A DNA stretch of 64,000 bases from Glycomyces tenuis DSM 44171 (GTDB lineage Bacteria; Actinomycetota; Actinomycetes; Mycobacteriales; Micromonosporaceae). Shown here piece after piece: positions 1 to 64,000 of this stretch (the first letter of the stretch is position 1; every line of letters begins with the position of its first letter). The translations under genes were made by a program, and so were the position numbers. The notes under the pieces are model-generated. The model was not told the DNA's origin and did not search any database. It saw only the letters and a list, made by a program, of their open reading frames with translations. The stretch covers positions 1-64,000 of the forward strand of contig NZ_ATYW01000009.1 in NCBI RefSeq assembly GCF_000427885.1, read 5' to 3'.

Positions 1-2
1 AA

Positions 3-236
3 TCGCGGGCCCGGGTCGGATCCTCGGCTGACAACGCCCTCGCCGAATCGTTCAACGCCACGCTCAAACGAGAAGTCCTGCAAGGACGCCGGACCTTCGC
101 GAACGCATTGGAGGCTCGCTTCCAGGTCGAGTCCTGGATCACCGATTACAACACGACCCGGAGACACTCGTCTCTGGGCCAGATCTCACCGATCGACTAC
201 GAACAACGGCAAGCTAGCCTCGCCATCGCCGCATAG
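3..236 (+). CDS. IS3-family transposase (OrfB), C-terminal fragment cut by window edge
   Basis: The open frame enters from the left edge and ends at TAG 234-236. It reads SADNALAESFNATLKRE, then TRRHSSLGQISPIDYE. These are the classic C-terminal motifs of the IS3 OrfB rve/DDE integrase domain: the catalytic Glu sits in the NALAES motif, followed by the H-S-LG...P..YE tail. The transposase joins the two ends of the insertion sequence to target DNA. Only about 77 residues are visible, so its intactness cannot be judged. The G-rich/C-rich stretch just after the stop (about 245-268) is probably the right terminal repeat of the IS, but the other end is outside the window. The IS lies directly upstream of a truncated reading frame and a serine recombinase, so it appears to have inserted into the promoter-proximal part of a mobile element. 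Confidence 0.85.
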   Translation, partial: SRARVGSSADNALAESFNATLKREVLQGRRTFANALEARFQVESWITDYNTTRRHSSLGQISPIDYEQRQASLAIAA

Positions 237-261
237 GACGGTGTCAACACCAAAGGGGTAA

Positions 262-402
262 GCCCCCCGTCGTGAACGACTCGACACTGCCGCACTCACC
301 CGACTGCTCGCCGACCTCGCCGAGCAAACCGGGACGAACCCACCCCAGCAGCACCCGACCCCGTTCCACCCCGACCGCCCGGACGGAACAGAGAAGGACT
401 AA
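262..402 (+). pseudogene. 3' remnant of an unknown gene truncated by the IS, upstream of the recombinase
   Basis: A frame open from just after TAA 259-261 to TAA 400-402 codes for about 46 residues with a plausible helical segment (RERLDTAALTRLLADLAEQ). It has no start codon with a ribosome-binding site and begins where the IS3 end should be. Its stop lies 4 nt before the recombinase ATG, the spacing expected for two genes of one operon. I infer that the IS removed the 5' part of a small partner gene of the recombinase (for example a directionality or regulatory factor). The identity cannot be read from the sequence. Confidence 0.4.
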
Positions 403-406
403 CCCG

Positions 407-2110
<1,704 letters not shown>

Positions 2111-2193
2111 TTTTGCCGCCTTGACGGCGGCGGTGACAACTTTAGCCTATCGCTTGGGGTGCCTCTGAGGCGAGGTCCCCTCTGTGAGGCGGG

Positions 2194-3555
2194 CTATTTT
2201 CGTTTGCGAGGTTCGCGTGGTTTGACGGCGAGTTCGATCGGGGTGCCTTTGAAGCCGAAATCCTCGCGCAGGCGGCGCTGGAGGTATTTCAGGTACTGCT
2301 TGTCGAGCTTCGCGGTGGTGAAGAGGATGAAGCGCGGCGGCTCGGTGCCCGCCTGGGTGGCGAAGAGGATCTTCGGGGCCTTGTTGGCCCGGACCGGGTG
2401 CGGGTGGGCCGACTGGAGGGCGCTGATCCACTGATTGAGCTCGCCGGTGGCGATGCGCTGGGCCCAGCCGTCGAGGGCCTCGCGGAGGGCAGGGGCGAGC
2501 TTGGCGATGGCGCGACCGGTCAAGGCGGAGACGTTCACACGAGGAGCCCAGGCGACCTGTGCCAGCTCGCGGTCGATCTCCTTCTCGAGGTAGTAGCGGC
2601 GGTCCTCGTCGACTAGGTCCCACTTGTTGAAGGCGAGGACCATGGCACGGCCGGACTCGACCACTTGGGTCAGGACGCGCTGGTCCTGCTCCGAGATCGG
2701 CTCGGAGGCGTCCAAGAGGACGACGGCCACCTCGGCGGCCTCGACCGCGGACTCGGTGCGCAGCGAGGCGTAGTACTCGGTGCCCGAGGCGAACTTGACG
2801 CGTTTGCGCAGGCCGGCGGTGTCGACCAGCACCCAGTCCTCGCCGTCGATCTCGACGAGGGAGTCGACCGGGTCGACGGTGGTGCCGGCGACGTTGTCGA
2901 CGACGGCGCGCTCCTCGCCGGAGAGGCGGTTCAGCAGGCTCGACTTGCCGACATTGGGGCGGCCGACGAGAGCGACGCGGCGCGGGCCGCGTTCCTTGAG
3001 CTGGCCGGTGGGCTTCTCGGGGAAGGCCCAGACGACCTGGTCGAGCAGGTCGCCAGAACCGCGTCCGTGCAGGGCCGAGACCGGGTGGGGTTCGCCCAGG
3101 CCGAGGCGCCACAGGTCGGCCACATCGGCGTTCTGGCGCTCCGAGTCGACCTTGTTCGCGACGAGGATGACCGGCTTCTTCGCACGGTGCAGGATGCGCG
3201 CGGCGGCTTCGTCGGCGTCGGTCGCGCCCACGCGCGAGTCGACGACGAAGAGCACTACGTCGGCGGTGCGGATCGCCAGTTCGGCCTGCGCGGCGATCGC
3301 CGCGGCCATGCCCTCGGCGTCGGGGTCCCAGCCGCCGGTGTCGACCAGGCTGAAGTCCCGGCCCGCCCACTCGGCGTCGTAGGCGACGCGGTCGCGGGTG
3401 ACGCCCGGTTCGTCCTGGACGACGGCAGCGCGGCGGCCGAGGATGCGGTTGACCAGCGTCGACTTGCCGACGTTGGGGCGGCCGACCACGGCGACCGTCG
3501 GGACCGGCCCTCGCTCGACCTCGTCGAGTTCGGCCCAGGTCGCTTCGTCAGTCAT
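2194..3555 (-). CDS. der: Ribosome-assembly GTPase Der (EngA)
   Basis: A 453-residue double-GTPase that acts in maturation of the 50S ribosomal subunit. Two tandem Era-type G domains are visible. The first has GRPNVGKS at residues 25-32 and DTGG; the second has GRPNVGKSS near residue 200, DTAG and NKWD. A C-terminal KH-like domain ends in a basic tail (PREPRKRK). Length and order are standard for the family. The start overlaps the end of cmk by 8 nt, and the two are commonly paired in Actinomycetota, so they are co-transcribed. The basic tail probably contacts rRNA. Confidence 0.97.
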
Positions 3556-4228
3556 TGATGTCCCTGTTGTTCAGCAAAGCCAAGATCTTCGCGACGACCT
3601 CGACGATCGGCAGCTCGGTGGAGTCGATCACCGTGGCGCCGTCGGGGGCCTCCAGCGGTTTCGTCGTCTTCGAGTCCGCCCCGTCGCGGCGGGCGATGTC
3701 GGCCTTCGTGACCGTTTCGTCTGCCCCGAATTCGAGGGCGCGCCTCCTGGCGCGGGCGTCGGGGTCGGCGGTGAGGTAGACCTTCACGTCGGCATCGGGG
3801 GCGACGACCTCGATGATGTCGCGGCCCTCGACGACGATGCCCTTCTTCGCCTCGGCGATGATGCGCTGCTGCTCGGCGATGAGGAACTTGCGGACGGCCT
3901 TGTTGCCGGCCACGGCGGAGACGGCCTTGGTGACCTCGTCGCCGCGGATGGCCAGGCTCGCGTCCTCGCCGTCGAGGCGGGTGAAGGGGTCTTCGGGGGT
4001 GGTGCCGAACTCGAGTTTCGCGTTCTTGACGGTCTTGGTGACCTGCGCGGTCTGGGAGGGGTCGACGCCGGCGTTGAGGACCGCGAGGGTGGCGGCGCGG
4101 TACATCGCGCCGGTGTCGAGGTAGGCGGCGTCGATAGCGGTCGCGAGTGTCTTGGAGACGGTGGACTTCCCCGCTCCCGAGGGACCGTCGATCGCGACGA
4201 CCGGTGCGCTCGTGTTGTGCTCAGGCAC
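3548..4228 (-). CDS. cmk: Cytidylate kinase
   Basis: A 226-residue CMP/dCMP kinase that phosphorylates CMP and dCMP with ATP to the diphosphates, feeding RNA and DNA precursor pools. The P-loop GPSGAGKST is at residues 15-23. Typical Cmk elements follow: DTGAMYRA, the VVEGRDI segment and the [19 protein letters not shown] block near the C terminus that binds the nucleobase. The length matches the family. The gene overlaps der by 8 nt, indicating translational coupling. An upstream gap of 84 nt separates it from the YccF-like gene, so cmk may also have its own promoter there. Confidence 0.97.
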
Positions 4229-4312
4229 TGTCTCGCTCCGTTCTTCTACTGCAAACCACGCAAACCTACATCATGCCTGGATGCGGTGTGGTTCATCCCC
4301 GACGGCGGCGCG

Positions 4313-4687
4313 TCAGGGGGCGTCGACGACGCGCGCGCCCATCGGCCACAGTGCCAGCGGGATCATCTTCCAGTTCGCCACGGCGAGCGGGATGCCGATG
4401 ATCGTGATCGCCTGGAGCGCACCGGTGACCAGGTGCGCGAGCGCCAGTTCCCAACCGAACAGCACCAGCCACAGGACGTTGCCGAGCAGTGAGAGGCACC
4501 CGGACGAGGGGTCGCGCACGACGGTCCGCCCGAACGGCCACAGCACGTATCCCGCCAGCCGCATGTTCGCGATCCCGAACGGGATCGTGACGATGAAGAT
4601 GCAGAACAGGAGACCCGTGAAGAAGTAGCCGATGGCGAGCCACAGGCCGGCGAGCACGAACCAGATGATGTTGAGAATGGTCTTCAC
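4313..4687 (-). CDS. YccF-domain inner-membrane protein
   Basis: A 124-residue membrane protein with two copies of the YccF domain motif: WFVLAGLWLAIGY..IPFGIANMRLAGYVLWPFGR in the first half and GIPLAVANWKMIPLALWPMGARVV in the second. Four hydrophobic stretches suggest two helical hairpins. The PFGIAN/WPFGR repeats are diagnostic of the family. YccF proteins have no established biochemical role; a link to membrane stress or transport is only suggested for relatives. It lies between cmk and rluB in the same orientation but is separated from both by non-coding DNA, so it may be a single-gene transcript. Confidence 0.85.
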   Translation of the reverse strand: MKTILNIIWFVLAGLWLAIGYFFTGLLFCIFIVTIPFGIANMRLAGYVLWPFGRTVVRDPSSGCLSLLGNVLWLVLFGWELALAHLVTGALQAITIIGIPLAVANWKMIPLALWPMGARVVDAP

Positions 4688-4732
4688 GCCGAAAGCCTAA
4701 CGGGCCCTTGCCGGGCTTGTCGGTACAGCTGG

Positions 4733-4965
4733 CTAGAGGGTGGCCGGTGGATCGGGGCGAGGCGGTGTCCGAGTCCGTTTGTTCGCTCGCAGTGCCAAGG
4801 TACGGCTCGCCAGCGTTGCCAAGAGGGCGGGGCGCCCGGATCCCGGTGTTGGATCCGGGCGCCCCGACAACGCAGCCTTCCGAGCGCAGCGAGCACGATG
4901 TCGGGTGGCGGTGGGCGACGGGCGGGCCGGATAGCGCCCGTCCTGATCCGCCGGCCACCTTCTAG
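4733..4965. repeat. MITE-like unit bounded by 21-bp inverted repeats
   Basis: The left arm (4733-4753, CTAGAGGGTGGCCGGTGGATC) and the right arm (4945-4965) are reverse complements of each other with two mismatches. They enclose 191 bp with no long open frame. The interior carries a perfect 16-bp hairpin (4828-4866) and one copy of the dispersed GGCGACGC-type repeat (4793-4820). The right arm contains the TAG stop codon of rluB. Size, terminal inverted repeats, internal palindrome and absence of a transposase match a non-autonomous miniature element. No clear target duplication is seen, apart from the CTAG present at both extreme ends. Confidence 0.5.
4828..4866 (-). terminator. 16-bp perfect hairpin downstream of rluB
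   Basis: The left arm CGGGGCGCCCGGATCC (4828-4843) and its exact complement (4851-4866) enclose a 7-nt loop. No U-run follows on either strand, as is common for hairpin terminators in high-GC actinobacteria. It lies about 100 nt beyond the rluB stop codon and could end the scp-rluB transcript. It is inside the MITE-like unit, so it may equally be the element's own internal palindrome. Confidence 0.5.
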
Positions 4966-5702
4966 AGTCCGACCTCCCGGTACAGCTCGCCCACCTCGTC
5001 GGGGGTGAGCCTGCGGATGGTGCCGGGTTTGAGGAGCCGCAGCTTGACCGGGCCGATCTCGGTGCGGACCAGCCGCGAGACGCGGTGCCCGACCTCCTCC
5101 ATGAGCCGCCTCACAATATGCTTGCGTCCCTCGTGGATGGTGATCTCGATCAACGACTGCCCCGCGTGCTCGTCGATGATCTTCAGCTTGTCGGCCTTCG
5201 CCGGGCCGTCCTCGAGTTCGACGCCCGCCAGCAGCCGGTTCCAGGTGGGCTTGTCCAGGATTCCGTTGACCTGCGCCCGGTAGACCTTCGGCAGGCCGTG
5301 CGAGGGGTGCATGATCCGGTTGGCCAGCTCCCCGTCGTTGGTGAGCAGCAGCAGGCCCTCGGAGTCGGTGTCGAGCCGCCCCACGTGGAAGACCCGCTGC
5401 TCGATGCCGCCGGTGAAGTCGCCCAGGCAGGTGCGACCCTCCTCGTCCTCCATGGTCGAGACGACCCCGCGGGGCTTGTTGATCGCGTAGTAGACGGTGT
5501 CGACGTCGGTGATCACGCGCTTGCCCGAGACGTGGATGACGTCGTTGGCGGGGTCGACGCGCTGGCCGAGGCGCGCGGCCTCGCCGTTGACCTTCACCTT
5601 GCCCCTGGCGATCAGGTCCTCGGCGGCCCGCCTGGAGGCGATCCCGGCCTGGGACAGCACCTTCTGCAGGCGAATGCCCTCTGCGTCAGCGTTGTTCATC
5701 AT
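4962..5702 (-). CDS. rluB: 23S rRNA pseudouridine synthase RluB-type
   Basis: A 246-residue RsuA/RluB-family pseudouridine synthase. It isomerises a uridine near the peptidyl-transferase centre of 23S rRNA. An N-terminal S4 RNA-binding domain (about 10-55, IRLQKVLSQAGIASRRAAE) precedes the catalytic domain, which has the signature GRLDTDSEGLLLLTNDG; the catalytic Asp is residue 111. The start overlaps the scpB 3' end by 17 nt, giving the scpA-scpB-rluB order conserved in Actinomycetota and Firmicutes. The stop codon lies in the terminal repeat of the MITE-like unit. Confidence 0.95.
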   Translation of the reverse strand: MMNNADAEGIRLQKVLSQAGIASRRAAEDLIARGKVKVNGEAARLGQRVDPANDVIHVSGKRVITDVDTVYYAINKPRGVVSTMEDEEGRTCLGDFTGGIEQRVFHVGRLDTDSEGLLLLTNDGELANRIMHPSHGLPKVYRAQVNGILDKPTWNRLLAGVELEDGPAKADKLKIIDEHAGQSLIEITIHEGRKHIVRRLMEEVGHRVSRLVRTEIGPVKLRLLKPGTIRRLTPDEVGELYREVGL

Positions 5703-6450
5703 CCTCGATATCCGTCACGTCGTCCGGCAGGAACGGGGCCAGATCAGGCAGCTGATCGACCGAGTCCAAGCCGAGTTTCTCCAAGAACAGGGTGGTGGTG
5801 CGGTACAGCGTCGCCGTCGAGTCGGGGTCGGAGCCGCACTCCTCGACCAGTCCGCGCGCCAGCAGCGTGCGGATGACCCCGTCGCAGTTGACCCCCCGGA
5901 TCGCCGAGATGCGACCCCTGGTGACCGGCTGCCGGTAGGCGACGACCGCGAGCGTCTCCAGGGCCGCCTTGGTGAGGCGGGCCGAAGCGCCGTCGGTGAC
6001 GAACCGTTCGACGTAGCGGGCGTAGTCGGCCCTGGTGTAGAACCGCCATCCGCCGGTCTGGCGACGCAGGTCGAACCCGCGCCCGTCGCCAGTGTATTCG
6101 GCGCTCAATCGGCCGAGCGTCTCGCGGACCTGCGTTAGTGGCCGCTCCAATACCGAGGCCAGGAACTCCTCGGCCAGCGGCTCCTCGGCGACCATGAGGA
6201 TCGCCTCCAGGACGGCGCCGAGGTCGACGTCGTCGGGCACGGGCATCGGGGCCGCCCGGGGCGGCTCCTCGGCGGCCGCCCGGGGCGGCTCGGGGGCGTC
6301 CTGCGCGGCGACGGCCTGCGCGTACTCGTCGCTCGTGTCCGCCGGCTCGTCGTCCGGAGTGTCGGGCCTGGCCGCGGCCCCCTCCTCGCGCTGCCACGGC
6401 GGCCGCCACTCGGCGACCTGAGCCTCCAGGGAATCGGGCTGCTCACTCAT
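5686..6450 (-). CDS. scpB: Segregation and condensation protein ScpB
   Basis: A 254-residue kleisin-associated protein (Kite family) that forms the SMC-ScpA-ScpB condensin complex, which organises and segregates the chromosome. Two winged-helix domains occupy about residues 75-235 (LGAVLEAILMVAEEPL..., ALETLAVVAYRQPVTRGRISAIRGVN, a family signature). The first 70 residues are an acidic, Pro/Ala-rich disordered extension in which a short PPRAA segment is duplicated. The N-terminal overlap with scpA is 8 nt, so translation is coupled and the partner subunits are made together. Confidence 0.95.
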   Translation of the reverse strand: MSEQPDSLEAQVAEWRPPWQREEGAAARPDTPDDEPADTSDEYAQAVAAQDAPEPPRAAAEEPPRAAPMPVPDDVDLGAVLEAILMVAEEPLAEEFLASVLERPLTQVRETLGRLSAEYTGDGRGFDLRRQTGGWRFYTRADYARYVERFVTDGASARLTKAALETLAVVAYRQPVTRGRISAIRGVNCDGVIRTLLARGLVEECGSDPDSTATLYRTTTLFLEKLGLDSVDQLPDLAPFLPDDVTDIEDDEQR

Positions 6451-7309
6451 CTGTCTGGTCCTCCCCCGTCTGCGGACTGCCCGCGTACTCGTCGACCTCG
6501 ATCTCGGTGGCTCCGGTGCCGCCGAGCCAGCGCACCGTCAGCTCGCCGAGCGCCTGCATCTGCTCGAAGCCGACCAGCGCCTCCCGGTAGAGCTCCAGCA
6601 GGGCCAGGAAGCGCGCGACGACCTCCAGGTGGGTCTCGCAGTCGGAGACCAGGGCCCGGAAGGTGGCGGTCTGGACGCGCTGGAGCCGCCTCGAGAGGAT
6701 CACGGCGTGCTCGCGCACCGAGACGCGCTGCTGGTGGACGTGGTCGGTGCCGACCTGGGGCGGCGGTTTGGGCTTCATCGCCCTGCCGGCCAGGGCGGCC
6801 AGCTGCTCGGGGGTGATGTCGAGGTCGAGTTCGGGGAGCAGGCCGCGGAACCGCTCTTCGAGGCCGGCCGCGCGCGGCATGCGCGCCGAGGCGGTCTCGG
6901 CGAGGGCGGCGAGGTGCCCGGCGGCCTCCTTGTAGGCCTTGTACTGGAGCAGGCGGGCGAAGAGGAGGTCGCGGGCCTCGAGCAGCGCGAGGTCCTCTTC
7001 GTCGTCGACGGCGGTGTTCGGCAGGAGCCTGGCGGTCTTGAGGTCGAGGAGGGTGGCGGCCACGAGCAGGAACTCACTGGTCTCCTCGAGGTTCCAGGCC
7101 TCGTCGAGGGCGGTGACGTAGGCGATGAACTCCGAGGCGATCTGGTGGAGGGCCAGTTCGGTGACGTCGAGCTTGTGCTTGCCGATCAGCTGGAGCAGCA
7201 GGTCGAACGGCCCCTCGAAGTTGTCGAGGCGGACGTGGAAGCCGGTCTCGGCCTCCTCCGGTTCGGCCTCCCGCCGGGTCGGGACGGAGCTTCGCTGCTG
7301 GTCGGTCAC
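6443..7309 (-). CDS. scpA: Segregation and condensation protein ScpA (kleisin)
   Basis: A kleisin of about 288 residues that bridges the SMC head domains. The N-terminal signature FHVRLDNFEGPFDLLLQLIGKHKLDVTEL and the C-terminal winged helix (ALLELYREALVGFEQ...LTVRWLG) are clear. I place the start at GTG 7309; an in-frame GTG at 7339 (10 residues longer) has AAGGA only 2 nt upstream, so neither start is certain. It stands 58 or 88 nt after parA and overlaps scpB, giving a parA-scpA-scpB-rluB chromosome-segregation operon. Confidence 0.93.
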   Translation of the reverse strand: MTDQQRSSVPTRREAEPEEAETGFHVRLDNFEGPFDLLLQLIGKHKLDVTELALHQIASEFIAYVTALDEAWNLEETSEFLLVAATLLDLKTARLLPNTAVDDEEDLALLEARDLLFARLLQYKAYKEAAGHLAALAETASARMPRAAGLEERFRGLLPELDLDITPEQLAALAGRAMKPKPPPQVGTDHVHQQRVSVREHAVILSRRLQRVQTATFRALVSDCETHLEVVARFLALLELYREALVGFEQMQALGELTVRWLGGTGATEIEVDEYAGSPQTGEDQTDE

Positions 7310-7396
7310 GCAGGCAAGCTTAGACGGCGGGCAGAGCACGGTCCTTGTAACGGTCCGTACCGGAGCCGCGGGGAGGAATCGGGCGGTCTCCGGCGC

Positions 7397-8320
7397 TCAC
7401 TTGTCGGTGGCGGCTATCAGCTCTCTGGCGAGCTGTCGGTAGGCGCGGGCGCCGGAGGAGGCCGGGGCCCACGTGGTGATCGGCTCGCCGGCGACGGTGG
7501 TCTCGGGGAACCGCACGGTGCGGGTGATGACGGTGGAGAAGACCTTGTCGCCGAAGGCCTCGACGACCCGCTGGAGCACCTGCCTGGAGTGGGTGGTGCG
7601 CGAGTCGTACATGGTGGCGAGGATGCCGTCGAGCTCGAGGTCGTAGTTCAGCCGCTCGCGGACCTTGTCGACGGTGTCGAGCAGCAGCGCCACACCGCGC
7701 AGGGAGAAGAACTCGCATTCGAGCGGCACGAGGACCGAGTGCGCGGCGGTGAGCGCGTTGACCGTCAAGAGGCCGAGCGAGGGCTGGCAGTCGATGAGCA
7801 CGAAGTCGAAGTCGGGGATGACCGGCCGCAGCACCCGAGCGAGGGTCTGCTCGCGCGCGACCTCGTTGACCAGCTGGATCTCGGCCGCGGACAGGTCGAT
7901 GTTGGCCGGGAGGAGGCGCAGGCCCGCCACGTTCGTCTTCATCATGACGTCGTCGATGTCGACGTCCTCTTGCATCAGGAGGTTGTAGACGGTGAGGTCG
8001 AGCGTGTGGGGGTTGGTGCCGAAGCCGACGGACAGCGCGCCCTGCGGGTCGAAGTCGACCAGGAGGACCTTGCGGCCGTACTCGGCCAGCGCGGCGCCGA
8101 GGTTGATCGTCGTGGTGGTCTTTCCCACACCGCCCTTCTGGTTGGCCATGGCGATGACGCGGGCGGGACCGTGGCGCTCCAGGGGCTGGGGCTGGGGGAT
8201 GTCGCGTTTGCCCGTGTAGGTCTCGGGGTCGGGCGAGGTGAAGTCGCCGTCCGAGTCAGCGGGCGGCACTTGCGCGGAGCGCAGGGCCTCCCACTTGTCA
8301 TTGCTGTCCACACTGCTCAT
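7397..8320 (-). CDS. ParA-family ATPase (Soj-like), chromosome partition associated
   Basis: A 307-residue deviant Walker ATPase. The KGGVGKTTT motif lies at residues 62-70, the switch is DFDPQGALSVGFG, and IDCQPSLGLLTVNAL is the third nucleotide motif. ParA/Soj ATPases bind DNA non-specifically in the ATP state and move cargo along the nucleoid. No parB is adjacent. Instead the gene heads the scpA-scpB operon, an arrangement conserved in Actinomycetota. The family member in this position is separate from the parAB pair near oriC, so the role is probably in condensin loading or segregation, by inference. The first 50 residues are a disordered extension. Confidence 0.92.
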   Translation of the reverse strand: MSSVDSNDKWEALRSAQVPPADSDGDFTSPDPETYTGKRDIPQPQPLERHGPARVIAMANQKGGVGKTTTTINLGAALAEYGRKVLLVDFDPQGALSVGFGTNPHTLDLTVYNLLMQEDVDIDDVMMKTNVAGLRLLPANIDLSAAEIQLVNEVAREQTLARVLRPVIPDFDFVLIDCQPSLGLLTVNALTAAHSVLVPLECEFFSLRGVALLLDTVDKVRERLNYDLELDGILATMYDSRTTHSRQVLQRVVEAFGDKVFSTVITRTVRFPETTVAGEPITTWAPASSGARAYRQLARELIAATDK

Positions 8321-8493
8321 TTCTTCACGCCTCCGGGTGCAAGGACGGCACCGGGTGCCGGGCGTCTCACCGTTTGCCTGTTACTGCGACTGTACGTCAG
8401 TGTATCGATGGTGTCGACGGCTTGGGAGACTCCGAGGCACCCGGCGTGAGATCGCCCGCTGTCGGCTCGGGTTCGGCCTGGGGACAAGCGGAT
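8321..8493. other. Intergenic region upstream of parA
   Basis: This 173-nt spacer separates the ald stop from the parA start, both on the minus strand. It should hold the parA-scp promoter and the ald terminator. I see no strong hairpin with a U-run and no confident -10/-35 pair. Confidence 0.3.
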
Positions 8494-9612
8494 TCAGCTC
8501 GCGAGGACGCGCTCCACCGATGTCACCGGAAGGTGGTGGGTGAGCGCGACCGGTTCGTTGGTGACCTCGCCGGCGTGGGTGTTCAGGCCGCGGGCGAGCG
8601 CGGGGTCGGAGGCCAGCGCCTCCCGCCAGCCGAGGTCGGCCAGCTTCATGACATAGGGGAGCGTGGCGTTGGTCAGCGCGTAGGTGGAGGTGTTCGGGAC
8701 CGCGCCGGGCATGTTGGCGACGCAGTAGAAGAGCTTGCCGCCGTGGGTGAAGGTCGGCTCGTCGTGGGTGGTGGGCCTCGAGTGGGCGAAGCAGCCGCCC
8801 TGGTCGATGGCGATGTCGACGAGGACCGCGCCGTCCTTCATCTCGGCGAGGACGTCGTCGTCGACGACGGTGGGGGCCTTGGCTCCCGGGACGAGGACGG
8901 CGCCGATGACGAGGTCGGCCTCGCGGCAGGCGCGCTTGATCTCGAAGCGGTTGGAGACGACGGTGCGCAGGCGGCCCTGGTAGAGGTCGTCGGCGACGTG
9001 GAGCTTGTCGTTGTTGAGGTCGAACAGTTCGACGTCGGCGTGCATGCCGACGGCGATGGCGGCGGCGTTCATGCCGGACACGCCGGCGCCGATGATGACG
9101 ACTCGCGCGGGGCGCGTTCCCGGCACGCCGCCCAGGAGGATGCCGCGGCCGCCTTCGGGCCGCTGGAGGTGGTAGGCGCCGGCCTGGACGGCGAGGCGCC
9201 CGGCGACCTCGCTCATGGGGGCGAGGAGCGGCAGGCGCCCGTCGGCGGTCTGGACGGTCTCGTAGGCGATGGCGGTGACGCGGTGCTCCAGGAGCGCGTC
9301 GGTGCATTCGGCGCTGGCGGCGAGGTGGAGGTAGGTGAACAGGGTCTGGCCGGGCCGCATGCGGTGGTACTCGCCCTTGACGGGCTCTTTGACCTTGAGG
9401 ACGAGATCGGCCGCGGCCCAGGTCGCGTCGGCGTCGGGGAGGATGAGCGCCCCGGCTTCGCGGAAGTCGTCGTCGGTGATGGCCGAACCGAGGCCGGCCC
9501 CGGACTCGACGGCGACGTCGTGGCCGGCGGCCACCAGTTCGTGGACGCCGGCTGGGGTGAGGGCGACGCGGTACTCGTTGTTCTTGATCTCGCGGGGGAC
9601 GGCGACTTTCAC
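8494..9612 (-). CDS. ald: L-alanine dehydrogenase
   Basis: A 372-residue NAD-dependent alanine dehydrogenase that interconverts L-alanine and pyruvate plus ammonia in the cytoplasm. The N terminus MKVAVPREIKNNEYRVALTP is typical of the family. Other features are a FTYLHLAAS block with the active-site His, the Rossmann motif GAGVSGMNAA, and the conserved IDQGGC segment. I place the start at GTG 9612: GGAAGGAA lies 8 nt upstream, and the length then equals the usual 371-372 residues. An ATG 12 codons upstream is less likely. The start region carries an AACGTTTCG-type motif (see 9628-9803). Confidence 0.96.
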   Translation of the reverse strand: MKVAVPREIKNNEYRVALTPAGVHELVAAGHDVAVESGAGLGSAITDDDFREAGALILPDADATWAAADLVLKVKEPVKGEYHRMRPGQTLFTYLHLAASAECTDALLEHRVTAIAYETVQTADGRLPLLAPMSEVAGRLAVQAGAYHLQRPEGGRGILLGGVPGTRPARVVIIGAGVSGMNAAAIAVGMHADVELFDLNNDKLHVADDLYQGRLRTVVSNRFEIKRACREADLVIGAVLVPGAKAPTVVDDDVLAEMKDGAVLVDIAIDQGGCFAHSRPTTHDEPTFTHGGKLFYCVANMPGAVPNTSTYALTNATLPYVMKLADLGWREALASDPALARGLNTHAGEVTNEPVALTHHLPVTSVERVLAS

Positions 9613-9627
9613 GGCACGGGTTCCTTC

Positions 9628-9803
9628 CGAAACGTTGGGCCTGTTCACCAGTCGGTTTGCGACTCGTGGAGGCAGTCTATGTCGCGCCGTGCCCGAACTC
9701 GCGGCTTTCCCTTGTGAGGAGCCGCGCGTCGTCGGGTGGCGCCTTCGCCGATGATCGTATCGGTGCGATGCCGCCCTTGGCTATGAGAACAACGTTTCGA
9801 AAC
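9628..9803. promoter_or_regulatory. Candidate operator pair upstream of ald (AACGTTTCG motifs)
   Basis: CGAAACGTT (9628-9636) sits immediately upstream of the ald ribosome-binding site. Its reverse complement AACGTTTCG recurs at 9791-9799, where it extends into the perfect palindrome GTTTCGAAAC (9794-9803). The two sites point at each other across the about 150-nt ald promoter region. Ald genes are often controlled by Lrp/AsnC-type regulators that bind several spaced sites. No regulator gene is adjacent here, so the binding protein is unknown. Confidence 0.3.
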
Positions 9804-9813
9804 TATGTCGCCT

Positions 9814-10458
9814 TCACTTCGAAGCCTCGAGGTGGAGTCTGGCGAGGTTCAAGGCGAGTGCGCACACGCCGTTGCGGATCTCGCCGTCGGCGACGGCGGC
9901 GAGGGCCTTGTCGAGGTCCCACCAGACGAGTTCGATGTGGGTCTCCTCGTCGGTGCGTTCGTGGCGCTCGGCCTCGGGGACGCGGCTGAGCCCGCTGGCG
10001 AGGAAGTAGTGGATCCGCTCGTTCGAGATGCCCGGGGTGGTGTAGAACTCGCCGAGGCGCACCCAGTGGTCGGCGCGCAGGTCGACCTCTTCGGCGAGTT
10101 CGCGGGCGGCGCACACGGCGGGGTCCTCGCCTTCGACGTCGCGCAGGCCGGCCGGGAACTCCCACAGGACCTCCTTGGCGGGGACCCGGTACTGGCGGAT
10201 GAGGCCGACGCGGCCGCTCTCGTCGAGCGGGACGGCGACGACGGCGCCGCAGTGGACGAGGAACTCCCGGCGGGCAACGTTCGGCGACGCTTGCGAGCCG
10301 TCAGTTGGTCCAGCCGACGCCGGCGAGCCGTCAATCGGCCCGGCCGACGCCGGCGAGCCGCCGCCCGGCATCGCGACGGTCTCGGCGACCAGGTCGTAGC
10401 ACCAGCCGTGGTGGATCTGCTCGGTCTCCAGAACTCGGTATTCATGCACGGCGCCCAC
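9814..10458 (-). CDS. Nudix hydrolase, ADP-ribose pyrophosphatase type, with an inserted repeat segment
   Basis: A 214-residue Nudix protein similar to actinobacterial ADP-ribose pyrophosphatases, which hydrolyse ADP-ribose to AMP and ribose 5-phosphate. The Nudix helix is the segment ending AARELAEEV (about residues 115-125), preceded by PAGLRDVEGE and followed by the TPGISNERIHYF loop typical of the subfamily. Unusually, about 28 residues are inserted between VAMPGG and RREF (about residues 31-60). They are made of a 10-residue repeat, GSPASAGPID / GSPASAGPTD / GSQAS. In relatives these two flanks are adjacent. The DNA behind the insert is three tandem 30-nt units of the dispersed repeat found in intergenic regions here. 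The insert lies in a surface loop between strands, so the enzyme may remain active. Confidence 0.88.
   Translation of the reverse strand: MGAVHEYRVLETEQIHHGWCYDLVAETVAMPGGGSPASAGPIDGSPASAGPTDGSQASPNVARREFLVHCGAVVAVPLDESGRVGLIRQYRVPAKEVLWEFPAGLRDVEGEDPAVCAARELAEEVDLRADHWVRLGEFYTTPGISNERIHYFLASGLSRVPEAERHERTDEETHIELVWWDLDKALAAVADGEIRNGVCALALNLARLHLEASK
10283..10360 (+). repeat. Three tandem 30-nt units of the dispersed repeat inside the Nudix gene
   Basis: The units start at 10283, 10313 and 10343. The first is GGCGACGCTTGCGAGCCG followed by TCAGTTGG; the second and third replace GCTTG with GCCGG. The 30-nt period keeps the host frame open and adds a 10-residue repeat to the protein. The same core in intergenic positions is spaced about 31-36 nt, so this coding copy appears adjusted to a multiple of three. 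Confidence 0.75.
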
Positions 10459-10500
10459 CTTAGCCGCGCCCGGGGGCGCGGGCCAGCGCCACGAGCGCCC

Positions 10501-11040
10501 CTACCGGCCGCCGGATTCGGTGATCAGCCGTTCGAGGACGGCGTCGAGGAGCTCGCGGCGGGGCAGCGGCAGGCCGGACAGGGCCGAGAGGAACAGCCCG
10601 TCGCCGACGAGGCGGACGATCTCGGCGGTCACCGGGTCGTCGATCGTCTCGTGGAGCGCCTCGGACCATCCGTTGAAGATGAACATGAGGTCGTCCCTGG
10701 CCCGCTCGGAGAGCTCGTCGGCGCCGCGCAGTGCGGTGAACAGCGCCCACAGGGCCGCCTCCGACTCCTCGGATTCGAGCTGCGAGGCCCGGATGAAGGC
10801 CTCCACCACGCCGGTGCGGCGGGCCTGGGCCAGGCGCTCCTCCTCCAGGACGCGGAAACGGCCGGCCAGGCCGTCGTAGAGCTCGGCCTTGGATTTGAAG
10901 TGGTAGAGCAGGCCGCCCTTGGACACGCCGGCCTCGGCGGCGACCTTCTCCAGGGTCACCCCGGAGCTGCCCTCGTCGACGAGGATCCGCTGCAGCGCGT
11001 TGAGAATTCGGTCACGAGTCGTGATCTGCGGTTGCGTCAT
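10501..11040 (-). CDS. TetR-family repressor, probable regulator of the divergent MFS pump
   Basis: A 179-residue TetR-type repressor. The N-terminal helix-turn-helix is at about residues 10-55 (RDRILNALQRILVDEG, then LEKVAAEAGVSKGGLLYHF). The C-terminal ligand domain resembles the TetR_C group associated with drug efflux. It is divergently transcribed from the MFS gene at 11138, and a perfect 16-bp palindrome lies between the two starts. I infer autoregulation and repression of the pump, relieved by a toxic cation or drug. Confidence 0.88.
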   Translation of the reverse strand: MTQPQITTRDRILNALQRILVDEGSSGVTLEKVAAEAGVSKGGLLYHFKSKAELYDGLAGRFRVLEEERLAQARRTGVVEAFIRASQLESEESEAALWALFTALRGADELSERARDDLMFIFNGWSEALHETIDDPVTAEIVRLVGDGLFLSALSGLPLPRRELLDAVLERLITESGGR

Positions 11041-11061
11041 GGCCCCTCCACGCAGATACTA

Positions 11062-11077
11062 TACCGTCCGGACGGTA
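11062..11077. promoter_or_regulatory. TetR operator palindrome TACCGTCCGGACGGTA
   Basis: A perfect 16-bp palindrome between the divergent TetR gene (start 11040) and the MFS gene (start 11138). Its form, ACCGTCC-GGACGGT, matches the operators of many actinobacterial TetR regulators of efflux pumps. It is 22 nt from the TetR start codon and 61 nt from the MFS start codon, so a bound dimer could block both promoters. Confidence 0.8.
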
Positions 11078-11137
11078 CAGCACTCCAATGCCGTTTCACA
11101 CCTTCGACCCACCGCCGTCACAGCAAAGGAGGCACCG

Positions 11138-12655
11138 ATGACCGATGCGGACCGTGCCGCGCCCCGCCGGGCGCGCCTCACCGGCCGCCAGTGGGCGGCG
11201 CTGGCGGTCCTCGTGCTCCCGGTGCTGCTCATCTCGATCGACATGACAGTGCTCGGCTTCGCCGTGCCCTTCCTGTCCGAAGACCTCGCCCCCACCAGCT
11301 CGCAGCTGCTGTGGATCGTCGACGTCTACGGCTTCGTCCTGGCCGGGCTGCTGGTCACCATGGGCTCGATCGCCGACCGGATCGGGCGCCGCAGGCTGCT
11401 GATCATCGGCGCGGCCGCCTTCGCGGCCGCCTCGGTCGCCGCCGCCTACGCGCCGACGGCCGAAGCGCTCATCGCCGCCCGGGCCCTGCTGGGGCTCGCG
11501 GGCGCGACCCTCATGCCGACCACGCTGGGGCTCATGCGGAACCTGTTCACCGACGACCGGCAGCGCCTGTTCGCCATCGCCGTGTGGGGCACGGGGTTCT
11601 CGGCCGGTTCGGCGGCCGGGCCGGTCCTGGGCGGCTGGCTGCTCGAGCACTTCTGGTGGGGTTCGGTGTTCCTGATGGCCGCGCCGGTCTCGCTCGCGGT
11701 GCTCGTCGCCGCCCCGCTGCTGCTGCCCGAGTCGCGCAACGCCGAGCCGGGCCCGGTGGACTGGGGCGGGGTGGTGCTGTCGTTCCTGGCGATGTTCCCG
11801 TTCGTGTACGGCGTCAAGAGCTTCGCCGAGCACGGCCTCTCGGCCGTCGCCGTCGGCGCGATCGGCCTCGGCGCCGTGGCCGCCTGGCTGTTCGTCCGGC
11901 GCCAGCGGCGCCTGGATCACCCGCTGATCGACGTGGCGCTGTTCGGGCTGCGGCGGTTCAGCGCCTCGATCGCCACGAACTTCACGATCGTGTTCGCGCT
12001 GATCTCCTCGCTGTTCCTGCTGACGCAGTATCTCCAGTTGGTCCTGGGCTACTCCCCCATGCGGGCCGGGCTCCTGCTGCTGCCGGGCATGGCCGTCTCG
12101 ATCGCGGCCGGCCTCGTCGCCGTGCGCCTGTCCGAGCGGTTCGGGCTGGTGCGGATCATCGTCGGCGGTCTCGGCTTCGTGATCGTCGGCTTCGGGGCGC
12201 TGGCGTTCATCGGCGTCGAGTCGGGCGCGCTGCTGGTCGTGGGCGCGTTCGTCCTCATCAGCGTCGGCGCTGGCCTGGTGCAGACAGTCACCAACGACGC
12301 GATCATCGCCGCCGCGCCCGCCGAGCGGGCCGGGGCGGCCGCCGCGATCTCGGAGACCGCGTACGAACTGGGCGGCGCGATGGGCGTGGCGCTGCTCGGC
12401 AGCGTCGCCACCGGCATCTACCGCAGCGAGCTCGACGCCGCCCCGGGCGGCGCCCCCGAGGCGGCGAAGGAGACGCTCGGCGAGGCCGCGCACGTGGCCG
12501 AGACACTGCCCGCCGAGGCCGGGGAGGCGCTCATGGACGCGGCGCGGACCGCGTTCACCGACGGGCTGCGGGCGACCTCGGTCATCGGCGCCGTCCTGGT
12601 GGCCGTGGCCCTGGTGTTCGTCGGCCGCGCGCTGCGCGCCAGAGCGGCCGAATAA
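11138..12655 (+). CDS. MFS multidrug efflux transporter (DHA2 / SmvA-like)
   Basis: A 505-residue proton-driven exporter with 14 predicted membrane helices. Motifs seen are LLISIDMTVLGFAVP (helix 1), the loop 2-3 motif GSIADRIGRRRLL, and the antiporter segment after AARALLGLAGATLMPTT. The closest recognisable relatives are SmvA/QacA-type pumps for quaternary ammonium compounds and viologens. The start is ATG 11138, with AAAGGAGG 6 nt upstream. A hydrophilic Glu/Ala-rich segment (about residues 435-470) precedes the last helix. The divergent TetR gene and its operator indicate substrate-induced expression. Confidence 0.9.
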   Translation: MTDADRAAPRRARLTGRQWAALAVLVLPVLLISIDMTVLGFAVPFLSEDLAPTSSQLLWIVDVYGFVLAGLLVTMGSIADRIGRRRLLIIGAAAFAAASVAAAYAPTAEALIAARALLGLAGATLMPTTLGLMRNLFTDDRQRLFAIAVWGTGFSAGSAAGPVLGGWLLEHFWWGSVFLMAAPVSLAVLVAAPLLLPESRNAEPGPVDWGGVVLSFLAMFPFVYGVKSFAEHGLSAVAVGAIGLGAVAAWLFVRRQRRLDHPLIDVALFGLRRFSASIATNFTIVFALISSLFLLTQYLQLVLGYSPMRAGLLLLPGMAVSIAAGLVAVRLSERFGLVRIIVGGLGFVIVGFGALAFIGVESGALLVVGAFVLISVGAGLVQTVTNDAIIAAAPAERAGAAAAISETAYELGGAMGVALLGSVATGIYRSELDAAPGGAPEAAKETLGEAAHVAETLPAEAGEALMDAARTAFTDGLRATSVIGAVLVAVALVFVGRALRARAAE

Positions 12656-12668
12656 CGGCGCAGGCGGT

Positions 12669-12704
12669 GGCGGGGCCGGGCGACGTCGTTCGCCCGGCCC
12701 CGCC
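12669..12704. terminator. Bidirectional hairpin terminator between the MFS gene and pyrG
   Basis: A perfect 15-bp stem (12669-12683 with 12690-12704) and a 6-nt loop lie between two convergent stop codons, 13 nt after the MFS stop and 9 nt before the pyrG stop. There is no U-run. The position between convergent genes supports a shared terminator. Confidence 0.8.
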
Positions 12705-12713
12705 GTTCGCGCG

Positions 12714-14429
<1,716 letters not shown>

Positions 14430-14484
14430 TTATCCGTGCTGATCGAGCGGTTCGCCGCCGAGGCGCAGCCGCCGGTGGATCGCA

Positions 14485-16713
14485 TCATCCACGGGATTCC
14501 ACACTAACACTTTCCCCGTCGTTCTCCTCGTCGACCCACGAGGGCGCGTCGACGATCATCGCCGAGTACTGGCCGTCCTTGACGTGGGCCCTCGCCAGCA
14601 CCCGGTGGCTCATGATGATCGCGAGCGGCACCATGACCGCCAGCGCCGAGCCCAGGCTCATGAGGCCCTTGCCCAGGAGGAGGCCGGCGATGGCGGAGCC
14701 GACGACGGCCGCGGAGAACGCGGCCCGCAGCGGCGGGTAGAGCCCGAAGGCGCGCCGCAGGCCCCCGCCGGGGCGCAGCAGCACCATCCAGCAGTACAGG
14801 CCCGCCATGACGGCCAGGACGCTCAGCGGCGAGGTGAAGACGGCGACGACATTCGAGCCGACCCCGGCGCCGATGACACCGCGCGTCTCACCCATGAGGT
14901 CGGCCAGGAACGCGCCGAGCGCGCCCCGCTCGGCGACGGGCCGCTGGTAGTCGATCCACGACAGGCCCAGCAGGACCACCGCGCCGGCCAGGCCGGACCA
15001 GAGCAGGCGGGCGAAGGTGAACCAGCCGCCGGTCGCCAGGGCGGCGGCCAGGCAGGTGCCGACGGTGAGGGCGACGGCGGCGGGCACGGAGTCGCCGAGG
15101 AAGCCCGCGGAGACGACCATGACGCCGAGGCAGCCGATGCCGGCCATGACCGGGGACTGGAAGCGGCGCGGCAGCCGCGAGGCCGCCACGGCGGCGAGCA
15201 GCCACAGCGAGGCGATGAACATGCCGGTGGCGACCGGGCCGAGCTCGCCGGAGGCCGAGTCGGCGACGGTGTAGTCGCCCAAGAGCGTCCCCAGTGGAGC
15301 GGAAGCGTGGATGAGCATGGCCGTCATGGTGACGAGCAGGCCGAACACCGAGACGGCGACCATGAGCGCGGCCGGGGTGTGGCGCCGGGGCAGGATGATC
15401 GCGGCCACGGCGCACACGGCGCTGACGGCCAGCGCGGTGGCCGGGCCGACGAGGTCGGGTCGCGGGGCGTTCCACCAGCCGAAGAAGTCGGCGAGGATCC
15501 CGGCGGCGACGAACATGGCGCACACGAGGGCGACGACGATGTTGGCGCGCATGAGCCACAGCGGCGGCGGTTTGACGCCCGGCTCCCCGGCCCGGCGCAG
15601 CAGGTGCAGCAGCGGCCAGGCCACGAAGGTCAGCGCGAAGAACAGCAGCACTTGCAGCCATTGCGTGTTGGGTGCGGCGTCGGCGGCGGCGATGAGCCTG
15701 GTGTCGGTGTCGTCGAAGACCGCCTGGCGCTCCTCGTACGGCAGCGTGTCGGAGACGGCGCCCGCGGCGGCGCCGGTGACGTTCTCGGGCAGGGGCGCGT
15801 CGAGCAGCGTCAGGATCGTCGCGGTCAGGTCGGTGAGGTGGAGATAGCCGGGGCGTTCGGCGGACAGGTCGAGGAGGTTGTGGCCGTCGTCGCCGCCGAA
15901 GTTCGCGATCGCGGCGAGCAGCCGGTTGGGCTCGGTGGTCTGGCTCATGCCGGCGACCATGAGGGCGGTGTCGCCCTCGCGGGCGTCCATGAGCTCGCCG
16001 ACGGTCGCGTCGAGGGCGGTCAGCGCGGCGGCGCGCTGGCTCTCCTCGATCGGCAGGACGCCGCCGTCGACGACGGTGAGCGGGCATTCGGCGAGCAGCT
16101 CGGTCAGGGCCTCGCCTTCGGGCAGGTCGGTCTCGTAGTCGGAGACGCGGCCGACGGAGTTGGCGGTGGCGTAGGCCGCGCCGGGGCCGACCGCGGTGGC
16201 GCACGAGGTGCCGGCGGCGAGCATGCCGAGCTCGGTGCCCTGGTCGAGTTCGCGGTTGAGCTCGACGATGTCGGTGAGGCCGTCGACGGTGGCGCCGGCG
16301 TCCTCGGCGGTGATCTGCTCGGAGCCGGCGGGGCCGCAGCTGGGGGTGTCGCCGAAGGCGGTGCTGGTGGCGGGCGAGCCCGCCGAGAGGGTGAGCCAGC
16401 CGTCGAGCGTGCAGGTGAAGTTGCGGGCCGAGTTGGTGTTGAGCTCGGCCAGGGAGCCGTCCGCGGCCAGGGCGCTCAGGTTCGGGGTGGTCTCGGGGTC
16501 GATGTCGGTCCAGGTGAGGCCGCCGACGCCGAGGAAGGTCACCGATTCGACGGCGTCGGGGACGCGCTCGTCGGTCGGTTCCGGCAGGATCTGCCAGGCG
16601 GCGAAGGCGGCGAGGACGGCGACGACCGCCCATGCCGCCACGGTGGCGCGGTGGTGGGCCGCGGATCTGAGGAACCGGCGGACGAAGCGTCCGGGTTCGA
16701 ACTTCTCCAGCAC
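14485..16713 (-). CDS. Polytopic membrane protein with an extracytoplasmic alkaline-phosphatase-fold domain
   Basis: A 742-residue protein. One membrane helix (about 22-42) is followed by a 320-residue extracytoplasmic domain and then about ten further helices (about 370-715). The domain has features of the alkaline phosphatase/sulfatase superfamily as found in actinobacterial membrane proteins: VTFLGVGGLTWTDIDPETTPNLSALA at the start, and a late ...GYLHLTDLTATILTLL segment like the metal-binding end of the fold. I do not see an unambiguous Thr/Ser nucleophile in a canonical context; N-F-T-C near residue 110 is a candidate. It lies 7 nt after the glycosyltransferase stop, so it is the last gene of the envelope operon before pyrG. 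A likely role is trimming or transferring a phospho-group on the lipid-linked glycan made by the upstream genes (inference). Confidence 0.7.
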   Translation of the reverse strand: MLEKFEPGRFVRRFLRSAAHHRATVAAWAVVAVLAAFAAWQILPEPTDERVPDAVESVTFLGVGGLTWTDIDPETTPNLSALAADGSLAELNTNSARNFTCTLDGWLTLSAGSPATSTAFGDTPSCGPAGSEQITAEDAGATVDGLTDIVELNRELDQGTELGMLAAGTSCATAVGPGAAYATANSVGRVSDYETDLPEGEALTELLAECPLTVVDGGVLPIEESQRAAALTALDATVGELMDAREGDTALMVAGMSQTTEPNRLLAAIANFGGDDGHNLLDLSAERPGYLHLTDLTATILTLLDAPLPENVTGAAAGAVSDTLPYEERQAVFDDTDTRLIAAADAAPNTQWLQVLLFFALTFVAWPLLHLLRRAGEPGVKPPPLWLMRANIVVALVCAMFVAAGILADFFGWWNAPRPDLVGPATALAVSAVCAVAAIILPRRHTPAALMVAVSVFGLLVTMTAMLIHASAPLGTLLGDYTVADSASGELGPVATGMFIASLWLLAAVAASRLPRRFQSPVMAGIGCLGVMVVSAGFLGDSVPAAVALTVGTCLAAALATGGWFTFARLLWSGLAGAVVLLGLSWIDYQRPVAERGALGAFLADLMGETRGVIGAGVGSNVVAVFTSPLSVLAVMAGLYCWMVLLRPGGGLRRAFGLYPPLRAAFSAAVVGSAIAGLLLGKGLMSLGSALAVMVPLAIIMSHRVLARAHVKDGQYSAMIVDAPSWVDEENDGESVSVESRG

Positions 16714-16720
16714 AGGTCGG

Positions 16721-17899
16721 CTATCTTCCGGTCAGTTCGAGGTAGAGCGCGTCGAGCGCGTCGAGCATCTGCGCTTCGTCGGGCCAGGTCGCGGCCTTGG
16801 CGAGGCCCGCTTCGCGGAGCGAGGCGAGGCGGGCGGGGTCGGCCAGGAGCGAGCGGACGGCATCGTCGAAGGCGTCCGCGTCGCCGGTCTCGGTCAGGAC
16901 GGCCGCGTCGCCGACCAGTTCGGGGATGCCGCCGGTGCGGGTGGCGACGAGCGGGACGCCGGCCTGGAGGACCTCCTGGGCGAACAGCTGGCGGGCCTCC
17001 CAGCGGCTGGTGACCACGGCGAGGTCGGCGGCGGCGAGCAGGTTGCCGACGTCGGTGCGGTGGCCGAGCAGGCGCACATCGGCCCCCGAGGCGTCGATGA
17101 GTCCCTGGAGGCGCCCGCGCTCGGGGCCGTCGCCGGCAATCGCGACCACCGGGGCTCCACTGAAGGTGCGAGCGCTGCTCGCTCCGGTTTGGGGAGCGGC
17201 GTCGCTTGCGACGCCGGCGGGCGGGGCGACGGGCGCGGGCCTCGAGGCGCCCCAGCGGCTCGCGACGCCGATGAGCATGTCGTAGTCCTTCTGGACGTGC
17301 AGTCGCCCAACCGAGAGGACGAGGGGGCGATCGCCGATGCCGAGCTCGGCGCGGATCGCGTCGGCGTCGCCGGTGGGGAGGCGGGGCGGGGCGGCGACGG
17401 GCGCGAGCCTGGCGTCGGCCGCGCCGAGGGCGACGAGGTGGTCGTGCAGGTCCGAGGAGGCGGCGAGGGCGACGTCGACACCGCGGGCCAGGCGCTTCTC
17501 GATCTGGTCGGCGAGCCTGCGCTTGAACCCCGAGGTGATGAGCTGGTTGTGCCAGGTGGTGACGAGCGCGGCGTGCCTGGGGCGGGCGGCCATCGCAGTG
17601 ATCCCGGCGGTCAGGCCGTGGGCGTGGACGACGTCGACGCCGCGGCCGGTGACGCCGCGCAGGGCGCCGCGGGCGGCCCAGACGGCCAGCGGCAGCTCGG
17701 GCGAGGGCTTGGCGGTGATCGGAGCGGGCGCGAAGCGGGCGCCTCTGGAGCGGAAACCGAAACGCTCCTCGGTCTCGGGAGGCCCGACGACGAGGACGGC
17801 ATCGCCGCGTTCGACCAGGCCGGACGCCACGGAGGCGACATGGGTGCCGATGCCGCCGGTCGAGGGTCCCAGCACCAGTGCGATGCGTCGGTGGCTCAC
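16721..17899 (-). CDS. Glycosyltransferase family 1/4 (GT-B fold)
   Basis: A 392-residue GT-B enzyme. The N-terminal motif is GPSTGGIGTHV, with VVHAHG and TTWHN in the acceptor domain; the C-terminal domain has SVGRLHVQKDYDMLI, AGDGP and the EARQLFAQEVLQAG...TGGIPEL region. This is the E-x7-E-type nucleotide-sugar site of retaining GT4 enzymes. The GTG start overlaps the flippase stop as GTGA, with GGAGAAG upstream. An insert of about 25 Ala/Pro/Ser-rich residues (about 217-245) separates SRWGA from VVAIAGDGP. Its DNA contains the perfect palindrome GGCGTCGC-TT-GCGACGCC, related to the dispersed repeat. The enzyme presumably extends the lipid-linked sugar begun by the PNPT two genes upstream. 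Confidence 0.88.
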   Translation of the reverse strand: MSHRRIALVLGPSTGGIGTHVASVASGLVERGDAVLVVGPPETEERFGFRSRGARFAPAPITAKPSPELPLAVWAARGALRGVTGRGVDVVHAHGLTAGITAMAARPRHAALVTTWHNQLITSGFKRRLADQIEKRLARGVDVALAASSDLHDHLVALGAADARLAPVAAPPRLPTGDADAIRAELGIGDRPLVLSVGRLHVQKDYDMLIGVASRWGASRPAPVAPPAGVASDAAPQTGASSARTFSGAPVVAIAGDGPERGRLQGLIDASGADVRLLGHRTDVGNLLAAADLAVVTSRWEARQLFAQEVLQAGVPLVATRTGGIPELVGDAAVLTETGDADAFDDAVRSLLADPARLASLREAGLAKAATWPDEAQMLDALDALYLELTGR

Positions 17900-19524
17900 T
17901 GGTCTTCTCCGCTCTGCTCTGCTTCTTCGGTCGCTCGTATTGTGCCAGCCCTGCGCCGCACCGCACGAAGTACGGCGTGGTGGTCGACGAGCGCCGCCAC
18001 CCCAACGTAGACGAGGGCGGCGACCGCTCCGGCCGCGACGCCTTCGGCGACGGCGAGGGCGATCGAGCCCGCGTGGCCCCACCACTCGATGAGCGCCCGC
18101 GCGGCGGCGACGGCGGCGGCCGTCGCGCACAGCGCGGCGGCGAGCGCCCTGCCGAGGCCCTTGAGGCTCGCGGCGCCGGTGTTCCTGGCGACGGCGGCCG
18201 TGAGCGCGATCCCGGTGACGGTCATGCCGATCGACCAGCTGATGGCCAGGGCGAGCGTCCGGTGCTCGACGTCCATGGTGCTCGAGAGGACGATCGCGCT
18301 GACCGCGGCCGCGGCCCATCCCGCCACGGTGGCCGCCGCGGCGGCGTAGGCCCGGTCGACGGCGTACAGGCCCCGTGAGTAGACGGCGAACATCGAGTAG
18401 CCGAACAGGCCGAACGCGAAGCCGGTCAGGGTCGCGCTGATCTCGGCCTCGGGGGCGCCGTGCTGGACCTTCCCGAGCACTGTGGCGATCGGTTCGGCCA
18501 CGCCGGCGAGCGCGGTCACGCCGAGGCCGGAGAGCACGAGCACGACCCGCCCGGCGGCGGCGATGGTGCGCTGGTAGGCGCGGGTGTCGCCGACGGCGTG
18601 CGCCTCGGACAGGTTCGGGTAGGCGGCCGTGGCGAACGGCACGGCGAGGACCGCCCACGGCAGCAGGAAGAACGTCTGGGCGACGGTGAAGACGACCACC
18701 GGCCCGGGACCGGCGTCGTTGGCGAAGCGCAGCAGCACGAACTGGCACAGCTGCTGGGCGCCGAGGGTGATGATGCCCGCGATCGCGAGGGCCTTGACGC
18801 TGGCGTTGAGCTCGGCGTCGAACTTCCACGTCGGCCGCAGGCGCAGCCCGAGGCGGCTCAGCGGGATGAACAGGCATCCGGCCAGGACGGCCACGCCGAG
18901 CGTGGTGCCCAGGGCGAGGAGCAGCAGGTCGTTCTGGGAGACCCGCTCGGCCTCGCCCTCGTTGCCGGTGAGGACGCCGTAGGCGACGTACACGCCGATC
19001 ATGGTGACGCTGGACAGCAGCGGCGCCAGGGCGGGCCAGGCGAACCTGCGATGGGCCTGGAGGACGCCGGTGAGGACGACCGCGATGCCGTACATCGGCA
19101 GCTGCGGTGCGAAGAGCACGAGCATCTCGGTGCCGGTGTCGATCGTGGCGGGAGTGACGTTGGCGCCGGCGACGAGTTCGACCAGCGGCCGGGCGAAGAG
19201 CGCGACCGCGGCGGCGATCGGGATGAGCGCGCTCAGCGCCCAGGTCAGCAGCGCCGAGGCGATGCGGTCGACCTGCTCGGTGTCGCGGCGGGCGAGCGGG
19301 GCCGACAGCAGCGGCACCGCCAGTGCCGCCAGCGCGCCGCCGGCGACGAGCTCGAAGATGAGGTTGGGGATGGCGTTGGCGCTCTGGTAGGCGGTGCCGA
19401 GCGTGGCGTACCCGACAGCCCAGGTGAACACCAGCATCCGGCCGAATCCGGCCAGGCGGGAGCCTATGGTGATCGCACCGATGAGGGTGGCGGCACGACC
19501 GACTTCGCGTCGGGTGTCCGTCAC
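17896..19524 (-). CDS. MurJ/MviN-type lipid-linked oligosaccharide flippase
   Basis: A 542-residue MOP-superfamily transporter with about 14 predicted helices. MurJ-like segments are LIGAITIGSRLAGFGRMLVFTWAVG, TAYQSANAIPNLIFELVAGGALAALAVPL and the LPWAVLAVPFATAAYPNLS block. MurJ flips lipid II across the membrane. The main actinobacterial MurJ (MviN) is larger and lies elsewhere near the origin, so this is a second, shorter paralogue, likely for another lipid-linked glycan. GTGA overlaps join it to the PNPT upstream and the glycosyltransferase downstream, so synthesis, flipping and extension genes are made from one message. Confidence 0.88.
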   Translation of the reverse strand: MTDTRREVGRAATLIGAITIGSRLAGFGRMLVFTWAVGYATLGTAYQSANAIPNLIFELVAGGALAALAVPLLSAPLARRDTEQVDRIASALLTWALSALIPIAAAVALFARPLVELVAGANVTPATIDTGTEMLVLFAPQLPMYGIAVVLTGVLQAHRRFAWPALAPLLSSVTMIGVYVAYGVLTGNEGEAERVSQNDLLLLALGTTLGVAVLAGCLFIPLSRLGLRLRPTWKFDAELNASVKALAIAGIITLGAQQLCQFVLLRFANDAGPGPVVVFTVAQTFFLLPWAVLAVPFATAAYPNLSEAHAVGDTRAYQRTIAAAGRVVLVLSGLGVTALAGVAEPIATVLGKVQHGAPEAEISATLTGFAFGLFGYSMFAVYSRGLYAVDRAYAAAAATVAGWAAAAVSAIVLSSTMDVEHRTLALAISWSIGMTVTGIALTAAVARNTGAASLKGLGRALAAALCATAAAVAAARALIEWWGHAGSIALAVAEGVAAGAVAALVYVGVAALVDHHAVLRAVRRRAGTIRATEEAEQSGEDQ

Positions 19525-20405
19525 GCCTTGTTCCGGCCCATTTCGTCCAGTTCACGCAGCACCGGGGTATCGGCGATGACCTGGGTGAAGCTGACGCGCT
19601 CGCTCGCGGCGATGAGCGCGGCGATGCCCACGAGCGCGACGTGGCGTCCCACCGGTCCGGTGCGGGCTATGTAGGACAGGCCGAGCAGGGCGCCGACGGC
19701 GTTCGCGCCGCAGTCGCCGAGCATGGTCTTGCCCTCGAGGTCGTCGCCCATCGCGGCGGCCGCGGCCGCCGACACCGCCAGGGCGGTGTTCGCGCCGCTG
19801 GAGGCCGTGCTGCGGGCCTTGGGGCCCGCGGGGCGCGAGAGCGGAGCGGCGACCGCGGAGGCCACCTTGAGCGCCCGGCCGGGCCGCAGGTCGAACAGGT
19901 TGAGGAGGTTGGCGGCTCCGGCGATGACGCCGCCGCCGACGCCGATGTTCCACAGCCGGGCCCATCGGCCCTCGGGGCGGCGGTCGGAGACGGTGTCGAC
20001 GAGCGCGGACGAGGCCAGCCCGGTCGCGGAGATGCCGACGATCTTCACCAGACCGGCCGAGACGCGGCCCTTGAGCAGGGCCGAGAGGTGACCTTTGAAG
20101 CCTTTGGCCTTCTCGCCCTTGGTGTCCGCCATGTCGTCGTAGAGTCCGAGCGCGCCGGTGGCGAGCCCGGTGGCGGCCGCGGCGGCCGCGTAGGCCGGGG
20201 AGGCGGCGCCGGCGACGGCGGCGGCGGTCGCGCCGATGGTGACGCCCGGTCCTTCGGCCAGGCTGACCGTATCGCCTCGGTGGTTGACGCGTTCGAGGTC
20301 CTTCGACCATTTGGAACGGCGGACGGCGCTGATCGCGGCGATGGTGCCGCCGGCGGCCAGGCCGCCGAGGAACGCCCGTCCAGCTGCGCGGGTTAGCTGG
20401 CTCAT
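19521..20405 (-). CDS. Polyprenyl-phosphate sugar-1-phosphate transferase-like protein (MraY/WecA family)
   Basis: A 294-residue membrane enzyme of the PNPT family. Motifs are GLYDDMAD (the Asp pair that binds Mg2+), NLLNLFDLRPGRALK (the N-x3-D motif) and MLGDCGANAVGALLG (the late GD.GAN loop). Such enzymes transfer a sugar-phosphate from a UDP-sugar to undecaprenyl or decaprenyl phosphate, the committed step in building a lipid-linked glycan. It is shorter than WecA or MraY (about 320-360) and seems to lack one or two N-terminal helices. I place the start at ATG 20405, 11 nt after the MctB stop, rather than ATG 20444, which overlaps it. It is GTGA-coupled to the flippase. Confidence 0.8.
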   Translation of the reverse strand: MSQLTRAAGRAFLGGLAAGGTIAAISAVRRSKWSKDLERVNHRGDTVSLAEGPGVTIGATAAAVAGAASPAYAAAAAATGLATGALGLYDDMADTKGEKAKGFKGHLSALLKGRVSAGLVKIVGISATGLASSALVDTVSDRRPEGRWARLWNIGVGGGVIAGAANLLNLFDLRPGRALKVASAVAAPLSRPAGPKARSTASSGANTALAVSAAAAAAMGDDLEGKTMLGDCGANAVGALLGLSYIARTGPVGRHVALVGIAALIAASERVSFTQVIADTPVLRELDEMGRNKA

Positions 20406-20415
20406 GGGCGGAATC

Positions 20416-21348
20416 CTAGGCCGCTCCGGGAAGCTGGCCTTCATTGCCCTCCCCGGTGCCCAGGTGGTACACGCTGCCGTCGGTGATGAGCTCGACCAAG
20501 GCGATGACGGCGGCGATCTGCCCCTGGGCGGTGTTGACGTTGTCGACCGTGGAGACGGGGACCTCGACGTCCTCGCCGCGCAGCGCCAGGACCGGGTTGC
20601 CTTCGCCGGCGGAGACCGAGGCGGCGTAGACGGTCGGGTCGTCGACGGCGAAGGCGGTGGCGACGCTGACGACCCCGGTGTTGCGCTCGTCGGCGTCGGA
20701 GTCGGTGGCGACCGCGCCGCCCACGAGGATGACCCCGGTGGCGTCGCCGGTCGGCTCGGATTCGACGGTGAGCGTCCCGAGCTCGGTGAGGCCGGTGGTG
20801 ACGGTGGTGATGTCGGCGGGGGTGATCTCGACGGGCGCGCCCTCGAAGCTGCCGGTGGTGACGGCGGCGAGGACGGCGCTCATGGCGGCGACGCCGTCGT
20901 AGGTCACGGGCGCCTCGATGGTGTCGGGGGTGACGCCGTCGACGAGGCCGGCGAGCTGGTCGTTGTTGGCCGGGTCGAGGAAGTCGTCGAGCAGGGAGAT
21001 GCGTCCGGCGCTGGCGGCGCCGGAGTAGCCGAGCATCTCCTCGACCTCGTCGACGACCTCGGTCTCGGCGCCGGGCATGGCCACGAGGAGGATGTTGTGG
21101 CCGGCGAGCCTGCCGTCGAGGTAGGAGGGGGCGATCTCGGAGGCGAAGGACTGGTCGTCCTCGAGTTCCTCCTCCAGCGCGGCGATCTCGTCGCGCATCG
21201 CGTTGTTGCTGTCCCGCAGGCTCTGGCTGGTGGCCTCGAGCGCCTCCATGGCCGGCCCGTTGAGGGCGGCGGTGCCGAGGATGAGGCCGATGGTGAGGGC
21301 CAGGAAGACCGCGGTGAGCGAGACGAGGTGGTAGCGGAAGTTGATCAC
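20416..21348 (-). CDS. steB: SteB/MctB-type envelope channel protein (copper transporter family)
   Basis: A 310-residue protein starting with MINFRYHLVSLTAVFLALTIGLILGTAAL, a single membrane anchor followed by a coiled coil (about 35-70) and a periplasmic beta-rich domain. This is the signature of the Rv1698/MctB family, annotated as a copper-efflux outer-membrane channel in mycobacteria and as SteB, the partner of SteA in septal wall assembly, in Corynebacterium. The GTG start overlaps the steA stop (GTGA), so both are made together. In an actinomycete without a mycolate outer membrane the wall-assembly role is the more plausible (inference). Confidence 0.88.
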   Translation of the reverse strand: MINFRYHLVSLTAVFLALTIGLILGTAALNGPAMEALEATSQSLRDSNNAMRDEIAALEEELEDDQSFASEIAPSYLDGRLAGHNILLVAMPGAETEVVDEVEEMLGYSGAASAGRISLLDDFLDPANNDQLAGLVDGVTPDTIEAPVTYDGVAAMSAVLAAVTTGSFEGAPVEITPADITTVTTGLTELGTLTVESEPTGDATGVILVGGAVATDSDADERNTGVVSVATAFAVDDPTVYAASVSAGEGNPVLALRGEDVEVPVSTVDNVNTAQGQIAAVIALVELITDGSVYHLGTGEGNEGQLPGAA

Positions 21349-22541
21349 GAGAAGAGCCTTTGGATCTGGAAGAGCAGGCCGTCCCACCAGTCGGCGATGA
21401 CGTCGATGAAGGAGCGCCCGACGGTGGAGATGGCGACGGCGGTCGCCATGGCCGCGAGAGCGGAGACGATGAGCAGCAGCAGCGCGGAGATCGACATGTC
21501 CTGGCGGTAGAGCCGCGAGACGCCCTTGGCGTCGACGAGCTTGCCGCCGACGCGCAGCCGCGTGAGGAACGTGGAGGCCATGCCGCCGCGGCCCTTGTCG
21601 AGGAACTCGACCATGGTGACGTGGGTGCCCACGGCGCAGATCAGCGAGGCGCCCTTCTCGTCGGCCATGAGCATGGCGATGTCCTCGGAGGTGGCGGCGG
21701 CCGGGAACGGGATGGCCGGGACGCCGAGCTTGTCCATGCGCTCCATGCCCGGCGCGCGCCCGTCGGCGTAGGCGTGGACGACGATCTCGGCGCCGCACCG
21801 CAGGGCGTCGTCGGAGACCGAGTCCATGTCGCCGACGATCATGTCGGGCGTGTAGCCGGCCTCCAGGAGCGCATCGGCGCCGCCGTCGACGCCGACCAGG
21901 ACCGGCTTGAACTCGCGGATGTAGGGCCGGAGGACGTCGATGTCCTCCTTGTAGTTGTATCCGCGGATGACGATGAGCGCGTGGCGGCCGTTGAAGTCGG
22001 TCTTGACGTCGGGCACGCCGACGCCGTCGAGCAGGAGGTCGCGTTCGCGCTTGAGGTACTCCATGGTGTTGGCGGCGAACGCCTCCAACTGGACGGACAG
22101 GCCCTCGCGGGCGGCCTCCATGTCGGCGGCGACGCTCTTCTCGGTCTGGAGTTTGCCCGCACCGATCTCGTTGCCGCCGAGGAGGATTCGTTCACCCTCC
22201 ACGGTGACGGTCTTGCCTTCGCGGACCTTGTCGAAGATCTCGTCGCCGACGTCGTCGATGAGGACGACCCCGCCCTTGATGAGGACCTCCGGGCCGAGGT
22301 TCGGGTAGCGCCCGGAGACGGACTTGGCGGCGTTGACGACGGCGGCCACGCCGGTGGCGACGAGGGCGTCGGCGGCGACGCGGTCGAGATCGACGTGGTC
22401 GATCACCGCGATGTCGCCGGGTTCGAGGCGGCCGCACAACCGCTTCGTCCGGCGGTCGAGTCGGGCAGTGCCGACCAGCCGGTCGTCCCCGGAGGGCGAC
22501 TCCGGGTTCCGGCCGGGCAAACGCAAGCTAGGTACACGCAT
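21345..22541 (-). CDS. steA: SteA, cytokinetic-ring / cell-wall associated protein
   Basis: A 398-residue protein with a thiamin-pyrophosphokinase-like domain. Distinct features are LCGRLEPGDIAVIDHVDLDRVAADALV near the N terminus, VGDMDSVSDDALRCGAE and SEDIAMLMADEKGASLI in the middle, and one C-terminal membrane helix (SALLLLIVSALAAMATAVAIS, about 350-370). SteA in Corynebacterium localises with the FtsZ ring and, with SteB, recruits a peptidoglycan hydrolase system. The kinase-like fold probably binds a nucleotide, but the catalytic role is not known. It heads the coupled envelope operon that continues to 14485. Upstream lie two copies of the dispersed repeat and no obvious promoter. Confidence 0.9.
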   Translation of the reverse strand: MRVPSLRLPGRNPESPSGDDRLVGTARLDRRTKRLCGRLEPGDIAVIDHVDLDRVAADALVATGVAAVVNAAKSVSGRYPNLGPEVLIKGGVVLIDDVGDEIFDKVREGKTVTVEGERILLGGNEIGAGKLQTEKSVAADMEAAREGLSVQLEAFAANTMEYLKRERDLLLDGVGVPDVKTDFNGRHALIVIRGYNYKEDIDVLRPYIREFKPVLVGVDGGADALLEAGYTPDMIVGDMDSVSDDALRCGAEIVVHAYADGRAPGMERMDKLGVPAIPFPAAATSEDIAMLMADEKGASLICAVGTHVTMVEFLDKGRGGMASTFLTRLRVGGKLVDAKGVSRLYRQDMSISALLLLIVSALAAMATAVAISTVGRSFIDVIADWWDGLLFQIQRLFS

Positions 22542-22594
22542 CGTGCATCATCATGCCACTCGTACTCCACAACAGGGCAGCGGCGCGCCCTCTC

Positions 22595-22645
22595 GGCGGG
22601 CCCGCGAGCCGTGTTTTCTCCCTCGCGGCGAGCCCGCGAGCCGTG
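22595..22645 (+). repeat. Two tandem units of the dispersed repeat between recN and steA
   Basis: GGCGGGCCCGCGAGCCGTG (22595-22613) and GGCGAGCCCGCGAGCCGTG (22627-22645) are 32 nt apart. They vary from the consensus only in the GACGCTT part. They occupy the 130-nt gap between the recN stop and the steA start. Confidence 0.65.
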
Positions 22646-22671
22646 CGTGCGCCCGGCTGCGGCTCGGGAGG

Positions 22672-24408
22672 TCAGGCCTTCATTTTGGCAGCTTCCGCCA
22701 GCAGTTCCTCGGCGTGGGCCACACCCAGGTGGGAATCGGGCATTCCGGCGAGCATGCGAGCAAGCTCACGCGCCCGCGCGGCGTCGTCGACGACGCGGAC
22801 GCCGGAGACGGTGACCGCCCCGGAGGTGTCCTTGCTGACGACGAGGTGCCGGTCGGCGAAGGCCGCCACCTGCGGCAAGTGGGTGACGACGAGGACCTGG
22901 TAGCGGCGGGCGAGCTTGGCCAGGCAGCGGCCGATCTCGACGGCGGCCCGGCCGCCGACTCCGGCGTCGACCTCGTCGAAGACCAGCACCGGCGGGCCAC
23001 CGATCCCCGCGAAGACCACTTCGATGGCGAGCATGACGCGGGACAGCTCGCCTCCCGAGGCGCCCTTGTGGAGCGCGGCGGGGACGGCCCCGGGGTGCGG
23101 CTGGAGCAGCAGTTCGACGTCGTCGGCGCCGTCCTCGGTGGCGCCGGAGATCGCGGTGTCGACGACGAGGTCGACGCCGCCGCGCCCGGCGGGGCGCGGC
23201 TCGACGGCGGCGGTGACGGCGGCGTGCGGCATGGCCAGGCCGCCCAGCTCCGCCGAGACGGCCTCGGAGAAGCGCTCGGCGGCGGCCAGGCGCGAGGCGC
23301 GCAGCTGCGCGGCGGCCTCGCCGGCGCGGGCCGAGAGCTCGGCGCAGCGGGCCTCGAGCTCGGCGACGCGCTCGTCGGAGACGTCGAGCTCGCCGAGGCG
23401 CTTAGTGGCGTGCTCGGCCCAGGCCAGCACGCCGGGCAGGTCTTCGGCGTACTTGCGGTACAGGGATTTCAGGGCCGCCTGGCGCTGGTAGATCTCCTCC
23501 AGGCGGCTCGGGTCGGCGTCGAGCTCGTCGAGGTAGCGCGAGAGGTCGACGGCGGCCTCGGACAGCAGCGCGCCGGCCTCGGCGAGGCGCTCGGCGAACT
23601 CGGCGAGCTTGGGGTCGTCGGCGGCGTCGTGCTCGAGGGCGCGGGCGGCGCCGCCGACGGCGTCGGCCGCTCCCCCGTCGCCGGTGGCCGGGTCGCCGGT
23701 CAGCGCGCCGTGGGCGGTGGCGGCGGCCAGGCGGAGCGTCTCGGCGTTCTGGAGGCGGCGGGCCTCCTCGGCGAGCTCGGCGTCCTCGTCCTCCTGCGGG
23801 TCGACGGCGGTGATCTCCTGGAGGCCGAGGCGGAGCATGTCGGCCTCGCGGGCCATGTCCCTGGCGCTGGTGCGCAGGCGGGACAGCTCGGCGGTGCTCT
23901 CGTTCAGTTCGATGTAGATCGCGCGGTAGGCGTCGATGAGCTTGCCGTGGTCGGCGCCGGCGAAGCGGTCGAGGGCAGCGCGCTGCTCGGCGGGCTGGAG
24001 CAGCCGCATCTGGTCGGACTGGCCGTGGACCGAGATGGCGAGCTCGCCGAGTTCGGACAGGACGCCGACGGGGGCGGCCCGGCCGCCGACCCAGGCGCGC
24101 GAGCGCCCTTCGGCCGAGACCGAGCGCGACAGCAGCAGTTCGCCGTCTTCGAGCTCGGCGCCGGCCTCGATCGCGCGTTCGCGCAGTTCGAGGGAGTCCT
24201 CCCCGACCACGAAGCGGCCTTCCACGACGGCTTTCTCGGCGCCGATGGGGGCACGGGAGGCCCGCCCCCCGAAGAGCAGGCCCAGACCGGCGACGACCAT
24301 GGTCTTCCCAGCGCCGGTCTCGCCGGTGATACAGGTGAGGCCGGGGGCAAGCGGAAGCGTGGCGTCGGCGATCACGCCCAAGTTCTGGATGCGAAGCTCG
24401 TCCAACAC
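22672..24408 (-). CDS. recN: DNA repair protein RecN (SMC-like)
   Basis: A 578-residue SMC-like ATPase that tethers DNA ends during double-strand-break repair. Walker A is GETGAGKTMV near residue 30, the signature is GASGGELSRVMLA near 460, Walker B is LVFDEVDAGVGG, and a long Ala/Glu/Leu coiled-coil lies between them. The length is typical. It is followed downstream on the same strand by steA after 130 nt and preceded by nadK with an 84-nt gap; the tlyA-nadK-recN order is conserved in the phylum. An independent SOS-type promoter is possible, but no clear LexA box is visible. Confidence 0.96.
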   Translation of the reverse strand: MLDELRIQNLGVIADATLPLAPGLTCITGETGAGKTMVVAGLGLLFGGRASRAPIGAEKAVVEGRFVVGEDSLELRERAIEAGAELEDGELLLSRSVSAEGRSRAWVGGRAAPVGVLSELGELAISVHGQSDQMRLLQPAEQRAALDRFAGADHGKLIDAYRAIYIELNESTAELSRLRTSARDMAREADMLRLGLQEITAVDPQEDEDAELAEEARRLQNAETLRLAAATAHGALTGDPATGDGGAADAVGGAARALEHDAADDPKLAEFAERLAEAGALLSEAAVDLSRYLDELDADPSRLEEIYQRQAALKSLYRKYAEDLPGVLAWAEHATKRLGELDVSDERVAELEARCAELSARAGEAAAQLRASRLAAAERFSEAVSAELGGLAMPHAAVTAAVEPRPAGRGGVDLVVDTAISGATEDGADDVELLLQPHPGAVPAALHKGASGGELSRVMLAIEVVFAGIGGPPVLVFDEVDAGVGGRAAVEIGRCLAKLARRYQVLVVTHLPQVAAFADRHLVVSKDTSGAVTVSGVRVVDDAARARELARMLAGMPDSHLGVAHAEELLAEAAKMKA

Positions 24409-24492
24409 ATCCCCGAGCCTATCCGGTCGCTCCGACAGGCGCCGCCCGACGCACCCGCCGATCTTGGTACACCGGTTCGATATGCGGCGGCG

Positions 24493-25391
24493 CTACATGC
24501 GACCGTGGCGCCAACCGTCCACAGGCAGGGAGAGTTTCGAGACCAAACGGGACGGGAAGGACCGCTCGGACATGCGCACCAGCTTCACCGGGCGCGGCGA
24601 GCGGCGGATCGTCACGGTCGAGCCGGCCGTCAGCTGGGCGATCTGCTTGCCGTCGGCGATGAGCGCCCCGGCCGTCCCGATCGACTCGACGCCGATGCGG
24701 ATCTCCGAGGAGGAGTGGATCACCATCGGCTTGGCGAACAGGGCGTGCGCGTTCATCGGCACCACCACCAGGGCGTCCACATCGGGCCACACGACCGGTC
24801 CGCCCGCGGACATGGCGTGCGCGGTGGAGCCGGTGGGGGTGGCGCAGAGGACGCCGTCGCAGCCGTAGCGGGAGATGCGGGAGCCGTCGATCTCGATGAT
24901 CACTTCGAGCATCCGCGCGGGCTCGGCCTTCTCCACGGCGATGTCGTTGAACGCCCACGAGGCCGTCCGCTCGCCGTCGGCGCCGGTCGCCTCCACGGCG
25001 AGGGTCGTGCGCTCCTCGACGGTGTAATCGCCTTCCAGCAGGCGCGAGACGACCGTCTCCAGCTCCCCCGTCTCGGCCTCGGCCAGGAAGCCGACCTTTC
25101 CGAAGTTCACGCCCAGCAGCGGGACGTCGGACTCTGCGGCCATCTTCGCCGAGCGCAGGACCGTGCCGTCGCCGCCGAGGGCGAGCACGATGTCGGCGGC
25201 CGCGCTGGAGCCCTCGTCGGCCACCAGCAGCGCGTCGGGGCGGCACAGCGATTGGACCTCGCCGGAGAGGATGCGCGCGGCCACGCCCGCTTCGCGGAGG
25301 GCGGCGGCGATCTTCTCGGCCAGCTCGGCCACGTCCTGGCGGAGCGGGTGGGTCACCACCAGGACTCGGCTCGGTTTCTGCTGCACAGCGC

Positions 25392-25395
<4 letters not shown>
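24493..25395 (-). CDS. nadK: NAD kinase
   Basis: A 300-residue ATP/polyphosphate-NAD kinase, the only route to NADP. Diagnostic motifs are LALGGDGTVLRSAK (catalytic GGDG) near residue 75, FNDIAVEKAEPAR, and the Gly-rich CATPTGSTAHAMSAGGP. I place the start at TTG 25395, which overlaps the tlyA stop as TTGA, with GGAAGG 6-10 nt upstream. The open frame extends further upstream only through tlyA sequence. Coupling to tlyA and order with recN are conserved in Actinomycetota. Confidence 0.95.
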
Positions 25396-26189
<794 letters not shown>

Positions 26190-26252
26190 GAAGTGGTGGC
26201 AGTCTTTCCAGGCTATGGCGTCGGGCGATGCGAATCAGTCGGCTCTCGTTGC

Positions 26253-26311
26253 GGCCTCTGCGAAGCCGTCAATTGGCACCCACGGCGATGCTTGCGGAGC
26301 CGTCAATTGGC
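26253..26311 (+). repeat. Dispersed repeat, two units, spanning the end of a small gene
   Basis: The second unit (26284-26311) is GGCGATGCTTGCGGAGCC then GTCAATTGGC. The first is a partial unit sharing GCCGTCAATTGGC (26265-26277), 34 nt upstream. A more degenerate trace lies at 26223-26245. The second unit supplies the stop codon (TGA at 26305-26303) and the last two codons of the small gene on the minus strand. Confidence 0.7.
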
Positions 26312-26512
26312 ATCGTCGACATTGCTGAGGACCTCCGAGAGGCGCTGCTGGACGCCTTCGAAGACGGCGACGTGGTCGGTCACGGCCAGCTCGGGCAGCG
26401 ATTCGAGCTGCCCGAGGGCCGTTTCGACCTCGGCTTCGATGTCGGCGTCGACGCCGCCCGTGTCGGCGCTCAGCCGCCCGGCCAGGTTCGCCGGCGTTGG
26501 CGCGTCGCTCAT
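26303..26512 (-). CDS. Small conserved actinobacterial acidic helical protein
   Basis: A 69-residue acidic protein (many Asp/Glu, one His, no Cys), predicted to be mostly helical: ADIEAEVETALGQLESLPELAVTDHVAVFEGVQQRLSEVLSNV. Proteins of this size and pattern (L-x2-LP-L-x-DHV-x2-FE-x2-H/Q-x2-L) occur beside tlyA in many Actinomycetota; their function is unknown. The ATG start overlaps the stop of the upstream coiled-coil gene (ATGA), so the pair is co-translated. The final residues and stop are supplied by a dispersed repeat unit, so the native C terminus may have been replaced. Confidence 0.75.
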   Translation of the reverse strand: MSDAPTPANLAGRLSADTGGVDADIEAEVETALGQLESLPELAVTDHVAVFEGVQQRLSEVLSNVDDAN

Positions 26513-26925
26513 GCCGGCTCGTCGGCCTGCGGCTCAGCGGGGCTCTCTGCGCGCTGGGCGGTGAGGGTGGCGGGCGTCCGAGCGGCGCGGGCCTCGGCTT
26601 CGGCCAGGCGCGTGCGAAGCTCCCGGATCTCCTCCTCGTAGTGCTCGAGGCGGAGGTTGATGTCGTCGAGATCGGTCTGCGTGGCGACGCCGAGCCGGGT
26701 CAGTCCGGCGTCGACCTCGGCGCGGATGAGGCGCCCGATGTCGGTGACGGTGCGCGAGCCCTGGCTGCGGACCTGCTCGGCACCCGAGCGGACGTCGGTG
26801 CGGAGTCGTTCAGCGCCGCTCTTGAGGTCCTCACGGACCTTTCCGGCCATGTCGCGGGCGCGCTGGCCGGACTCGCCGGCCATGCTGAAGACGGTGTCGA
26901 AGTAGGCGCGGGCGGTGTCTGCCAT
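26509..26925 (-). CDS. Coiled-coil protein, phasin-like
   Basis: A 138-residue protein with long amphipathic helices, resembling phasins and other granule-associated proteins: ARAYFDTVFSMAGESGQRARDMAGKVREDLKSGAERLR, then a Glu/Arg coiled coil (about 85-120) and an acidic Ala/Pro tail. I place the start at ATG 26925, just after GGGAGGAG. No catalytic motif is present. It overlaps the 69-residue gene by 4 nt. It may bind lipid or polymer surfaces or act as a scaffold, but no substrate can be deduced. Confidence 0.75.
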   Translation of the reverse strand: MADTARAYFDTVFSMAGESGQRARDMAGKVREDLKSGAERLRTDVRSGAEQVRSQGSRTVTDIGRLIRAEVDAGLTRLGVATQTDLDDINLRLEHYEEEIRELRTRLAEAEARAARTPATLTAQRAESPAEPQADEPA

Positions 26926-27358
26926 GGCGCTCTCCTCCCTGTTCGACTGGATACTCGACTCGCAGGTGTCGCCGCCGGGCCTGGCCCGGCTACACCAACG
27001 GTACTGCCACGGTGTCCGGAGCGGATCGCCACCGACACGCGGGAGTCCGCGGGTGGCGGCGAGCCGCGAGTCCACAGATCGCGGCGCTGGCCGCTCTCCG
27101 TGTCCACCGATCACCAGCATCATAATGATGCGAATTTCAGTCTACACGATGTCATCACGATGTCAATTCACAGAGCATCGGCATCACCGCTCTGCCGATC
27201 CACGGCTCGGAAGCGTCGCCGCAGCGCCCATTCACGGCTCGCAGGCGTCGCCGTCCTGCACACTTACGGCTCGCAAGCGTCGCCGTGGTTGTACCGACCG
27301 GTAACCTTCTGGTGGGGCGCACCGCCGCGTCTCCGCTCGAATCGAACAGGAGGGCACC
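26926..27358. other. 433-nt intergenic region with repeats and operator-like sites
   Basis: This region holds the divergent promoters of the phasin-like gene (left) and the first SCP2-like gene (right). An AT-rich patch has the palindrome CATCATAATGATG (27118-27130) and an exact direct repeat CACGATGTCA at 27145 and 27156, 11 nt apart. Three units of the dispersed repeat follow (27202-27284). No open frame with a convincing start was found. Confidence 0.5.
27202..27284 (-). repeat. Three tandem units of the dispersed repeat
   Basis: The units read ACGGCTCGGAAGCGTCGCC (27202-27220), ACGGCTCGCAGGCGTCGCC (27234-27252) and ACGGCTCGCAAGCGTCGCC (27266-27284) on the plus strand. They are exactly 32 nt apart. 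Read on the minus strand they give the consensus GGCGACGCTTGCGAGCCGT. They end 75 nt upstream of the first SCP2-like start codon. Confidence 0.85.
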
Positions 27359-27697
27359 ATGGCCACCGTCGACGAATGCCGGACCGCCTTGGAGCAGTTC
27401 GCCGCCAATCTCGCCGCGAATCCGAAATCCGTCCGCAAGCTCACCGGGTTCCAGCGCACGCTGGCCTGCGACATCACCGACTTGAGCACCTCGTTCCACG
27501 GGAGGTTCGACGGCGGCAAACTCGTCGACATCACCGACGGGGACGAGCCGGACGCGCAGATCCGCATGATCGTCTCCTCCGACGACCTGGTGAAGCTGGT
27601 GGCCGGCGAGCTGGACTTCATGAAGGCCTTCAGCGCGGGGCGCGTGAAGATCAAGGCGAACATGATGGACCTGATGAAGCTTCGCGGGGTCCTGTAG
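27359..27697 (+). CDS. SCP2-like sterol/lipid-binding protein, copy 1
   Basis: A 112-residue single-domain protein of the SCP2 superfamily. The domain runs from about residue 25 to the end: DITDLSTSFHGRFDGGKLVDITDGDEPDAQIR, then SSDDLVKLVAGELDFMKAFSAGRVKIKANMMDLMKL. The fold forms a hydrophobic tunnel for fatty acids or sterols. The ATG follows AGGAGGG. The gene at 27894 is a paralogue with the same N terminus (MATVDECR) and the same central VSFH/DITDL pattern, so a tandem duplication has occurred. The substrate is unknown; related mycobacterial and Streptomyces proteins remain uncharacterised. Confidence 0.85.
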   Translation: MATVDECRTALEQFAANLAANPKSVRKLTGFQRTLACDITDLSTSFHGRFDGGKLVDITDGDEPDAQIRMIVSSDDLVKLVAGELDFMKAFSAGRVKIKANMMDLMKLRGVL

Positions 27698-27893
27698 CGG
27701 ACGCCGCTCACCGGGCCGGCGGCCGCACGGCCCGCCGGCGCGGTCGACGATGTCCGATATGCCTGGTCACCGACGTCACCCTCCGTCACCGTGTTGTGGA
27801 CTCCCGGTCGGACGCAAAGGCTTCGGCGGCACGTTGTAATCTTCTGCCGAGCCGAGCTCTTCGTGCTGAAACTGATCTGATCGGGAGGACCGT

Positions 27894-28241
27894 ATGGCCA
27901 CTGTAGACGAATGCCGCAACGTACTGGAGAAGCTGGCGGGCAAGGTCGCCAAGAAGTCTGGCGACTTCGACGGACTTGACGGGTTCGAACGCACGCTGGC
28001 CTGCGACATCACCGACCTCAACGTGTCCTTCAACGCCAAGATCTCCGAAGGCAAGCTGACCGACCTCATGGACGGCGACAACGCCGACGCCGAGGTTCGC
28101 CTCTTGGTCGCCTCCGACGACCTGATCGCGCTCTCGAAGAAGGAACTCAAGCCCGCCAAAGCGTTCCTGACCGGCAAGATCAAGGTCAAGGCCAGCGTCA
28201 AGGACCTCGCCAAGCTCCGCAAGGCCCTGAAGGTCGACTGA
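27894..28241 (+). CDS. SCP2-like sterol/lipid-binding protein, copy 2
   Basis: A 115-residue paralogue of the gene 196 nt upstream. It keeps MATVDECR, FERTLACDITDL and the KIKVKASVKDLAKL C terminus, but has more Lys and Asp (notably KKSGDFDGLDG). The two proteins are about 50 percent identical by eye. GGGAGG lies 7 nt before the ATG. A hairpin with T-run follows the stop. The spacer between the copies likely holds a second promoter (GTTGTAATCT near 27834), so the two may be expressed separately. Confidence 0.85.
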   Translation: MATVDECRNVLEKLAGKVAKKSGDFDGLDGFERTLACDITDLNVSFNAKISEGKLTDLMDGDNADAEVRLLVASDDLIALSKKELKPAKAFLTGKIKVKASVKDLAKLRKALKVD

Positions 28242-28282
28242 GGACCGCCCGGCTCCCGGGCGTTCCGAACGAGAGAGCAATG

Positions 28283-28313
28283 AGCCCGGACCGCGGCGGC
28301 GGTCCGGGCTTTT
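28283..28313 (+). terminator. Intrinsic terminator after the SCP2-like pair
   Basis: A perfect 12-bp stem AGCCCGGACCGC / GCGGTCCGGGCT with a GGCG loop, followed by TTT. It is 42 nt past the SCP2-like copy 2 stop codon and 3 nt from the convergent HAD gene stop, so it probably serves both directions. Confidence 0.9.
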
Positions 28314-28315
28314 CG

Positions 28316-29347
28316 CTACCCCAGCAGCTTCTCGGCCGCCGCGCCGACCGGCTTCGGCGGCCGGTTCGGATCACACTGCCGCATATCGCTTGCGGCCCAG
28401 GTCAGTTCACATAGAGCACGCCAGCCGTCCAATTCGGCTCCTTCGCCGCTGAGCCGCACGACTCCGTCGTGGAGGGCGGCGGTCCAGCCGCCGCACTCGA
28501 CGCTGTCCACCTCCTCGTTCCACTGCGGCTCAAGGTGGGTCTCGGTCAGCGCGGCGATGCTCCACCCCAGGTGGGTGGAGCGCTGCTCGGGCGGCAGCCG
28601 CAGTGCGTCCTTGGGGGCGATGACGCCGGTGAACACCAGCAGGGAGTCGATCCCGACGCGGTTGGCCCCCTCGATATCGGAGTCCGGACGGTCGCCGACC
28701 ATGATCGCGCGCCCTTCCGGCTTGCGGGCCAGCGCGGTCCGGTAGATCGGCTGCTGCGGCTTGCCGGCGACGAGGTCCGGGCCGCGGCCCAGCGCGGTCG
28801 CGACGGCCTGCGCCATCGCGCCCATGCCCGGCAGCGGACCGTCGGGAGTCGGCAGGGTGGCGTCGAGATTGGCCACCGCCCAGAACGCGCCCCCGCGGGC
28901 CGCGAGCGTCACGTCCGCGAGGTCGCGCCAGGTGGTCTCGGGGGTGTACCCGAACGCCACGGCCCGGGCCTCGCGCGGCTCGTCGGTGAGGGTGAGGCCG
29001 GCGGCCTCGACCGCGTCGTGCAGCGCCTGCGAGCCGGTCGACAGGACCTTGGCACCAGTGCCGAGGCGCTCGGCGATGCCCGCGGCGACCACCTGCGCCG
29101 ATGTGAGGACCTCGTCGGCCTTGGCGGGGATGTCCATGCCGCGGAGGGCTTCGGCGACGGTCTCGGGGCTGCGAGAGGCGTTGTTGGTGACGAACACCGG
29201 CTCGCAGTCCAGGCCCGGCAGCGCCGCGACGGTGGGGGCGGCCTCGGGGATCGGCTCGTGGAGCAGGTAGACGACGCCGTCGAGGTCGAGCAGCGCCAGG
29301 TCGTATGCGGCGGCGAGCGCCTCAGTCGCGGCGTTCAGTCGCGTCAT
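28316..29347 (-). CDS. HAD-superfamily hydrolase (NagD-like, class IIA)
   Basis: A 343-residue HAD phosphatase. The nucleophile motif is ALLDLDGVVY near residue 18, motif II is FVTNNASRS, and motif IV is VGDRPDSDIEGA. The cap domain and the GKPQQPIY segment place it with NagD/4-nitrophenylphosphatase-like proteins, whose physiological substrates are sugar or nucleotide phosphates. It is about 70 residues longer than NagD. Its C-terminal region (about 265-343, GWTAALHDGVVRLSGEG) may be an extra domain. The ATG at 29347, with AAGGA 6 nt upstream, overlaps the TPR gene by 26 nt. In Actinomycetota this gene neighbours tyrS, recN and tlyA. Confidence 0.88.
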   Translation of the reverse strand: MTRLNAATEALAAAYDLALLDLDGVVYLLHEPIPEAAPTVAALPGLDCEPVFVTNNASRSPETVAEALRGMDIPAKADEVLTSAQVVAAGIAERLGTGAKVLSTGSQALHDAVEAAGLTLTDEPREARAVAFGYTPETTWRDLADVTLAARGGAFWAVANLDATLPTPDGPLPGMGAMAQAVATALGRGPDLVAGKPQQPIYRTALARKPEGRAIMVGDRPDSDIEGANRVGIDSLLVFTGVIAPKDALRLPPEQRSTHLGWSIAALTETHLEPQWNEEVDSVECGGWTAALHDGVVRLSGEGAELDGWRALCELTWAASDMRQCDPNRPPKPVGAAAEKLLG

Positions 29348-30899
29348 CGGATTCCTTAGGAGTGGGGGTCGTGTCACCGGCTTCGGGTTCGGTTTCCTCG
29401 CCGGTCTCGGCGTCGTCGTCCGCGTCCTCGTCGTCGGTGTCTTCGTCGAGCTCGTCCTCGAACTCGTCGTCCAGTTCGTCTTCGAATTCGTCGAAGTCGA
29501 CGCCTTCGAGTTCGAGCAGCCGCTCGGCCGCGCCGGTCTCGCCCGAGACGTCGGCGGCGACGGCCTTCGAGAGCCATTCGCGGGCCTCATCGTCGCGGCC
29601 GTCGGCGAGCAGGCCCTCGGCGTAGGCGTAGCGCAGGCGGGCCACCCACGGCTCGGTCTTCGGGGAGTTGAGGGCGGCGACCTTGAGCATCGCGGTCGCG
29701 GCCTCGCCCATGCCCATGTCGCGGCGGGCGCCCGAGGCGACGATGAGCAGCTCGACGCGGGACTCGGGGTCGATGCTCTCGTCGTCGCCGTGCTCGCGGT
29801 AGAGGTCGACGGCGCGCTCGGGGTGGCCGGAGGCGCGCTCGCAGTCGGCGATCATCGCGATGTGGTCGCGGTTGCCGCCGAGCCGCTGGGCGGCGCGGAG
29901 CTCGTTCATGGCCAGCTGCCATTCGCCGGCGCCGTAGGCGGCCACGCCGGTGACCTCGCGGACGATCGCGACGCGGGAGGCCTTGCGGCGGGCGTAGCGG
30001 GCCTGTTCGAGGGCGCCTTCGATGTCGTCCTCGGCCAGCAGCGCGGCGGTGGCGATGAGCCGGTTGCCGACGGCCTCGGCGAGCTGCTTGTTCAGGCTGC
30101 GGAGCCCGGCCTTGGTCTCCTTGTCGAGCTGGTCGAAGCCGTACTCGAGGCCTTCGGGGAGGTCGGGCGCCTGGTCGGACTCGCCGCGGCGGATCGGGCC
30201 CTCGTGGCCGGCCTCGCGCTCCTCGAGCGGACGCAGGGCGTCGCGGCCTCGGCGCGGCTTGCCGTCACGGCCGACCCGGTCCTCGTCGTCGAAGCGACGG
30301 CGGTCGTCGCGCCCGGGGCGGTCGTCGCGGCGGTCGAACTGGCGGCGCCCACCGCGGTCGTCCCGGTCCCGCCTCGGACGGTCGTCCCGGTTCCGGTCGT
30401 CATACCGGCGAGGACGGTCGTCGCGGTCGCGGCGGGGCCGGTCGTCATTGCGGTAGCCGCCTCGGCCGCCGCGGTCGTCGCTGAAGCGGCGCTCGCGGTC
30501 GTCGCGGCGGTCGAACTGGCGGCGCCCACCACGGTCGTCCCGGTCCCGCCTGGGCCGGTCGTCGCGGCCCTCATAGCGCCTCGGACGGTCCTCGCGGTCC
30601 CGGTTGTCGTACCGGCGGGGCCGGTCGTCCTCGCGCCTCGGGCGGTCGTCGCGGTCGCGCCGGGGCCGATCGTCGCGGCCCTCATAGCGCCTGGGGCGGT
30701 CATCGCGGCCGTAGCGGGGGCGGTCGTCGCGACGGTCGCCTCGGCCGTAGCCGCCGCGGCCGGACCTGCCGTCGCGGTCGCCGTAGCGGCGCTCGCCGCC
30801 GCCCTGCCGGTCGCGATCGCCGCCTTCCCTGCGCCCGTAGCCGCCCCGGCCCCCTCGCCGGTCGTCTCCGCCCCTGCGGTCACGGCCATCCTCAGCCAC
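29322..30899 (-). CDS. TPR protein with a long Arg/Asp/Gly repeat N terminus
   Basis: A 525-residue protein in three parts. Residues 1-240 are disordered and built of repeats such as DDRPRRYEGR, DDRPRRDRDDR, GGRGGYGR and GGRRQFDRRDD. Residues about 250-440 are helical TPR-like repeats (ALEQARYARRKASRVAIVREVTGVAAYGAGEWQLAMNELRAAQRLGGN and following). The last 85 residues are a strongly acidic tail (DFDEFEDELDDEFEDELDED). The TPR core is conserved next to tyrS in Actinomycetota, but the amplified RGG/RDD arms are not a general feature. Mixed Arg/Gly and Asp arms are typical of RNA-binding, condensate-forming proteins; that role is an inference. The stop overlaps the HAD gene. Confidence 0.85.
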   Translation of the reverse strand: MAEDGRDRRGGDDRRGGRGGYGRREGGDRDRQGGGERRYGDRDGRSGRGGYGRGDRRDDRPRYGRDDRPRRYEGRDDRPRRDRDDRPRREDDRPRRYDNRDREDRPRRYEGRDDRPRRDRDDRGGRRQFDRRDDRERRFSDDRGGRGGYRNDDRPRRDRDDRPRRYDDRNRDDRPRRDRDDRGGRRQFDRRDDRPGRDDRRRFDDEDRVGRDGKPRRGRDALRPLEEREAGHEGPIRRGESDQAPDLPEGLEYGFDQLDKETKAGLRSLNKQLAEAVGNRLIATAALLAEDDIEGALEQARYARRKASRVAIVREVTGVAAYGAGEWQLAMNELRAAQRLGGNRDHIAMIADCERASGHPERAVDLYREHGDDESIDPESRVELLIVASGARRDMGMGEAATAMLKVAALNSPKTEPWVARLRYAYAEGLLADGRDDEAREWLSKAVAADVSGETGAAERLLELEGVDFDEFEDELDDEFEDELDEDTDDEDADDDAETGEETEPEAGDTTPTPKESDDATERRD

Positions 30900-30948
30900 G
30901 TGGCTCTCCCCCCATGTTCACCCGAGCAAAACCAATCAAGTGTATGCC

Positions 30949-32205
30949 TCAGGCGAGCAGCTCGACTCCGGCGACGGTCTTTTTTCCGCGCCGGATCACT
31001 GCGTAGCGGCCGTGCAGCAGGTCAGCGGCGTCGAGCGCGGCGCCCGCGTCGGTCACCCTGACGTTGTTCACGTACGCGCCGCCCTCCTTGGCGGCTCTGC
31101 GGGCCTCGCCGAGGCTGGCGACCACGCCGGACTCCTTCATCGCCTCGGCGACGGTCACCTCGGGCTTGTGGAGCTCGGCCATGCCGGCCTCCACCAGCGC
31201 CGCGCGCAGCGTCGCCTCGGGCAGCTCCGCGAGCTCGCCGCGCCCGAACAGCGCCTGCGAGGCGGCGACGACGTGCGCGGTCTCCTCGGGGCCGTGGAGC
31301 AGCGTCGTCAGCTCCTCGGCCAGCGCCTTCTGGGCCAGTCGGGCGGCGGGCTGCTCGGCGGTGGCTCGCTCGAGCTCGGTGATCTCCTCGTGGCTCTTGA
31401 ACGAGAAGTACTTCAGGTAGCGCACCACGGAGTCGTCCGCGGAGTTGAACCAGAACTGGTAGAAGGCGTACGGGCTGGTCAGTTCGGCGTCGAGCCACAC
31501 CGCGCCGCCCTCGGTCTTGCCGAATTTGGTGCCGTCGGCCTTGGTCACCAGCGGCGTGGCGAGCGCGTGGACGCTCTCGCCGGAGCGGCGGCGGATGTAG
31601 TCGACCCCGGCGGTGATGTTGCCCCACTGGTCGGATCCCCCGAATTGGAGGGTGCAGCCGTGGCGACGGTGGAGCTCGTAGAAGTCGTTGGACTGGAGCA
31701 GCTGGTAGGCGAACTCGGTGAAGGAGATGCCCGACTCCAGGCGGGCCTTGACGACCTCCCTGGCGAGCATCTTGGAGACCGGGAAGTGCTTGCCGACGTC
31801 GCGCAGGAAGTCGACGACGCTCAGCTCGCTGGTCCAGTCGAGGTTGTTGACCGCGACGGCGGCGTTCGCACCGTCGTAGGTGACGAACGGGGCCAGCTGC
31901 CCGCGGATCTTCTCGACCCATCCGGCGACGACCTCCGGCGGGTTCAGCACCCGCTCGCCGGTCTCCTTGGGGTCGCCGATCTGCCCGGTGGCGCCGCCGA
32001 CGAGCAGCAGCGGGCGCAGCCCGGCCAGCTGGAGTCTTCGGGCGGTCAGCACCTGCATCAGGTGGCCGACGTGCAGACTCACCGCGGTGGGGTCGAAGCC
32101 GACATAGAACGTCACGTGCCCCGCGTCGATGTGCTCGCGCAGAGCGTCGAGGTCGGTCGATTCCTGGATGAGGCCGCGCCAGGCGAAGTCGTCGAGAATA
32201 TGCAC
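30949..32205 (-). CDS. tyrS: Tyrosyl-tRNA synthetase
   Basis: A 418-residue class I synthetase that charges tRNA-Tyr. The HIGH-like motif is LHVGHL (about residue 45-50), VGGATGQIGDPKET and the ADGTKFGKTEGGA loop (KMSKS equivalent) are clear, and an S4-like RNA-binding domain fills the last 65 residues (LGEARRAAKEGGAYVNNVRV). This is the TyrRS group common in bacteria. It is preceded by a 42-nt gap from the RNB ribonuclease, so it may be in the same transcript. Confidence 0.97.
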   Translation of the reverse strand: MHILDDFAWRGLIQESTDLDALREHIDAGHVTFYVGFDPTAVSLHVGHLMQVLTARRLQLAGLRPLLLVGGATGQIGDPKETGERVLNPPEVVAGWVEKIRGQLAPFVTYDGANAAVAVNNLDWTSELSVVDFLRDVGKHFPVSKMLAREVVKARLESGISFTEFAYQLLQSNDFYELHRRHGCTLQFGGSDQWGNITAGVDYIRRRSGESVHALATPLVTKADGTKFGKTEGGAVWLDAELTSPYAFYQFWFNSADDSVVRYLKYFSFKSHEEITELERATAEQPAARLAQKALAEELTTLLHGPEETAHVVAASQALFGRGELAELPEATLRAALVEAGMAELHKPEVTVAEAMKESGVVASLGEARRAAKEGGAYVNNVRVTDAGAALDAADLLHGRYAVIRRGKKTVAGVELLA

Positions 32206-32247
32206 GGTCCCATTGTGCCTTAGCGGGTGAAACGCGTTTTCGGATGT

Positions 32248-34161
32248 TCAGGGGATCTCGTCGGCGCCGGCGGCCTCACGCAGGCGCAGCGCGGCCTCGA
32301 TGTGGACGCGCATGATCTCAGCGGCGGCGTTCTTGGCGGCCTGCTTGGTCGGGCCGAGGCCCTTGGCGTCGAGGTCGACGCCGCTGTCGGCGAGCCGGGC
32401 GACGGTGCTGCACGTGAAGACCCGTTCGTGCGCGGGGCCTTCGGAGAGGAACTCCCAATCGAGGCCGCGGATGATGCCGCGGGACGCGTAGATCTGGACG
32501 GCCTCGACCGGGCTCCGCTCGGGGTCGACCAGGGCGGACTTCGGCGGCTCGGCCGGGGCGGGCCCGGGTCCGTCGTCGAGGGACAGGTCGGGCAGTTCGG
32601 CGAGCGCGGCGGCCAGGGCCAGGGCGGCGTGGTTGCGGGCGTCCTTCTTGGTGCGCTGGACGCGCTCGGGTGAGCGGCGCCGCCGCTCGTCGAAGCGGAT
32701 CTCGAGCGCGGCGGCGAAGGCCGGGGCCCCGGCCCGGCCGGCGGATTCGAGCTCCCAGACCATGTCGGCCGCTCCGATGGGGCCGCCGAGGCGGTCCTGG
32801 AGGTACTTGTTCACCAGTGAGATCGCCTGGTGCGGTTCCTCGGCGAGCCGCCGGTTGAGCGTCGCGCGGAGCGCGGCGAACGCGGGGGCCTTGCCGTAGA
32901 AGTAGACCTCGGCGAACTCGCGCAGTTGGAGCTCGCCGGCATCGAGGCGCCGCTCGGCGTCCGCGGCGAGCCCGGCGGGCGCCTCGCCGCGGTCGACGGC
33001 GACGCGCAGGACCTTCGCGAACTCCGTATAGGTGAGCGCGGCGAAGTCGGCCCCTCCGAGGCGGCGTTCGGCCTCTTCCTTGGCGCGCTTGCGGAAGTGC
33101 TCGCTGGTGCGCTCGCGCTCGGCGGCGATGCGCGCGTTGAGCTCGTCGGCGAGGACGGTGAGCTCCGCTGCGGTGTACGGGCTGGGCTCGCCGGCGACGG
33201 CGGCCAGGAGGATCCGCTGCGTGACCAGGTCCGGGTAGCGGCGGATGGGGCTGGTGGCGTGGGTGTAGACGGGCAGTCGGAGGCCGTGGTGGCCGTGGAC
33301 GGTGGCCCCGTAGGTCGCCGAGCGGGCGACCATGCGCATGCGGGTGCGCAGCATCTCGAACGCGGCGGTGTCGCCCGAGGCGGCGACGGTGTCGAGTTCG
33401 TCGCGCAGCTCGGACGGGTCGCCCGCGACGGCGGCCAGTCGGTGGTTGCGGAACAGGATCGGCAGGTCCCGTCCGGCGGCCCAGGCGGCGATCCGGGCAT
33501 TGGCGGCGACCATGAACTCCTGGACGATGATGTACCCGGAGTTGCGTTCGGCGGCCTGGAGCCTGACGAGGTGGCCCTCCTCGTCGGTGGCGAAGCCGCT
33601 GAGGAGGTCGTAGAACGCGAGGGCGCCGGTGGCGCGGCGGGCGGCGAGCATGGTGTTGGCGAAGCGCAGCGCCAGCGCGAGGGTCGGGTGCAGCGGGTGG
33701 GCCGGGTCGGCGGCGGCGTCGGCGGCCTCGCCGTGGGTCATGGCCCAGGAGCGGGTCAGGCGTCCGGGGCCGAGCTCGACGTCGCGGACGCGGCCTTCGG
33801 CGTCGACGCGGAGGTGCACGGCGAAGGTCTCGTTGACGCGGCCCGCTTCGAGGGAGGCGAGGTCCTCGACGGGCTGCGGGAGCATCCGCTTGGTGTACTC
33901 GGCCCGGTAGCGGGTGTGGACGCGGCTGCGGGCCTCGAGGTCGGCGGGGAGGCCCGCGGGGACGTGGTCGGCGACGCGGGCGATGTGGACCCACACGTCG
34001 TATCCGTCGCCGCGGGGTTCGATCCAGATGGCGTCGTCGCGGTCGACGGTGGTCTCGGCGTCGATCATGACGCCGGTCTCGGCCGGATTGTAATCGCCCA
34101 ACTGCGCTCCTTCGGTGTCCAGCGACGATGGTAGTCGCCGCCGGACACCGAGGGTAGTCAC
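32248..34161 (-). CDS. RNB-domain ribonuclease (RNase II/R family) with a C-terminal dsRBD
   Basis: A 637-residue exoribonuclease that degrades RNA 3' to 5'. The RNB catalytic core (about 20-350) has the Asp cluster TTVDRDDAIWI, the HIARVADHV segment and the late GLRLPVYTHATSPIRRYPDLV block. The C terminus (about 540-637) resembles a double-stranded-RNA-binding domain (GLDWEFLSEGPAHERVFTCSTV, GPTKQAAKNAAAEIM). N-terminal cold-shock domains and the S1 domain of RNase R are absent. GTG 34161 overlaps the cupin stop (GTGA), although these functions look unrelated. The combination of RNB and dsRBD is an uncommon architecture. Confidence 0.88.
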   Translation of the reverse strand: MTTLGVRRRLPSSLDTEGAQLGDYNPAETGVMIDAETTVDRDDAIWIEPRGDGYDVWVHIARVADHVPAGLPADLEARSRVHTRYRAEYTKRMLPQPVEDLASLEAGRVNETFAVHLRVDAEGRVRDVELGPGRLTRSWAMTHGEAADAAADPAHPLHPTLALALRFANTMLAARRATGALAFYDLLSGFATDEEGHLVRLQAAERNSGYIIVQEFMVAANARIAAWAAGRDLPILFRNHRLAAVAGDPSELRDELDTVAASGDTAAFEMLRTRMRMVARSATYGATVHGHHGLRLPVYTHATSPIRRYPDLVTQRILLAAVAGEPSPYTAAELTVLADELNARIAAERERTSEHFRKRAKEEAERRLGGADFAALTYTEFAKVLRVAVDRGEAPAGLAADAERRLDAGELQLREFAEVYFYGKAPAFAALRATLNRRLAEEPHQAISLVNKYLQDRLGGPIGAADMVWELESAGRAGAPAFAAALEIRFDERRRRSPERVQRTKKDARNHAALALAAALAELPDLSLDDGPGPAPAEPPKSALVDPERSPVEAVQIYASRGIIRGLDWEFLSEGPAHERVFTCSTVARLADSGVDLDAKGLGPTKQAAKNAAAEIMRVHIEAALRLREAAGADEIP

Positions 34162-34877
34162 GGGCGCAGGTCGAACGCCTCGAGGCGTCCGCACATGCCC
34201 CAGCGGCGGGCCGGAGCGCCCGCGTTGGAGACGTGCGCGTCGCACAGGTGCGTCCCGTCGGCGCGGGCGAGCGCGTCGAGGTGTCGCCCGGTGGCGTCGG
34301 CCTGGGCCTTGGGCCCGCCCTCCCAGAGCGGGCGCCAGGTGTCGACGCGGCCGGAGACGAGCGAGGCGGCGGCCGTCCACAGCGGCTCCATCGCCTCGGC
34401 GCCCTCGGATTCGACGCGTTCGCGCAGTTCCAGGTAGCCCTCGACGGCGAGGTCGCGGCGGCGGCGGGCGGCGGTCTCGCGTTCGTCGTCGCCGAGGCCC
34501 TCCGCGGCGGGCGCGCCGGTGACGGCGGCGTAGGCCTCGGGGTCGGCGAGCGTGTCCGCCGGGTAGGTGAGGACGGCGTCCCCGGCCTCGGGGATGCCCG
34601 CGTTCTGCATGACGACGGTGACCTCGAGGTCGCCCGAGCCGTTGATGAGCCGGTGGACGGTCCCGGGCGTGAACCACAGGACGGTGCCGCGGGCCAGCTC
34701 GTGCCGTGCGAAGCCGTCGGCCGAGAGCGTCTCGACCGCGCCGGTGCCGCGCGTGACCACGTAGCCCTCGGTGGAGGCGGTGTGGAGGTGCGGGGAGCCG
34801 CCGGCCTGGCCGTCGGCGGTCGGCCAGTCGTAGACGGTGACGATGGAGACGGCCGTGCCGCCGGGGAATCCGCCCAC
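34158..34877 (-). CDS. Cupin-domain protein of a sugar-utilisation cluster
   Basis: A 239-residue protein with a small beta-barrel at about 10-95 (TASTEGYVVTRGTGAVETLSADG...LWFTPGTVHRLINGSGDLEVTVVMQNAG). A helical C-terminal half follows; it binds no known cofactor. The cupin motif has G(X)5HXH-like residues (SPHLHTASTEGY) and the PGTVHR half, so a metal site is possible. It starts at GTG 34877, after the PmoA-like stop, and overlaps the RNB start. The neighbours suggest sensing or isomerising a sugar intermediate, but the role cannot be read from the sequence. Confidence 0.65.
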   Translation of the reverse strand: MGGFPGGTAVSIVTVYDWPTADGQAGGSPHLHTASTEGYVVTRGTGAVETLSADGFARHELARGTVLWFTPGTVHRLINGSGDLEVTVVMQNAGIPEAGDAVLTYPADTLADPEAYAAVTGAPAAEGLGDDERETAARRRRDLAVEGYLELRERVESEGAEAMEPLWTAAASLVSGRVDTWRPLWEGGPKAQADATGRHLDALARADGTHLCDAHVSNAGAPARRWGMCGRLEAFDLRP

Positions 34878-34879
34878 GG

Positions 34880-35791
34880 CTACCCCAGCCCGGCCAGTTC
34901 GGCGGCGGCGGTCTCGGCGGCCTTGGCGGCGCCTTCGACACCGGTGTCGCCGTTGACCACGGCCACGGCGTGGCGGAGCGTGACGGTCTGGCCCGGTGCC
35001 ATCGGCAGCTCGGTGTCGAAGAACGGCGCCGGGCAGACCGCGGCGAACGGGGTCGATCGGACGAACCACTTGACCGGCGCGCCGGGGTTGTCGGGGTGGT
35101 CGGTGAACACGAGCGTGGAGGAGGCGTCGACCGAGTCGTGCCTGCCGCAGAAGGCCATCCAGTCGCCGCGCACGCCCATGAGCTCGTCGCCGCCCTCGCC
35201 GTCGGCGGTGTAGACGCGGCCTTCGGTGAACGAGCGCGGTCCGCGCCAGAAGAAGCCGCCGTAGCCGGCGTTCTCGCGGCCCTCGGTGGTGGGGCTGCCC
35301 ATGACGACGGTGTCGCCGGTGTCGTTGGTGAACGCGGTCGAGAAGGACAGGGCCCAGGACTCCTCGGACAGGACGGCGACGGCGAAGGCGCGCCGCTCGG
35401 TGAAGAAGTGGCGCTTGTCCTCGGTGATCCACTCCAGTTCCTCGACGACGCGGACGCCCTGCTCGTCGGTGGTCAGCTCGGTGAAGGAGCGGTGCTCCAT
35501 GGAGCCGTCGTTCTTCTCGTCGACGTATCCCTTGCCGCGGCGGAAGGTGCGCCCGCCCCAGAAGTTCTCGGGGCCGCAGTTCGGCAGCGACAGCGCGATG
35601 CCCTTGTGCCACACGTGGTCGTGGGGCCGGTAGAGGCTGACCTGCCGGCCGGCGAGGTCCCGGATGGGCTCGAAGTAGGGCCGGGGGGACTCGAACTGGT
35701 CGTTGTCGGGTCGGTAGACGTAGCGCAGGAGCTCCAGTTCGCCCTTGGCGATCGAGAGCGCGGTGCCATTGTCGTCGAGCTTCAGCGTCAT
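34880..35791 (-). CDS. PmoA-family (DUF6807) protein
   Basis: A 303-residue beta-rich protein. Signature residues are YRPHDHVWHKGIALSLPNCGPENFWGGRTF (His-rich site) and the FWRGPRSFTEGRVYTADG region. The family was first annotated as methane oxygenase PmoA, but these soluble members accompany Gfo/Idh/MocA dehydrogenases in plant-glycan gene clusters. The ATG at 35791 has a weak upstream GGAG-like sequence. It stands 40 nt after the Gfo/Idh gene. The His cluster suggests a metal-dependent role on a carbohydrate. Confidence 0.75.
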   Translation of the reverse strand: MTLKLDDNGTALSIAKGELELLRYVYRPDNDQFESPRPYFEPIRDLAGRQVSLYRPHDHVWHKGIALSLPNCGPENFWGGRTFRRGKGYVDEKNDGSMEHRSFTELTTDEQGVRVVEELEWITEDKRHFFTERRAFAVAVLSEESWALSFSTAFTNDTGDTVVMGSPTTEGRENAGYGGFFWRGPRSFTEGRVYTADGEGGDELMGVRGDWMAFCGRHDSVDASSTLVFTDHPDNPGAPVKWFVRSTPFAAVCPAPFFDTELPMAPGQTVTLRHAVAVVNGDTGVEGAAKAAETAAAELAGLG

Positions 35792-35831
35792 CGTTGTACT
35801 CTCCGGTTGCTTCGGTCGGTGGTCTGGGCGG

Positions 35832-36929
35832 TCACTTGCGGTCGGGCCAGGGGGCACCGGACCCGTCCATGCGCTGGTAGAACGGCGAGGTGGGGTCGAT
35901 GTCGCCGGCCCGGACGGGCTTGCCGGTGAACGCCGAGGCGTAGACGGCGGTGATCAGCTCGAGGGTGCGCCGGGCGTCGTCGACGGTGACCGGCGGGGCG
36001 GTCTTGCCGTCGAGCGCGTCGGCGATCGCGGTGAACTGGGCGCCGTGGCCGGAGGCGCGGCCCCGCGGCTCGCCGGCCCAGGCCTGGTTCACCTCGTCGG
36101 CGCAGGCCTCGAGCGGGGTGATCGTCCAGTTGTCGTCGCCGTAGCCGTAGAGGTGGTCGAGTTCGACGGTGGCGCAGTCGAAGTCGAGCCGGATCTGCGA
36201 GGTCTCGCGGGGGCTGAGCAGCGAGTTCGTGATGGATACGCTCGCGCCGTTCTCGAGGGTGACGATGGCGTGGGAGACGTCCTCGGTGTTGGTGGTGCGG
36301 CGGTGCCGGTGGGCGGTGGCGACGACCTCGGCCCAGGGGCCGACGATGGACAGCAGGGTGTCGATCTGGTGGATGCCGTGGCCCATGGTGGGGCCGCCGC
36401 CCTCGGTCTCCCAGCGGCCGCGCCAGTCGACGGCGAAGTAGTCCTCGGGCCGGTACCAGAGGGTGTCGCATTTGGCGACGGCGAGGGCGCCGAGCACGCC
36501 GGAGGCGAGCATGTTCCGCACCCGTTCGGCGGCCGAGCCGAAGCGGTGCTGGGAGATCACCGTGAAGTCGCCTTTGGAGGCGGCCGCGGCGGCGGCGATC
36601 CGGTCGTGCTCGGCCAGGCTCAGCGCCGGGGGCTTCTCGCAGATCGCGCCCACGTCGGCTTCGAGGGCGGCGACGGCGCCGTCGGCGTGGACGCCGGGCG
36701 GGGTGCACAGGTCGACGAGGTCGAGGTCCTCGGCGGTCAGGAGCCCTTCGATCGAGGCGTAGCCGCGTTCGACGCCGAACTTGTCCTTGAAGGCTTCGAG
36801 GCGTTCGGTGTCGGGGTCGACGGCGGCCACCAGTTCGATGCGCCCGGCGAGGCGGTCCCTGAGGCTCTCGGCGTGGAGGTGGGCGATGCCACCCGTCCCG
36901 ACGATGGCGAGGCGGTAGGGGGAGGACAC
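35832..36929 (-). CDS. Gfo/Idh/MocA-family NAD(P)-dependent sugar oxidoreductase
   Basis: A 365-residue dehydrogenase. The Rossmann motif is AIVGTGGIAHLHAESL near the N terminus; EKPPALS is the conserved Lys-Pro catalytic loop, and GGGPTMGHGIHQIDTLL is the substrate-domain His motif. Such enzymes oxidise cyclic sugars or inositols. GTG 36929 follows GAGGAG at 7 nt; an in-frame TTG 5 codons upstream is a weaker option. A LacI-type operator core (36955-36966) lies just upstream. It is grouped with a PmoA-like protein, a cupin and a GH3 glycosidase, so the substrate is likely a sugar released by the latter. Confidence 0.88.
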   Translation of the reverse strand: MSSPYRLAIVGTGGIAHLHAESLRDRLAGRIELVAAVDPDTERLEAFKDKFGVERGYASIEGLLTAEDLDLVDLCTPPGVHADGAVAALEADVGAICEKPPALSLAEHDRIAAAAAASKGDFTVISQHRFGSAAERVRNMLASGVLGALAVAKCDTLWYRPEDYFAVDWRGRWETEGGGPTMGHGIHQIDTLLSIVGPWAEVVATAHRHRRTTNTEDVSHAIVTLENGASVSITNSLLSPRETSQIRLDFDCATVELDHLYGYGDDNWTITPLEACADEVNQAWAGEPRGRASGHGAQFTAIADALDGKTAPPVTVDDARRTLELITAVYASAFTGKPVRAGDIDPTSPFYQRMDGSGAPWPDRK

Positions 36930-36954
36930 AGGAGAGCTCCTCAATGCGAAGTGT

Positions 36955-36966
36955 GTAAGCGTTTTC
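36955..36966. promoter_or_regulatory. LacI-type operator core upstream of the Gfo/Idh gene
   Basis: GTAAGCGTTTTC contains the AANCGNTT core recognised by LacI/CcpA-type repressors. It lies 26 nt upstream of the Gfo/Idh start codon and 18 nt past the GH3 stop codon, in the short gap between the two genes. The LacI-family gene at 39566 is the obvious candidate regulator. Confidence 0.55.
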
Positions 36967-36983
36967 TTGGCGTTTACTGCATA

Positions 36984-39293
36984 CTAACCGACTATGGCGT
37001 CGGTCTCCAGGCGCCTGGTGCCGGGCTCGATGCGCCTCGACTCGGTGACCTGGACTTCGAGGGTGCCGACGATGTCGTCGGCCGAGCGCGCCAGGCGCAG
37101 TTCGAGCGAACCGGCCTCGACGACCCACTCGCCGTCGACGCCGATGAGCGCGGCCATGTCGAGGGGCATCCTGAACCGGGCCTCGGCGGACTCCCCGGCT
37201 CCGAGCCTGAGCTTGGCGAAGCCGACCAGCCGCTGGACGGGCCTGACGGTCGAGGCCACCGGGTCGTGCAGGTACAGCTGGACGACCTCGACGCCGGCCC
37301 GGGGGCCGGTGTTGCGCACCCGGACGGCGACCTCGACGGTCCCCTCGGGCGCGACCTCGGCGTTCGAGCGCAGCTCCGGCTCGTCCCACTCGAACCGCGT
37401 GTAGGACAGGCCGTGCCCGAAGTGGAACAGCGGCGTCGGGTCGACCGTGGAGACCTCGCTGCGGCGGGCCAGCTGGGGGCCCAGGTAGGTGGCGGGCGGC
37501 GAGTCGGCCCGCGCGGGGACTCCCACGGGCAGCCGCCCCTCGGGCTCGGCCGCGCCGCAGAGCACCTCGCCGATCGCGGCGGCGCCCTCCTCCCCCGGCA
37601 GGAACGCCTGCACGATCGCGGCGGCGCCCGCCGCGGCCTCGCCGAGCGCGTACGGGCGCCCGGAGACCACGACGACGACGGTGGGCGTGCCGGTGGCGAT
37701 GACCGCTTCGAGCAGCTCGGCCTGGCGGCCCGGCAGCGCGTGGCTGGCGGCGTCGCACCCCTCGCCCGAGGTGCCGCGCCCGAACATGCCCGGACGGTCG
37801 CCGACGGCGACGATCGCCAACTCGGCGCGGGCGGCGGCGCGGGCGGCGGCCTCGATGTCGGCGTCCTCGGCGTCCAGGACCGAGCCGCCCGCGGCGTGCT
37901 CGATCCGGGCGCCGGGCAGTTCGGCGGCGAGCCGCTCGACGAGCGTCGGGACCTCCACGCCCAGGTCCACGTGCGGGTACCGGCTGTCGGGGCCGGGAGC
38001 CTCGGCGTCGGTGCGGCCGTGGTGGTTCGGGAAGGCGTAGCAGCCGAGCATGACCGCCTTGTCGTCGGCGACCGGGCCCACGACGGCGAGGTGCTTCGGC
38101 GATGCCAAGGGCAGGGTGCCGTCGTTGGACAGCAGCACGATCGAGCGCCTGGCGCACTCGGCGGCCAAGGCGCGGGCCCGCGGCGGGTCGAGGTCGACCT
38201 CGGTCGGCGGCTCGGGCAGCTCGTCGAGCAGGCCGAGTTCGATCTTCTGGGTCAGGACCCGCTCGGCGGCGCGGTCGACGGCGTCCTCCTCGATCGCGCC
38301 GGAGCGCACGGCGTCGAGCAGCGGCGCGCCGTAGCAGTCCACATTGGGCAGCTCCACGTCGACGCCGGCGGCCAGGGACAGGCCCGCCGCCGCGGAGCGG
38401 TCGGCGGCGACGCCGTGGAGCGAGTTGAGGAAGTTGACGCCGAAGTAGTCGGCGACGACGGTGCCCTCGAAGCCCCACTCCTCGCGCAGGACGCCGGTGA
38501 GGAGGCGGTGGTTGGCGTGGGAGGGGACGCCGTCGTTGGCCGCGTAGGAGGCCATGACCGAGCCGGCGCGGCCGATGCGCACGGCCATCTCGAACGGCGT
38601 CAGGTAGGTCTCGGCGATCTGGCGGGGGCCCATGTGGACCGGGCCGAAGTTGCGGGCCGCGTGCGAGGCCGAGTACCCGGCGAAGTGCTTGATCGTGGCC
38701 AGGACCCCGCCCTCCCGGAGCCCGGCGACGTAGGCGCCGCCGACGGTGCCGTTCAGATACGGGTCCTCGCCGATGGTCTCCTCGGTGCGGCCCCAGCGGG
38801 AGTCGGCCACGACATCGAGGACGGGCGCGAGTCCCTGGTGGACGCCGACGGCGCGCATGGTCTCGCCGATCTGGCGGGCCACGGCGCGGACGAGCTCGGG
38901 GTCGAAGGTCGCGCCCCAGGCGAGCGCGGTGGGGAAGATGGTGGCGCCGTGCGCCATGAACCCGGTGAGGCACTCCTCATGGACGAGCGCGGCGATGCCG
39001 AAGCGGTTGGAGCCCTTGATGTGCCGCTGGAGCGCGGCGAGGCGGGCCGCGCCTTCGGCGGGCTCGACGGCCGCCGACCCGAAAGGGCGCGTCAGCTGGC
39101 CCAGGCCGTGGACCATGGCCTCGTTCTCGTCCAGACCGCCGGTCTGCTCGCTCTGATGGGGGGCCATGTCGCCGGCGTCGCTGTCGACGCCGCGCCACAG
39201 GCCCACCAGCTGTGCGCATTTCTCCTCAAGCGTCATCCGCTTGACCAGACCGGCCGCTCGCTCGCTCGGCTCTGCAGGGGTGTCGGTGTCCAT
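36984..39293 (-). CDS. Glycoside hydrolase family 3 (beta-glucosidase/beta-xylosidase-like)
   Basis: A 769-residue GH3 enzyme, which hydrolyses beta-linked glucose, xylose or GlcNAc ends from oligosaccharides. Domain 1 (TIM barrel) has IGEDPYL, LATIKHFAGYSAS and the nucleophile Asp in VVADYFGV. Domain 2 (about 390-560) and a C-terminal fibronectin-III-like domain (RVRNTGPRAGVEVVQLYLHD) complete the order. No signal peptide is seen, so it acts on imported oligosaccharides. I place the start at ATG 39293. It is transcribed in the same direction as the Gfo/Idh-PmoA-cupin genes and divergently from the LacI gene. Confidence 0.92.
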   Translation of the reverse strand: MDTDTPAEPSERAAGLVKRMTLEEKCAQLVGLWRGVDSDAGDMAPHQSEQTGGLDENEAMVHGLGQLTRPFGSAAVEPAEGAARLAALQRHIKGSNRFGIAALVHEECLTGFMAHGATIFPTALAWGATFDPELVRAVARQIGETMRAVGVHQGLAPVLDVVADSRWGRTEETIGEDPYLNGTVGGAYVAGLREGGVLATIKHFAGYSASHAARNFGPVHMGPRQIAETYLTPFEMAVRIGRAGSVMASYAANDGVPSHANHRLLTGVLREEWGFEGTVVADYFGVNFLNSLHGVAADRSAAAGLSLAAGVDVELPNVDCYGAPLLDAVRSGAIEEDAVDRAAERVLTQKIELGLLDELPEPPTEVDLDPPRARALAAECARRSIVLLSNDGTLPLASPKHLAVVGPVADDKAVMLGCYAFPNHHGRTDAEAPGPDSRYPHVDLGVEVPTLVERLAAELPGARIEHAAGGSVLDAEDADIEAAARAAARAELAIVAVGDRPGMFGRGTSGEGCDAASHALPGRQAELLEAVIATGTPTVVVVVSGRPYALGEAAAGAAAIVQAFLPGEEGAAAIGEVLCGAAEPEGRLPVGVPARADSPPATYLGPQLARRSEVSTVDPTPLFHFGHGLSYTRFEWDEPELRSNAEVAPEGTVEVAVRVRNTGPRAGVEVVQLYLHDPVASTVRPVQRLVGFAKLRLGAGESAEARFRMPLDMAALIGVDGEWVVEAGSLELRLARSADDIVGTLEVQVTESRRIEPGTRRLETDAIVG

Positions 39294-39355
39294 GCCACTC
39301 CACTCAACGACCCGCGCGATGCTACCTGGGGGGCGGCGACAGGCCGATAGTTTCT

Positions 39356-39379
39356 GAAAATTTTCTGATCGATTTCGAT
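39356..39379. promoter_or_regulatory. Paired palindromes in the GH3/LacI divergent promoter
   Basis: GAAAATTTTC (39356-39365) is a perfect 10-bp palindrome, and ATCGA-TT-TCGAT (39368-39379) is an inverted repeat right next to it. The AT-rich patch is 63 nt from the GH3 start and about 190 nt from the LacI start. These are probable operators, though they do not match the AANCGNTT core found downstream of GH3. Confidence 0.45.
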
Positions 39380-39565
39380 ACAGGTTTGCACACCATAACA
39401 TTGATTACGCGGGACTTCTAGCACCAGATGTCTCCGAGAATCCGAGTCGCGGACGGCGAATCACTCAAGCGGACGCCGAAAGTTTCGGACACGGGGCGGG
39501 ACCACCTGGTATCCGCTATAGGATGTCGACGGCTACCGTGGAAAGCATCGACACCGGGAGGACCC

Positions 39566-40591
39566 TTGACTGAAGCCGAACACGGGCGGGTCACGATCCG
39601 CACCATCGCGGACGAGGCCGGCGTCAGCGTGCCCACGGTCTCCCGCGTCATCAACGGCCGCTCCGACGTCGCCCCGGAGACCCGCAAACGCGTCGAAGAG
39701 CTGCTGACCGAGCGCGGCTACCAGCGCCGACGCTCCACGCGGGCGCCCAGCCGCAACGCCCGCCTGGTCGACCTCGTCTTCAACGAGCTCGACAGCCCCT
39801 GGGCCGTCGAGATCATCCGCGGCGTCGAGGACGCGGCCCACTCGGCCGGAGTCGGCACCGTCGTCTCCGCGGTCCACCGCCGCCGCGCCTCCACCGAGCA
39901 GTGGCTCGACAACCTGCGCACCCGCGCCTCCGACGGCGTCATCCTCGTCGTCTCGCAGCTGTCCTCGCCCATCCTGGAGCAGCTGCGGCACCTGCGCGTG
40001 CCCATGGTCGTCCTCGACCCCTCCGGCGGGCCCACGATGGACGCGCCCGCCATCGGCGCCACCAACTGGGCCGGCGGCCTCGCCGCCACCGAGCACCTCA
40101 TCGAGCTGGGGCACCGCCGGATCGGATTCATCCACGGCCCCAAGCAGGTCCTGTGCTCACGGGCCCGCTTCGACGGCTACCGGGCCGCGCTCGAGGCCGG
40201 CGGGATCGAATTCGACCCGGCCCTGGTCTACGACGGCGACTTCTACCACCAGTCCGGCTTCGACGCCGCCAAAGAGCTGCTGGGGCTCGACGACGCGCCG
40301 ACGGCGATCTTCGCCTCCTCCGACCAGATGGCCTTCGGGGCCTACGAGGCGATCCGCCAACGAGGGCTGCGCATCCCCGAGCACGTGAGCGTCGTCGGCT
40401 TCGACGACCTCCCCGAGTCGCGCTGGACCTCACCACCGCTGACGACGGTGCGGCAGCCGCTGTCCGAAATGGGAGCGCTGGCAGCGCGGACCGTCCTCGA
40501 CATGGCCGCCGGCAACGACGTGGAGACGCCGCGAGTGGAGCTGGCCACCGAGATGGTGGTGCGCGAGTCGACCGCCAGGCCCGGCCGCTGA
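39566..40591 (+). CDS. LacI-family transcriptional regulator of the sugar cluster
   Basis: A 341-residue LacI repressor. The helix-turn-helix is TIRTIADEAGVSVPTVSRVINGRSDVAPETR, with the hinge helix after it, and the C-terminal sugar-binding domain has the FDD/PTAIFASSDQMA segments of the periplasmic-binding fold. TTG 39566 lies 4-5 nt after GGGAGG. It is divergent from GH3, so it very likely controls the GH3-Gfo/Idh-PmoA-cupin cluster in response to a sugar. The stop is only 16 nt from the convergent bioB stop and no terminator is visible between them. Confidence 0.9.
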   Translation: MTEAEHGRVTIRTIADEAGVSVPTVSRVINGRSDVAPETRKRVEELLTERGYQRRRSTRAPSRNARLVDLVFNELDSPWAVEIIRGVEDAAHSAGVGTVVSAVHRRRASTEQWLDNLRTRASDGVILVVSQLSSPILEQLRHLRVPMVVLDPSGGPTMDAPAIGATNWAGGLAATEHLIELGHRRIGFIHGPKQVLCSRARFDGYRAALEAGGIEFDPALVYDGDFYHQSGFDAAKELLGLDDAPTAIFASSDQMAFGAYEAIRQRGLRIPEHVSVVGFDDLPESRWTSPPLTTVRQPLSEMGALAARTVLDMAAGNDVETPRVELATEMVVRESTARPGR

Positions 40592-40607
40592 GCGGAGCCG
40601 CCCGCGC

Positions 40608-41675
40608 TCAGGCGTTCGGGGCCCTGTCGGTGCCCGCGCCCCGGCGACGCACCCGGACCGCCTCGCGCACCGCCTCAGGCGCCTCCTCGAGGCCGAGCGG
40701 CACCATCCCGGCGTCCGCGATGAGCTCCAGGTCCTCCTTGGCGGCCTGGCCCTCACTGGTCAAGTAATCGCCCAGGAAGATCGAGTTGACGATCTGCAAC
40801 GCCAGGCCCTGCATATGCCGCAAGTGGACCTCGCGCCCGGCTGCGAGCCGGACCTCGGCGGCCGGATTGGCCAACCGCACCATCGCCAGGATCCGCAGGC
40901 AGCGGCGCGGGTCGAGCTCCCAGGTGCCCTCCAGCGGCGTGCCGTCGAAGGGCAGCAGGAAGTTCACCGGGATCGAGTCCGAGCCGAGCTCCCGCAACCC
41001 CAGGGCGACCGACACCAGGTCGGCGTCGGACTCCCCCATGCCCGCGATGAGCCCCGAGCACGGCGACATGCCGGCCTCGCGCGCCGCGCGGACCGTGTCG
41101 ACCCGGTCGGCGAAGGCGTGCGTCGAGCAGACCTCCGCGTAGGCGTCCTCGGAGGTGTTCAGGTTGTGGTTGTAGGCGTCGGCGCCCAGCTCGGTCAGGC
41201 GGGCCGCCTGGCCCTCCCCCAGCAGCCCGAGGCAGGCGCAGACCTCGACGCCGGGACTGGCACCCTTGACCGCGGCGATGGTCTTGCCGACCCGCTCGAC
41301 GTCCATATCGCTCGGTCCGCGTCCACTGGCGACCAGGCACACGCGCGAAGCGCCCCCGGCGACGCCGGCCGCGGCCTGCGCGGCGGCCTCCTCGGGAGAC
41401 AGCCACGTGTACTTCAGCACCTCGGCCTTCGAACCGAGCCGCTGCGAGCAGTAGTTGCAGTCCTCGGGGCACAAGCCGCTCTTGAGGTTCACAAGGTAGT
41501 TGAGCTTGACCCGGTTCCCGAAGTGGCGGAAGCGGAGTCGGGCGGCGGCGGCCACGACGTCCATCAGCTCGGCGTCGGCGCTCGACAGGACCGCTTCGAG
41601 GTCGGCGGCGGCCGGGGCCCCTCCGGTGTCGGCGGCTGCGGAGAGGCGGTCGAGGGCGTCGGTGACTCCTGGCAT
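40608..41675 (-). CDS. bioB: Biotin synthase
   Basis: A 355-residue radical-SAM enzyme that inserts sulfur into dethiobiotin. The [10 protein letters not shown] triad binds the SAM-coupled Fe-S cluster. Other family motifs are [40 protein letters not shown] and [12 protein letters not shown] use ATG 41675; an in-frame GTG at 41693 would add six residues. No other biotin genes are near, so this is a stand-alone bioB. No BirA-type operator is evident. Confidence 0.93.
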
Positions 41676-41874
41676 GGCCAGATCCTGCCACACCCCGGGC
41701 GCCGCCGGTCCCCGGCCACGTCGGCGGCCGAATCACCGGCGCGGCCGAGGGCGACCACCGAGCGGCGCCCCCGGTTTCCGTGCTCGATCCGGCCCGCGCC
41801 GCGAGGCGACTGCGAGCGACCGCTCACTCGCAGTGCCGCTGTGCGGAGCCGCAATACCGTGTATACTCTGAACC

Positions 41875-41919
41875 GGTCAAAGGCGAGAACCAAGCCGAGA
41901 AGGCCCTACCGCAGGACAT
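41875..41919 (+). repeat. 45-nt direct repeat, copy A
   Basis: Shares 36 of 45 positions with copy B at 42091-42135 (common blocks AACCAAGCCGA and TACCGCAGG). It starts 8 nt after a TATACT -10-like hexamer. Confidence 0.7.
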
Positions 41920-41958
41920 GCGGGACGTCAAGCTTGTGGAGTCCGTGACAGACCGCTG

Positions 41959-42080
41959 AGCAGCGGCGATGGACGCAAACACCCGCGAGGGAAGGAAGCA
42001 GGAACCCGCCCGTAGCGCCACCGTCCCGTACGGAGGCCGAGCCGGGAATCTTCGTCCTTTCAGGTCGAAGAGGATGTCAG
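41959..42080 (+). ncRNA. Remnant of an IS605-type TnpB tail with an omega-RNA-like terminal hairpin
   Basis: The frame after TGA 41956-41958 reads EGRKQEPARSATVPYGG then AGNLRPFRSKRMS. This resembles the Arg-rich C terminus of TnpB/OrfB proteins (typically ...GNPRPLGRGGCQ). Its DNA ends in AATCTTCG-T-CCT-TTC-AGG-T-CGAAGAGGATGTCAG (42047-42080), the terminal hairpin plus GAGGATGTCA that closes IS200/IS605-group elements and is the 3' scaffold of omega RNA. No TnpA or TnpB body is present and stop codons interrupt the frame. It is therefore a degraded right end, or an RNA retained by the host in the leader of the downstream gene. Confidence 0.55.
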
Positions 42081-42090
42081 ATTTAGTGAC

Positions 42091-42135
42091 GGTCGTAGGC
42101 GACAACCAAGCCGAACTGGCCGTACCGCAGGGCCT
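42091..42135 (+). repeat. 45-nt direct repeat, copy B
   Basis: Begins 11 nt after the GATGTCAG end of the TnpB-like hairpin and is 80 percent identical to copy A, 216 nt upstream. In the frame of the remnant it reads GDNQAELAVPQG, where copy A reads GENQAEKALPQD, so the frame is preserved in both copies. Confidence 0.7.
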
Positions 42136-42220
42136 TCGGTGCTGATAGCGCGCGGTAGTGGGCAGGCCCTCTGCCGCGCAAGACATCTGAACCACCCGAC
42201 CGTTCCGGAGAGAATCAAAC

Positions 42221-43168
42221 GTGCCGATCGCACCAGGACAACCCGCGTTGATCGCCGTGGCAGTCGCCACCCTGTGGGCCCAGCCTTCGGCCCCGGGTCC
42301 CGAAGACCGACTGGCGCTGGGCGTCCCGTCGGCCATCAGGGAATGGGTGGCCCGGCTCACCAGCGACGTCCGCGCCCACGGGCTCAAGGGCCGGGTGCGC
42401 ACCCAGTGCCTGCTGGGCACCGAGGTCGAGGTCATCCAGCTCGGGGACCGCTGGGCGGAAGTGGCGTGCCCGACGCAGGAGACGTCCGGGTGGGTCCCGA
42501 TCGACCAGCTGGTCAATCCCGCGGAGGACGACACGAAGGGCACCGAGCACCTCGTGAGCGCCACGGCCACGGCCATCCGCGACGAACCGGGCGGCGACGT
42601 CGCCATCCCCGGCGTGACCATGGGGACGCGGCTGCGCGTGGTCGGCCCCGGATACCGCGGATGGGTGCCGGTGGCGCTCCCCGGGCCGCAGCAGCCCGGC
42701 TGGGTGCCCCAGCGGGACCTCTCCCCCGAGCCGGTCGGCGCTGCCGAGGGCGAGCCGCCGGCCACCGGCATGGCCACGGCGGGCCTGGACGCGGTGAAGC
42801 TCGCGCAGCAGCTGCTGGAGATCCCCTACCTGCACGGCGGCATCAGCGCCTACGGGATCGACGCGCCCGGTCTGGTGTGGATCGTCTACCGCCGGCTCGG
42901 CATCGAGACGCCGCGGTTCAACGAGCGGCTCGTCGAGACCGGCGAGGCGATCGACTTCGACGACGTCCTGCCCGGCGACCTGCTGTTCCTCGAGCACGGA
43001 GGCGACCCGCGCATGCCGGCCATCGTGGCCGAGCGCACGCAGGCCGATCTCCCCGAGGTGATCTTCTCCTCGCCGGTCTACGGCAAGGTCGTGATCGAGT
43101 CGCTCAAGGACTCCGAGCTCGGTCAGATCACCGCTTGCCGACGTCTGCCGTCTCGGGCGTCGGCGTAG
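42221..43168 (+). CDS. NlpC/P60-fold protein lacking catalytic residues, with SH3-like domains
   Basis: A 315-residue protein with two SH3-like segments (about 45-165; DRWAEVACPTQETSGWVPIDQL and GPGYRGWVPVALPG...GWVPQRDL). A C-terminal NlpC/P60 domain (about 185-310) starts AGLDAVKLAQQLLEIPYLHGG. Active members have D-C-S-G-L, with Cys as the nucleophile; here the motif is D-A-P-G-L, so the Cys is Ala. The later His of H-V-(G/A)-I is also missing (RMPAIVAE). No signal peptide is seen. The protein is probably a cytoplasmic non-enzymatic binder of wall fragments or of a protein partner. GTG 42221 follows GGAGAG. Its 3' end overlaps the convergent terC end by 41 nt. A -10-like site 350 nt upstream suggests a long structured leader. 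Confidence 0.8.
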   Translation: MPIAPGQPALIAVAVATLWAQPSAPGPEDRLALGVPSAIREWVARLTSDVRAHGLKGRVRTQCLLGTEVEVIQLGDRWAEVACPTQETSGWVPIDQLVNPAEDDTKGTEHLVSATATAIRDEPGGDVAIPGVTMGTRLRVVGPGYRGWVPVALPGPQQPGWVPQRDLSPEPVGAAEGEPPATGMATAGLDAVKLAQQLLEIPYLHGGISAYGIDAPGLVWIVYRRLGIETPRFNERLVETGEAIDFDDVLPGDLLFLEHGGDPRMPAIVAERTQADLPEVIFSSPVYGKVVIESLKDSELGQITACRRLPSRASA

Positions 43169-44171
43169 ACTCCCTCGACTCGACGGCGAACAGCTCGGCC
43201 CACGTCCGGCCCTCGCGGCGCAGAATGATCCAGTTGGCGACCACCACGGCGGTCAGGACGGCGGCGATGAAGCCCAACGACAGCCAGATGGGCACGTGCG
43301 GGAGGTGGAGGGGCTCGCCCCCGTTGAGGAACGGCAGCTGGTTCGCGGCCAGGCCGTTGATGATGAGCTTGATGCCGATCCAGCCGAGGATGGCGGCCAA
43401 GCCCAGCGACAGGAACCGCAGGTGGCGCAGGAGCCCTGCCAGCAGGAAGTAGAGCTGGCGCAGGCCGAACAGCGCGAAGAGGGTGGCCGTCCACACCAGG
43501 TACGGCTCCTGCGTGAGCCCGAAGATCGCCGGAATCGAGTCGAGCGCGAACAGGATGTCGGTGGAGCCGATGGCGAGCATGGCCAGCATGAGCGGTGTCA
43601 CGTAACGCTGGCCGTCGACGCGTGTGAGCAGACGCCCCTTGTCGTAGTCCGGGGCGACGCGCAGCCGCGACTTGGCCCACCGCATGAATCTGGTGTCGGG
43701 CGCGGTCTCCTCGTCATTGCCGCCTTTGAGCTGCCCCCACGCCGTCCAGATCAGGATCGCCCCGAAGATGAGGAACACCCAACTGAAGCGCTCGACCAGG
43801 ACCGAGCCGAGGCCGATGAAGACGCTGCGCAGCACGATCGACAGCACGATGCCGACCAGCAGCACGCGGGACTGGAGCTTGTCGGGGACGCGGAATGCCT
43901 GGATGATCAGGAGGAATACGAAGAGGTTGTCGACCGAGAGGGCCTTCTCGATGAGAAAGCCGCCCAGAAACTGGGCGCCGAACGCGGAGCCCTGCGTCAC
44001 GAACATGACGCCGGCGAAGACGAAGGCGGAGGCGATGTAGACGCCCGACCAGATGGCCGCCTCGCGCATGCTGGGACGGTGGGGGTTTTTGACGGCAAGC
44101 GTGAGGTCCAGAATGACGACCGCAGTCAGCACTGCGACGGTGAGGGCCCAGACCCATGCTGGGAGTTCCAA
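43128..44171 (-). CDS. terC: TerC-family membrane protein (manganese/metal homeostasis)
   Basis: A 347-residue integral membrane protein with 8-9 helices. The family motifs are GGFLIEKALSVDNLFVFLLI and STDILFALDSIPAIFGLT (each with the acidic residues E-K-x-L-S-x-D-N and D-S-I-P-A that bind metal). TerC proteins export Mn2+ and insert it into exported enzymes. TTG 44171 has AAGGAAGG 7 nt upstream. A yybP-ykoY riboswitch (44198-44312) lies in the leader, which fixes the metal as manganese. The last 41 nt overlap the convergent NlpC/P60-like gene. Confidence 0.93.
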   Translation of the reverse strand: MELPAWVWALTVAVLTAVVILDLTLAVKNPHRPSMREAAIWSGVYIASAFVFAGVMFVTQGSAFGAQFLGGFLIEKALSVDNLFVFLLIIQAFRVPDKLQSRVLLVGIVLSIVLRSVFIGLGSVLVERFSWVFLIFGAILIWTAWGQLKGGNDEETAPDTRFMRWAKSRLRVAPDYDKGRLLTRVDGQRYVTPLMLAMLAIGSTDILFALDSIPAIFGLTQEPYLVWTATLFALFGLRQLYFLLAGLLRHLRFLSLGLAAILGWIGIKLIINGLAANQLPFLNGGEPLHLPHVPIWLSLGFIAAVLTAVVVANWIILRREGRTWAELFAVESRESTPTPETADVGKR

Positions 44172-44197
44172 TGTGTTGCCTTCCTTGTTGCCTGGAG

Positions 44198-44312
44198 GGT
44201 CACATGGTCTCTCCCAATCCGCAGGATCAGCGCCACCGGAGTCTGTCGGCAGGCTCGTGCATTGACGATGACACTAACAACGCTGCCTCGCGTTGCGGGA
44301 TACTCCCCATAT
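44198..44312 (-). ncRNA. yybP-ykoY manganese riboswitch upstream of terC
   Basis: The reverse complement has GGGGAGTA (44308-44301), then a stem region, GTGTCATCGTCAATGCACGAGCCTG-type sequence, and near the end GGGAGAGACC (about 44214-44205). These are the conserved boxes of the yybP-ykoY element. The aptamer binds Mn2+ and turns on transporter genes. It ends just before the terC ribosome-binding site, so translational or transcriptional control is possible. TATATG at 44313-44308 could be the -10 of its promoter. Confidence 0.85.
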
Positions 44313-44442
44313 ACCGATTTTGTTTTGCTGGAGCCAATTATGCACGGGCATATCCGACTCGCCGTCAGTCGGATATGTGACTCGTCTCTCGAGACAGCGT
44401 CTGGTTTACTGAAGGGTTCAGCGTCTGTGCGAGGCTCCGCTG

Positions 44443-44736
44443 GTGGTCTTGGAAATCGCTGAAATCAGTATCACCCCCGGTCAAGAAGACGCTTTCATTC
44501 AAGCTTACCGTGGAGCCAGGGAGCACGTCGCCGTCTCGCCCGGGCTCCGCTCGATGCGCATGACGCGGGGCGTCGAATCGCCGAGCCGGTTCGTGCTCCT
44601 CATCGAGTGGGACTCGGTCGAGGCCCACGAGCAGGGCTTCCGTGCGACCGAGCGCTTCGGCGCCTGGCGCGCGGCCATTGGGCCGTACTTCGCGAAGCCA
44701 CCGGTGGTGGAGCACTTCGAAGACGTCGATCAGTGA
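44443..44736 (+). CDS. Antibiotic biosynthesis monooxygenase (ABM)-domain protein
   Basis: A 97-residue ferredoxin-like-fold ABM-domain protein: VLEIAEISITPGQEDAFIQAYRGAREHVAVSPGLRSMRMTRG, then RFVLLIEWDSVEAHEQGFRATERF. These small dimeric proteins include quinone monooxygenases and haem-degrading enzymes, but many have unknown substrates. GTG 44443 has a weak upstream GAGG; TTG 44449 is another candidate. It is isolated between terC's promoter and uvrB. Confidence 0.85.
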   Translation: MVLEIAEISITPGQEDAFIQAYRGAREHVAVSPGLRSMRMTRGVESPSRFVLLIEWDSVEAHEQGFRATERFGAWRAAIGPYFAKPPVVEHFEDVDQ

Positions 44737-44951
44737 TGCGGTGATTGGCGGGCGGGCCACGGCTTGGCCGGCCGTGTCCCACCCGCCTTGTTCGGTTGTG
44801 CGCGCGGTCTGATGCAGGTGCCGCGGCGCGGGTGCCACCCCGCGTCGCGATCTTTCGGCGGTCCGCGCGGCCCCCATCAACCGCCTACCTACACCAAAAC
44901 TGAGCCCAGCGTTTCATAGGAAGTCAAGACCTTCAAGGAAAAGTTTTGCCC

Positions 44952-44960
44952 TGTGGATAA
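44952..44960 (-). promoter_or_regulatory. Consensus DnaA box TTATCCACA in the uvrB 3' region
   Basis: TGTGGATAA on the plus strand is the exact complement of the DnaA box. It stands alone in the 287-nt spacer between the ABM gene and the uvrB stop, with no AT-rich unwinding region, so it is not an origin. It may act as a DnaA-titration or timing site, or be chance. Confidence 0.35.
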
Positions 44961-45023
44961 CTTCGGGATCCGGCCTCGTCCAGTCGGCGCTTCGCCTGAA
45001 GTCCGAGCGGCACGGCCGCGAGG

Positions 45024-47081
45024 TCAGGCTCCGGCCTCGTCCAGTTGGCGCAGTTCGCGCTTGAGGTCGGCGATCTCGTCCCGGTAGGCCGCGGCCAGCT
45101 CGAAGCGGAGCTCCCTGGCGGCGGCGAGCATCTGCTCGTTGCGTTCGTCGATCTGCTGGACGATCTCGGAGCGGACCTTCGCCGTTCCCTGTTCCTGCTT
45201 CGCCTTGCCGCGCTGGGGCCGGGTCTCCTTGACGAAGCCCTCGGTCTCGGCGGCGGTGTCGTAGAGGTCCTCCATGATGTCGGCGATGCGCTTGCGCAGC
45301 GGCTGCGGGTCGATCCCGTGCTCGAGGTTGTACGCCACCTGCTTCTCGCGGCGCCGGTCGGTCTCTTCGAGGGCGGCCTTCATCGAGTCGGTGAGGTTGT
45401 CGGCGTACATGAGGACCGTGCCCGAGACGTTGCGGGCGGCGCGGCCGATGGTCTGGATCAGCGAGGTGGAGGAGCGCAGGAAGCCCTCCTTGTCGGCGTC
45501 CAGGATCGCCACGAGCGACACCTCGGGCAGGTCGAGGCCCTCGCGCAGCAGGTTGATGCCGACCAGGACGTCGAAGTCGCCTCGTCGCAGTTCTCCGAGC
45601 AGTTCCACGCGCCGCAGCGTCTCCACTTCGGAGTGGAGGTACTGCACACGGATCGAGTTGTCGAGGAAGTAGTCGGTGAGGTCTTCGGCCATCTTCTTGG
45701 TCAGGGTGGTCACGAGCACCCGCTCGTCCTTGGCGGCGCGTTCGCGGATCTCGTGCATCAGGTCGTCGATCTGGCCCTGGGTGGGGCGCACTTCGACCTG
45801 GGGGTCGACCAGGCCGGTGGGGCGGATGACCTGCTCGACGAACTGGCCGCCGGCCTGTTTCAGCTCCCAGGGGCCCGGGGTCGCCGAGAGGTACACCGTC
45901 TGGCCGACGCGCTCGCGGAACTCCTCGAAGCGGAGCGGCCGGTTGTCCTGGGCGCTGGGCAGGCGGAAGCCGTGCTCGACGAGGTTGCGTTTGCGGGAGG
46001 CGTCGCCTTCGGACATGGCCCCGATCTGCGGGACGGTCTGGTGGGATTCGTCGATGACCGTCACGAAGTCCGAGGGGAAGTAGTCCAGCAGTGTGTGCGG
46101 GGGCGAGCCGGCGGGGCGTCCGTCGATGTGCCGCGAGTAGTTCTCGATGCCGTTGCACGACCCGGTCTGCTTCATGTTCTCCAGGTCGAAGACGGTGCGC
46201 ATGCGCAGGCGTTGGGCTTCGAGGAGCTTGCCCTGGGATTCGAGTTCGTTCAGCCGTTCTTCGAGCTCGGTCTCGATGTCGCCGATGGCGCGGGCCATGC
46301 GTTCGTCGCCGGTGGCGTAGTGCGAGCCGGGGAAGATCAGGACCCGGTCGACCTCGCGGATGACTTCGCCGGTGAGCGGGTGCAGGTAGTAGAGCCGGTC
46401 GATCTCGTCGCCGAACATCTCGATGCGGATCGCCAGTTCCTCGTAGGCGGGGATGATCTCGATCGTGTCGCCTCTGACGCGGAAGGTGCCGCGGGTGAAG
46501 GCGATGTCGTTGCGCGAGTATTGGACGTCGACCAGGCGCCGCAGGAGCTTGTCGCGGTCCCATTCCTGGCCGACGGCGACCTCGGTGGCCTGTTCGAGGT
46601 ATTCGGCGGGCGTGGCGAGGCCGTAGATGGCCGAGACGGTGGCGACGACGACGACGTCGCGCCTGGTCAGCAGCGAGTAGGTGGCGCGGTGGCGCAGCCG
46701 TTCGACCTCTTCGTTGATCGAGGCGTCCTTCTCGATGTAGGTGTCGGTCTGCGCGACGTACGCCTCGGGCTGGTAGTAGTCGTAGTAGGAGACGTAGTAC
46801 TCGACCGCGTTGTTCGGTAGGAGTTCTCTGAGTTCTTTGGCGAGCTGTGCGGCGAGGGTCTTGTTGTGGGCCATGACGAGCGCGGGCCGTTGGAGCCGCT
46901 CGATCAGCCAGGCGGAGGTGGCCGATTTGCCGGTGCCGGTGGCGCCGAGCAGCACTACGTCGCGTTCGCCGGACTCGACGCGCTCGGTCAGTTCGGCGAT
47001 CGCCGCCGGTTGGTCGCCGGCCGGCTCGTATTCGCTGACGACTTGGAAGCGCCCTTCGGCGCGGGGAATGTCGAATGCCAC
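45024..47081 (-). CDS. uvrB: UvrABC excinuclease subunit B
   Basis: A 685-residue helicase-like protein of nucleotide excision repair. Walker A is GATGTGKS near residue 45, the beta-hairpin region is [18 protein letters not shown] is the Walker B/DEAD box, and the UVR domain at the end has [38 protein letters not shown], which binds UvrC. The GTG start (47081) is the family-conserved start; an ATG is not available nearby. The distal 22 nt of the gene are duplicated 61 nt beyond the stop. Confidence 0.97.
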
Positions 47082-47159
47082 GTGCCAACCGTAGCCCGGG
47101 CCTCCGACATCGGTCCCGCTCGGCGGTGACTTTTCGGGCGCTGGCTCGTTGGACTCTGC

Positions 47160-48581
47160 GTGAGCACCACTAGACGAATGCGCGGCTCCGTGGGCGCGCC
47201 GCCTTGGAAATCGGCCCTGATGTGGGTCATGGCCGTCATCATCGCGATCGGGGCCGTCGGATGGTTCGCCGTCTCGTGCGGGGCCGATCGCGCCGGTGCG
47301 GAGCGCCCGGTCACTGAGGAGGAGGCCGCGGAGCTGGCCGCGTTGCGCTACCGGAATCACACGTCGGGGCCGGTGGCGGTGCGCATGGTCTTCCCTGCGG
47401 GGGGTGAGGAGGTCGTCGTCGACGGGTTCCTGGATTGGGGTCGTCCGCTGCTGTACGCGCGCATGCCGGGCGCTGAGGGCGGGCAGCGTCTGGTGCAGGC
47501 GGTTCCGGGGCTGGTGGCGACGCACGCCGACGATGAGGCGTTCGACGGGGCGCGGGTGCCGGATTCGGGGTGGACTTCGCGGCAGATGCTGGTCGGCGGT
47601 TCGGAGCCGGCCGACTCGGTGTTCGATGTCTTGGCCTCTTCGCTGTTCACGTTGACCGCGGAGAGCGGCGACGATCCCGCCTATCTGGCCGAGCATGCGA
47701 TGTGGCGGGAGGACGGCGTCATCGACGGCGAGCCGGTCGACACGTTCCGCGCTCCGATCATGGTGGAGTCGAGCGAGGAGACGAGCGCGAGCCCGGAGGC
47801 CCTGTATTCGCTGGACGATCAGGGTGACATCTGGCGGTTCCAGGTCAATGTCGGCGGTTCGGAGCTGGCGACGGTCGATTTCCTGCGGAAGGTCGACTTC
47901 GACGCCTCGGGTCTGCGTCCGGTGGATCTGCTCGGTGGTCCGGCGGTCTCGCCTGCGGCGGTCGATGGTGATCTGGCGAGGACGATCGCGCAGGTCAGGT
48001 CGGCGAACTGGGCGGAGTCGGCGGTGGTCGAGATGACGGTGCCGGTCGCGGACGGTCAGGTGGCGCGGGTGCACGGCTCCGTCGACTGGCGCACGATGAC
48101 GGCGTATCTGAACGTCGAGGAGGCTGAGGGGCATCGTTTGCTGCTGGCCCGGCCGGGCGGTATGGCGAGTATCGGGGCCGATTCGTCGGAGTTGCCCGAT
48201 CCGCTGCCGGCGGAGGGCTGGGAGGCGCATGCCTTGGATGAGGAGGACATCGCGGAGTATTTCGGGCCGGTGGAGACGTTGGCGTACCGGCTGCTGGAGA
48301 TGAGCGCCGAGGAGGCCGCGGACGCGGACGAGGTGGCGGAGCAGGCTTCGCAGCTGCGTGTCGACGAGGCCGGCGGGGAGAGGACGCATGTCGTGGAGTT
48401 CCCGGTGGCCGGGGATGCGGAGGCGGCCTCTGGTGAGTCGGCGTTCCGGTACCACATCACCGGTGAGCGGCTGTCGGAGGTCGAGATGATGACGTCGTTC
48501 GGGGTGGCGAGCGCGGAGCTGGAGTACGAGGACTATCCGATGGTGGCGATCCCGTGGGCGGTCAGCGACGTGATCGGCTGA
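47160..48581 (+). CDS. Membrane-anchored or lipoprotein-like protein with two homologous halves
   Basis: A 473-residue protein with one N-terminal membrane segment (about 18-38, [22 protein letters not shown]). The segment ends in AVSC, which may be a lipobox, so the protein is extracytoplasmic. Two similar halves follow, each with a beta-rich module: [22 protein letters not shown] in the first and [21 protein letters not shown] in the second. Each is followed by an LLARPG/VPGL-like segment and a long acidic helical part. This internal duplication and the LppX/LprG-like beta content suggest a lipid- or ligand-binding role, not proven. No neighbours are functionally related; a terminator follows. 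I did not recognise a named family. Confidence 0.7.
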
Positions 48582-48594
48582 CGGGGTGGGTTCG

Positions 48595-48629
48595 GGTGGA
48601 TCCGGCCGGTCGGCCGGATCCACCTTTTT
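48595..48629 (+). terminator. Intrinsic terminator after the membrane-anchored gene
   Basis: A perfect 13-bp stem GGTGGATCCGGCC / GGCCGGATCCACC with a 4-nt loop and TTTTT after it, 14 nt past the stop codon. It lies between convergent genes and ends 19 nt before the coaE stop. Confidence 0.95.
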
Positions 48630-48647
48630 CGTGTTCGGGGCCTGGTC

Positions 48648-49838
48648 TCAGCAGACCGGGGGGTGCCAGGCCGTCTGTTCGGCCCAGCGGTTGGCGCGGG
48701 GCCAGGCTTCGCGCACGAACCAGGGTTCCTTGGCGTCGGCGTAGGCCGTGGCCGAGTCGACCTTGGCGGCGAGCATGCCCTTCTCTTGGGCGTAGTCGGC
48801 TCTGGCTTGCGGTTCGGCGCGGAGCCAGTCGCGGAACAGCAGCGCGAACCGCTGGCCGGGGCTGTCGATCGGCCGGAAGTGGACGTGGGCGAGGTTGCCT
48901 GGGTCGGCGTAGCCGTAGAAGCGTTTCTCCCATTCGGAGACGTCGGGCTGCTCCGGTTTGGGGTCGTCGAAGGCGGCGCGGCCGAAGAAGCCGGCTTCGC
49001 CGAGCGCGTTCTCGAGCATGTCGACGGCTTTGAGGGTCACGACGGTGACCTGGATGTCGATGATGTCCTTCGCGGGCAGGCCGGCGACGGCCGTGGAGCC
49101 GACGTGGTCGATGCGGACGGCGCTGGGGCCCATGACGCGGCGCAGGCGCGCGGCGAGGTGTTCGAAGCGGCGCGGCCAGGCCGGGTCGGATTCGACGAAC
49201 TGGAGTTTCTCGGGCCGTTTCTCCTTGGTGCCGAGGCGCAGGTTGTCGGCGAAGGGGACGATGCGTTCGTCCCACAGCATCGCCACGCGCCGTTCGATCT
49301 CCTCGAGGCCTTCGCCGTTGTGGAGGACGACGTCGCATACTTCGCGGCGTTCGGCGTCGCTGGCTTGGGCGTCGATGCGTCTGAGGGCGTCGGCGCGGTC
49401 CATGCCGCGTTCGACGAGCCGTTCGAGCCGGAGCTCTCGCGGCGCTTCCACGTCGATGGCGAGGTGGAAACTCGGTGCTCCGCCGGTTTCGGCGAGCAGG
49501 GGGATGTCTTGGACGACGATGGCGTCGTCTTCTTGGGCGGCGGTGAGCTCTCGGGCTCTCTGGCGGACTCGCGGGTGGATGATCGCTTCGAGTTCGGCGC
49601 GGGCGTGCGCGTCGTTGAAGACGATGCGGGCGAGTCGGGCACGGTCGAGGGCCCCTTCGGCGTCGAGGACGCCGGGGCCGAAGCGGGAGACGACGGCGGC
49701 GAGGCCGTCGGTGTCCTGGGCGACGACGTCTCTGGCGAGTGCGTCCGCGTCTATGACGTAAGCCCCCAGTTGGGCGAGCTTCGCCGCGACCGTGCTTTTA
49801 CCGGCTCCGATGCCACCGGTCAATGCGACTTTAAGCAC
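48648..49838 (-). CDS. coaE: Dephospho-CoA kinase fused to a GrpB domain
   Basis: A 396-residue two-domain protein. The N-terminal 195 residues are dephospho-CoA kinase (P-loop GGIGAGKST at 8-16, DADALARDV, and the IIHPRVRQRA segment), the last step of coenzyme A synthesis. The C-terminal 200 residues form a GrpB/UPF0157 domain (VGSTAVAGLPAKDIIDIQVTV; FRDWLRAEPQARADYAQEKG). The same fusion is known in Mycobacterium (Rv1631) and other Actinomycetota. The GrpB part has a nucleotidyltransferase-like fold of uncertain role. It stands 68 nt downstream of rpsA, which has its own hairpin terminator. Confidence 0.93.
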   Translation of the reverse strand: MLKVALTGGIGAGKSTVAAKLAQLGAYVIDADALARDVVAQDTDGLAAVVSRFGPGVLDAEGALDRARLARIVFNDAHARAELEAIIHPRVRQRARELTAAQEDDAIVVQDIPLLAETGGAPSFHLAIDVEAPRELRLERLVERGMDRADALRRIDAQASDAERREVCDVVLHNGEGLEEIERRVAMLWDERIVPFADNLRLGTKEKRPEKLQFVESDPAWPRRFEHLAARLRRVMGPSAVRIDHVGSTAVAGLPAKDIIDIQVTVVTLKAVDMLENALGEAGFFGRAAFDDPKPEQPDVSEWEKRFYGYADPGNLAHVHFRPIDSPGQRFALLFRDWLRAEPQARADYAQEKGMLAAKVDSATAYADAKEPWFVREAWPRANRWAEQTAWHPPVC

Positions 49839-49846
49839 ATGTAGAA

Positions 49847-49885
49847 CACTACCCGCCCCGGGCGAACAACCTGGGACGGGTAGTG
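49847..49885 (-). terminator. Imperfect hairpin between rpsA and coaE
   Basis: CACTACCCG (49847-49855) pairs with CGGGTAGTG (49877-49885), with CCCCGG/CCTGGG inside forming a longer interrupted stem. It follows the rpsA stop by about 20 nt and could terminate rpsA or allow partial read-through to coaE. Confidence 0.55.
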
Positions 49886-49906
49886 GTCTGTCAGCTTAAG
49901 GAGTGA

Positions 49907-51406
49907 CTAGCTTCCGGCGAGTTTCTCGCGCAGTGCGGCGAGGGCCTCGTCGGTGGCCAGCGTTCCCGAAGGTTCGGCCGGGGCCGACGTCTTCTTCTCG
50001 GCGGACTGCTTCTTCGCGCCCTTGTCGCCCTTGGGGGCTTCGCCCTCGGCGGGCTTGGCGGGAGCCTCGGTGATGACGCGCTCGGCGATCTGCTTGCCGT
50101 GCTCCTCCCAGCGGGTGCGGGCTTCGGCGTACTGGCGCTCCCACTCTTCGCGGGCCTCGTCGTAGCCTTCCATCCACTCGCCGGTCTCCGAGTCGAAGCC
50201 CTCCGGGTAGATGTAGTTGCCCTGGTCGTCGTACTGGGCGGCCATGCCGTACAGGGTCGGGTCGAACTGCTCTTCGTTCTCGACGAAGGCTTCGTTGGCC
50301 TGCTTGAGCGAGAGCGAGATCCGGCGGCGGTCGAGGTCGATGTCGATGACCTTGACCATGGCGTCGGAGCCGACCTTGACGACCTGCTCGGGGACCTCCA
50401 CGTGGCGTTCGGCCAGTTCGGAGATGTGGACCAGGCCTTCGATGCCGTCCTCGACGCGGACGAACGCGCCGAAGGGGACGAGCTTGGTGACCTTGCCCGG
50501 CACGATCTGGCCGATCGCGTGGGTGCGGGCGAACTGGCGCCACGGGTCTTCCTGGGTGGCCTTCAGCGACAGGGAGACGCGTTCGCGTTCCAGGTCGACC
50601 TCGAGCACCTCGACCTCGACCGGCTGGCCGACTTCGACGACCTCGCTGGGGTGGTCGATGTGCTTCCAGGACAGCTCGGAGACGTGGACCAGGCCGTCGA
50701 CTCCGCCGAGGTCGACGAAGGCGCCGAAGTTGACGATCGAGGAGACCGTGCCCTTGCGGACCTGGCCCTTGGCGAGCTGGTGCAGGAACTCGGTGCGGAC
50801 CTCGGACTGGGTCTGCTCCAGCCAGGCGCGGCGTGACAGGACCACGTTGTTGCGGTTCTTGTCGAGCTCGATGATCTTGGCTTCGAGCTCGCGGCCGACG
50901 TAGGGCTGGAGGTCGCGCACGCGGCGCATCTCCACCAGCGACGCGGGCAGGAAGCCGCGCAGCCCGATGTCGAGGATGAGTCCGCCCTTGACCACTTCGA
51001 TGACCGAGCCGCGGACGACGCCGTCCTCGTCCTTGATCTTCTCGATCGTGCCCCAGGCGCGCTCGTACTGGGCGCGTTTCTTGGACAGGATCAGGCGGCC
51101 TTCCTTGTCCTCCTTCTGGAGGACGAGGGCCTCAACGTGATCGCCCACAGCGACGACGTCTTCAGGGTCCACGTCGTGTTTGATCGACAGCTCGCGCGAG
51201 GGGATGACGCCCTCGGTCTTGTAGCCGATGTCGAGTAGGACTTCGTCCCGGTCGACCTTGACGACGGTACCTTCGACGATATCGCCGTCGTTGAAGTATT
51301 TGATGGTCGCGTCGATCGCGGCAAGGAGATCCTCGTCAGAGGCGAATTCGTCGACCGTGGTGCTGTTTTCAGCGTTGCTCGAGGTGGCCTCGATGCTGCT
51401 CGTCAT
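49907..51406 (-). CDS. rpsA: 30S ribosomal protein S1
   Basis: A 499-residue protein with four S1 (OB-fold) domains (about 35-105, 120-190, 205-275, 290-360: GTVVKVDRDEVLLDIGYKTEGVIPSREL, GSVIEVVKGGLILDIGLRGFLPASLVE, GTVSSIVNFGAFVDLGGVDGLVHVSEL, GKVTKLVPFGAFVRVEDGIEGLVHISEL). The C-terminal region has an EEW-rich helix and a Lys/Ala/Glu-rich tail ending ALAALREKL. S1 tethers mRNA to the ribosome; in mycobacteria the C terminus is relevant to pyrazinoic acid and trans-translation. ATG 51406 is chosen because it begins the conserved N terminus MTSSIEA and follows a GGAG-like tract (GCTCCGG upstream). Confidence 0.96.
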   Translation of the reverse strand: MTSSIEATSSNAENSTTVDEFASDEDLLAAIDATIKYFNDGDIVEGTVVKVDRDEVLLDIGYKTEGVIPSRELSIKHDVDPEDVVAVGDHVEALVLQKEDKEGRLILSKKRAQYERAWGTIEKIKDEDGVVRGSVIEVVKGGLILDIGLRGFLPASLVEMRRVRDLQPYVGRELEAKIIELDKNRNNVVLSRRAWLEQTQSEVRTEFLHQLAKGQVRKGTVSSIVNFGAFVDLGGVDGLVHVSELSWKHIDHPSEVVEVGQPVEVEVLEVDLERERVSLSLKATQEDPWRQFARTHAIGQIVPGKVTKLVPFGAFVRVEDGIEGLVHISELAERHVEVPEQVVKVGSDAMVKVIDIDLDRRRISLSLKQANEAFVENEEQFDPTLYGMAAQYDDQGNYIYPEGFDSETGEWMEGYDEAREEWERQYAEARTRWEEHGKQIAERVITEAPAKPAEGEAPKGDKGAKKQSAEKKTSAPAEPSGTLATDEALAALREKLAGS

Positions 51407-51687
51407 GTGGGCTGGTGCTCCGGATACGTTCAGATTCGTCAGCTCGCGCCCGCGCCATCCCAATGTGCGGCTCCGTAGGCGTCGCCGTTGAGTGCCAAAT
51501 GTACAGCTCCGCAGGTGGTTGCCGCGAGACGCGAATGCTCGCATTTACATTGCGCCCGGCCGTCCTGCCGTTAGCGGCCTCGTGTCCTGCTCCCTACCGA
51601 GGACACGGACAGACCCGGGCCAATCCAGGTTACCGTGCGCGATAATTCCACGCCAGTCCGGGCTGGTACTGGTGTTGATCGACACCG
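51407..51687. other. 281-nt spacer with rpsA leader and two dispersed-repeat units
   Basis: This region holds the leader and promoter of rpsA and the end of polA. Two dispersed-repeat units (51460-51523) sit within it. No other gene was found. Highly expressed rpsA often has a long regulated leader, but no known riboswitch is visible. Confidence 0.4.
51460..51523 (-). repeat. Two dispersed-repeat units in the rpsA upstream region
   Basis: On the minus strand they read GGCGACGCCTACGGAGCCGC then ACATTGG (51486-51460), and GGCAACCACCTGCGGAGCTG then TACATTTGG (51523-51495). The GGCTCC / AGCTCC boxes are 36 nt apart. They are diverged compared with the 27202-27284 copies. Confidence 0.6.
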
Positions 51688-54390
51688 CTAATGCGCCGCC
51701 GCCTCCCAGGAATCGCCGAATCCGGCCGAGACGGTGAGGGGGACGGCGAGTTCGGCCGCGCCGGACATCTGCTCGCGCACGAGATGCTCGAGCCGCTCGG
51801 CCTCCCCGGGGGCGACTTCGCACACCAGTTCGTCGTGGACCTGGAGGAGCACACGGGAGTCCAGGTCCGCCTCGCGCAGCGCCCGGTCGACGCCGAGCAT
51901 CGCGGTCTTCATGATGTCGGCGGCGCTGCCCTGGATGGGGGCGTTGAGCGCGGCCCGCTCGGCCATCTCGCGCCTCTGGCGGTTGTCGGAGGCCAGGTCG
52001 GGGAAGTAGCGGCGCCGGCCCATGATCGTCTCGGTGTAACCGGTCTTGCGGGCCTGTTCGACGACGGTGTGCAGGTAGCTGCGGACCTTGCCGAAGCGGT
52101 CGAAGTAGTCGTCGGACAGCTGCTGGGCCTCTTCGGTGGAAACGCCGAGCTGCTGGCTGAGCCCGTAGGTCGACAGGCCGTAGGCGAGGCCGTACGACAT
52201 GGCCTTGATCTTGCGGCGGTGCTCGGCGGTGACCTGGGCGGGGTCGACGGCGAAGACTTTGGCGGCGACGACGCGGTGGACGTCCTCGCCGGACTTGAAC
52301 GCGTCGATGAGCCCTTCGTCGCCGGTGAGGCTGGCCATGATGCGCATCTCGATCTGGCTGTAGTCCATGGTCATCAGCGATTCGAAGCCGTCGGAGACGA
52401 CGAAGCCCGCCCGGATGTCGCGCCCGGCCTCCGAGCGGACGGGGATGTTCTGGAGGTTCGGGTCGGAGGAGGACAGGCGGCCGGTGGCGGCCACGGTCTG
52501 GTGGAACGTGGTGTGGATGCGCCCGTCGGTCTGGATGGTGGCGCGCAGGGTGGCGACGATCTGCTTGAGCTTCTCGACGTCGCGGAACCGCAGCAGCCGC
52601 TCCAGCAGCGGGTGCCCGGTCTTGGCGTAGAGCTGCCCGAGTGCCTCGGCGTTGGTGGTGTAGCCGGTTTTGGTGCGTTTGGTCTTGGGCATCTTCAGCT
52701 CGTAGAAGAGGATCTCCTGGAGCTGCTTGGGCGAGCCGACGTTGAAGGGGCGCCCGACGATCTCGTGGGCGGCGTCGGTGGCCTCCTTCGACTGGGCCGC
52801 GAAGCTCGCCTCGATGTCGGCGAAGTGGCCTTCGTCGGCGGCGATGCCGGTGATCTCCATGCGCGCCAGGACGCCGGTGAGCGGGTATTCCATCGCTTCG
52901 GCGAGGCGGGCCTGCTGGCGTTCGGCGAGCCGCTCGGTCTGGACGGCGGCGAGCGAGCCCACGGCGCTCGCGGCGGCGCAGTCCGCTTCGAAGCGGGACT
53001 TGTCGTCGGCCATGGCCGCGTCGAGGCCGACGAGGGTGCCCTCGCCGGTCTCCTGCGCGGCGGTCTCGATCTCCCGGCCGAGGTACTGCATGGCGAGGTC
53101 GCCGAGGGCGTAGGTGCGCTGCTCGGGTTTGAGGAGGTAGGCGGCGATGACGGTGTCGGCCCGCAGCCCGGCCGGTTCGGGCCAGCCTGCGGCGTCGGCG
53201 CCCCAGTTGAAGCCTTTGACGTCGTGGACGATCTTGCCGCGCGAGGCGTCGGCGAGCCAGTCGGTCCAGGCCCGCTCGTCCTCGGCGTCGAGCTGGGCCG
53301 GGTCGAACCAGAGCGCCTCGCCGCCTTCGGCCAGGGCGATGGAGTCGAACGAGCCCGCGCCCGAGGCGAAGGCGCCGGCGTAGGCGATCGCGACGTCGCC
53401 TTCGCGGGAGCCGAGCCAGGCGGCCATGCCGCCGGGTTCGAGGCGCGCGGCCCGGACGTGGTCGACCTCGGCGTCCTGCGGGGCCGCGCCGCCGACGGCG
53501 CGGTCGCCGAGGCTGGTGTTGATGCGGTCGCCGAGGGTGCGGAACTGGAGGGCGTCGAACAGCCGGTTGGTCTCCTCGACCGACCAGCCCTCCCAGGCCA
53601 GGTCGTCGACGCCGCGGGGCAGGTCGAGGTCGCAGACGAGGCCGTTGAGCCGGTAGTTGCGCAGGACGTCGTCGAGGTGCTCGCGCAGGTTCTGGCCGGC
53701 CTTGCCGCCGATCTCGTCGACCTTGCCGACCAGGCCGTCGAGGGAGCCGTATTTGACGATCCACTTCGCGGCGGTCTTGGGGCCGACGCCGGGGACGCCG
53801 GGCAGGTTGTCGGACTTCTCCCCCACCAGCGCGGCGAGGTCCCGGTAGCGGGCGGGTGTGACGCCGTACTTCTCCTCGATGAGGGCGGGGGTGTAGCGGG
53901 CGAGGTCGGTGACGCCTTTGACCGGGTAGAGCAGTGTGACCGATTCGCCGACGAGCTGGATGGTGTCGCGGTCGCCCGAGGAGATGAGGGTGTGCGCTCC
54001 GGCCGCCTCGCCCTGCGTGGCGAGGGTGGCGATGATGTCGTCGGCCTCGTAGTGCTCCTTGCTGAGCCACGCGATGCCGAGCGCGTCGAGGAGTTCCTGG
54101 ATGATGGGGATCTGGCTCTTGAACTCCGCGGGGGTCTCGGCCCGCCCGTCCTTGTACTCGGCGTACTCCTCGGTGCGGAAGGACCGGCGCGAGACGTCGA
54201 AGGCCACGGCGATGTGCGTCGGCTTCTCGTCCCTGAGCAGGTTGATGAGCATGGACGCGAAGCCGTAGACGGCGTTGGTCACCTGGCCGTCCTCGGTCGA
54301 GAACTTCTCGGCGGGGAGCGCGAAGAAGGCGCGGTAGGCCATCGAATGGCCGTCGATCAGCAGGAGGCGGGATTGCGAAGCGGTCACGCC
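51688..54390 (-). CDS. polA: DNA polymerase I
   Basis: A 900-residue family-A polymerase for Okazaki-fragment processing and repair. The N-terminal 5'-3' exonuclease has LLLIDGHSMAYRAFFALP, DRDTIQL and GEKSDNLPGVPGVGPKTA. The middle 3'-5' exonuclease domain (about 310-500) lacks the DxE metal residues, as in other actinobacterial PolA, so proofreading is absent. The polymerase has motif A MDYSQIEMR, motif B RRKIKAMSYGLAYG and motif C QVHDELV. I place the start at GTG 54390, giving MTASQSRLLLIDGHS as in relatives. A TTG at 54417 has no convincing ribosome-binding site. Confidence 0.95.
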   Translation of the reverse strand, partial: GVTASQSRLLLIDGHSMAYRAFFALPAEKFSTEDGQVTNAVYGFASMLINLLRDEKPTHIAVAFDVSRRSFRTEEYAEYKDGRAETPAEFKSQIPIIQELLDALGIAWLSKEHYEADDIIATLATQGEAAGAHTLISSGDRDTIQLVGESVTLLYPVKGVTDLARYTPALIEEKYGVTPARYRDLAALVGEKSDNLPGVPGVGPKTAAKWIVKYGSLDGLVGKVDEIGGKAGQNLREHLDDVLRNYRLNGLVCDLDLPRGVDDLAWEGWSVEETNRLFDALQFRTLGDRINTSLGDRAVGGAAPQDAEVDHVRAARLEPGGMAAWLGSREGDVAIAYAGAFASGAGSFDSIALAEGGEALWFDPAQLDAEDERAWTDWLADASRGKIVHDVKGFNWGADAAGWPEPAGLRADTVIAAYLLKPEQRTYALGDLAMQYLGREIETAAQETGEGTLVGLDAAMADDKSRFEADCAAASAVGSLAAVQTERLAERQQARLAEAMEYPLTGVLARMEITGIAADEGHFADIEASFAAQSKEATDAAHEIVGRPFNVGSPKQLQEILFYELKMPKTKRTKTGYTTNAEALGQLYAKTGHPLLERLLRFRDVEKLKQIVATLRATIQTDGRIHTTFHQTVAATGRLSSSDPNLQNIPVRSEAGRDIRAGFVVSDGFESLMTMDYSQIEMRIMASLTGDEGLIDAFKSGEDVHRVVAAKVFAVDPAQVTAEHRRKIKAMSYGLAYGLSTYGLSQQLGVSTEEAQQLSDDYFDRFGKVRSYLHTVVEQARKTGYTETIMGRRRYFPDLASDNRQRREMAERAALNAPIQGSAADIMKTAMLGVDRALREADLDSRVLLQVHDELVCEVAPGEAERLEHLVREQMSGAAELAVPLTVSAGFGDSWEAAAH

Positions 54391-54447
54391 CCAGAGCCTA
54401 GCGAGTGCCTCCGACAAGTCCGGTGCAAGCCCGGGGCGGCATGTCCG

Positions 54448-55065
54448 CTATTCGGCGTCCTGGGCTTCCTTCTCCTTGGCCTCTTCGATGACGCGGGTGG
54501 CGACGTCCCGCATCGACAGGCGGTGGTCCATGGCGGCGCGCTGGATCCAGCGGAACGCGTCGGGTTCGGCCATGCCGTACTGGGTCATGAGCAGGCCCTT
54601 GGCGCGGTCGACGAGTTTGCGGACCTCGAGGCGTTCGGTGAGGTTGTCGACCTCTTTCTCCAGGGCCGTCATCTCGGCGAAGCGGGTGAGCGAGAGCTCG
54701 ATCGCGGGCACCAGGTCGGACTTCTGGAAGGGCTTGACGAGGTAGGCCATGGCGCCGGCCGAGGTGGCGCGGCTGATCAGGTCGCGCTGGCTGAACGCGG
54801 TGAGGATCACGACGGGGGCAATGCGGGCGGAGACGATCTTCTCGGCGGCCTGGAGGCCGTCCATGATAGGCATCTGGATATCGCAGATCACCAGGTCGGG
54901 CTGGTGCTCTTGGGCGAGCCGGACGGCCGCCTCGCCGTCCGCGGCCTCGGCTACGACCTCGTAGCCCTCCTCGGTGAGCATCTCGGCCAGGTCGAGGCGG
55001 ATGAGCCCCTCGTCTTCGGCGATGAGCACGCGCTTTCGCGGCTCCTCGGCGGCCTTGCTCGTCAT
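54448..55065 (-). CDS. pdtaR: Response regulator with RNA-binding ANTAR domain (PdtaR-like)
   Basis: A 205-residue two-component antiterminator. The receiver domain (about 10-125) has VLIAEDEGLIRLDLAEML and the phospho-acceptor Asp in VICDIQMPIMDG. The ANTAR domain (about 140-190, LEVRKLVDRAKGLLMTQYGMAEPDAFRWIQRAAMDHRLSM) binds hairpins in RNA to prevent termination. PdtaR in Mycobacterium (Rv1626) is phosphorylated by the kinase PdtaS, which is encoded elsewhere, as here. The gene is in the same position beside polA as in mycobacteria. It lies about 58 nt upstream of polA. Confidence 0.95.
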   Translation of the reverse strand: MTSKAAEEPRKRVLIAEDEGLIRLDLAEMLTEEGYEVVAEAADGEAAVRLAQEHQPDLVICDIQMPIMDGLQAAEKIVSARIAPVVILTAFSQRDLISRATSAGAMAYLVKPFQKSDLVPAIELSLTRFAEMTALEKEVDNLTERLEVRKLVDRAKGLLMTQYGMAEPDAFRWIQRAAMDHRLSMRDVATRVIEEAKEKEAQDAE

Positions 55066-55261
55066 GCGTGTCCGTACCTTTCATGCGCGTCTGGTCGGTC
55101 GGGCGTGCGGCAGTGAAGGCACACCAGGAAGTTAGCTTATCCGGCGCGGCGGGCGGGCGCATCTCCCTATGTCGAGCGTTTCGGACAGTAGGCCCCATCA
55201 GTCACCGGCCGTATCGCGGGGGTATCATGTTCTGCGGTCCAGGCCTCAATGGTCGGAACCG

Positions 55262-55338
55262 GGCCCGGTATTCCAATTGGCAGAGAAGACGGATTCAAAA
55301 CCCGTACAGTGTGGGTTCGAGTCCCACCCGGGCTACCA
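55262..55338 (+). tRNA. Unusual tRNA with anticodon CAA and short variable loop
   Basis: The sequence folds as a 74-nt cloverleaf plus encoded CCA. The acceptor stem is GGCCCGG/CCGGGCT (one G-U), the T arm is GTGGG-TTCGAGT-CCCAC, and the discriminator is A. The anticodon arm ACGGA-TTCAAAA-CCCGT has CAA at 34-36, which reads UUG (Leu). tRNA-Leu is normally class II with a long variable arm, but here the variable loop is ACAGT, 5 nt. The D stem is weak (TTCC/AGAA, one mismatch) and the last anticodon-stem pair is A-C. Either it is a diverged leucine tRNA or a tRNA-like RNA with another role. A hairpin terminator follows at 55362. Confidence 0.7.
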
Positions 55339-55361
55339 CAGGCACCGCACCTGAACAGCGG

Positions 55362-55393
55362 AAACGGCACTTCGACCTGAAGTGCCGTTTCTC
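55362..55393 (+). terminator. Intrinsic terminator downstream of the CAA tRNA
   Basis: A perfect 12-bp stem AAACGGCACTTC / GAAGTGCCGTTT (55362-55373 and 55379-55390) with a 5-nt loop, ending in a short TTT within the stem, then CTC. It follows the tRNA CCA by 23 nt and would end its transcript. Confidence 0.8.
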
Positions 55394-55482
55394 GTTTCGC
55401 GCGCTGTTCCCAGGCCCCGTAGCAGGGCCCGCAGCGGCATCGCCGAACAGCGCCCGCCGCTTCGGGCGTTTCGCGTGCTGGT

Positions 55483-56916
55483 TCAGGGGGTTGTGGGATC
55501 GGTCGTCTTGCGGCGGAGCGCGGCGGCGGCGATCACCGGGCCGAGGAGGCACACCGCGGCCGCCGTGGCGAAGGCGGCCCGCAGCCCGCCGAGGGTCGCC
55601 AGCTCCCCTGCCGTGGCGGTGAGCGCCTCGGTGCGGGCCGCGGCCACGGCGGTCAGTCCCGCGATGCCGACGGCGCCGATGAAGGTGGGCATCTGGGCGA
55701 GGCCGCCCGCGACGCCCTGGTCGGCCTCGTCGAGCCCGGAGGTGATGGTGGTGATCGCCGCGACCACCGTCAGCACGTGTCCGAAGCCCATCACCGCCGA
55801 GCCGGACAGCAGCAGGGCGAGCCCGCCGGCGGCGGGCAGGAACGCCAGCGCGGCGGTGCCGGCGGCTTGCGCGGTCAGACCGATCGCGATGGCGGCGGGG
55901 GCGCCGCGGGAGCCGATCAGGCGCGAGGCGATCGAGCCGGCGGCCAGTGCCGCGGCGCCTTCGCCGAGGAAGGCCAGGCCGGTCTGGAGCGCGGTGAATC
56001 CGAGGACGTCCTGCATGTGGACGCTCAGCAGCAGTGTGGCTCCTCCGCACATGCCGAAGGTGATCAGTCCGACGGCCATGCCCCACTTGACCGTGCCGCG
56101 GCGCAGCAGCCGCGGCGGCACCAGGGGGTTGGCGTGCCGGGACTCGACCGCGAGGAAGGCGGCGAGCAGCGCGGCCGCGCCGGTGAGCGACACGAGTGCG
56201 GGCGGGGCGGACCAGCCGGTCTCGCCGCCGGTGGTGATGCCGTAGACCAGGGCGAACAGGCCGGTGCTCGCCAGGACGGCGCCGGGGACGTCCAATCGGG
56301 CGGCGGTGCTCGGGGCCGGGTCGGGCAGCACGGTGAGCGCGCCGACGATGATGAGGGCGCCGATGCCGAACAGGAGCAGCATGGTGGCGCGCCAGTCCAT
56401 GCCGGAGGTGATGAGGCCGCCGCCGATCGTCCCGACGACGAAGCCCAGGGACAGCAGGGCGCCGTTGACGCCCATCGCCTTGGTGCGTTTGGGGCCTTCT
56501 TCGAACGCGGTGGTCATCAGGGCCAGCGCGGTCGGTCCGATCGCGGCGGCGGCGACGCCCTGCCCCGCCCGGGCGGCGATGAGCATCGCGGGTGAGACGG
56601 CGAGCCCGGCCAGCAGCGAGCAGGCGGTGAAGCCGGCGACGCCGAGGACGAACAGTCGGCGGCGGCCCACCAGGTCAGAGGCTCGGGCGAACAGCGGCAT
56701 GAGCGCGGCGGTCGGCAGCAGGCAGGCGGTGGCGACCCACTGGAGGCCGCCGGTGGTGGCGAAGTCGAGGTCCCGGCCGATCTCGGGCAGGGCGACGGTG
56801 ATGATCGAGTAGTCGAGGCCGGTCATGAACGTGGCGCCGCACAGGGTGATCAGGATTAGTCGTTCGCGCGCGCCGAGCCGTTCGCCGGGGCGGCTTGTGA
56901 TGGAGTCGGTTGCCAT
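55483..56916 (-). CDS. MFS transporter (drug/metabolite export, DHA2/EmrB-like)
   Basis: A 477-residue proton antiporter with 14 likely helices. Motifs: LCGATFMTGLDYSIITVALP (helix 1), RASDLVGRRRLFVLG (loop 2-3 motif) and AARAGQGVAAAAIGPTALALM (motif C-like). ATG 56916 follows AGGAT at a usual spacing. It is divergent from the XRE regulator at 57007, which probably controls it. The substrate is unknown. Confidence 0.88.
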   Translation of the reverse strand: MATDSITSRPGERLGARERLILITLCGATFMTGLDYSIITVALPEIGRDLDFATTGGLQWVATACLLPTAALMPLFARASDLVGRRRLFVLGVAGFTACSLLAGLAVSPAMLIAARAGQGVAAAAIGPTALALMTTAFEEGPKRTKAMGVNGALLSLGFVVGTIGGGLITSGMDWRATMLLLFGIGALIIVGALTVLPDPAPSTAARLDVPGAVLASTGLFALVYGITTGGETGWSAPPALVSLTGAAALLAAFLAVESRHANPLVPPRLLRRGTVKWGMAVGLITFGMCGGATLLLSVHMQDVLGFTALQTGLAFLGEGAAALAAGSIASRLIGSRGAPAAIAIGLTAQAAGTAALAFLPAAGGLALLLSGSAVMGFGHVLTVVAAITTITSGLDEADQGVAGGLAQMPTFIGAVGIAGLTAVAAARTEALTATAGELATLGGLRAAFATAAAVCLLGPVIAAAALRRKTTDPTTP

Positions 56917-57006
56917 GACGGCGATCCTGCGGTGGAACGGGGCCCTTGGCCAGAGCCCTGTCGGGGGTACCACTGGCAGGTGCAGCTTGCGGATCGGCGA
57001 GGCAGA

Positions 57007-57870
57007 ATGGTCGGCGTGCCTTCTGCTTCCCCCATCGGCGCGTTCCTGCGTTCGCGGCGCGCCCGGCTGCGGCCCGGCGACGTCGGCCTGGGCGAGGGCG
57101 TGCGGCGGCGCCGGGTCCCGGGATTGCGTCGTGAGGAGTTCGCGCCGCTCGCCGGTGTCAGCGTCGGCTATTACACCCGGCTCGAACAGGGGCAGACGCC
57201 GAACGTGTCCGATGCGGTGCTCGACGCGATCGCCAGGACCCTCCGGCTGGACGAGGAGGAGCGCGCCCACCTGTACCGCCTGGCCCGTCCGGATCGCCGA
57301 GCGAGCCCGGACACCGGCCCGGACCGGCTGCTGCCGGGGCTGCGCGCCGTGGTCGACTCCATAGTGGATCTTCCGGTGCTGGCAGTGGGACGTGCAGCGG
57401 ATTACCTGGCCTGGAACAGGTTGGCGCACGCGCTGTTCGCGTGGAACCAGGATTTCGCGGCCGCCGGGCGGCGCGACCCGATGGCCAATATCGTCCGGCA
57501 GGACTTCCTCGACCCGATGGCGCGTGAGCTGCACGTCGATTGGCGGCAGAAGGCCGTCGACGGCGTGGCCTACCTCCAGGTCGCGGCCGGGCGGTATCCG
57601 AGGGATCGCGCGATCGCCGCCTTGATAGCCGAACTGCGCGAGGCCAGCGGGGAGTTCGTCGAGATCTGGGAGACCCATCCCATCGGCACCTGCGCCACGA
57701 CGACCCGCCGCTACCGCCACCCGGCCCTGGGCGAGTTGACCCTCACGGCCGAATTCCTGCGTTCGCGGGACGACGCCGGGCAGGGCGTCTCGATCTTCAG
57801 CGCCGCGCCGGGCTCGGAATCCGAAGCGAAGCTGCGGCGGCTGGCCGCCGAACTCGCTCAGGCGTCCTGA
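57007..57870 (+). CDS. XRE-family regulator with MmyB-like ligand-binding domain
   Basis: A 287-residue regulator. The helix-turn-helix (about 10-70) is PIGAFLRSRRARLRPGDVGL...RRVPGLRREEFAPLAGVSVGYYTRLEQGQ. The C-terminal domain (about 105-280) has the WNRLAHALFAWN and FVEIWETHPIG... motifs of the MmyB-like ligand-binding family. These members bind small molecules and typically sit beside transporters or dehydrogenases. ATG 57007 is chosen because the conserved N terminus begins there. It is divergent from the MFS gene, so autoregulation and control of export are likely. A 16-bp terminator overlaps its stop codon. Confidence 0.88.
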   Translation: MVGVPSASPIGAFLRSRRARLRPGDVGLGEGVRRRRVPGLRREEFAPLAGVSVGYYTRLEQGQTPNVSDAVLDAIARTLRLDEEERAHLYRLARPDRRASPDTGPDRLLPGLRAVVDSIVDLPVLAVGRAADYLAWNRLAHALFAWNQDFAAAGRRDPMANIVRQDFLDPMARELHVDWRQKAVDGVAYLQVAAGRYPRDRAIAALIAELREASGEFVEIWETHPIGTCATTTRRYRHPALGELTLTAEFLRSRDDAGQGVSIFSAAPGSESEAKLRRLAAELAQAS

Positions 57871-57900
57871 GCAGTGGCCCGGCGGGGCCACTGCTCAGGA
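57865..57900. terminator. Bidirectional hairpin between the XRE and DJ-1 genes
   Basis: A perfect 16-bp stem TCCTGAGCAGTGGCCC / GGGCCACTGCTCAGGA with a 4-nt loop. Its left arm covers the XRE stop codon (57868-57870), and its right arm ends 9 nt from the DJ-1 stop codon. There is no U-run on either strand. Confidence 0.85.
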
Positions 57901-57909
57901 CGAGCGGTG

Positions 57910-58578
57910 TCAGGCGTTCCGTGGTGTCGGGAGGGTGGCGTGGTCGGCCATCGACGGGCCGATCAGGTCGAGGGCGGGTCTCCAGAGCGACACCGGTGCG
58001 GACTGCGGTGAGCCGGCGTCGAAGGGGGGCCGCGGGTCGTATTCGAGGGCCAGTTGCACCGTCTTGGCCGTCGTCGCATCGCTTGCCCGAGCGAGCAGGG
58101 CGAGCGCCATGTCGATGCCGGCGGACACCCCGGCGGCAGTGACGACCTTGCCGTCGACGACGACTCGGTCGTCCACCGGAACCGCGCCGAACCCCGCCAG
58201 TCCGGCCCGGAACGCCCAGTGGCCGGTGGCGCGGCGACCGGTGAGGAGTCCGGCGGCGGCCAGGAGCGTCGATCCCACGCAGACCGACGCCGTCCAGTGG
58301 CTGTGCTCGTGCGCCTCGCGCAGCCAGGACAGCAGCTCCTCGTCCCGGACCGCGTTGAGCGCTCCGGGACCGCCCGGCACCAGGACCACGTCGGGGCGGG
58401 CGATCTGGGCATAGGCGGCCTCGGCGACCAGGTTCAGGCGCTCCCGGTCGTCGCGGACGGGCCCGACGGCGCCGGCGACGAAGGTGACCGTCCATCCTGG
58501 CGCGAACGCCAGCACGGTGTAGGGGCCGACGGCGTCGAGGGCGGTGAAACCGGGATACAGCGGGATGGCGACGTGCAT
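57910..58578 (-). CDS. DJ-1/PfpI-superfamily protein
   Basis: A 222-residue class I glutamine-amidotransferase-like protein. The nucleophile elbow is TASVCVGSTLLAAAGLL with Cys near residue 100, the N-terminal strand is HVAIPLYPGFTALDAVGP, and HWAFRAGLAGFGA follows. This is the GlxA/InhA branch that includes isonitrile hydratase and the N-terminal domains of AraC-type regulators. It could be a hydratase, a glyoxalase or a chaperone-like enzyme. It lies 58 nt after the SDR-hydrolase fusion in the same direction, so it could be part of that operon. Confidence 0.85.
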   Translation of the reverse strand: MHVAIPLYPGFTALDAVGPYTVLAFAPGWTVTFVAGAVGPVRDDRERLNLVAEAAYAQIARPDVVLVPGGPGALNAVRDEELLSWLREAHEHSHWTASVCVGSTLLAAAGLLTGRRATGHWAFRAGLAGFGAVPVDDRVVVDGKVVTAAGVSAGIDMALALLARASDATTAKTVQLALEYDPRPPFDAGSPQSAPVSLWRPALDLIGPSMADHATLPTPRNA

Positions 58579-58636
58579 GGTGATTCCTTCGTTCGTGGGT
58601 TGTGCGTGGCGTGTGCATGGGGTGGCGGTGCGGCGC

Positions 58637-60436
58637 TCACCGCCGCTCGGGCGGCGGGGTCGACGCGATCGCCGCGGCGAGCCGGTCGGGGTGTGTCAAC
58701 TGGGGATGGTGACCGGCTCCGGGGATGACGGTCGTCCTCACGTTCGCGAGCGCGTCCACCAGCGGCCGGGCGTCCGGCGCGAGGGGATCGTTTGCGCCGA
58801 CGACGAGGTGCACCGGGCCCCGATGCCGTTGCAGCAGGGCGCGGAGCCGCTGACGCCACTTGCGGTCGGAGGCGGCGGACGCCAGGCCGGCCACCCTCTC
58901 GGCGACTCCCGGTCGCCGCAGGTCACTGACCACGGACTCGAGGGCCGGCCCCTGGGAGCGGTCGCCGGTCAGCAGTTCCGCCAGATCGGCCGCGTCGGCC
59001 CGCCGCAGTTGCCACCGGATCAGGGGTCGCGGCGCGGCGCGGCGCGGCTGGAGGAAAAACGGCGACACCAGTGTCAGGCTCGGCCGGCGGTCGGGGTGCG
59101 CGGCGGCCGCTTCCAGGGCCACGGCGGCGCCTATCGACTGGCCGATCAGATGGACGCCCTCGCCGCCGTCGGCGAGCAGCGCCGCCGTCCACCGGTCCCA
59201 GCCCGAACGGCCCGTGCCCGGGCTCATTCCGGTGCCGGGCAGGTCGACCGCTCGCGTCTCCGGGAGCAGTTCGACCACGCGCGCCCAGGAGTCGGCGTTG
59301 ACGGGAAGGCCGGGCAGGATCACGCGCTGCGCTTCGGCGTCGCCGAGCTCGAACGTGCGGGCGCCGCCGACCCGCGTGAACCTGCGGCCCGGTTCCGGCG
59401 CGGCCCCGAAGCGGTGCGCGGCCAGGTGATCGGCCCAGGCCAGGATCGAGTCCATCGTGTCCGGTTTCTCGAGCCCGTGGCGCTCGGCCAGGGCGTTCGC
59501 CGCGTCCGTCGGATACCGGTCGTCCGACAGGAAGGTGAGCGTCTCGGGGTCCGCCTTCGTCAGGCGCCGTGGGAGCCGCTTGAGGACCTGGGCCGGCACC
59601 CGTGTTCGGGGCACGCCGACGCGGTAGTGCGCGCCGACGCGGCCGAGGAGCTCGGGCAGCGGCGGCGTGTGCTCGTCGAGCAGCCAGTATGAGGTGTCGA
59701 CGGTGCTGGGGTCGGTGGGGAGCATCGCCATGAACCTCGCCACGTAGTCGACCGGGATCACCGGGACGAACGTGGTCGGGCCGCCGGGAAGCGCCGGCAG
59801 GCCTCCGCGCCACAGGTGCTCCAGTGTCGTCGCCAGGCCCAGCTGCTGCTCGGCCTCCCCGGTGCGGCTGTCGCCGATCACCGTGGCGGGGTTGACGATC
59901 GACCACGGCACGCCCAGCTCTCGCGCGCGTGCTTGCACGACGGCGTCGGCCTCCTTCCGGGAGGCCTCGTAGGGGCCTTCGCGGTAGGCCTGCTCGATGC
60001 GGTGCTCGCTCCAGGGCACGGCCGCGGGGTCCTGGCCGCCGACCCGGTACCCGGACACCTGGACCAGTCGCTCCAGTCGCGGGAGCCGCGCGGCGAACGC
60101 CACGACCGCCTCGGCACTGCCGACATTGGCGCGCCGCGCCTCCTCGACGCTCATGCCGAAGCGGTAGGCGCCCGCGCAGTTGTGGATCTCGGTGATGTCC
60201 GTATAGGCCGCCGGGCCTCCTGGCAGCAGGTCCGCGGCCTCGAAGTCGACGCGGACGTCAGTCGGCGCCTCGGGGGCGCCGTGCGCCGCGAGCCAGGCGC
60301 GGAGCCGCTCGTACGATGCCGGGGTTCGGGTGGCGACGCTGGTGCGGGCTCCGGCCCGGAGCAGTTCGAGCACCAGGTGCCGTCCAATCTGGCCTGAGGA
60401 CCCGAACACCAGGGCATGCCGTTTCGCGTCCGTCAC
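58637..60436 (-). CDS. SDR/epimerase domain fused to an alpha/beta-hydrolase domain
   Basis: A 599-residue fusion. Residues 1-360 form an extended SDR (male-sterility/thioester-reductase-like) domain: ALVFGSSGQIGRHLVLELL with the nucleotide-binding G-x2-G-x2-G, VQVSGYRVGG, and YREGPYEASRKEADAVV with Y-x3-K. Residues about 370-590 form an alpha/beta hydrolase: VGGARTFELGDAEAQRVILPGLPVNADSW and the nucleophile elbow HLIGQSIGAAVALEAA. A lipid or ester substrate is plausible: the SDR part would reduce and the hydrolase part would cleave an ester or thioester. The GTG start overlaps the TetR stop (GTGA), so the two are made together and are probably repressed by it. Confidence 0.85.
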   Translation of the reverse strand: MTDAKRHALVFGSSGQIGRHLVLELLRAGARTSVATRTPASYERLRAWLAAHGAPEAPTDVRVDFEAADLLPGGPAAYTDITEIHNCAGAYRFGMSVEEARRANVGSAEAVVAFAARLPRLERLVQVSGYRVGGQDPAAVPWSEHRIEQAYREGPYEASRKEADAVVQARARELGVPWSIVNPATVIGDSRTGEAEQQLGLATTLEHLWRGGLPALPGGPTTFVPVIPVDYVARFMAMLPTDPSTVDTSYWLLDEHTPPLPELLGRVGAHYRVGVPRTRVPAQVLKRLPRRLTKADPETLTFLSDDRYPTDAANALAERHGLEKPDTMDSILAWADHLAAHRFGAAPEPGRRFTRVGGARTFELGDAEAQRVILPGLPVNADSWARVVELLPETRAVDLPGTGMSPGTGRSGWDRWTAALLADGGEGVHLIGQSIGAAVALEAAAAHPDRRPSLTLVSPFFLQPRRAAPRPLIRWQLRRADAADLAELLTGDRSQGPALESVVSDLRRPGVAERVAGLASAASDRKWRQRLRALLQRHRGPVHLVVGANDPLAPDARPLVDALANVRTTVIPGAGHHPQLTHPDRLAAAIASTPPPERR

Positions 60437-61020
60437 GGCCCGGTCCTCTCGAGCATCGTGGACAGGAGTGTCTCGGCGGCCCGCAGTGGTCCGACGTCGC
60501 GCTGCGCGCGCGAGACGATGGTCGCGCCTTCGACCATGCTCACCACGGCCGTCGCCAGTGAGCGGGCCTTGTCGACCGGGTGTCCCTCGGCCGCCAGGAG
60601 GGCCGCGAACGAGGCGATCCAGGTTTCGAAGGCCTTCGCGCACGCCTCGCGGAGGCGGTCGTCATCCGCCCCCATCTCCAAGGTGACCACCGATACCGGG
60701 CAGCCCAGCCGGAAGTCGCTTCGCGTGAGGATCTCGCACAGCACGTCGACGACCCGGGAGAGGACCTCCCGTGGTGTCGCCGGGCCCGGTTCCGTCCGGT
60801 CGATGAGGGTCTGGAACCGGGAGGCCGCGAGCGCGATCGCCGCTTCCCCCATGGCGCGCTTGCCCTCGGGGAAGTGGAAGTACAGGGAGCCTTTCGGGGC
60901 CCGGGCGTGCGCCGTCACCGTGTTCAGCCCGGTGCCGGCGTAGCCGCTTGCCTGGATGAGCTCCAGCATCGACTCCACGAGTCGCTCCCGGGTCCGGGCG
61001 CCTTTTGAGGTGTCAGTCAT
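60433..61020 (-). CDS. TetR-family repressor (LmrA/YxaF-like)
   Basis: A 195-residue TetR regulator. The helix-turn-helix is TRERLVESMLELIQASGYAGTGLNTVTAHARAPKGSLYFHFPEGK, and the C-terminal domain has the GCPVSVVTLEMGADDDRLREAC segment of the LmrA/YxaF group. ATG 61020 is the start. Upstream, TAGACCAGTCTA (61031-61042) is the LmrA-type operator. It overlaps the SDR-hydrolase fusion, so it most likely represses its own operon. Confidence 0.9.
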   Translation of the reverse strand: MTDTSKGARTRERLVESMLELIQASGYAGTGLNTVTAHARAPKGSLYFHFPEGKRAMGEAAIALAASRFQTLIDRTEPGPATPREVLSRVVDVLCEILTRSDFRLGCPVSVVTLEMGADDDRLREACAKAFETWIASFAALLAAEGHPVDKARSLATAVVSMVEGATIVSRAQRDVGPLRAAETLLSTMLERTGP

Positions 61021-61030
61021 GATGAGATAA

Positions 61031-61042
61031 TAGACCAGTCTA
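61031..61042. promoter_or_regulatory. TetR/LmrA-type operator TAGACCAGTCTA
   Basis: Five-base arms TAGAC/GTCTA around a CA centre, 10 nt upstream of the TetR start codon. TAGAC-NN-GTCTA is the box bound by B. subtilis LmrA/YxaF and other members of the subfamily. Confidence 0.75.
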
Positions 61043-61148
61043 CATATTTTTTGCATCGGGGGTCCGGGGCGAAGGACCGAGCCGAATCGCGAGCTCCGCG
61101 GCACGGGACTTCCCTTCCATCCCACGGGGTGTGCGGGTGCACCGACGA

Positions 61149-61200
61149 GCGGGGCGGGCGCCGCCCACCGGTGACATCCGGTGGGCGGCGCCCGCCCCGC
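61149..61200 (-). terminator. 23-bp perfect hairpin between the tautomerase and TetR genes
   Basis: The arms 61149-61171 and 61178-61200 are exact reverse complements around a 6-nt loop (TGACAT). It lies about 90 nt beyond the tautomerase stop codon and should end the sigma-tautomerase transcript before the TetR promoter. Confidence 0.8.
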
Positions 61201-61290
61201 AAGGCGTGGCCGGCTCGGAGGGCCGCCCGATCCTCGGCGAGGGGGCGGGGAGGGTATGGAGCCGCTCGCCGGCGCCCCTTGCTCAAGGGG

Positions 61291-61719
61291 TCAATCGGCC
61301 CGGCTCTCGCCCGCGGCGTTGAGTTGGTCCACCGCCGCGACGATCTCAGGAGTGTCGCATTGCAGACCGGACCTCCAGCCGACGTTCTGGAGCGGGTACT
61401 CGTTGATGAGGATCAGGGTCTCCTCGGTGTTCGCCAGCTCGGCATAGCCGCTCGCGATCGCCGCCGTGATCTGCTCGACGAGCTTGCGCTTCGCGTCGAG
61501 GTCGTGGAACTCGGGCGCCTCGATCGAGCAGACCGGCCGGACCGGTTCGGCCCCCACCTGGCCGTCGACGGCGATGTTCTCGGCCGGATGCTCCCGCAGC
61601 CATCCCCGGTGGTCGGGGAACCGGTACGTCTCGTGCATCGCGCGAGTGACCTCTGCGAGGACCTGCCGCTTGGCTTCGGGCGCCGCCCCCTCGGGGACGT
61701 CGATCGTGAACACGGGCAT
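61291..61719 (-). CDS. Tautomerase-superfamily protein
   Basis: A 142-residue protein of the 4-oxalocrotonate tautomerase superfamily. MPVFTIDVPEG gives the catalytic Pro-2; the core repeats as a beta-alpha-beta unit (APEAKRQVLAEVTRAMHETY and LDAKRKLVEQITAAIASGYAEL), so the chain is a two-copy fused subunit. It probably acts on keto-enol substrates; the true one is unknown. AAGGAGC lies just upstream of the ATG. It follows the sigma-factor gene by 100 nt in the same direction, suggesting one operon. Confidence 0.85.
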   Translation of the reverse strand: MPVFTIDVPEGAAPEAKRQVLAEVTRAMHETYRFPDHRGWLREHPAENIAVDGQVGAEPVRPVCSIEAPEFHDLDAKRKLVEQITAAIASGYAELANTEETLILINEYPLQNVGWRSGLQCDTPEIVAAVDQLNAAGESRAD

Positions 61720-61819
61720 GGGTTGTGCTCCTTCTTGTCTGGATGGATCGTCTGGACGGATGTGGCGGATCGCCGCTCGGCCGCAGGTGGCGAACGCGAG
61801 GCCGCGCGGCGGGAACTGG

Positions 61820-62842
61820 TCACATGGCGACCTCCTGCGCGTGGGGCTCGGGAGGGAGCGGGTCCGGCAGATCGAAACCCGCCAGGATGCGGCGTTCGCG
61901 GAATACGACGATCCCGCTGAGGGCGGCCCCGGCGGCGTCGAGCACGTGGAGGCTTTCCGGCCGCCACTCACCGGTCTCGCCCTGCGCGTAGAGGACGACC
62001 GCGGGCTGAGTGTTGGCGGCCGTCGCCACCGCCCGCCAGCGCCGTTCCCCGATTCGGGCGCCGAGGAACGCGCCGACGTCGGCGCGGCCGCGGAACCAGG
62101 AGGGGTTCGGCGGCATCTCCAGCGTCACGTCCTCATGGAGGAGCGAGACCAGGCCGTCGACGTCGGAGGACACGAACGCCCGCGCGTACGCCTCCAGCCG
62201 CTCCAGCTCACGCTGCTCCTCGGGCTCCCGAATCCGCTCCGCGGCGGGTGCCGCCTCGCTCAGGCGGCGCCGAGCGCGCTGCAGGTGGTTGTTGACCGAG
62301 GGCACGGTGAGGTCGAGCATCCCGGCCACGTCGGCGGCCGGGAACATCAGCACGTCACGGAGCACGAGCACCGCCCGCTGCACCGCCGAGAGGTGTTGCA
62401 GCGCCGCCACGAACGCGAGCCGCATACCGGAGCGAGCGGCCGCCTGCGACGCCGGGTCGGCCCGATCGTCGTCGAGCGCGCGACCCGGCAGCGGCTCGAT
62501 CCACAGCGTCCCCGGCGCTTCGTCGCCGAGCCGACCGGTGTCGACCGGCGCGGACAGGTCCGAGGGGAGCGGGCGCCGGGCCGCGGCCCCGCGGGCGTCG
62601 AGGCTGACGTTGGTGGCGATCTTGTAGAGCCAGGTGCGCATCGAGCTCCGCCCTTCCCATCGATCACGGAACCGGAAGGCCCGGAGCAGGGTCTCCTGCA
62701 CCGCGTCCTCGGCGTCCTCGGCCGAGCCGAGCAGGCGATAGCAGTGCGCCAGCAACTCGGTCCGGTACCGGGCGGCCGGCTCGTCGAGCTCCCTCGGGCC
62801 GGCCGCGGGCCCGTCGGATATGCGGGCGATCTCTTCGGTCAT
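61820..62842 (-). CDS. ECF sigma factor with a C-terminal SnoaL-like domain
   Basis: A 340-residue sigma-70 family factor. Sigma region 2 (about 25-90) has RYRTELLAHCYRLLGSAEDAEDAVQETLLRAF; region 4 (about 150-200) has LSAVQRAVLVLRDVLMFPAADVAGMLDLTVPSVNNHLQRARRRL. The last 120 residues resemble the SnoaL fold (AYARAFVSSDVDGLVSLLHEDVTLEMPPNPSWFRGRADV). This arrangement is found in the SigG/SigJ-type ECF groups, in which the C-terminal domain can regulate activity without an anti-sigma factor. ATG 62842 is selected. It is divergent from the GNAT gene and upstream of the tautomerase. Confidence 0.9.
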   Translation of the reverse strand: MTEEIARISDGPAAGPRELDEPAARYRTELLAHCYRLLGSAEDAEDAVQETLLRAFRFRDRWEGRSSMRTWLYKIATNVSLDARGAAARRPLPSDLSAPVDTGRLGDEAPGTLWIEPLPGRALDDDRADPASQAAARSGMRLAFVAALQHLSAVQRAVLVLRDVLMFPAADVAGMLDLTVPSVNNHLQRARRRLSEAAPAAERIREPEEQRELERLEAYARAFVSSDVDGLVSLLHEDVTLEMPPNPSWFRGRADVGAFLGARIGERRWRAVATAANTQPAVVLYAQGETGEWRPESLHVLDAAGAALSGIVVFRERRILAGFDLPDPLPPEPHAQEVAM

Positions 62843-62926
62843 ACATGGGTAGACCGTTCTCGGCCCGGATTCTGCTCGCTCGCGACCGATCCGTACCGCG
62901 ACCGGGGCGGGTCTATCGTGGGGCTC

Positions 62927-63730
62927 ATGAACGATCGCATCACCGCCGACGGTGCGGCCTGGCCGCGGTTCGAGGCGGCCGTGGAGGACTTCTGGTCGCT
63001 CGGCGGGGAGGTGAGCGCCCACGACGGCTATGAGCTCGTGCGCCACCGGGCCGCACCGGACCATCCACTGGGCAACTTCTGCCGCGGGCTCCGCACCGCG
63101 GCCGCGGCGGAGAGCATCCGCGCCCACGGCGACGACGCGGCGGCGCCGCTGCCGCCGCGTGTGATCATCGACACCGAGGCCCCGCCCGCGGTCGAAGCGG
63201 TCCTCGCCTTGAACGACTGGGCGCTCGAGCGGCTCCTGGTCCTCGAACTGGCCGCCGATGTGCCCGTTCCCGAGCCGCACGGCCTCCAGGTGCGGCATGC
63301 CGACGGCGAGGAGGACTGGCGCGAGATCGAGCGGCTGTTCCGCATCGACCACCTGGAGGAGGACGCCCGCCACGGCTCGCCGCCGCGTCCGCCCGAGCTG
63401 ACGCGCTCGGCGGTCGCGCTGCGGCGCGCGCTCGGACCGCAGGTGCGCTACCTGCTCGCGGAAGGGGACCGCAGTGTCGTGGCGACGATCGCGGTGTGGG
63501 TCGGCGGCGAGGGCATCGGGCTGATCGAGGACGTCTTCGTCCACCCCCGGGAGCGGGGCTCGGGGGTCGCCACGCAGATGCTTCGCCGCGCCGTCGCCCA
63601 CGCCCGGGGCCGCGGCGCCGGCTCGGTCCTGATCGGAGCGGAGATCGACGACACCCCGAAGCACCTGTACCACCGGTTCGGCTTCCGCCCGGTCGGCGTG
63701 CAGCACAGCTACCACAGGCCCACGCCCTGA
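62927..63730 (+). CDS. GNAT-family N-acetyltransferase
   Basis: A 267-residue protein. The first 125 residues form a domain of unknown identity ([36 protein letters not shown]). The GNAT domain (about 130-265) has [44 protein letters not shown] with the R/Q-x-x-G-x-G/A acetyl-CoA loop, and [16 protein letters not shown]. It may acetylate an amine, peptide or antibiotic. ATG 62927 is the first start; the intergenic gap from the sigma factor is 84 nt. Confidence 0.85.
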
Positions 63731-63848
63731 CCCGCCCGAGAGCCGGTGTCACCGGCCGAGACCGCCTGCGGCCGCAGGCGCCGGCGGCACTCCCTACAAT
63801 CGACCGGGTCGTGATCACGCCGTCCGCATCGTTCCTGGAGGTATCCGA

Positions 63849-64000
63849 ATGCGCTGGTCCCAGCTGTACACGCCGACACTCCGCGAGGACCCCGCGGAGG
63901 CGGAGGCGGCCAGCCACAGGCTGCTGGTCCGCGCCGGGTTCATCCGCCAGCTCGCCGCCGGCCACTACACCCTGCTTCCCATGGCGATGCGGGTGCGCGA
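63849..64000 (+). CDS. proS: Prolyl-tRNA synthetase, N-terminal part (cut by window edge)
   Basis: The frame from ATG 63849 gives [20 protein letters not shown], then [27 protein letters not shown], the start of the bacterial-type ProRS catalytic domain (class II motif 1 region). About 50 codons are visible. GGAGG lies 7 nt upstream, and TACAAT at 63795-63800 may be the -10 of its promoter. The protein charges tRNA-Pro, incidentally the tRNA used as integration site at the left of the window. Confidence 0.9.

Follow-up and report, generated by a model that had tools for sequence, protein, structure and literature searches.

In Glycomyces tenuis DSM 44171, genes for the cell-separation regulator SteA-SteB (SteAB) are followed by genes for a PNPT-fold protein, a second MurJ-type flippase (MurJ2), and a glycosyltransferase (GT), and because co-occurrence, adjacency, and gene order recur across loci of the class and of the phylum, we regard them as a conserved co-located unit. 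On balance we favor the reading that the PNPT, MurJ2, and GT genes make up a module that assembles and flips a lipid-linked (di)saccharide and that is functionally coupled to SteAB. We infer the enzymatic activities, step order, substrate, flipping, and SteAB coupling as follows. The PNPT would transfer a sugar-1-phosphate to polyprenyl phosphate. One further sugar would be added by the GT, which is a GT4 in Glycomyces and a GT2 at many loci beyond the class, and MurJ2 would flip the lipid-linked (di)saccharide. These steps would mirror those of MraY-MurG-MurJ with a different saccharide.

The window, by which we mean the whole stretch of 64,000 nucleotides analyzed (positions 1 to 64,000 of contig NZ_ATYW01000009.1), holds six open reading frames without internal stops that span 14485-22541, all on the minus strand:

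21345..22541, minus strand: SteA, putative cytokinetic ring protein; 398 aa; TPK-like domain and SteA-like C-terminal domain (NF040608, 526.5 bits, cut-off 150; PF12555; PF04263)
20416..21348, minus strand: SteB/MctB; 310 aa; PF11382, 239.6 bits, cut-off 25.6; GTGA overlap with SteA
19521..20405, minus strand: PNPT-fold protein of a distinct subfamily; 294 aa; AlphaFold model and fold comparison
17896..19524, minus strand: MurJ2, second MurJ-type flippase; 542 aa; PF03023, 162.6 bits, cut-off 27.4
16721..17899, minus strand: GT4-family (GT-B) glycosyltransferase; 392 aa; PF13579, PF00534, and PF13692 above cut-off, so that both GT4 domains (Glyco_trans_4_4 and Glycos_transf_1) are present
14485..16713, minus strand: membrane protein with an alkaline phosphatase (AP) fold; 742 aa; AP-fold domain at residues about 55-320, then a series of long helices

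The reading frames and family matches agree with the first-pass annotation, which had described six coupled genes on one strand. The GTGA overlaps it listed can be read at 21345-21348, 19521-19524, and 17896-17899, and the gap from GT to AP is 7 nt, as it had stated; the gap from SteB to PNPT is 10 nt (20406-20415) rather than the 11 nt given there. An alternative upstream ATG for the PNPT at 20444 would overlap SteB. In 80 related loci, which are the best 80 of at least 571 relatives and are biased toward close ones, we scored a junction as tight when an in-frame start codon was -11..+15 nt from the stop of the preceding gene, choosing the start that came closest to a 4-nt overlap, so that the counts are best cases. 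By this measure the junction is tight for PNPT-MurJ2 in 71/80 loci, for MurJ2-GT in 59/72, for GT-AP in 37/37, and for SteB-PNPT in 52/78, compared with 1/34 for AP-pyrG and 16/76 for recN-SteA. The coupling of the module genes is more than chance. When two families within one reading frame were looked for in the related loci, the only case was MurJ2 with pyrG (L107).

A co-occurrence profile across genomes, which had been proposed with the first-pass annotation, supports the linkage. With E up to 0.001 as the threshold, 65 of the 148 class genomes and 123 of the 296 genomes of a phylum sample have a PNPT match. Within the class, SteA and PNPT occur together in 58/148 genomes (counted over all 90 SteA genomes, 87 of them above cut-off, with second SteA pieces of four genomes dropped), and in 54 of these 58 they lie on the same contig and strand about 1 kb apart (970-1367 bp); in the other four they are on different contigs. 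Outside the class, the PNPT is present in 107 of the 112 genomes with SteA above cut-off, and among 114 PNPT genomes, 96 have it on the same contig and strand as SteA, in 94 cases within 12 kb. The SteA positions in the phylum sample are those of the 126 genomes above the family cut-off, among the matches listed, with genomes below it left out; the outside-class counts omit second, weaker PNPT matches of five genomes and some second SteA pieces, and two pieces are merged in G345. All are raw genome counts that ignore shared ancestry. The core of five genes is found in 70 of the 80 related loci and MurJ2 in all 80; among the 20 loci from outside the class, only 8 showed a MurJ2. The linkage survives rearrangement: the order is SteA-SteB-MurJ2-GT-AP-PNPT in L222, L228, and L229 and recN-PNPT-SteA-SteB in L241.

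It is possible, though we think it doubtful, that the glycan module has no functional link with SteAB and that their adjacency reflects an old, slowly changing recN-pyrG block. The housekeeping block tlyA-nadK-recN...pyrG flanks the module inside and outside the class, and a location inside such a conserved block favors a lasting neighborhood by itself; tlyA-nadK, in the same block, is equally tight (49/69 related loci), and we know of no role that these two genes share. The PNPT is missing from 32 of the 90 class genomes with SteA, and all nine sampled genomes of the other family in the Glycomyces order have SteA without it. In that sister family (L151, L152), unlike here, pyrG comes after SteB with no PNPT, MurJ2, or GT, and pyrG starts within about 150 bp of SteB in 6 of 12 PNPT-less SteA loci examined. 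Conversely, 7 of the 65 class PNPT genomes lack SteA. Four of these belong to one family, which we infer to be Streptomyces-like (4 of 10 sampled), and show recN-PNPT-GT without MurJ2 and with an eroded PNPT signature. Some lineages thus retain SteAB alone and others PNPT and GT alone, so neither half needs the other everywhere. Against an adjacency that is merely inherited, however, the genes stay together through changed orders and strand flips (L227, L230, L241), the PNPT start keeps near the SteB stop far more often than SteA keeps near recN, and outside the class nearly every genome with SteA has retained the PNPT.

The first enzyme of the favored assembly-and-flip module combines a familiar fold with unfamiliar motifs. 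Its AlphaFold model (pLDDT 93.4) has the multi-helix fold of the PNPT superfamily (MraY, WecA, DPAGT1). In fold comparison by VIA, the model aligned with MraY over 267 residues (Z 24.5, rmsd 3.6) and with DPAGT1 at Z 21.8, whereas the nearest unrelated rows reached Z 5.5, and Foldseek matched it to MraY with prob 1.00 and E 6.2e-4. The DD motif, the loop-C Asp, and the GDxG Asp of the superfamily are all present (D90, D91, D172, and D231), and the main motifs lie as follows:

20133..20138, minus strand: DD motif, codons of D90-D91; aligns with the DD of WecA-type proteins
19866..19910, minus strand: NLxNLxDLRPGRAxK, codons of N166-K180; replaces DGxDGLA of WecA-type proteins
19701..19724, minus strand: MLGDxGAN, codons of M228-N235; counterpart of the GDxGS motif
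19533..19559, minus strand: LxxLDxxGR, codons of L283-R291; C-terminal signature of the subfamily

The four aspartates are kept in 79/80 relatives from the related loci and in 19 or 20 of 20 from outside the class; for the DD motif the counts are 79/80 and 19/20, the remaining row in each set being a gap, and the row of L230 covers the wrong stretch, its gaps being an artefact. Unlike MraY, WecA, and DPAGT1, neither the PNPT nor its aligned relatives contained an HHH motif in the subfamily alignments, and the family-specific motif D-x-[R/A]-P-G-R replaces DGxDG, with DLRPGRA standing there and the second Asp missing. A pattern search found HHH or HxHH at every one of the 31 PF00953 loci examined, the organism's own MraY included, and the motif is generally expected beyond these. 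The Glycomyces protein, at 294 aa and with its LDxxGR C-terminus, matches no Pfam model; alignment A1 has 26 members, of which 17 match PF00953 at E up to 1 (best 5.4e-5), and the Glycomyces PNPT is not among the 17. PDB sequence searches with the PNPT gave chance-level matches at most, and a scan of viral contigs with the PNPT alignment gave 43 pattern matches and no relatives. Because it lacks HHH and carries D-x-[R/A]-P-G-R, despite its MraY/DPAGT1 fold and catalytic aspartates, we assign the PNPT to a distinct subfamily; since it has neither HHH nor the second Asp of DGxDG, it may be inactive or take another substrate. We also considered whether the PNPT generally replaces WecA and rejected the idea, because 62 of 65 class PNPT genomes hold two or more PF00953 matches, a count that may include the PNPT itself in some genomes. 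The exceptions are the Glycomyces genome, its family mate G095, and G076 (73% complete).

The sixth protein is modeled with moderate confidence (mean pLDDT 76.6). Its residues about 55-320 have the AP core fold (Z 17.5-19.9 among the 50 matches listed; Z 19.9 to iPGM 1o98 over 216 residues and 19.3 to Xac NPP 7n1s), and, unlike in iPGM and NPP, long helices follow this domain. Enzymes of the AP superfamily carry metal-binding His and Asp residues, and here an alignment of 39 rows has no His at any position conserved in at least 90% of them, and the conserved blocks lack the usual Asp-His ligands. A phosphatase role, proposed in the first-pass annotation as trimming of the lipid-linked sugar, is therefore unsupported, and we rejected it. 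The gene occurs in 37/80 related loci, and the protein is best read as an optional and probably non-hydrolytic partner.

This lack of ligands, together with the absent HHH and altered DGxDG of the PNPT, would also suit a sensor, in which the PNPT-fold protein, as a pseudoenzyme, would have polyprenyl phosphate or lipid II as its ligand and, acting together with SteAB and the degenerate AP-fold partner, would signal the state of the lipid carrier to the hydrolase; SteAB has been proposed to act as a signaling complex (PMC12977500). We consider a sensor unlikely, however, given that the four acidic PNPT positions, the expected holders of Mg and substrate, are nearly invariant and that a GT4 or GT2 gene lies alongside in 72/80 related loci and in 15/20 outside the class, where a pure sensor would need none.

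In the assembly-and-flip module the type of GT varies. The 20 loci outside the class include 11 with GT2, four with GT4, none with both, and five with neither, so that GT2 stands in for GT4 in 11/20. Among the eight GT-less loci of the 80, four are short contigs (L075, L080, L089, L098) and L074 contains a stretch of N, while at L056, L101, and L107 pyrG follows MurJ2. The "complete assembly line" of the first-pass annotation thus holds as a conserved co-located unit, but "complete" is too strong, with no polymerase or ligase in the module and three loci that dispense with the GT. An insert in the Glycomyces GT gene includes DNA resembling a hairpin, with a core motif that is present at a single place in the genome and folding that is not unusual (z -1.40).

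Wall-polymer linkers likewise start by a PNPT and a GT, which raises the idea of a known pathway in disguise, of teichoic, teichuronic, or arabinogalactan-linker type; consistent with this, the Glycomyces genome and G095 have no second PF00953 protein for the linker start. We find it quite improbable, because the stretch from SteB to pyrG has no polymerase, ABC exporter, or tailoring genes, the PNPT occurs throughout the phylum, including in genomes of 1.3-1.8 Mb, and most class PNPT genomes hold at least two PF00953 matches, even if the PNPT is perhaps counted in some.

MurJ2 resembles the lipid II flippase MurJ in its PF03023 match, its sequence match to a solved MurJ (best E 7.6e-14), and its paired arginines R23 and R29. 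It differs in scoring 159.8 bits against the MurJ equivalog TIGR01695, below the cut-off of 235.55, and in its conserved positions (for example, N156, R158, N171, N172, and P375). It also forms a separate clade with support 100/100 in a tree of 21 of the 81 MurJ2 rows, 31 others picked by high PF03023 score, and the organism's own MurJ1, in which long branches were flagged. A duplicate peptidoglycan precursor set, a second MraY-MurG-MurJ used at the septum, would share the step logic and suit the PF03023 match and paired arginines of MurJ2, but it is very improbable and was rejected as the main reading, because the genome also encodes a canonical MraY, with murF-like and murD-like frames on either side, the PNPT has no significant match to a two-row MraY profile (probability 2.4%), the GT is a GT4 rather than MurG, and MurJ2 splits from other MurJ proteins in both clade and positions.

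The module we favor would, like MraY-MurG-MurJ, initiate, add one sugar, and flip; unlike that pathway, it has GT4 or GT2 in place of MurG and is associated with SteAB. Because the PNPT and MurJ2 are unlike their peptidoglycan counterparts, a glycan distinct from peptidoglycan, as first suggested, is the better reading. Our literature search, which covered open-access PMC articles, likewise found no described product for this gene set.

Adjacent SteA and SteB orthologues on the recN side match the SteAB cell-separation regulator of Corynebacterium and Mycobacterium (PMC6705760, PMC12977500). SteAB has been described as regulating the RipA hydrolase and as having a nucleotide-binding pocket, CgSteA as stabilized by GDP or UDP, and SteAB as located beside Spo0A in Clostridia (PMC12977500). 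The first-pass annotation had SteA/SteB place the lipid-linked sugar at the septum; given this role and pocket, glycan synthesis may instead feed into control of the hydrolase. The main text of that 2026 paper does not contain the words glycosyltransferase, MurJ, or flippase. A preprint ties mycobacterial SteA (TapA) to MtrB signaling and describes MctB as not needed for separation (PMC12338722). The Glycomyces genome has six NlpC/P60 matches. The Clostridia SteAB locus near Spo0A may hold a GT2 and a PNPT-like gene as well.

In the assembly-and-flip reading, SteA-SteB, which in relatives is a transmembrane pair that regulates the hydrolysis of septal peptidoglycan, would be functionally coupled to the module. 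The SteA pocket would most simply sense a nucleotide, a nucleotide-sugar, or an intermediate of the glycan pathway, and daughter-cell separation would wait for, or be tuned by, the module glycan. More tentatively, the system could be a checkpoint, ancestral in actinobacteria, in which SteA senses a nucleotide-sugar or by-product from a dedicated pathway for a lipid-linked glycan and, via SteB, licenses septal hydrolysis. This pathway would comprise a new PNPT subfamily altered at the place of the nucleotide in PNPTs, an interchangeable GT2 or GT4, and a MurJ-type flippase. If so, mycobacteria and corynebacteria, the groups in which SteAB was studied, would have kept the sensor and lost the pathway, as judged for the PNPT from sister-family genomes.

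These findings bear on how actinobacteria separate, since SteAB has a role in daughter-cell separation and antibiotic sensitivity. A membrane neighbor that, by its fold, would consume nucleotide-sugars is kept in most SteA genomes outside the class, which makes the question of the SteA ligand directly testable. The PNPT itself is a distinct subfamily of a class of antibiotic targets. The module is old and widely kept, its first enzyme is unlike those described, and it looks able to build and flip a lipid-linked sugar. The putative lipid-linked saccharide of Micromonospora, Actinoplanes, Kribbella, and their relatives would be a new envelope component, and if the SteAB link is true, a surface sugar would be tied to the separation of daughter cells.

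On the minus strand of the window, six open reading frames run in one direction from 22541 to 14485:

21345-22541, minus strand: SteA, of the cell-separation regulator pair SteA and SteB (SteAB)
20416-21348, minus strand: SteB/MctB, its partner
19521-20405, minus strand: a protein of 294 aa resembling polyprenyl-phosphate-sugar transferases (PNPT)
17896-19524, minus strand: a second MurJ-type flippase (MurJ2)
16721-17899, minus strand: a glycosyltransferase (GT), by its domain an ordinary GT4
14485-16713, minus strand: a membrane protein of 742 aa with an alkaline-phosphatase fold (AP-like)

The SteA-SteB, PNPT-MurJ2 and MurJ2-GT junctions are GTGA overlaps, and the SteB-PNPT and GT-AP gaps measure 10 and 7 nt. 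Upstream lie genes that we take, by homology to relatives, to be recN, nadK and tlyA, and downstream one that we likewise take to be pyrG. Judged by the PNPT, the closest named relatives among the best matches listed are Glycomyces (75-83% identity in four named genomes), and the PNPT of a MAG reaches 89%. The genome encodes two PF03023 proteins and a single PF00953 protein, which sits between murF-like and murD-like frames and reads as MraY. The genome has six NlpC/P60 matches; one of them, which also contains an SH3 domain, is encoded elsewhere in the window, at 42221-43168 on the plus strand.

Among 148 sampled genomes of the class Actinomycetes, a PNPT match was found in 65 and a SteA match in 90 (87 of them above cut-off); both occurred in 58, PNPT alone in 7 and SteA alone in 32, these and the phylum figures being raw genome counts irrespective of kinship. 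For 54 of these 58 genomes, SteA is followed on its own contig and strand by the PNPT after a SteB-sized gap of 970-1367 bp; the remaining 4 have the two genes on different contigs. Within the window's own order, the other family has SteA in 9/9 sampled genomes and PNPT in 0/9. Across the phylum sample of 296 genomes, PNPT matched in 123 and SteA exceeded its cut-off in 126; outside the class, 107 of 112 SteA genomes contain PNPT. SteA is on the same contig and strand in 96 of the 114 PNPT genomes outside the class (94 of them within 12 kb), on another contig in 11 and absent from 7, six of which rest on weak or short PNPT matches.

Twelve loci were fetched from the 32 class genomes with SteA only. 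pyrG starts within about 150 bp of SteB in six of them (L151, L152, L154-L157) and, in L160 and L161, lies at most about 1 kb from a partial match to SteB, while in L153 some 3.8 kb separate the two; SteB was not found at L158, and L150 stops at a contig edge. At L149, MurJ2 is lost and a 377-aa GT frame kept, with a remnant PNPT frame (8302-9030) between SteB and GT in which MLGDTGAN can still be read; the genus has PNPT in two further sampled genomes (G037, G071). Four loci of a Streptomyces-like family, so named by inference (L144-L147), carry recN-PNPT-GT without SteA, SteB or MurJ2, and their PNPT signature is eroded, K180 and the C-terminal LDxxGR being missing; PNPT matched in 4/10 sampled genomes of this family.

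In the 80 named loci that rank best among at least 571 relatives, MurJ2 is present in 80/80, SteA and SteB in 78/80 each, GT in 72/80 and the AP-like gene in 37/80, with the five-gene core in 70/80 and all six genes in 37/80. Junctions were scored as close when a start codon lay -11 to +15 nt from the upstream stop, the best-case start being chosen each time. Close starts were found for SteA-SteB in 39/77, SteB-PNPT in 52/78, PNPT-MurJ2 in 71/80, MurJ2-GT in 59/72 and GT-AP in 37/37; for the outer junctions recN-SteA, GT-pyrG and AP-pyrG in 16/76, 6/23 and 1/34; and for tlyA-nadK and nadK-recN in the flanking block in 49/69 and 27/68. In 20 loci selected outside the class, SteB and PNPT occur in 20, SteA in 18 (in the remaining two, the fetched stretch starts inside SteB), and MurJ2 and the AP-like gene in 8 each. 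Gene order changes there while the set remains together: L222, L228 and L229 read SteA-SteB-MurJ2-GT-AP-PNPT, MurJ2 is on the opposite strand in L227 and L230, and PNPT precedes SteA in L241.

The AlphaFold model of the PNPT (mean pLDDT 93.4) has MraY as its top Foldseek match (E 6.2e-4, probability 1.00), and VIA comparisons gave Z 24.5 to MraY 9zno (rmsd 3.6, 267 residues) and Z 21.8 to DPAGT1, with unrelated rows at or below 5.5. Aligned to a profile of 20 WecA-type proteins, D90-D91 fall on the DD motif, D172 on the first Asp of DGxDG and D231 on GDxGS; as the profile match has a local E of 4.6e-4 but a probability of 33%, this pairing leans on the fold as well. Across 80 + 20 relatives, these four aspartates and N166, N169, P175, R177, K180, D287, G290 and R291 are kept in at least 79/80 and at least 19/20, E269 is kept in 79/80 and 18/20, and the HHH motif is absent. 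D-x-[R/A]-P-G-R occupies the place of DGxDG, which is the nucleotide site in PNPTs of known structure, and it is therefore possible that the PNPT uses a changed donor.

MurJ2 splits from other MurJ rows with 100/100 support in a 52-row tree that carries a long-branch warning. It keeps R23 and R29 and departs at positions invariant in 31 other MurJ rows: N156 to Q in 18/21, and R158 to H, N171 and N172 to S and P375 to G in 21/21 each. At the glycosyltransferase position, 11/20 loci outside the class have instead a GT2 between SteB and PNPT (L223, L224, L226, L227, L232-L237, L240; opposite strand in L227), 4 have GT4, none has both and 5 have neither. All six GT2s tested match PF00535; for four tested, the nearest NCBIfam models (AglJ, GpgS, PpgS), which are polyprenyl-phosphate or glycerate glycosyltransferases, score far below cut-off. 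At residues 225-251 (17147-17227, minus strand), the window's GT has an in-frame insertion of some 27 residues that is missing from nine relatives; the DNA of this insertion could form hairpins, with folding within the range of shuffles (z -1.40), and its core motif is found at a single place in the genome. Brevibacterium loci L104, L105 and L111 have two consecutive GTs. Cellulosimicrobium and Oerskovia loci (L056, L101, L107) have no GT, MurJ2 being followed by pyrG, and in L107 these two share one frame.

The sixth protein begins with a helix, continues with an AP-fold domain (residues about 55-320; Z 19.9 to 1o98) and ends in a series of long, presumably transmembrane helices. Cys 101, 126, 171 and 210 are each shared by 38 or 39 of 39 aligned rows. 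No His reaches 90% conservation in these rows; for that reason the trimming role given in the first-pass annotation was dropped and the protein is not named a phosphatase. Two AP-like genes occur in tandem in L073 and on either side of PNPT in L231.

The component genes are of known kinds, and no account of the six-gene set was found in open-access PMC literature. Also undescribed, as far as searches of that literature go, are the PNPT subfamily, the link between this subfamily and SteAB across the phylum sample, and the exchange of GT2 and GT4. The function of the module is an unproven proposal. Going by protein family, the PNPT would most likely start a lipid-linked saccharide, GT would add one sugar and MurJ2 would flip the product, the same step logic as MraY-MurG-MurJ with what would be a different product.

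PMC12977500 describes RipA as bound and oriented by SteAB; it also reports that GDP or UDP stabilises CgSteA, for which a carbohydrate-binding pocket is predicted, and gives the MtSteA binding tests as inconclusive. Further work on SteA and SteB appears in PMC6705760. According to PMC12338722, TapA/Rv1697 works with MtrB and MctB is dispensable for separation, which would favour a different role for SteA in mycobacteria. The durable company of SteA with enzymes expected to use nucleotide sugars suggests that SteA senses the lipid-sugar pathway of its neighbours.
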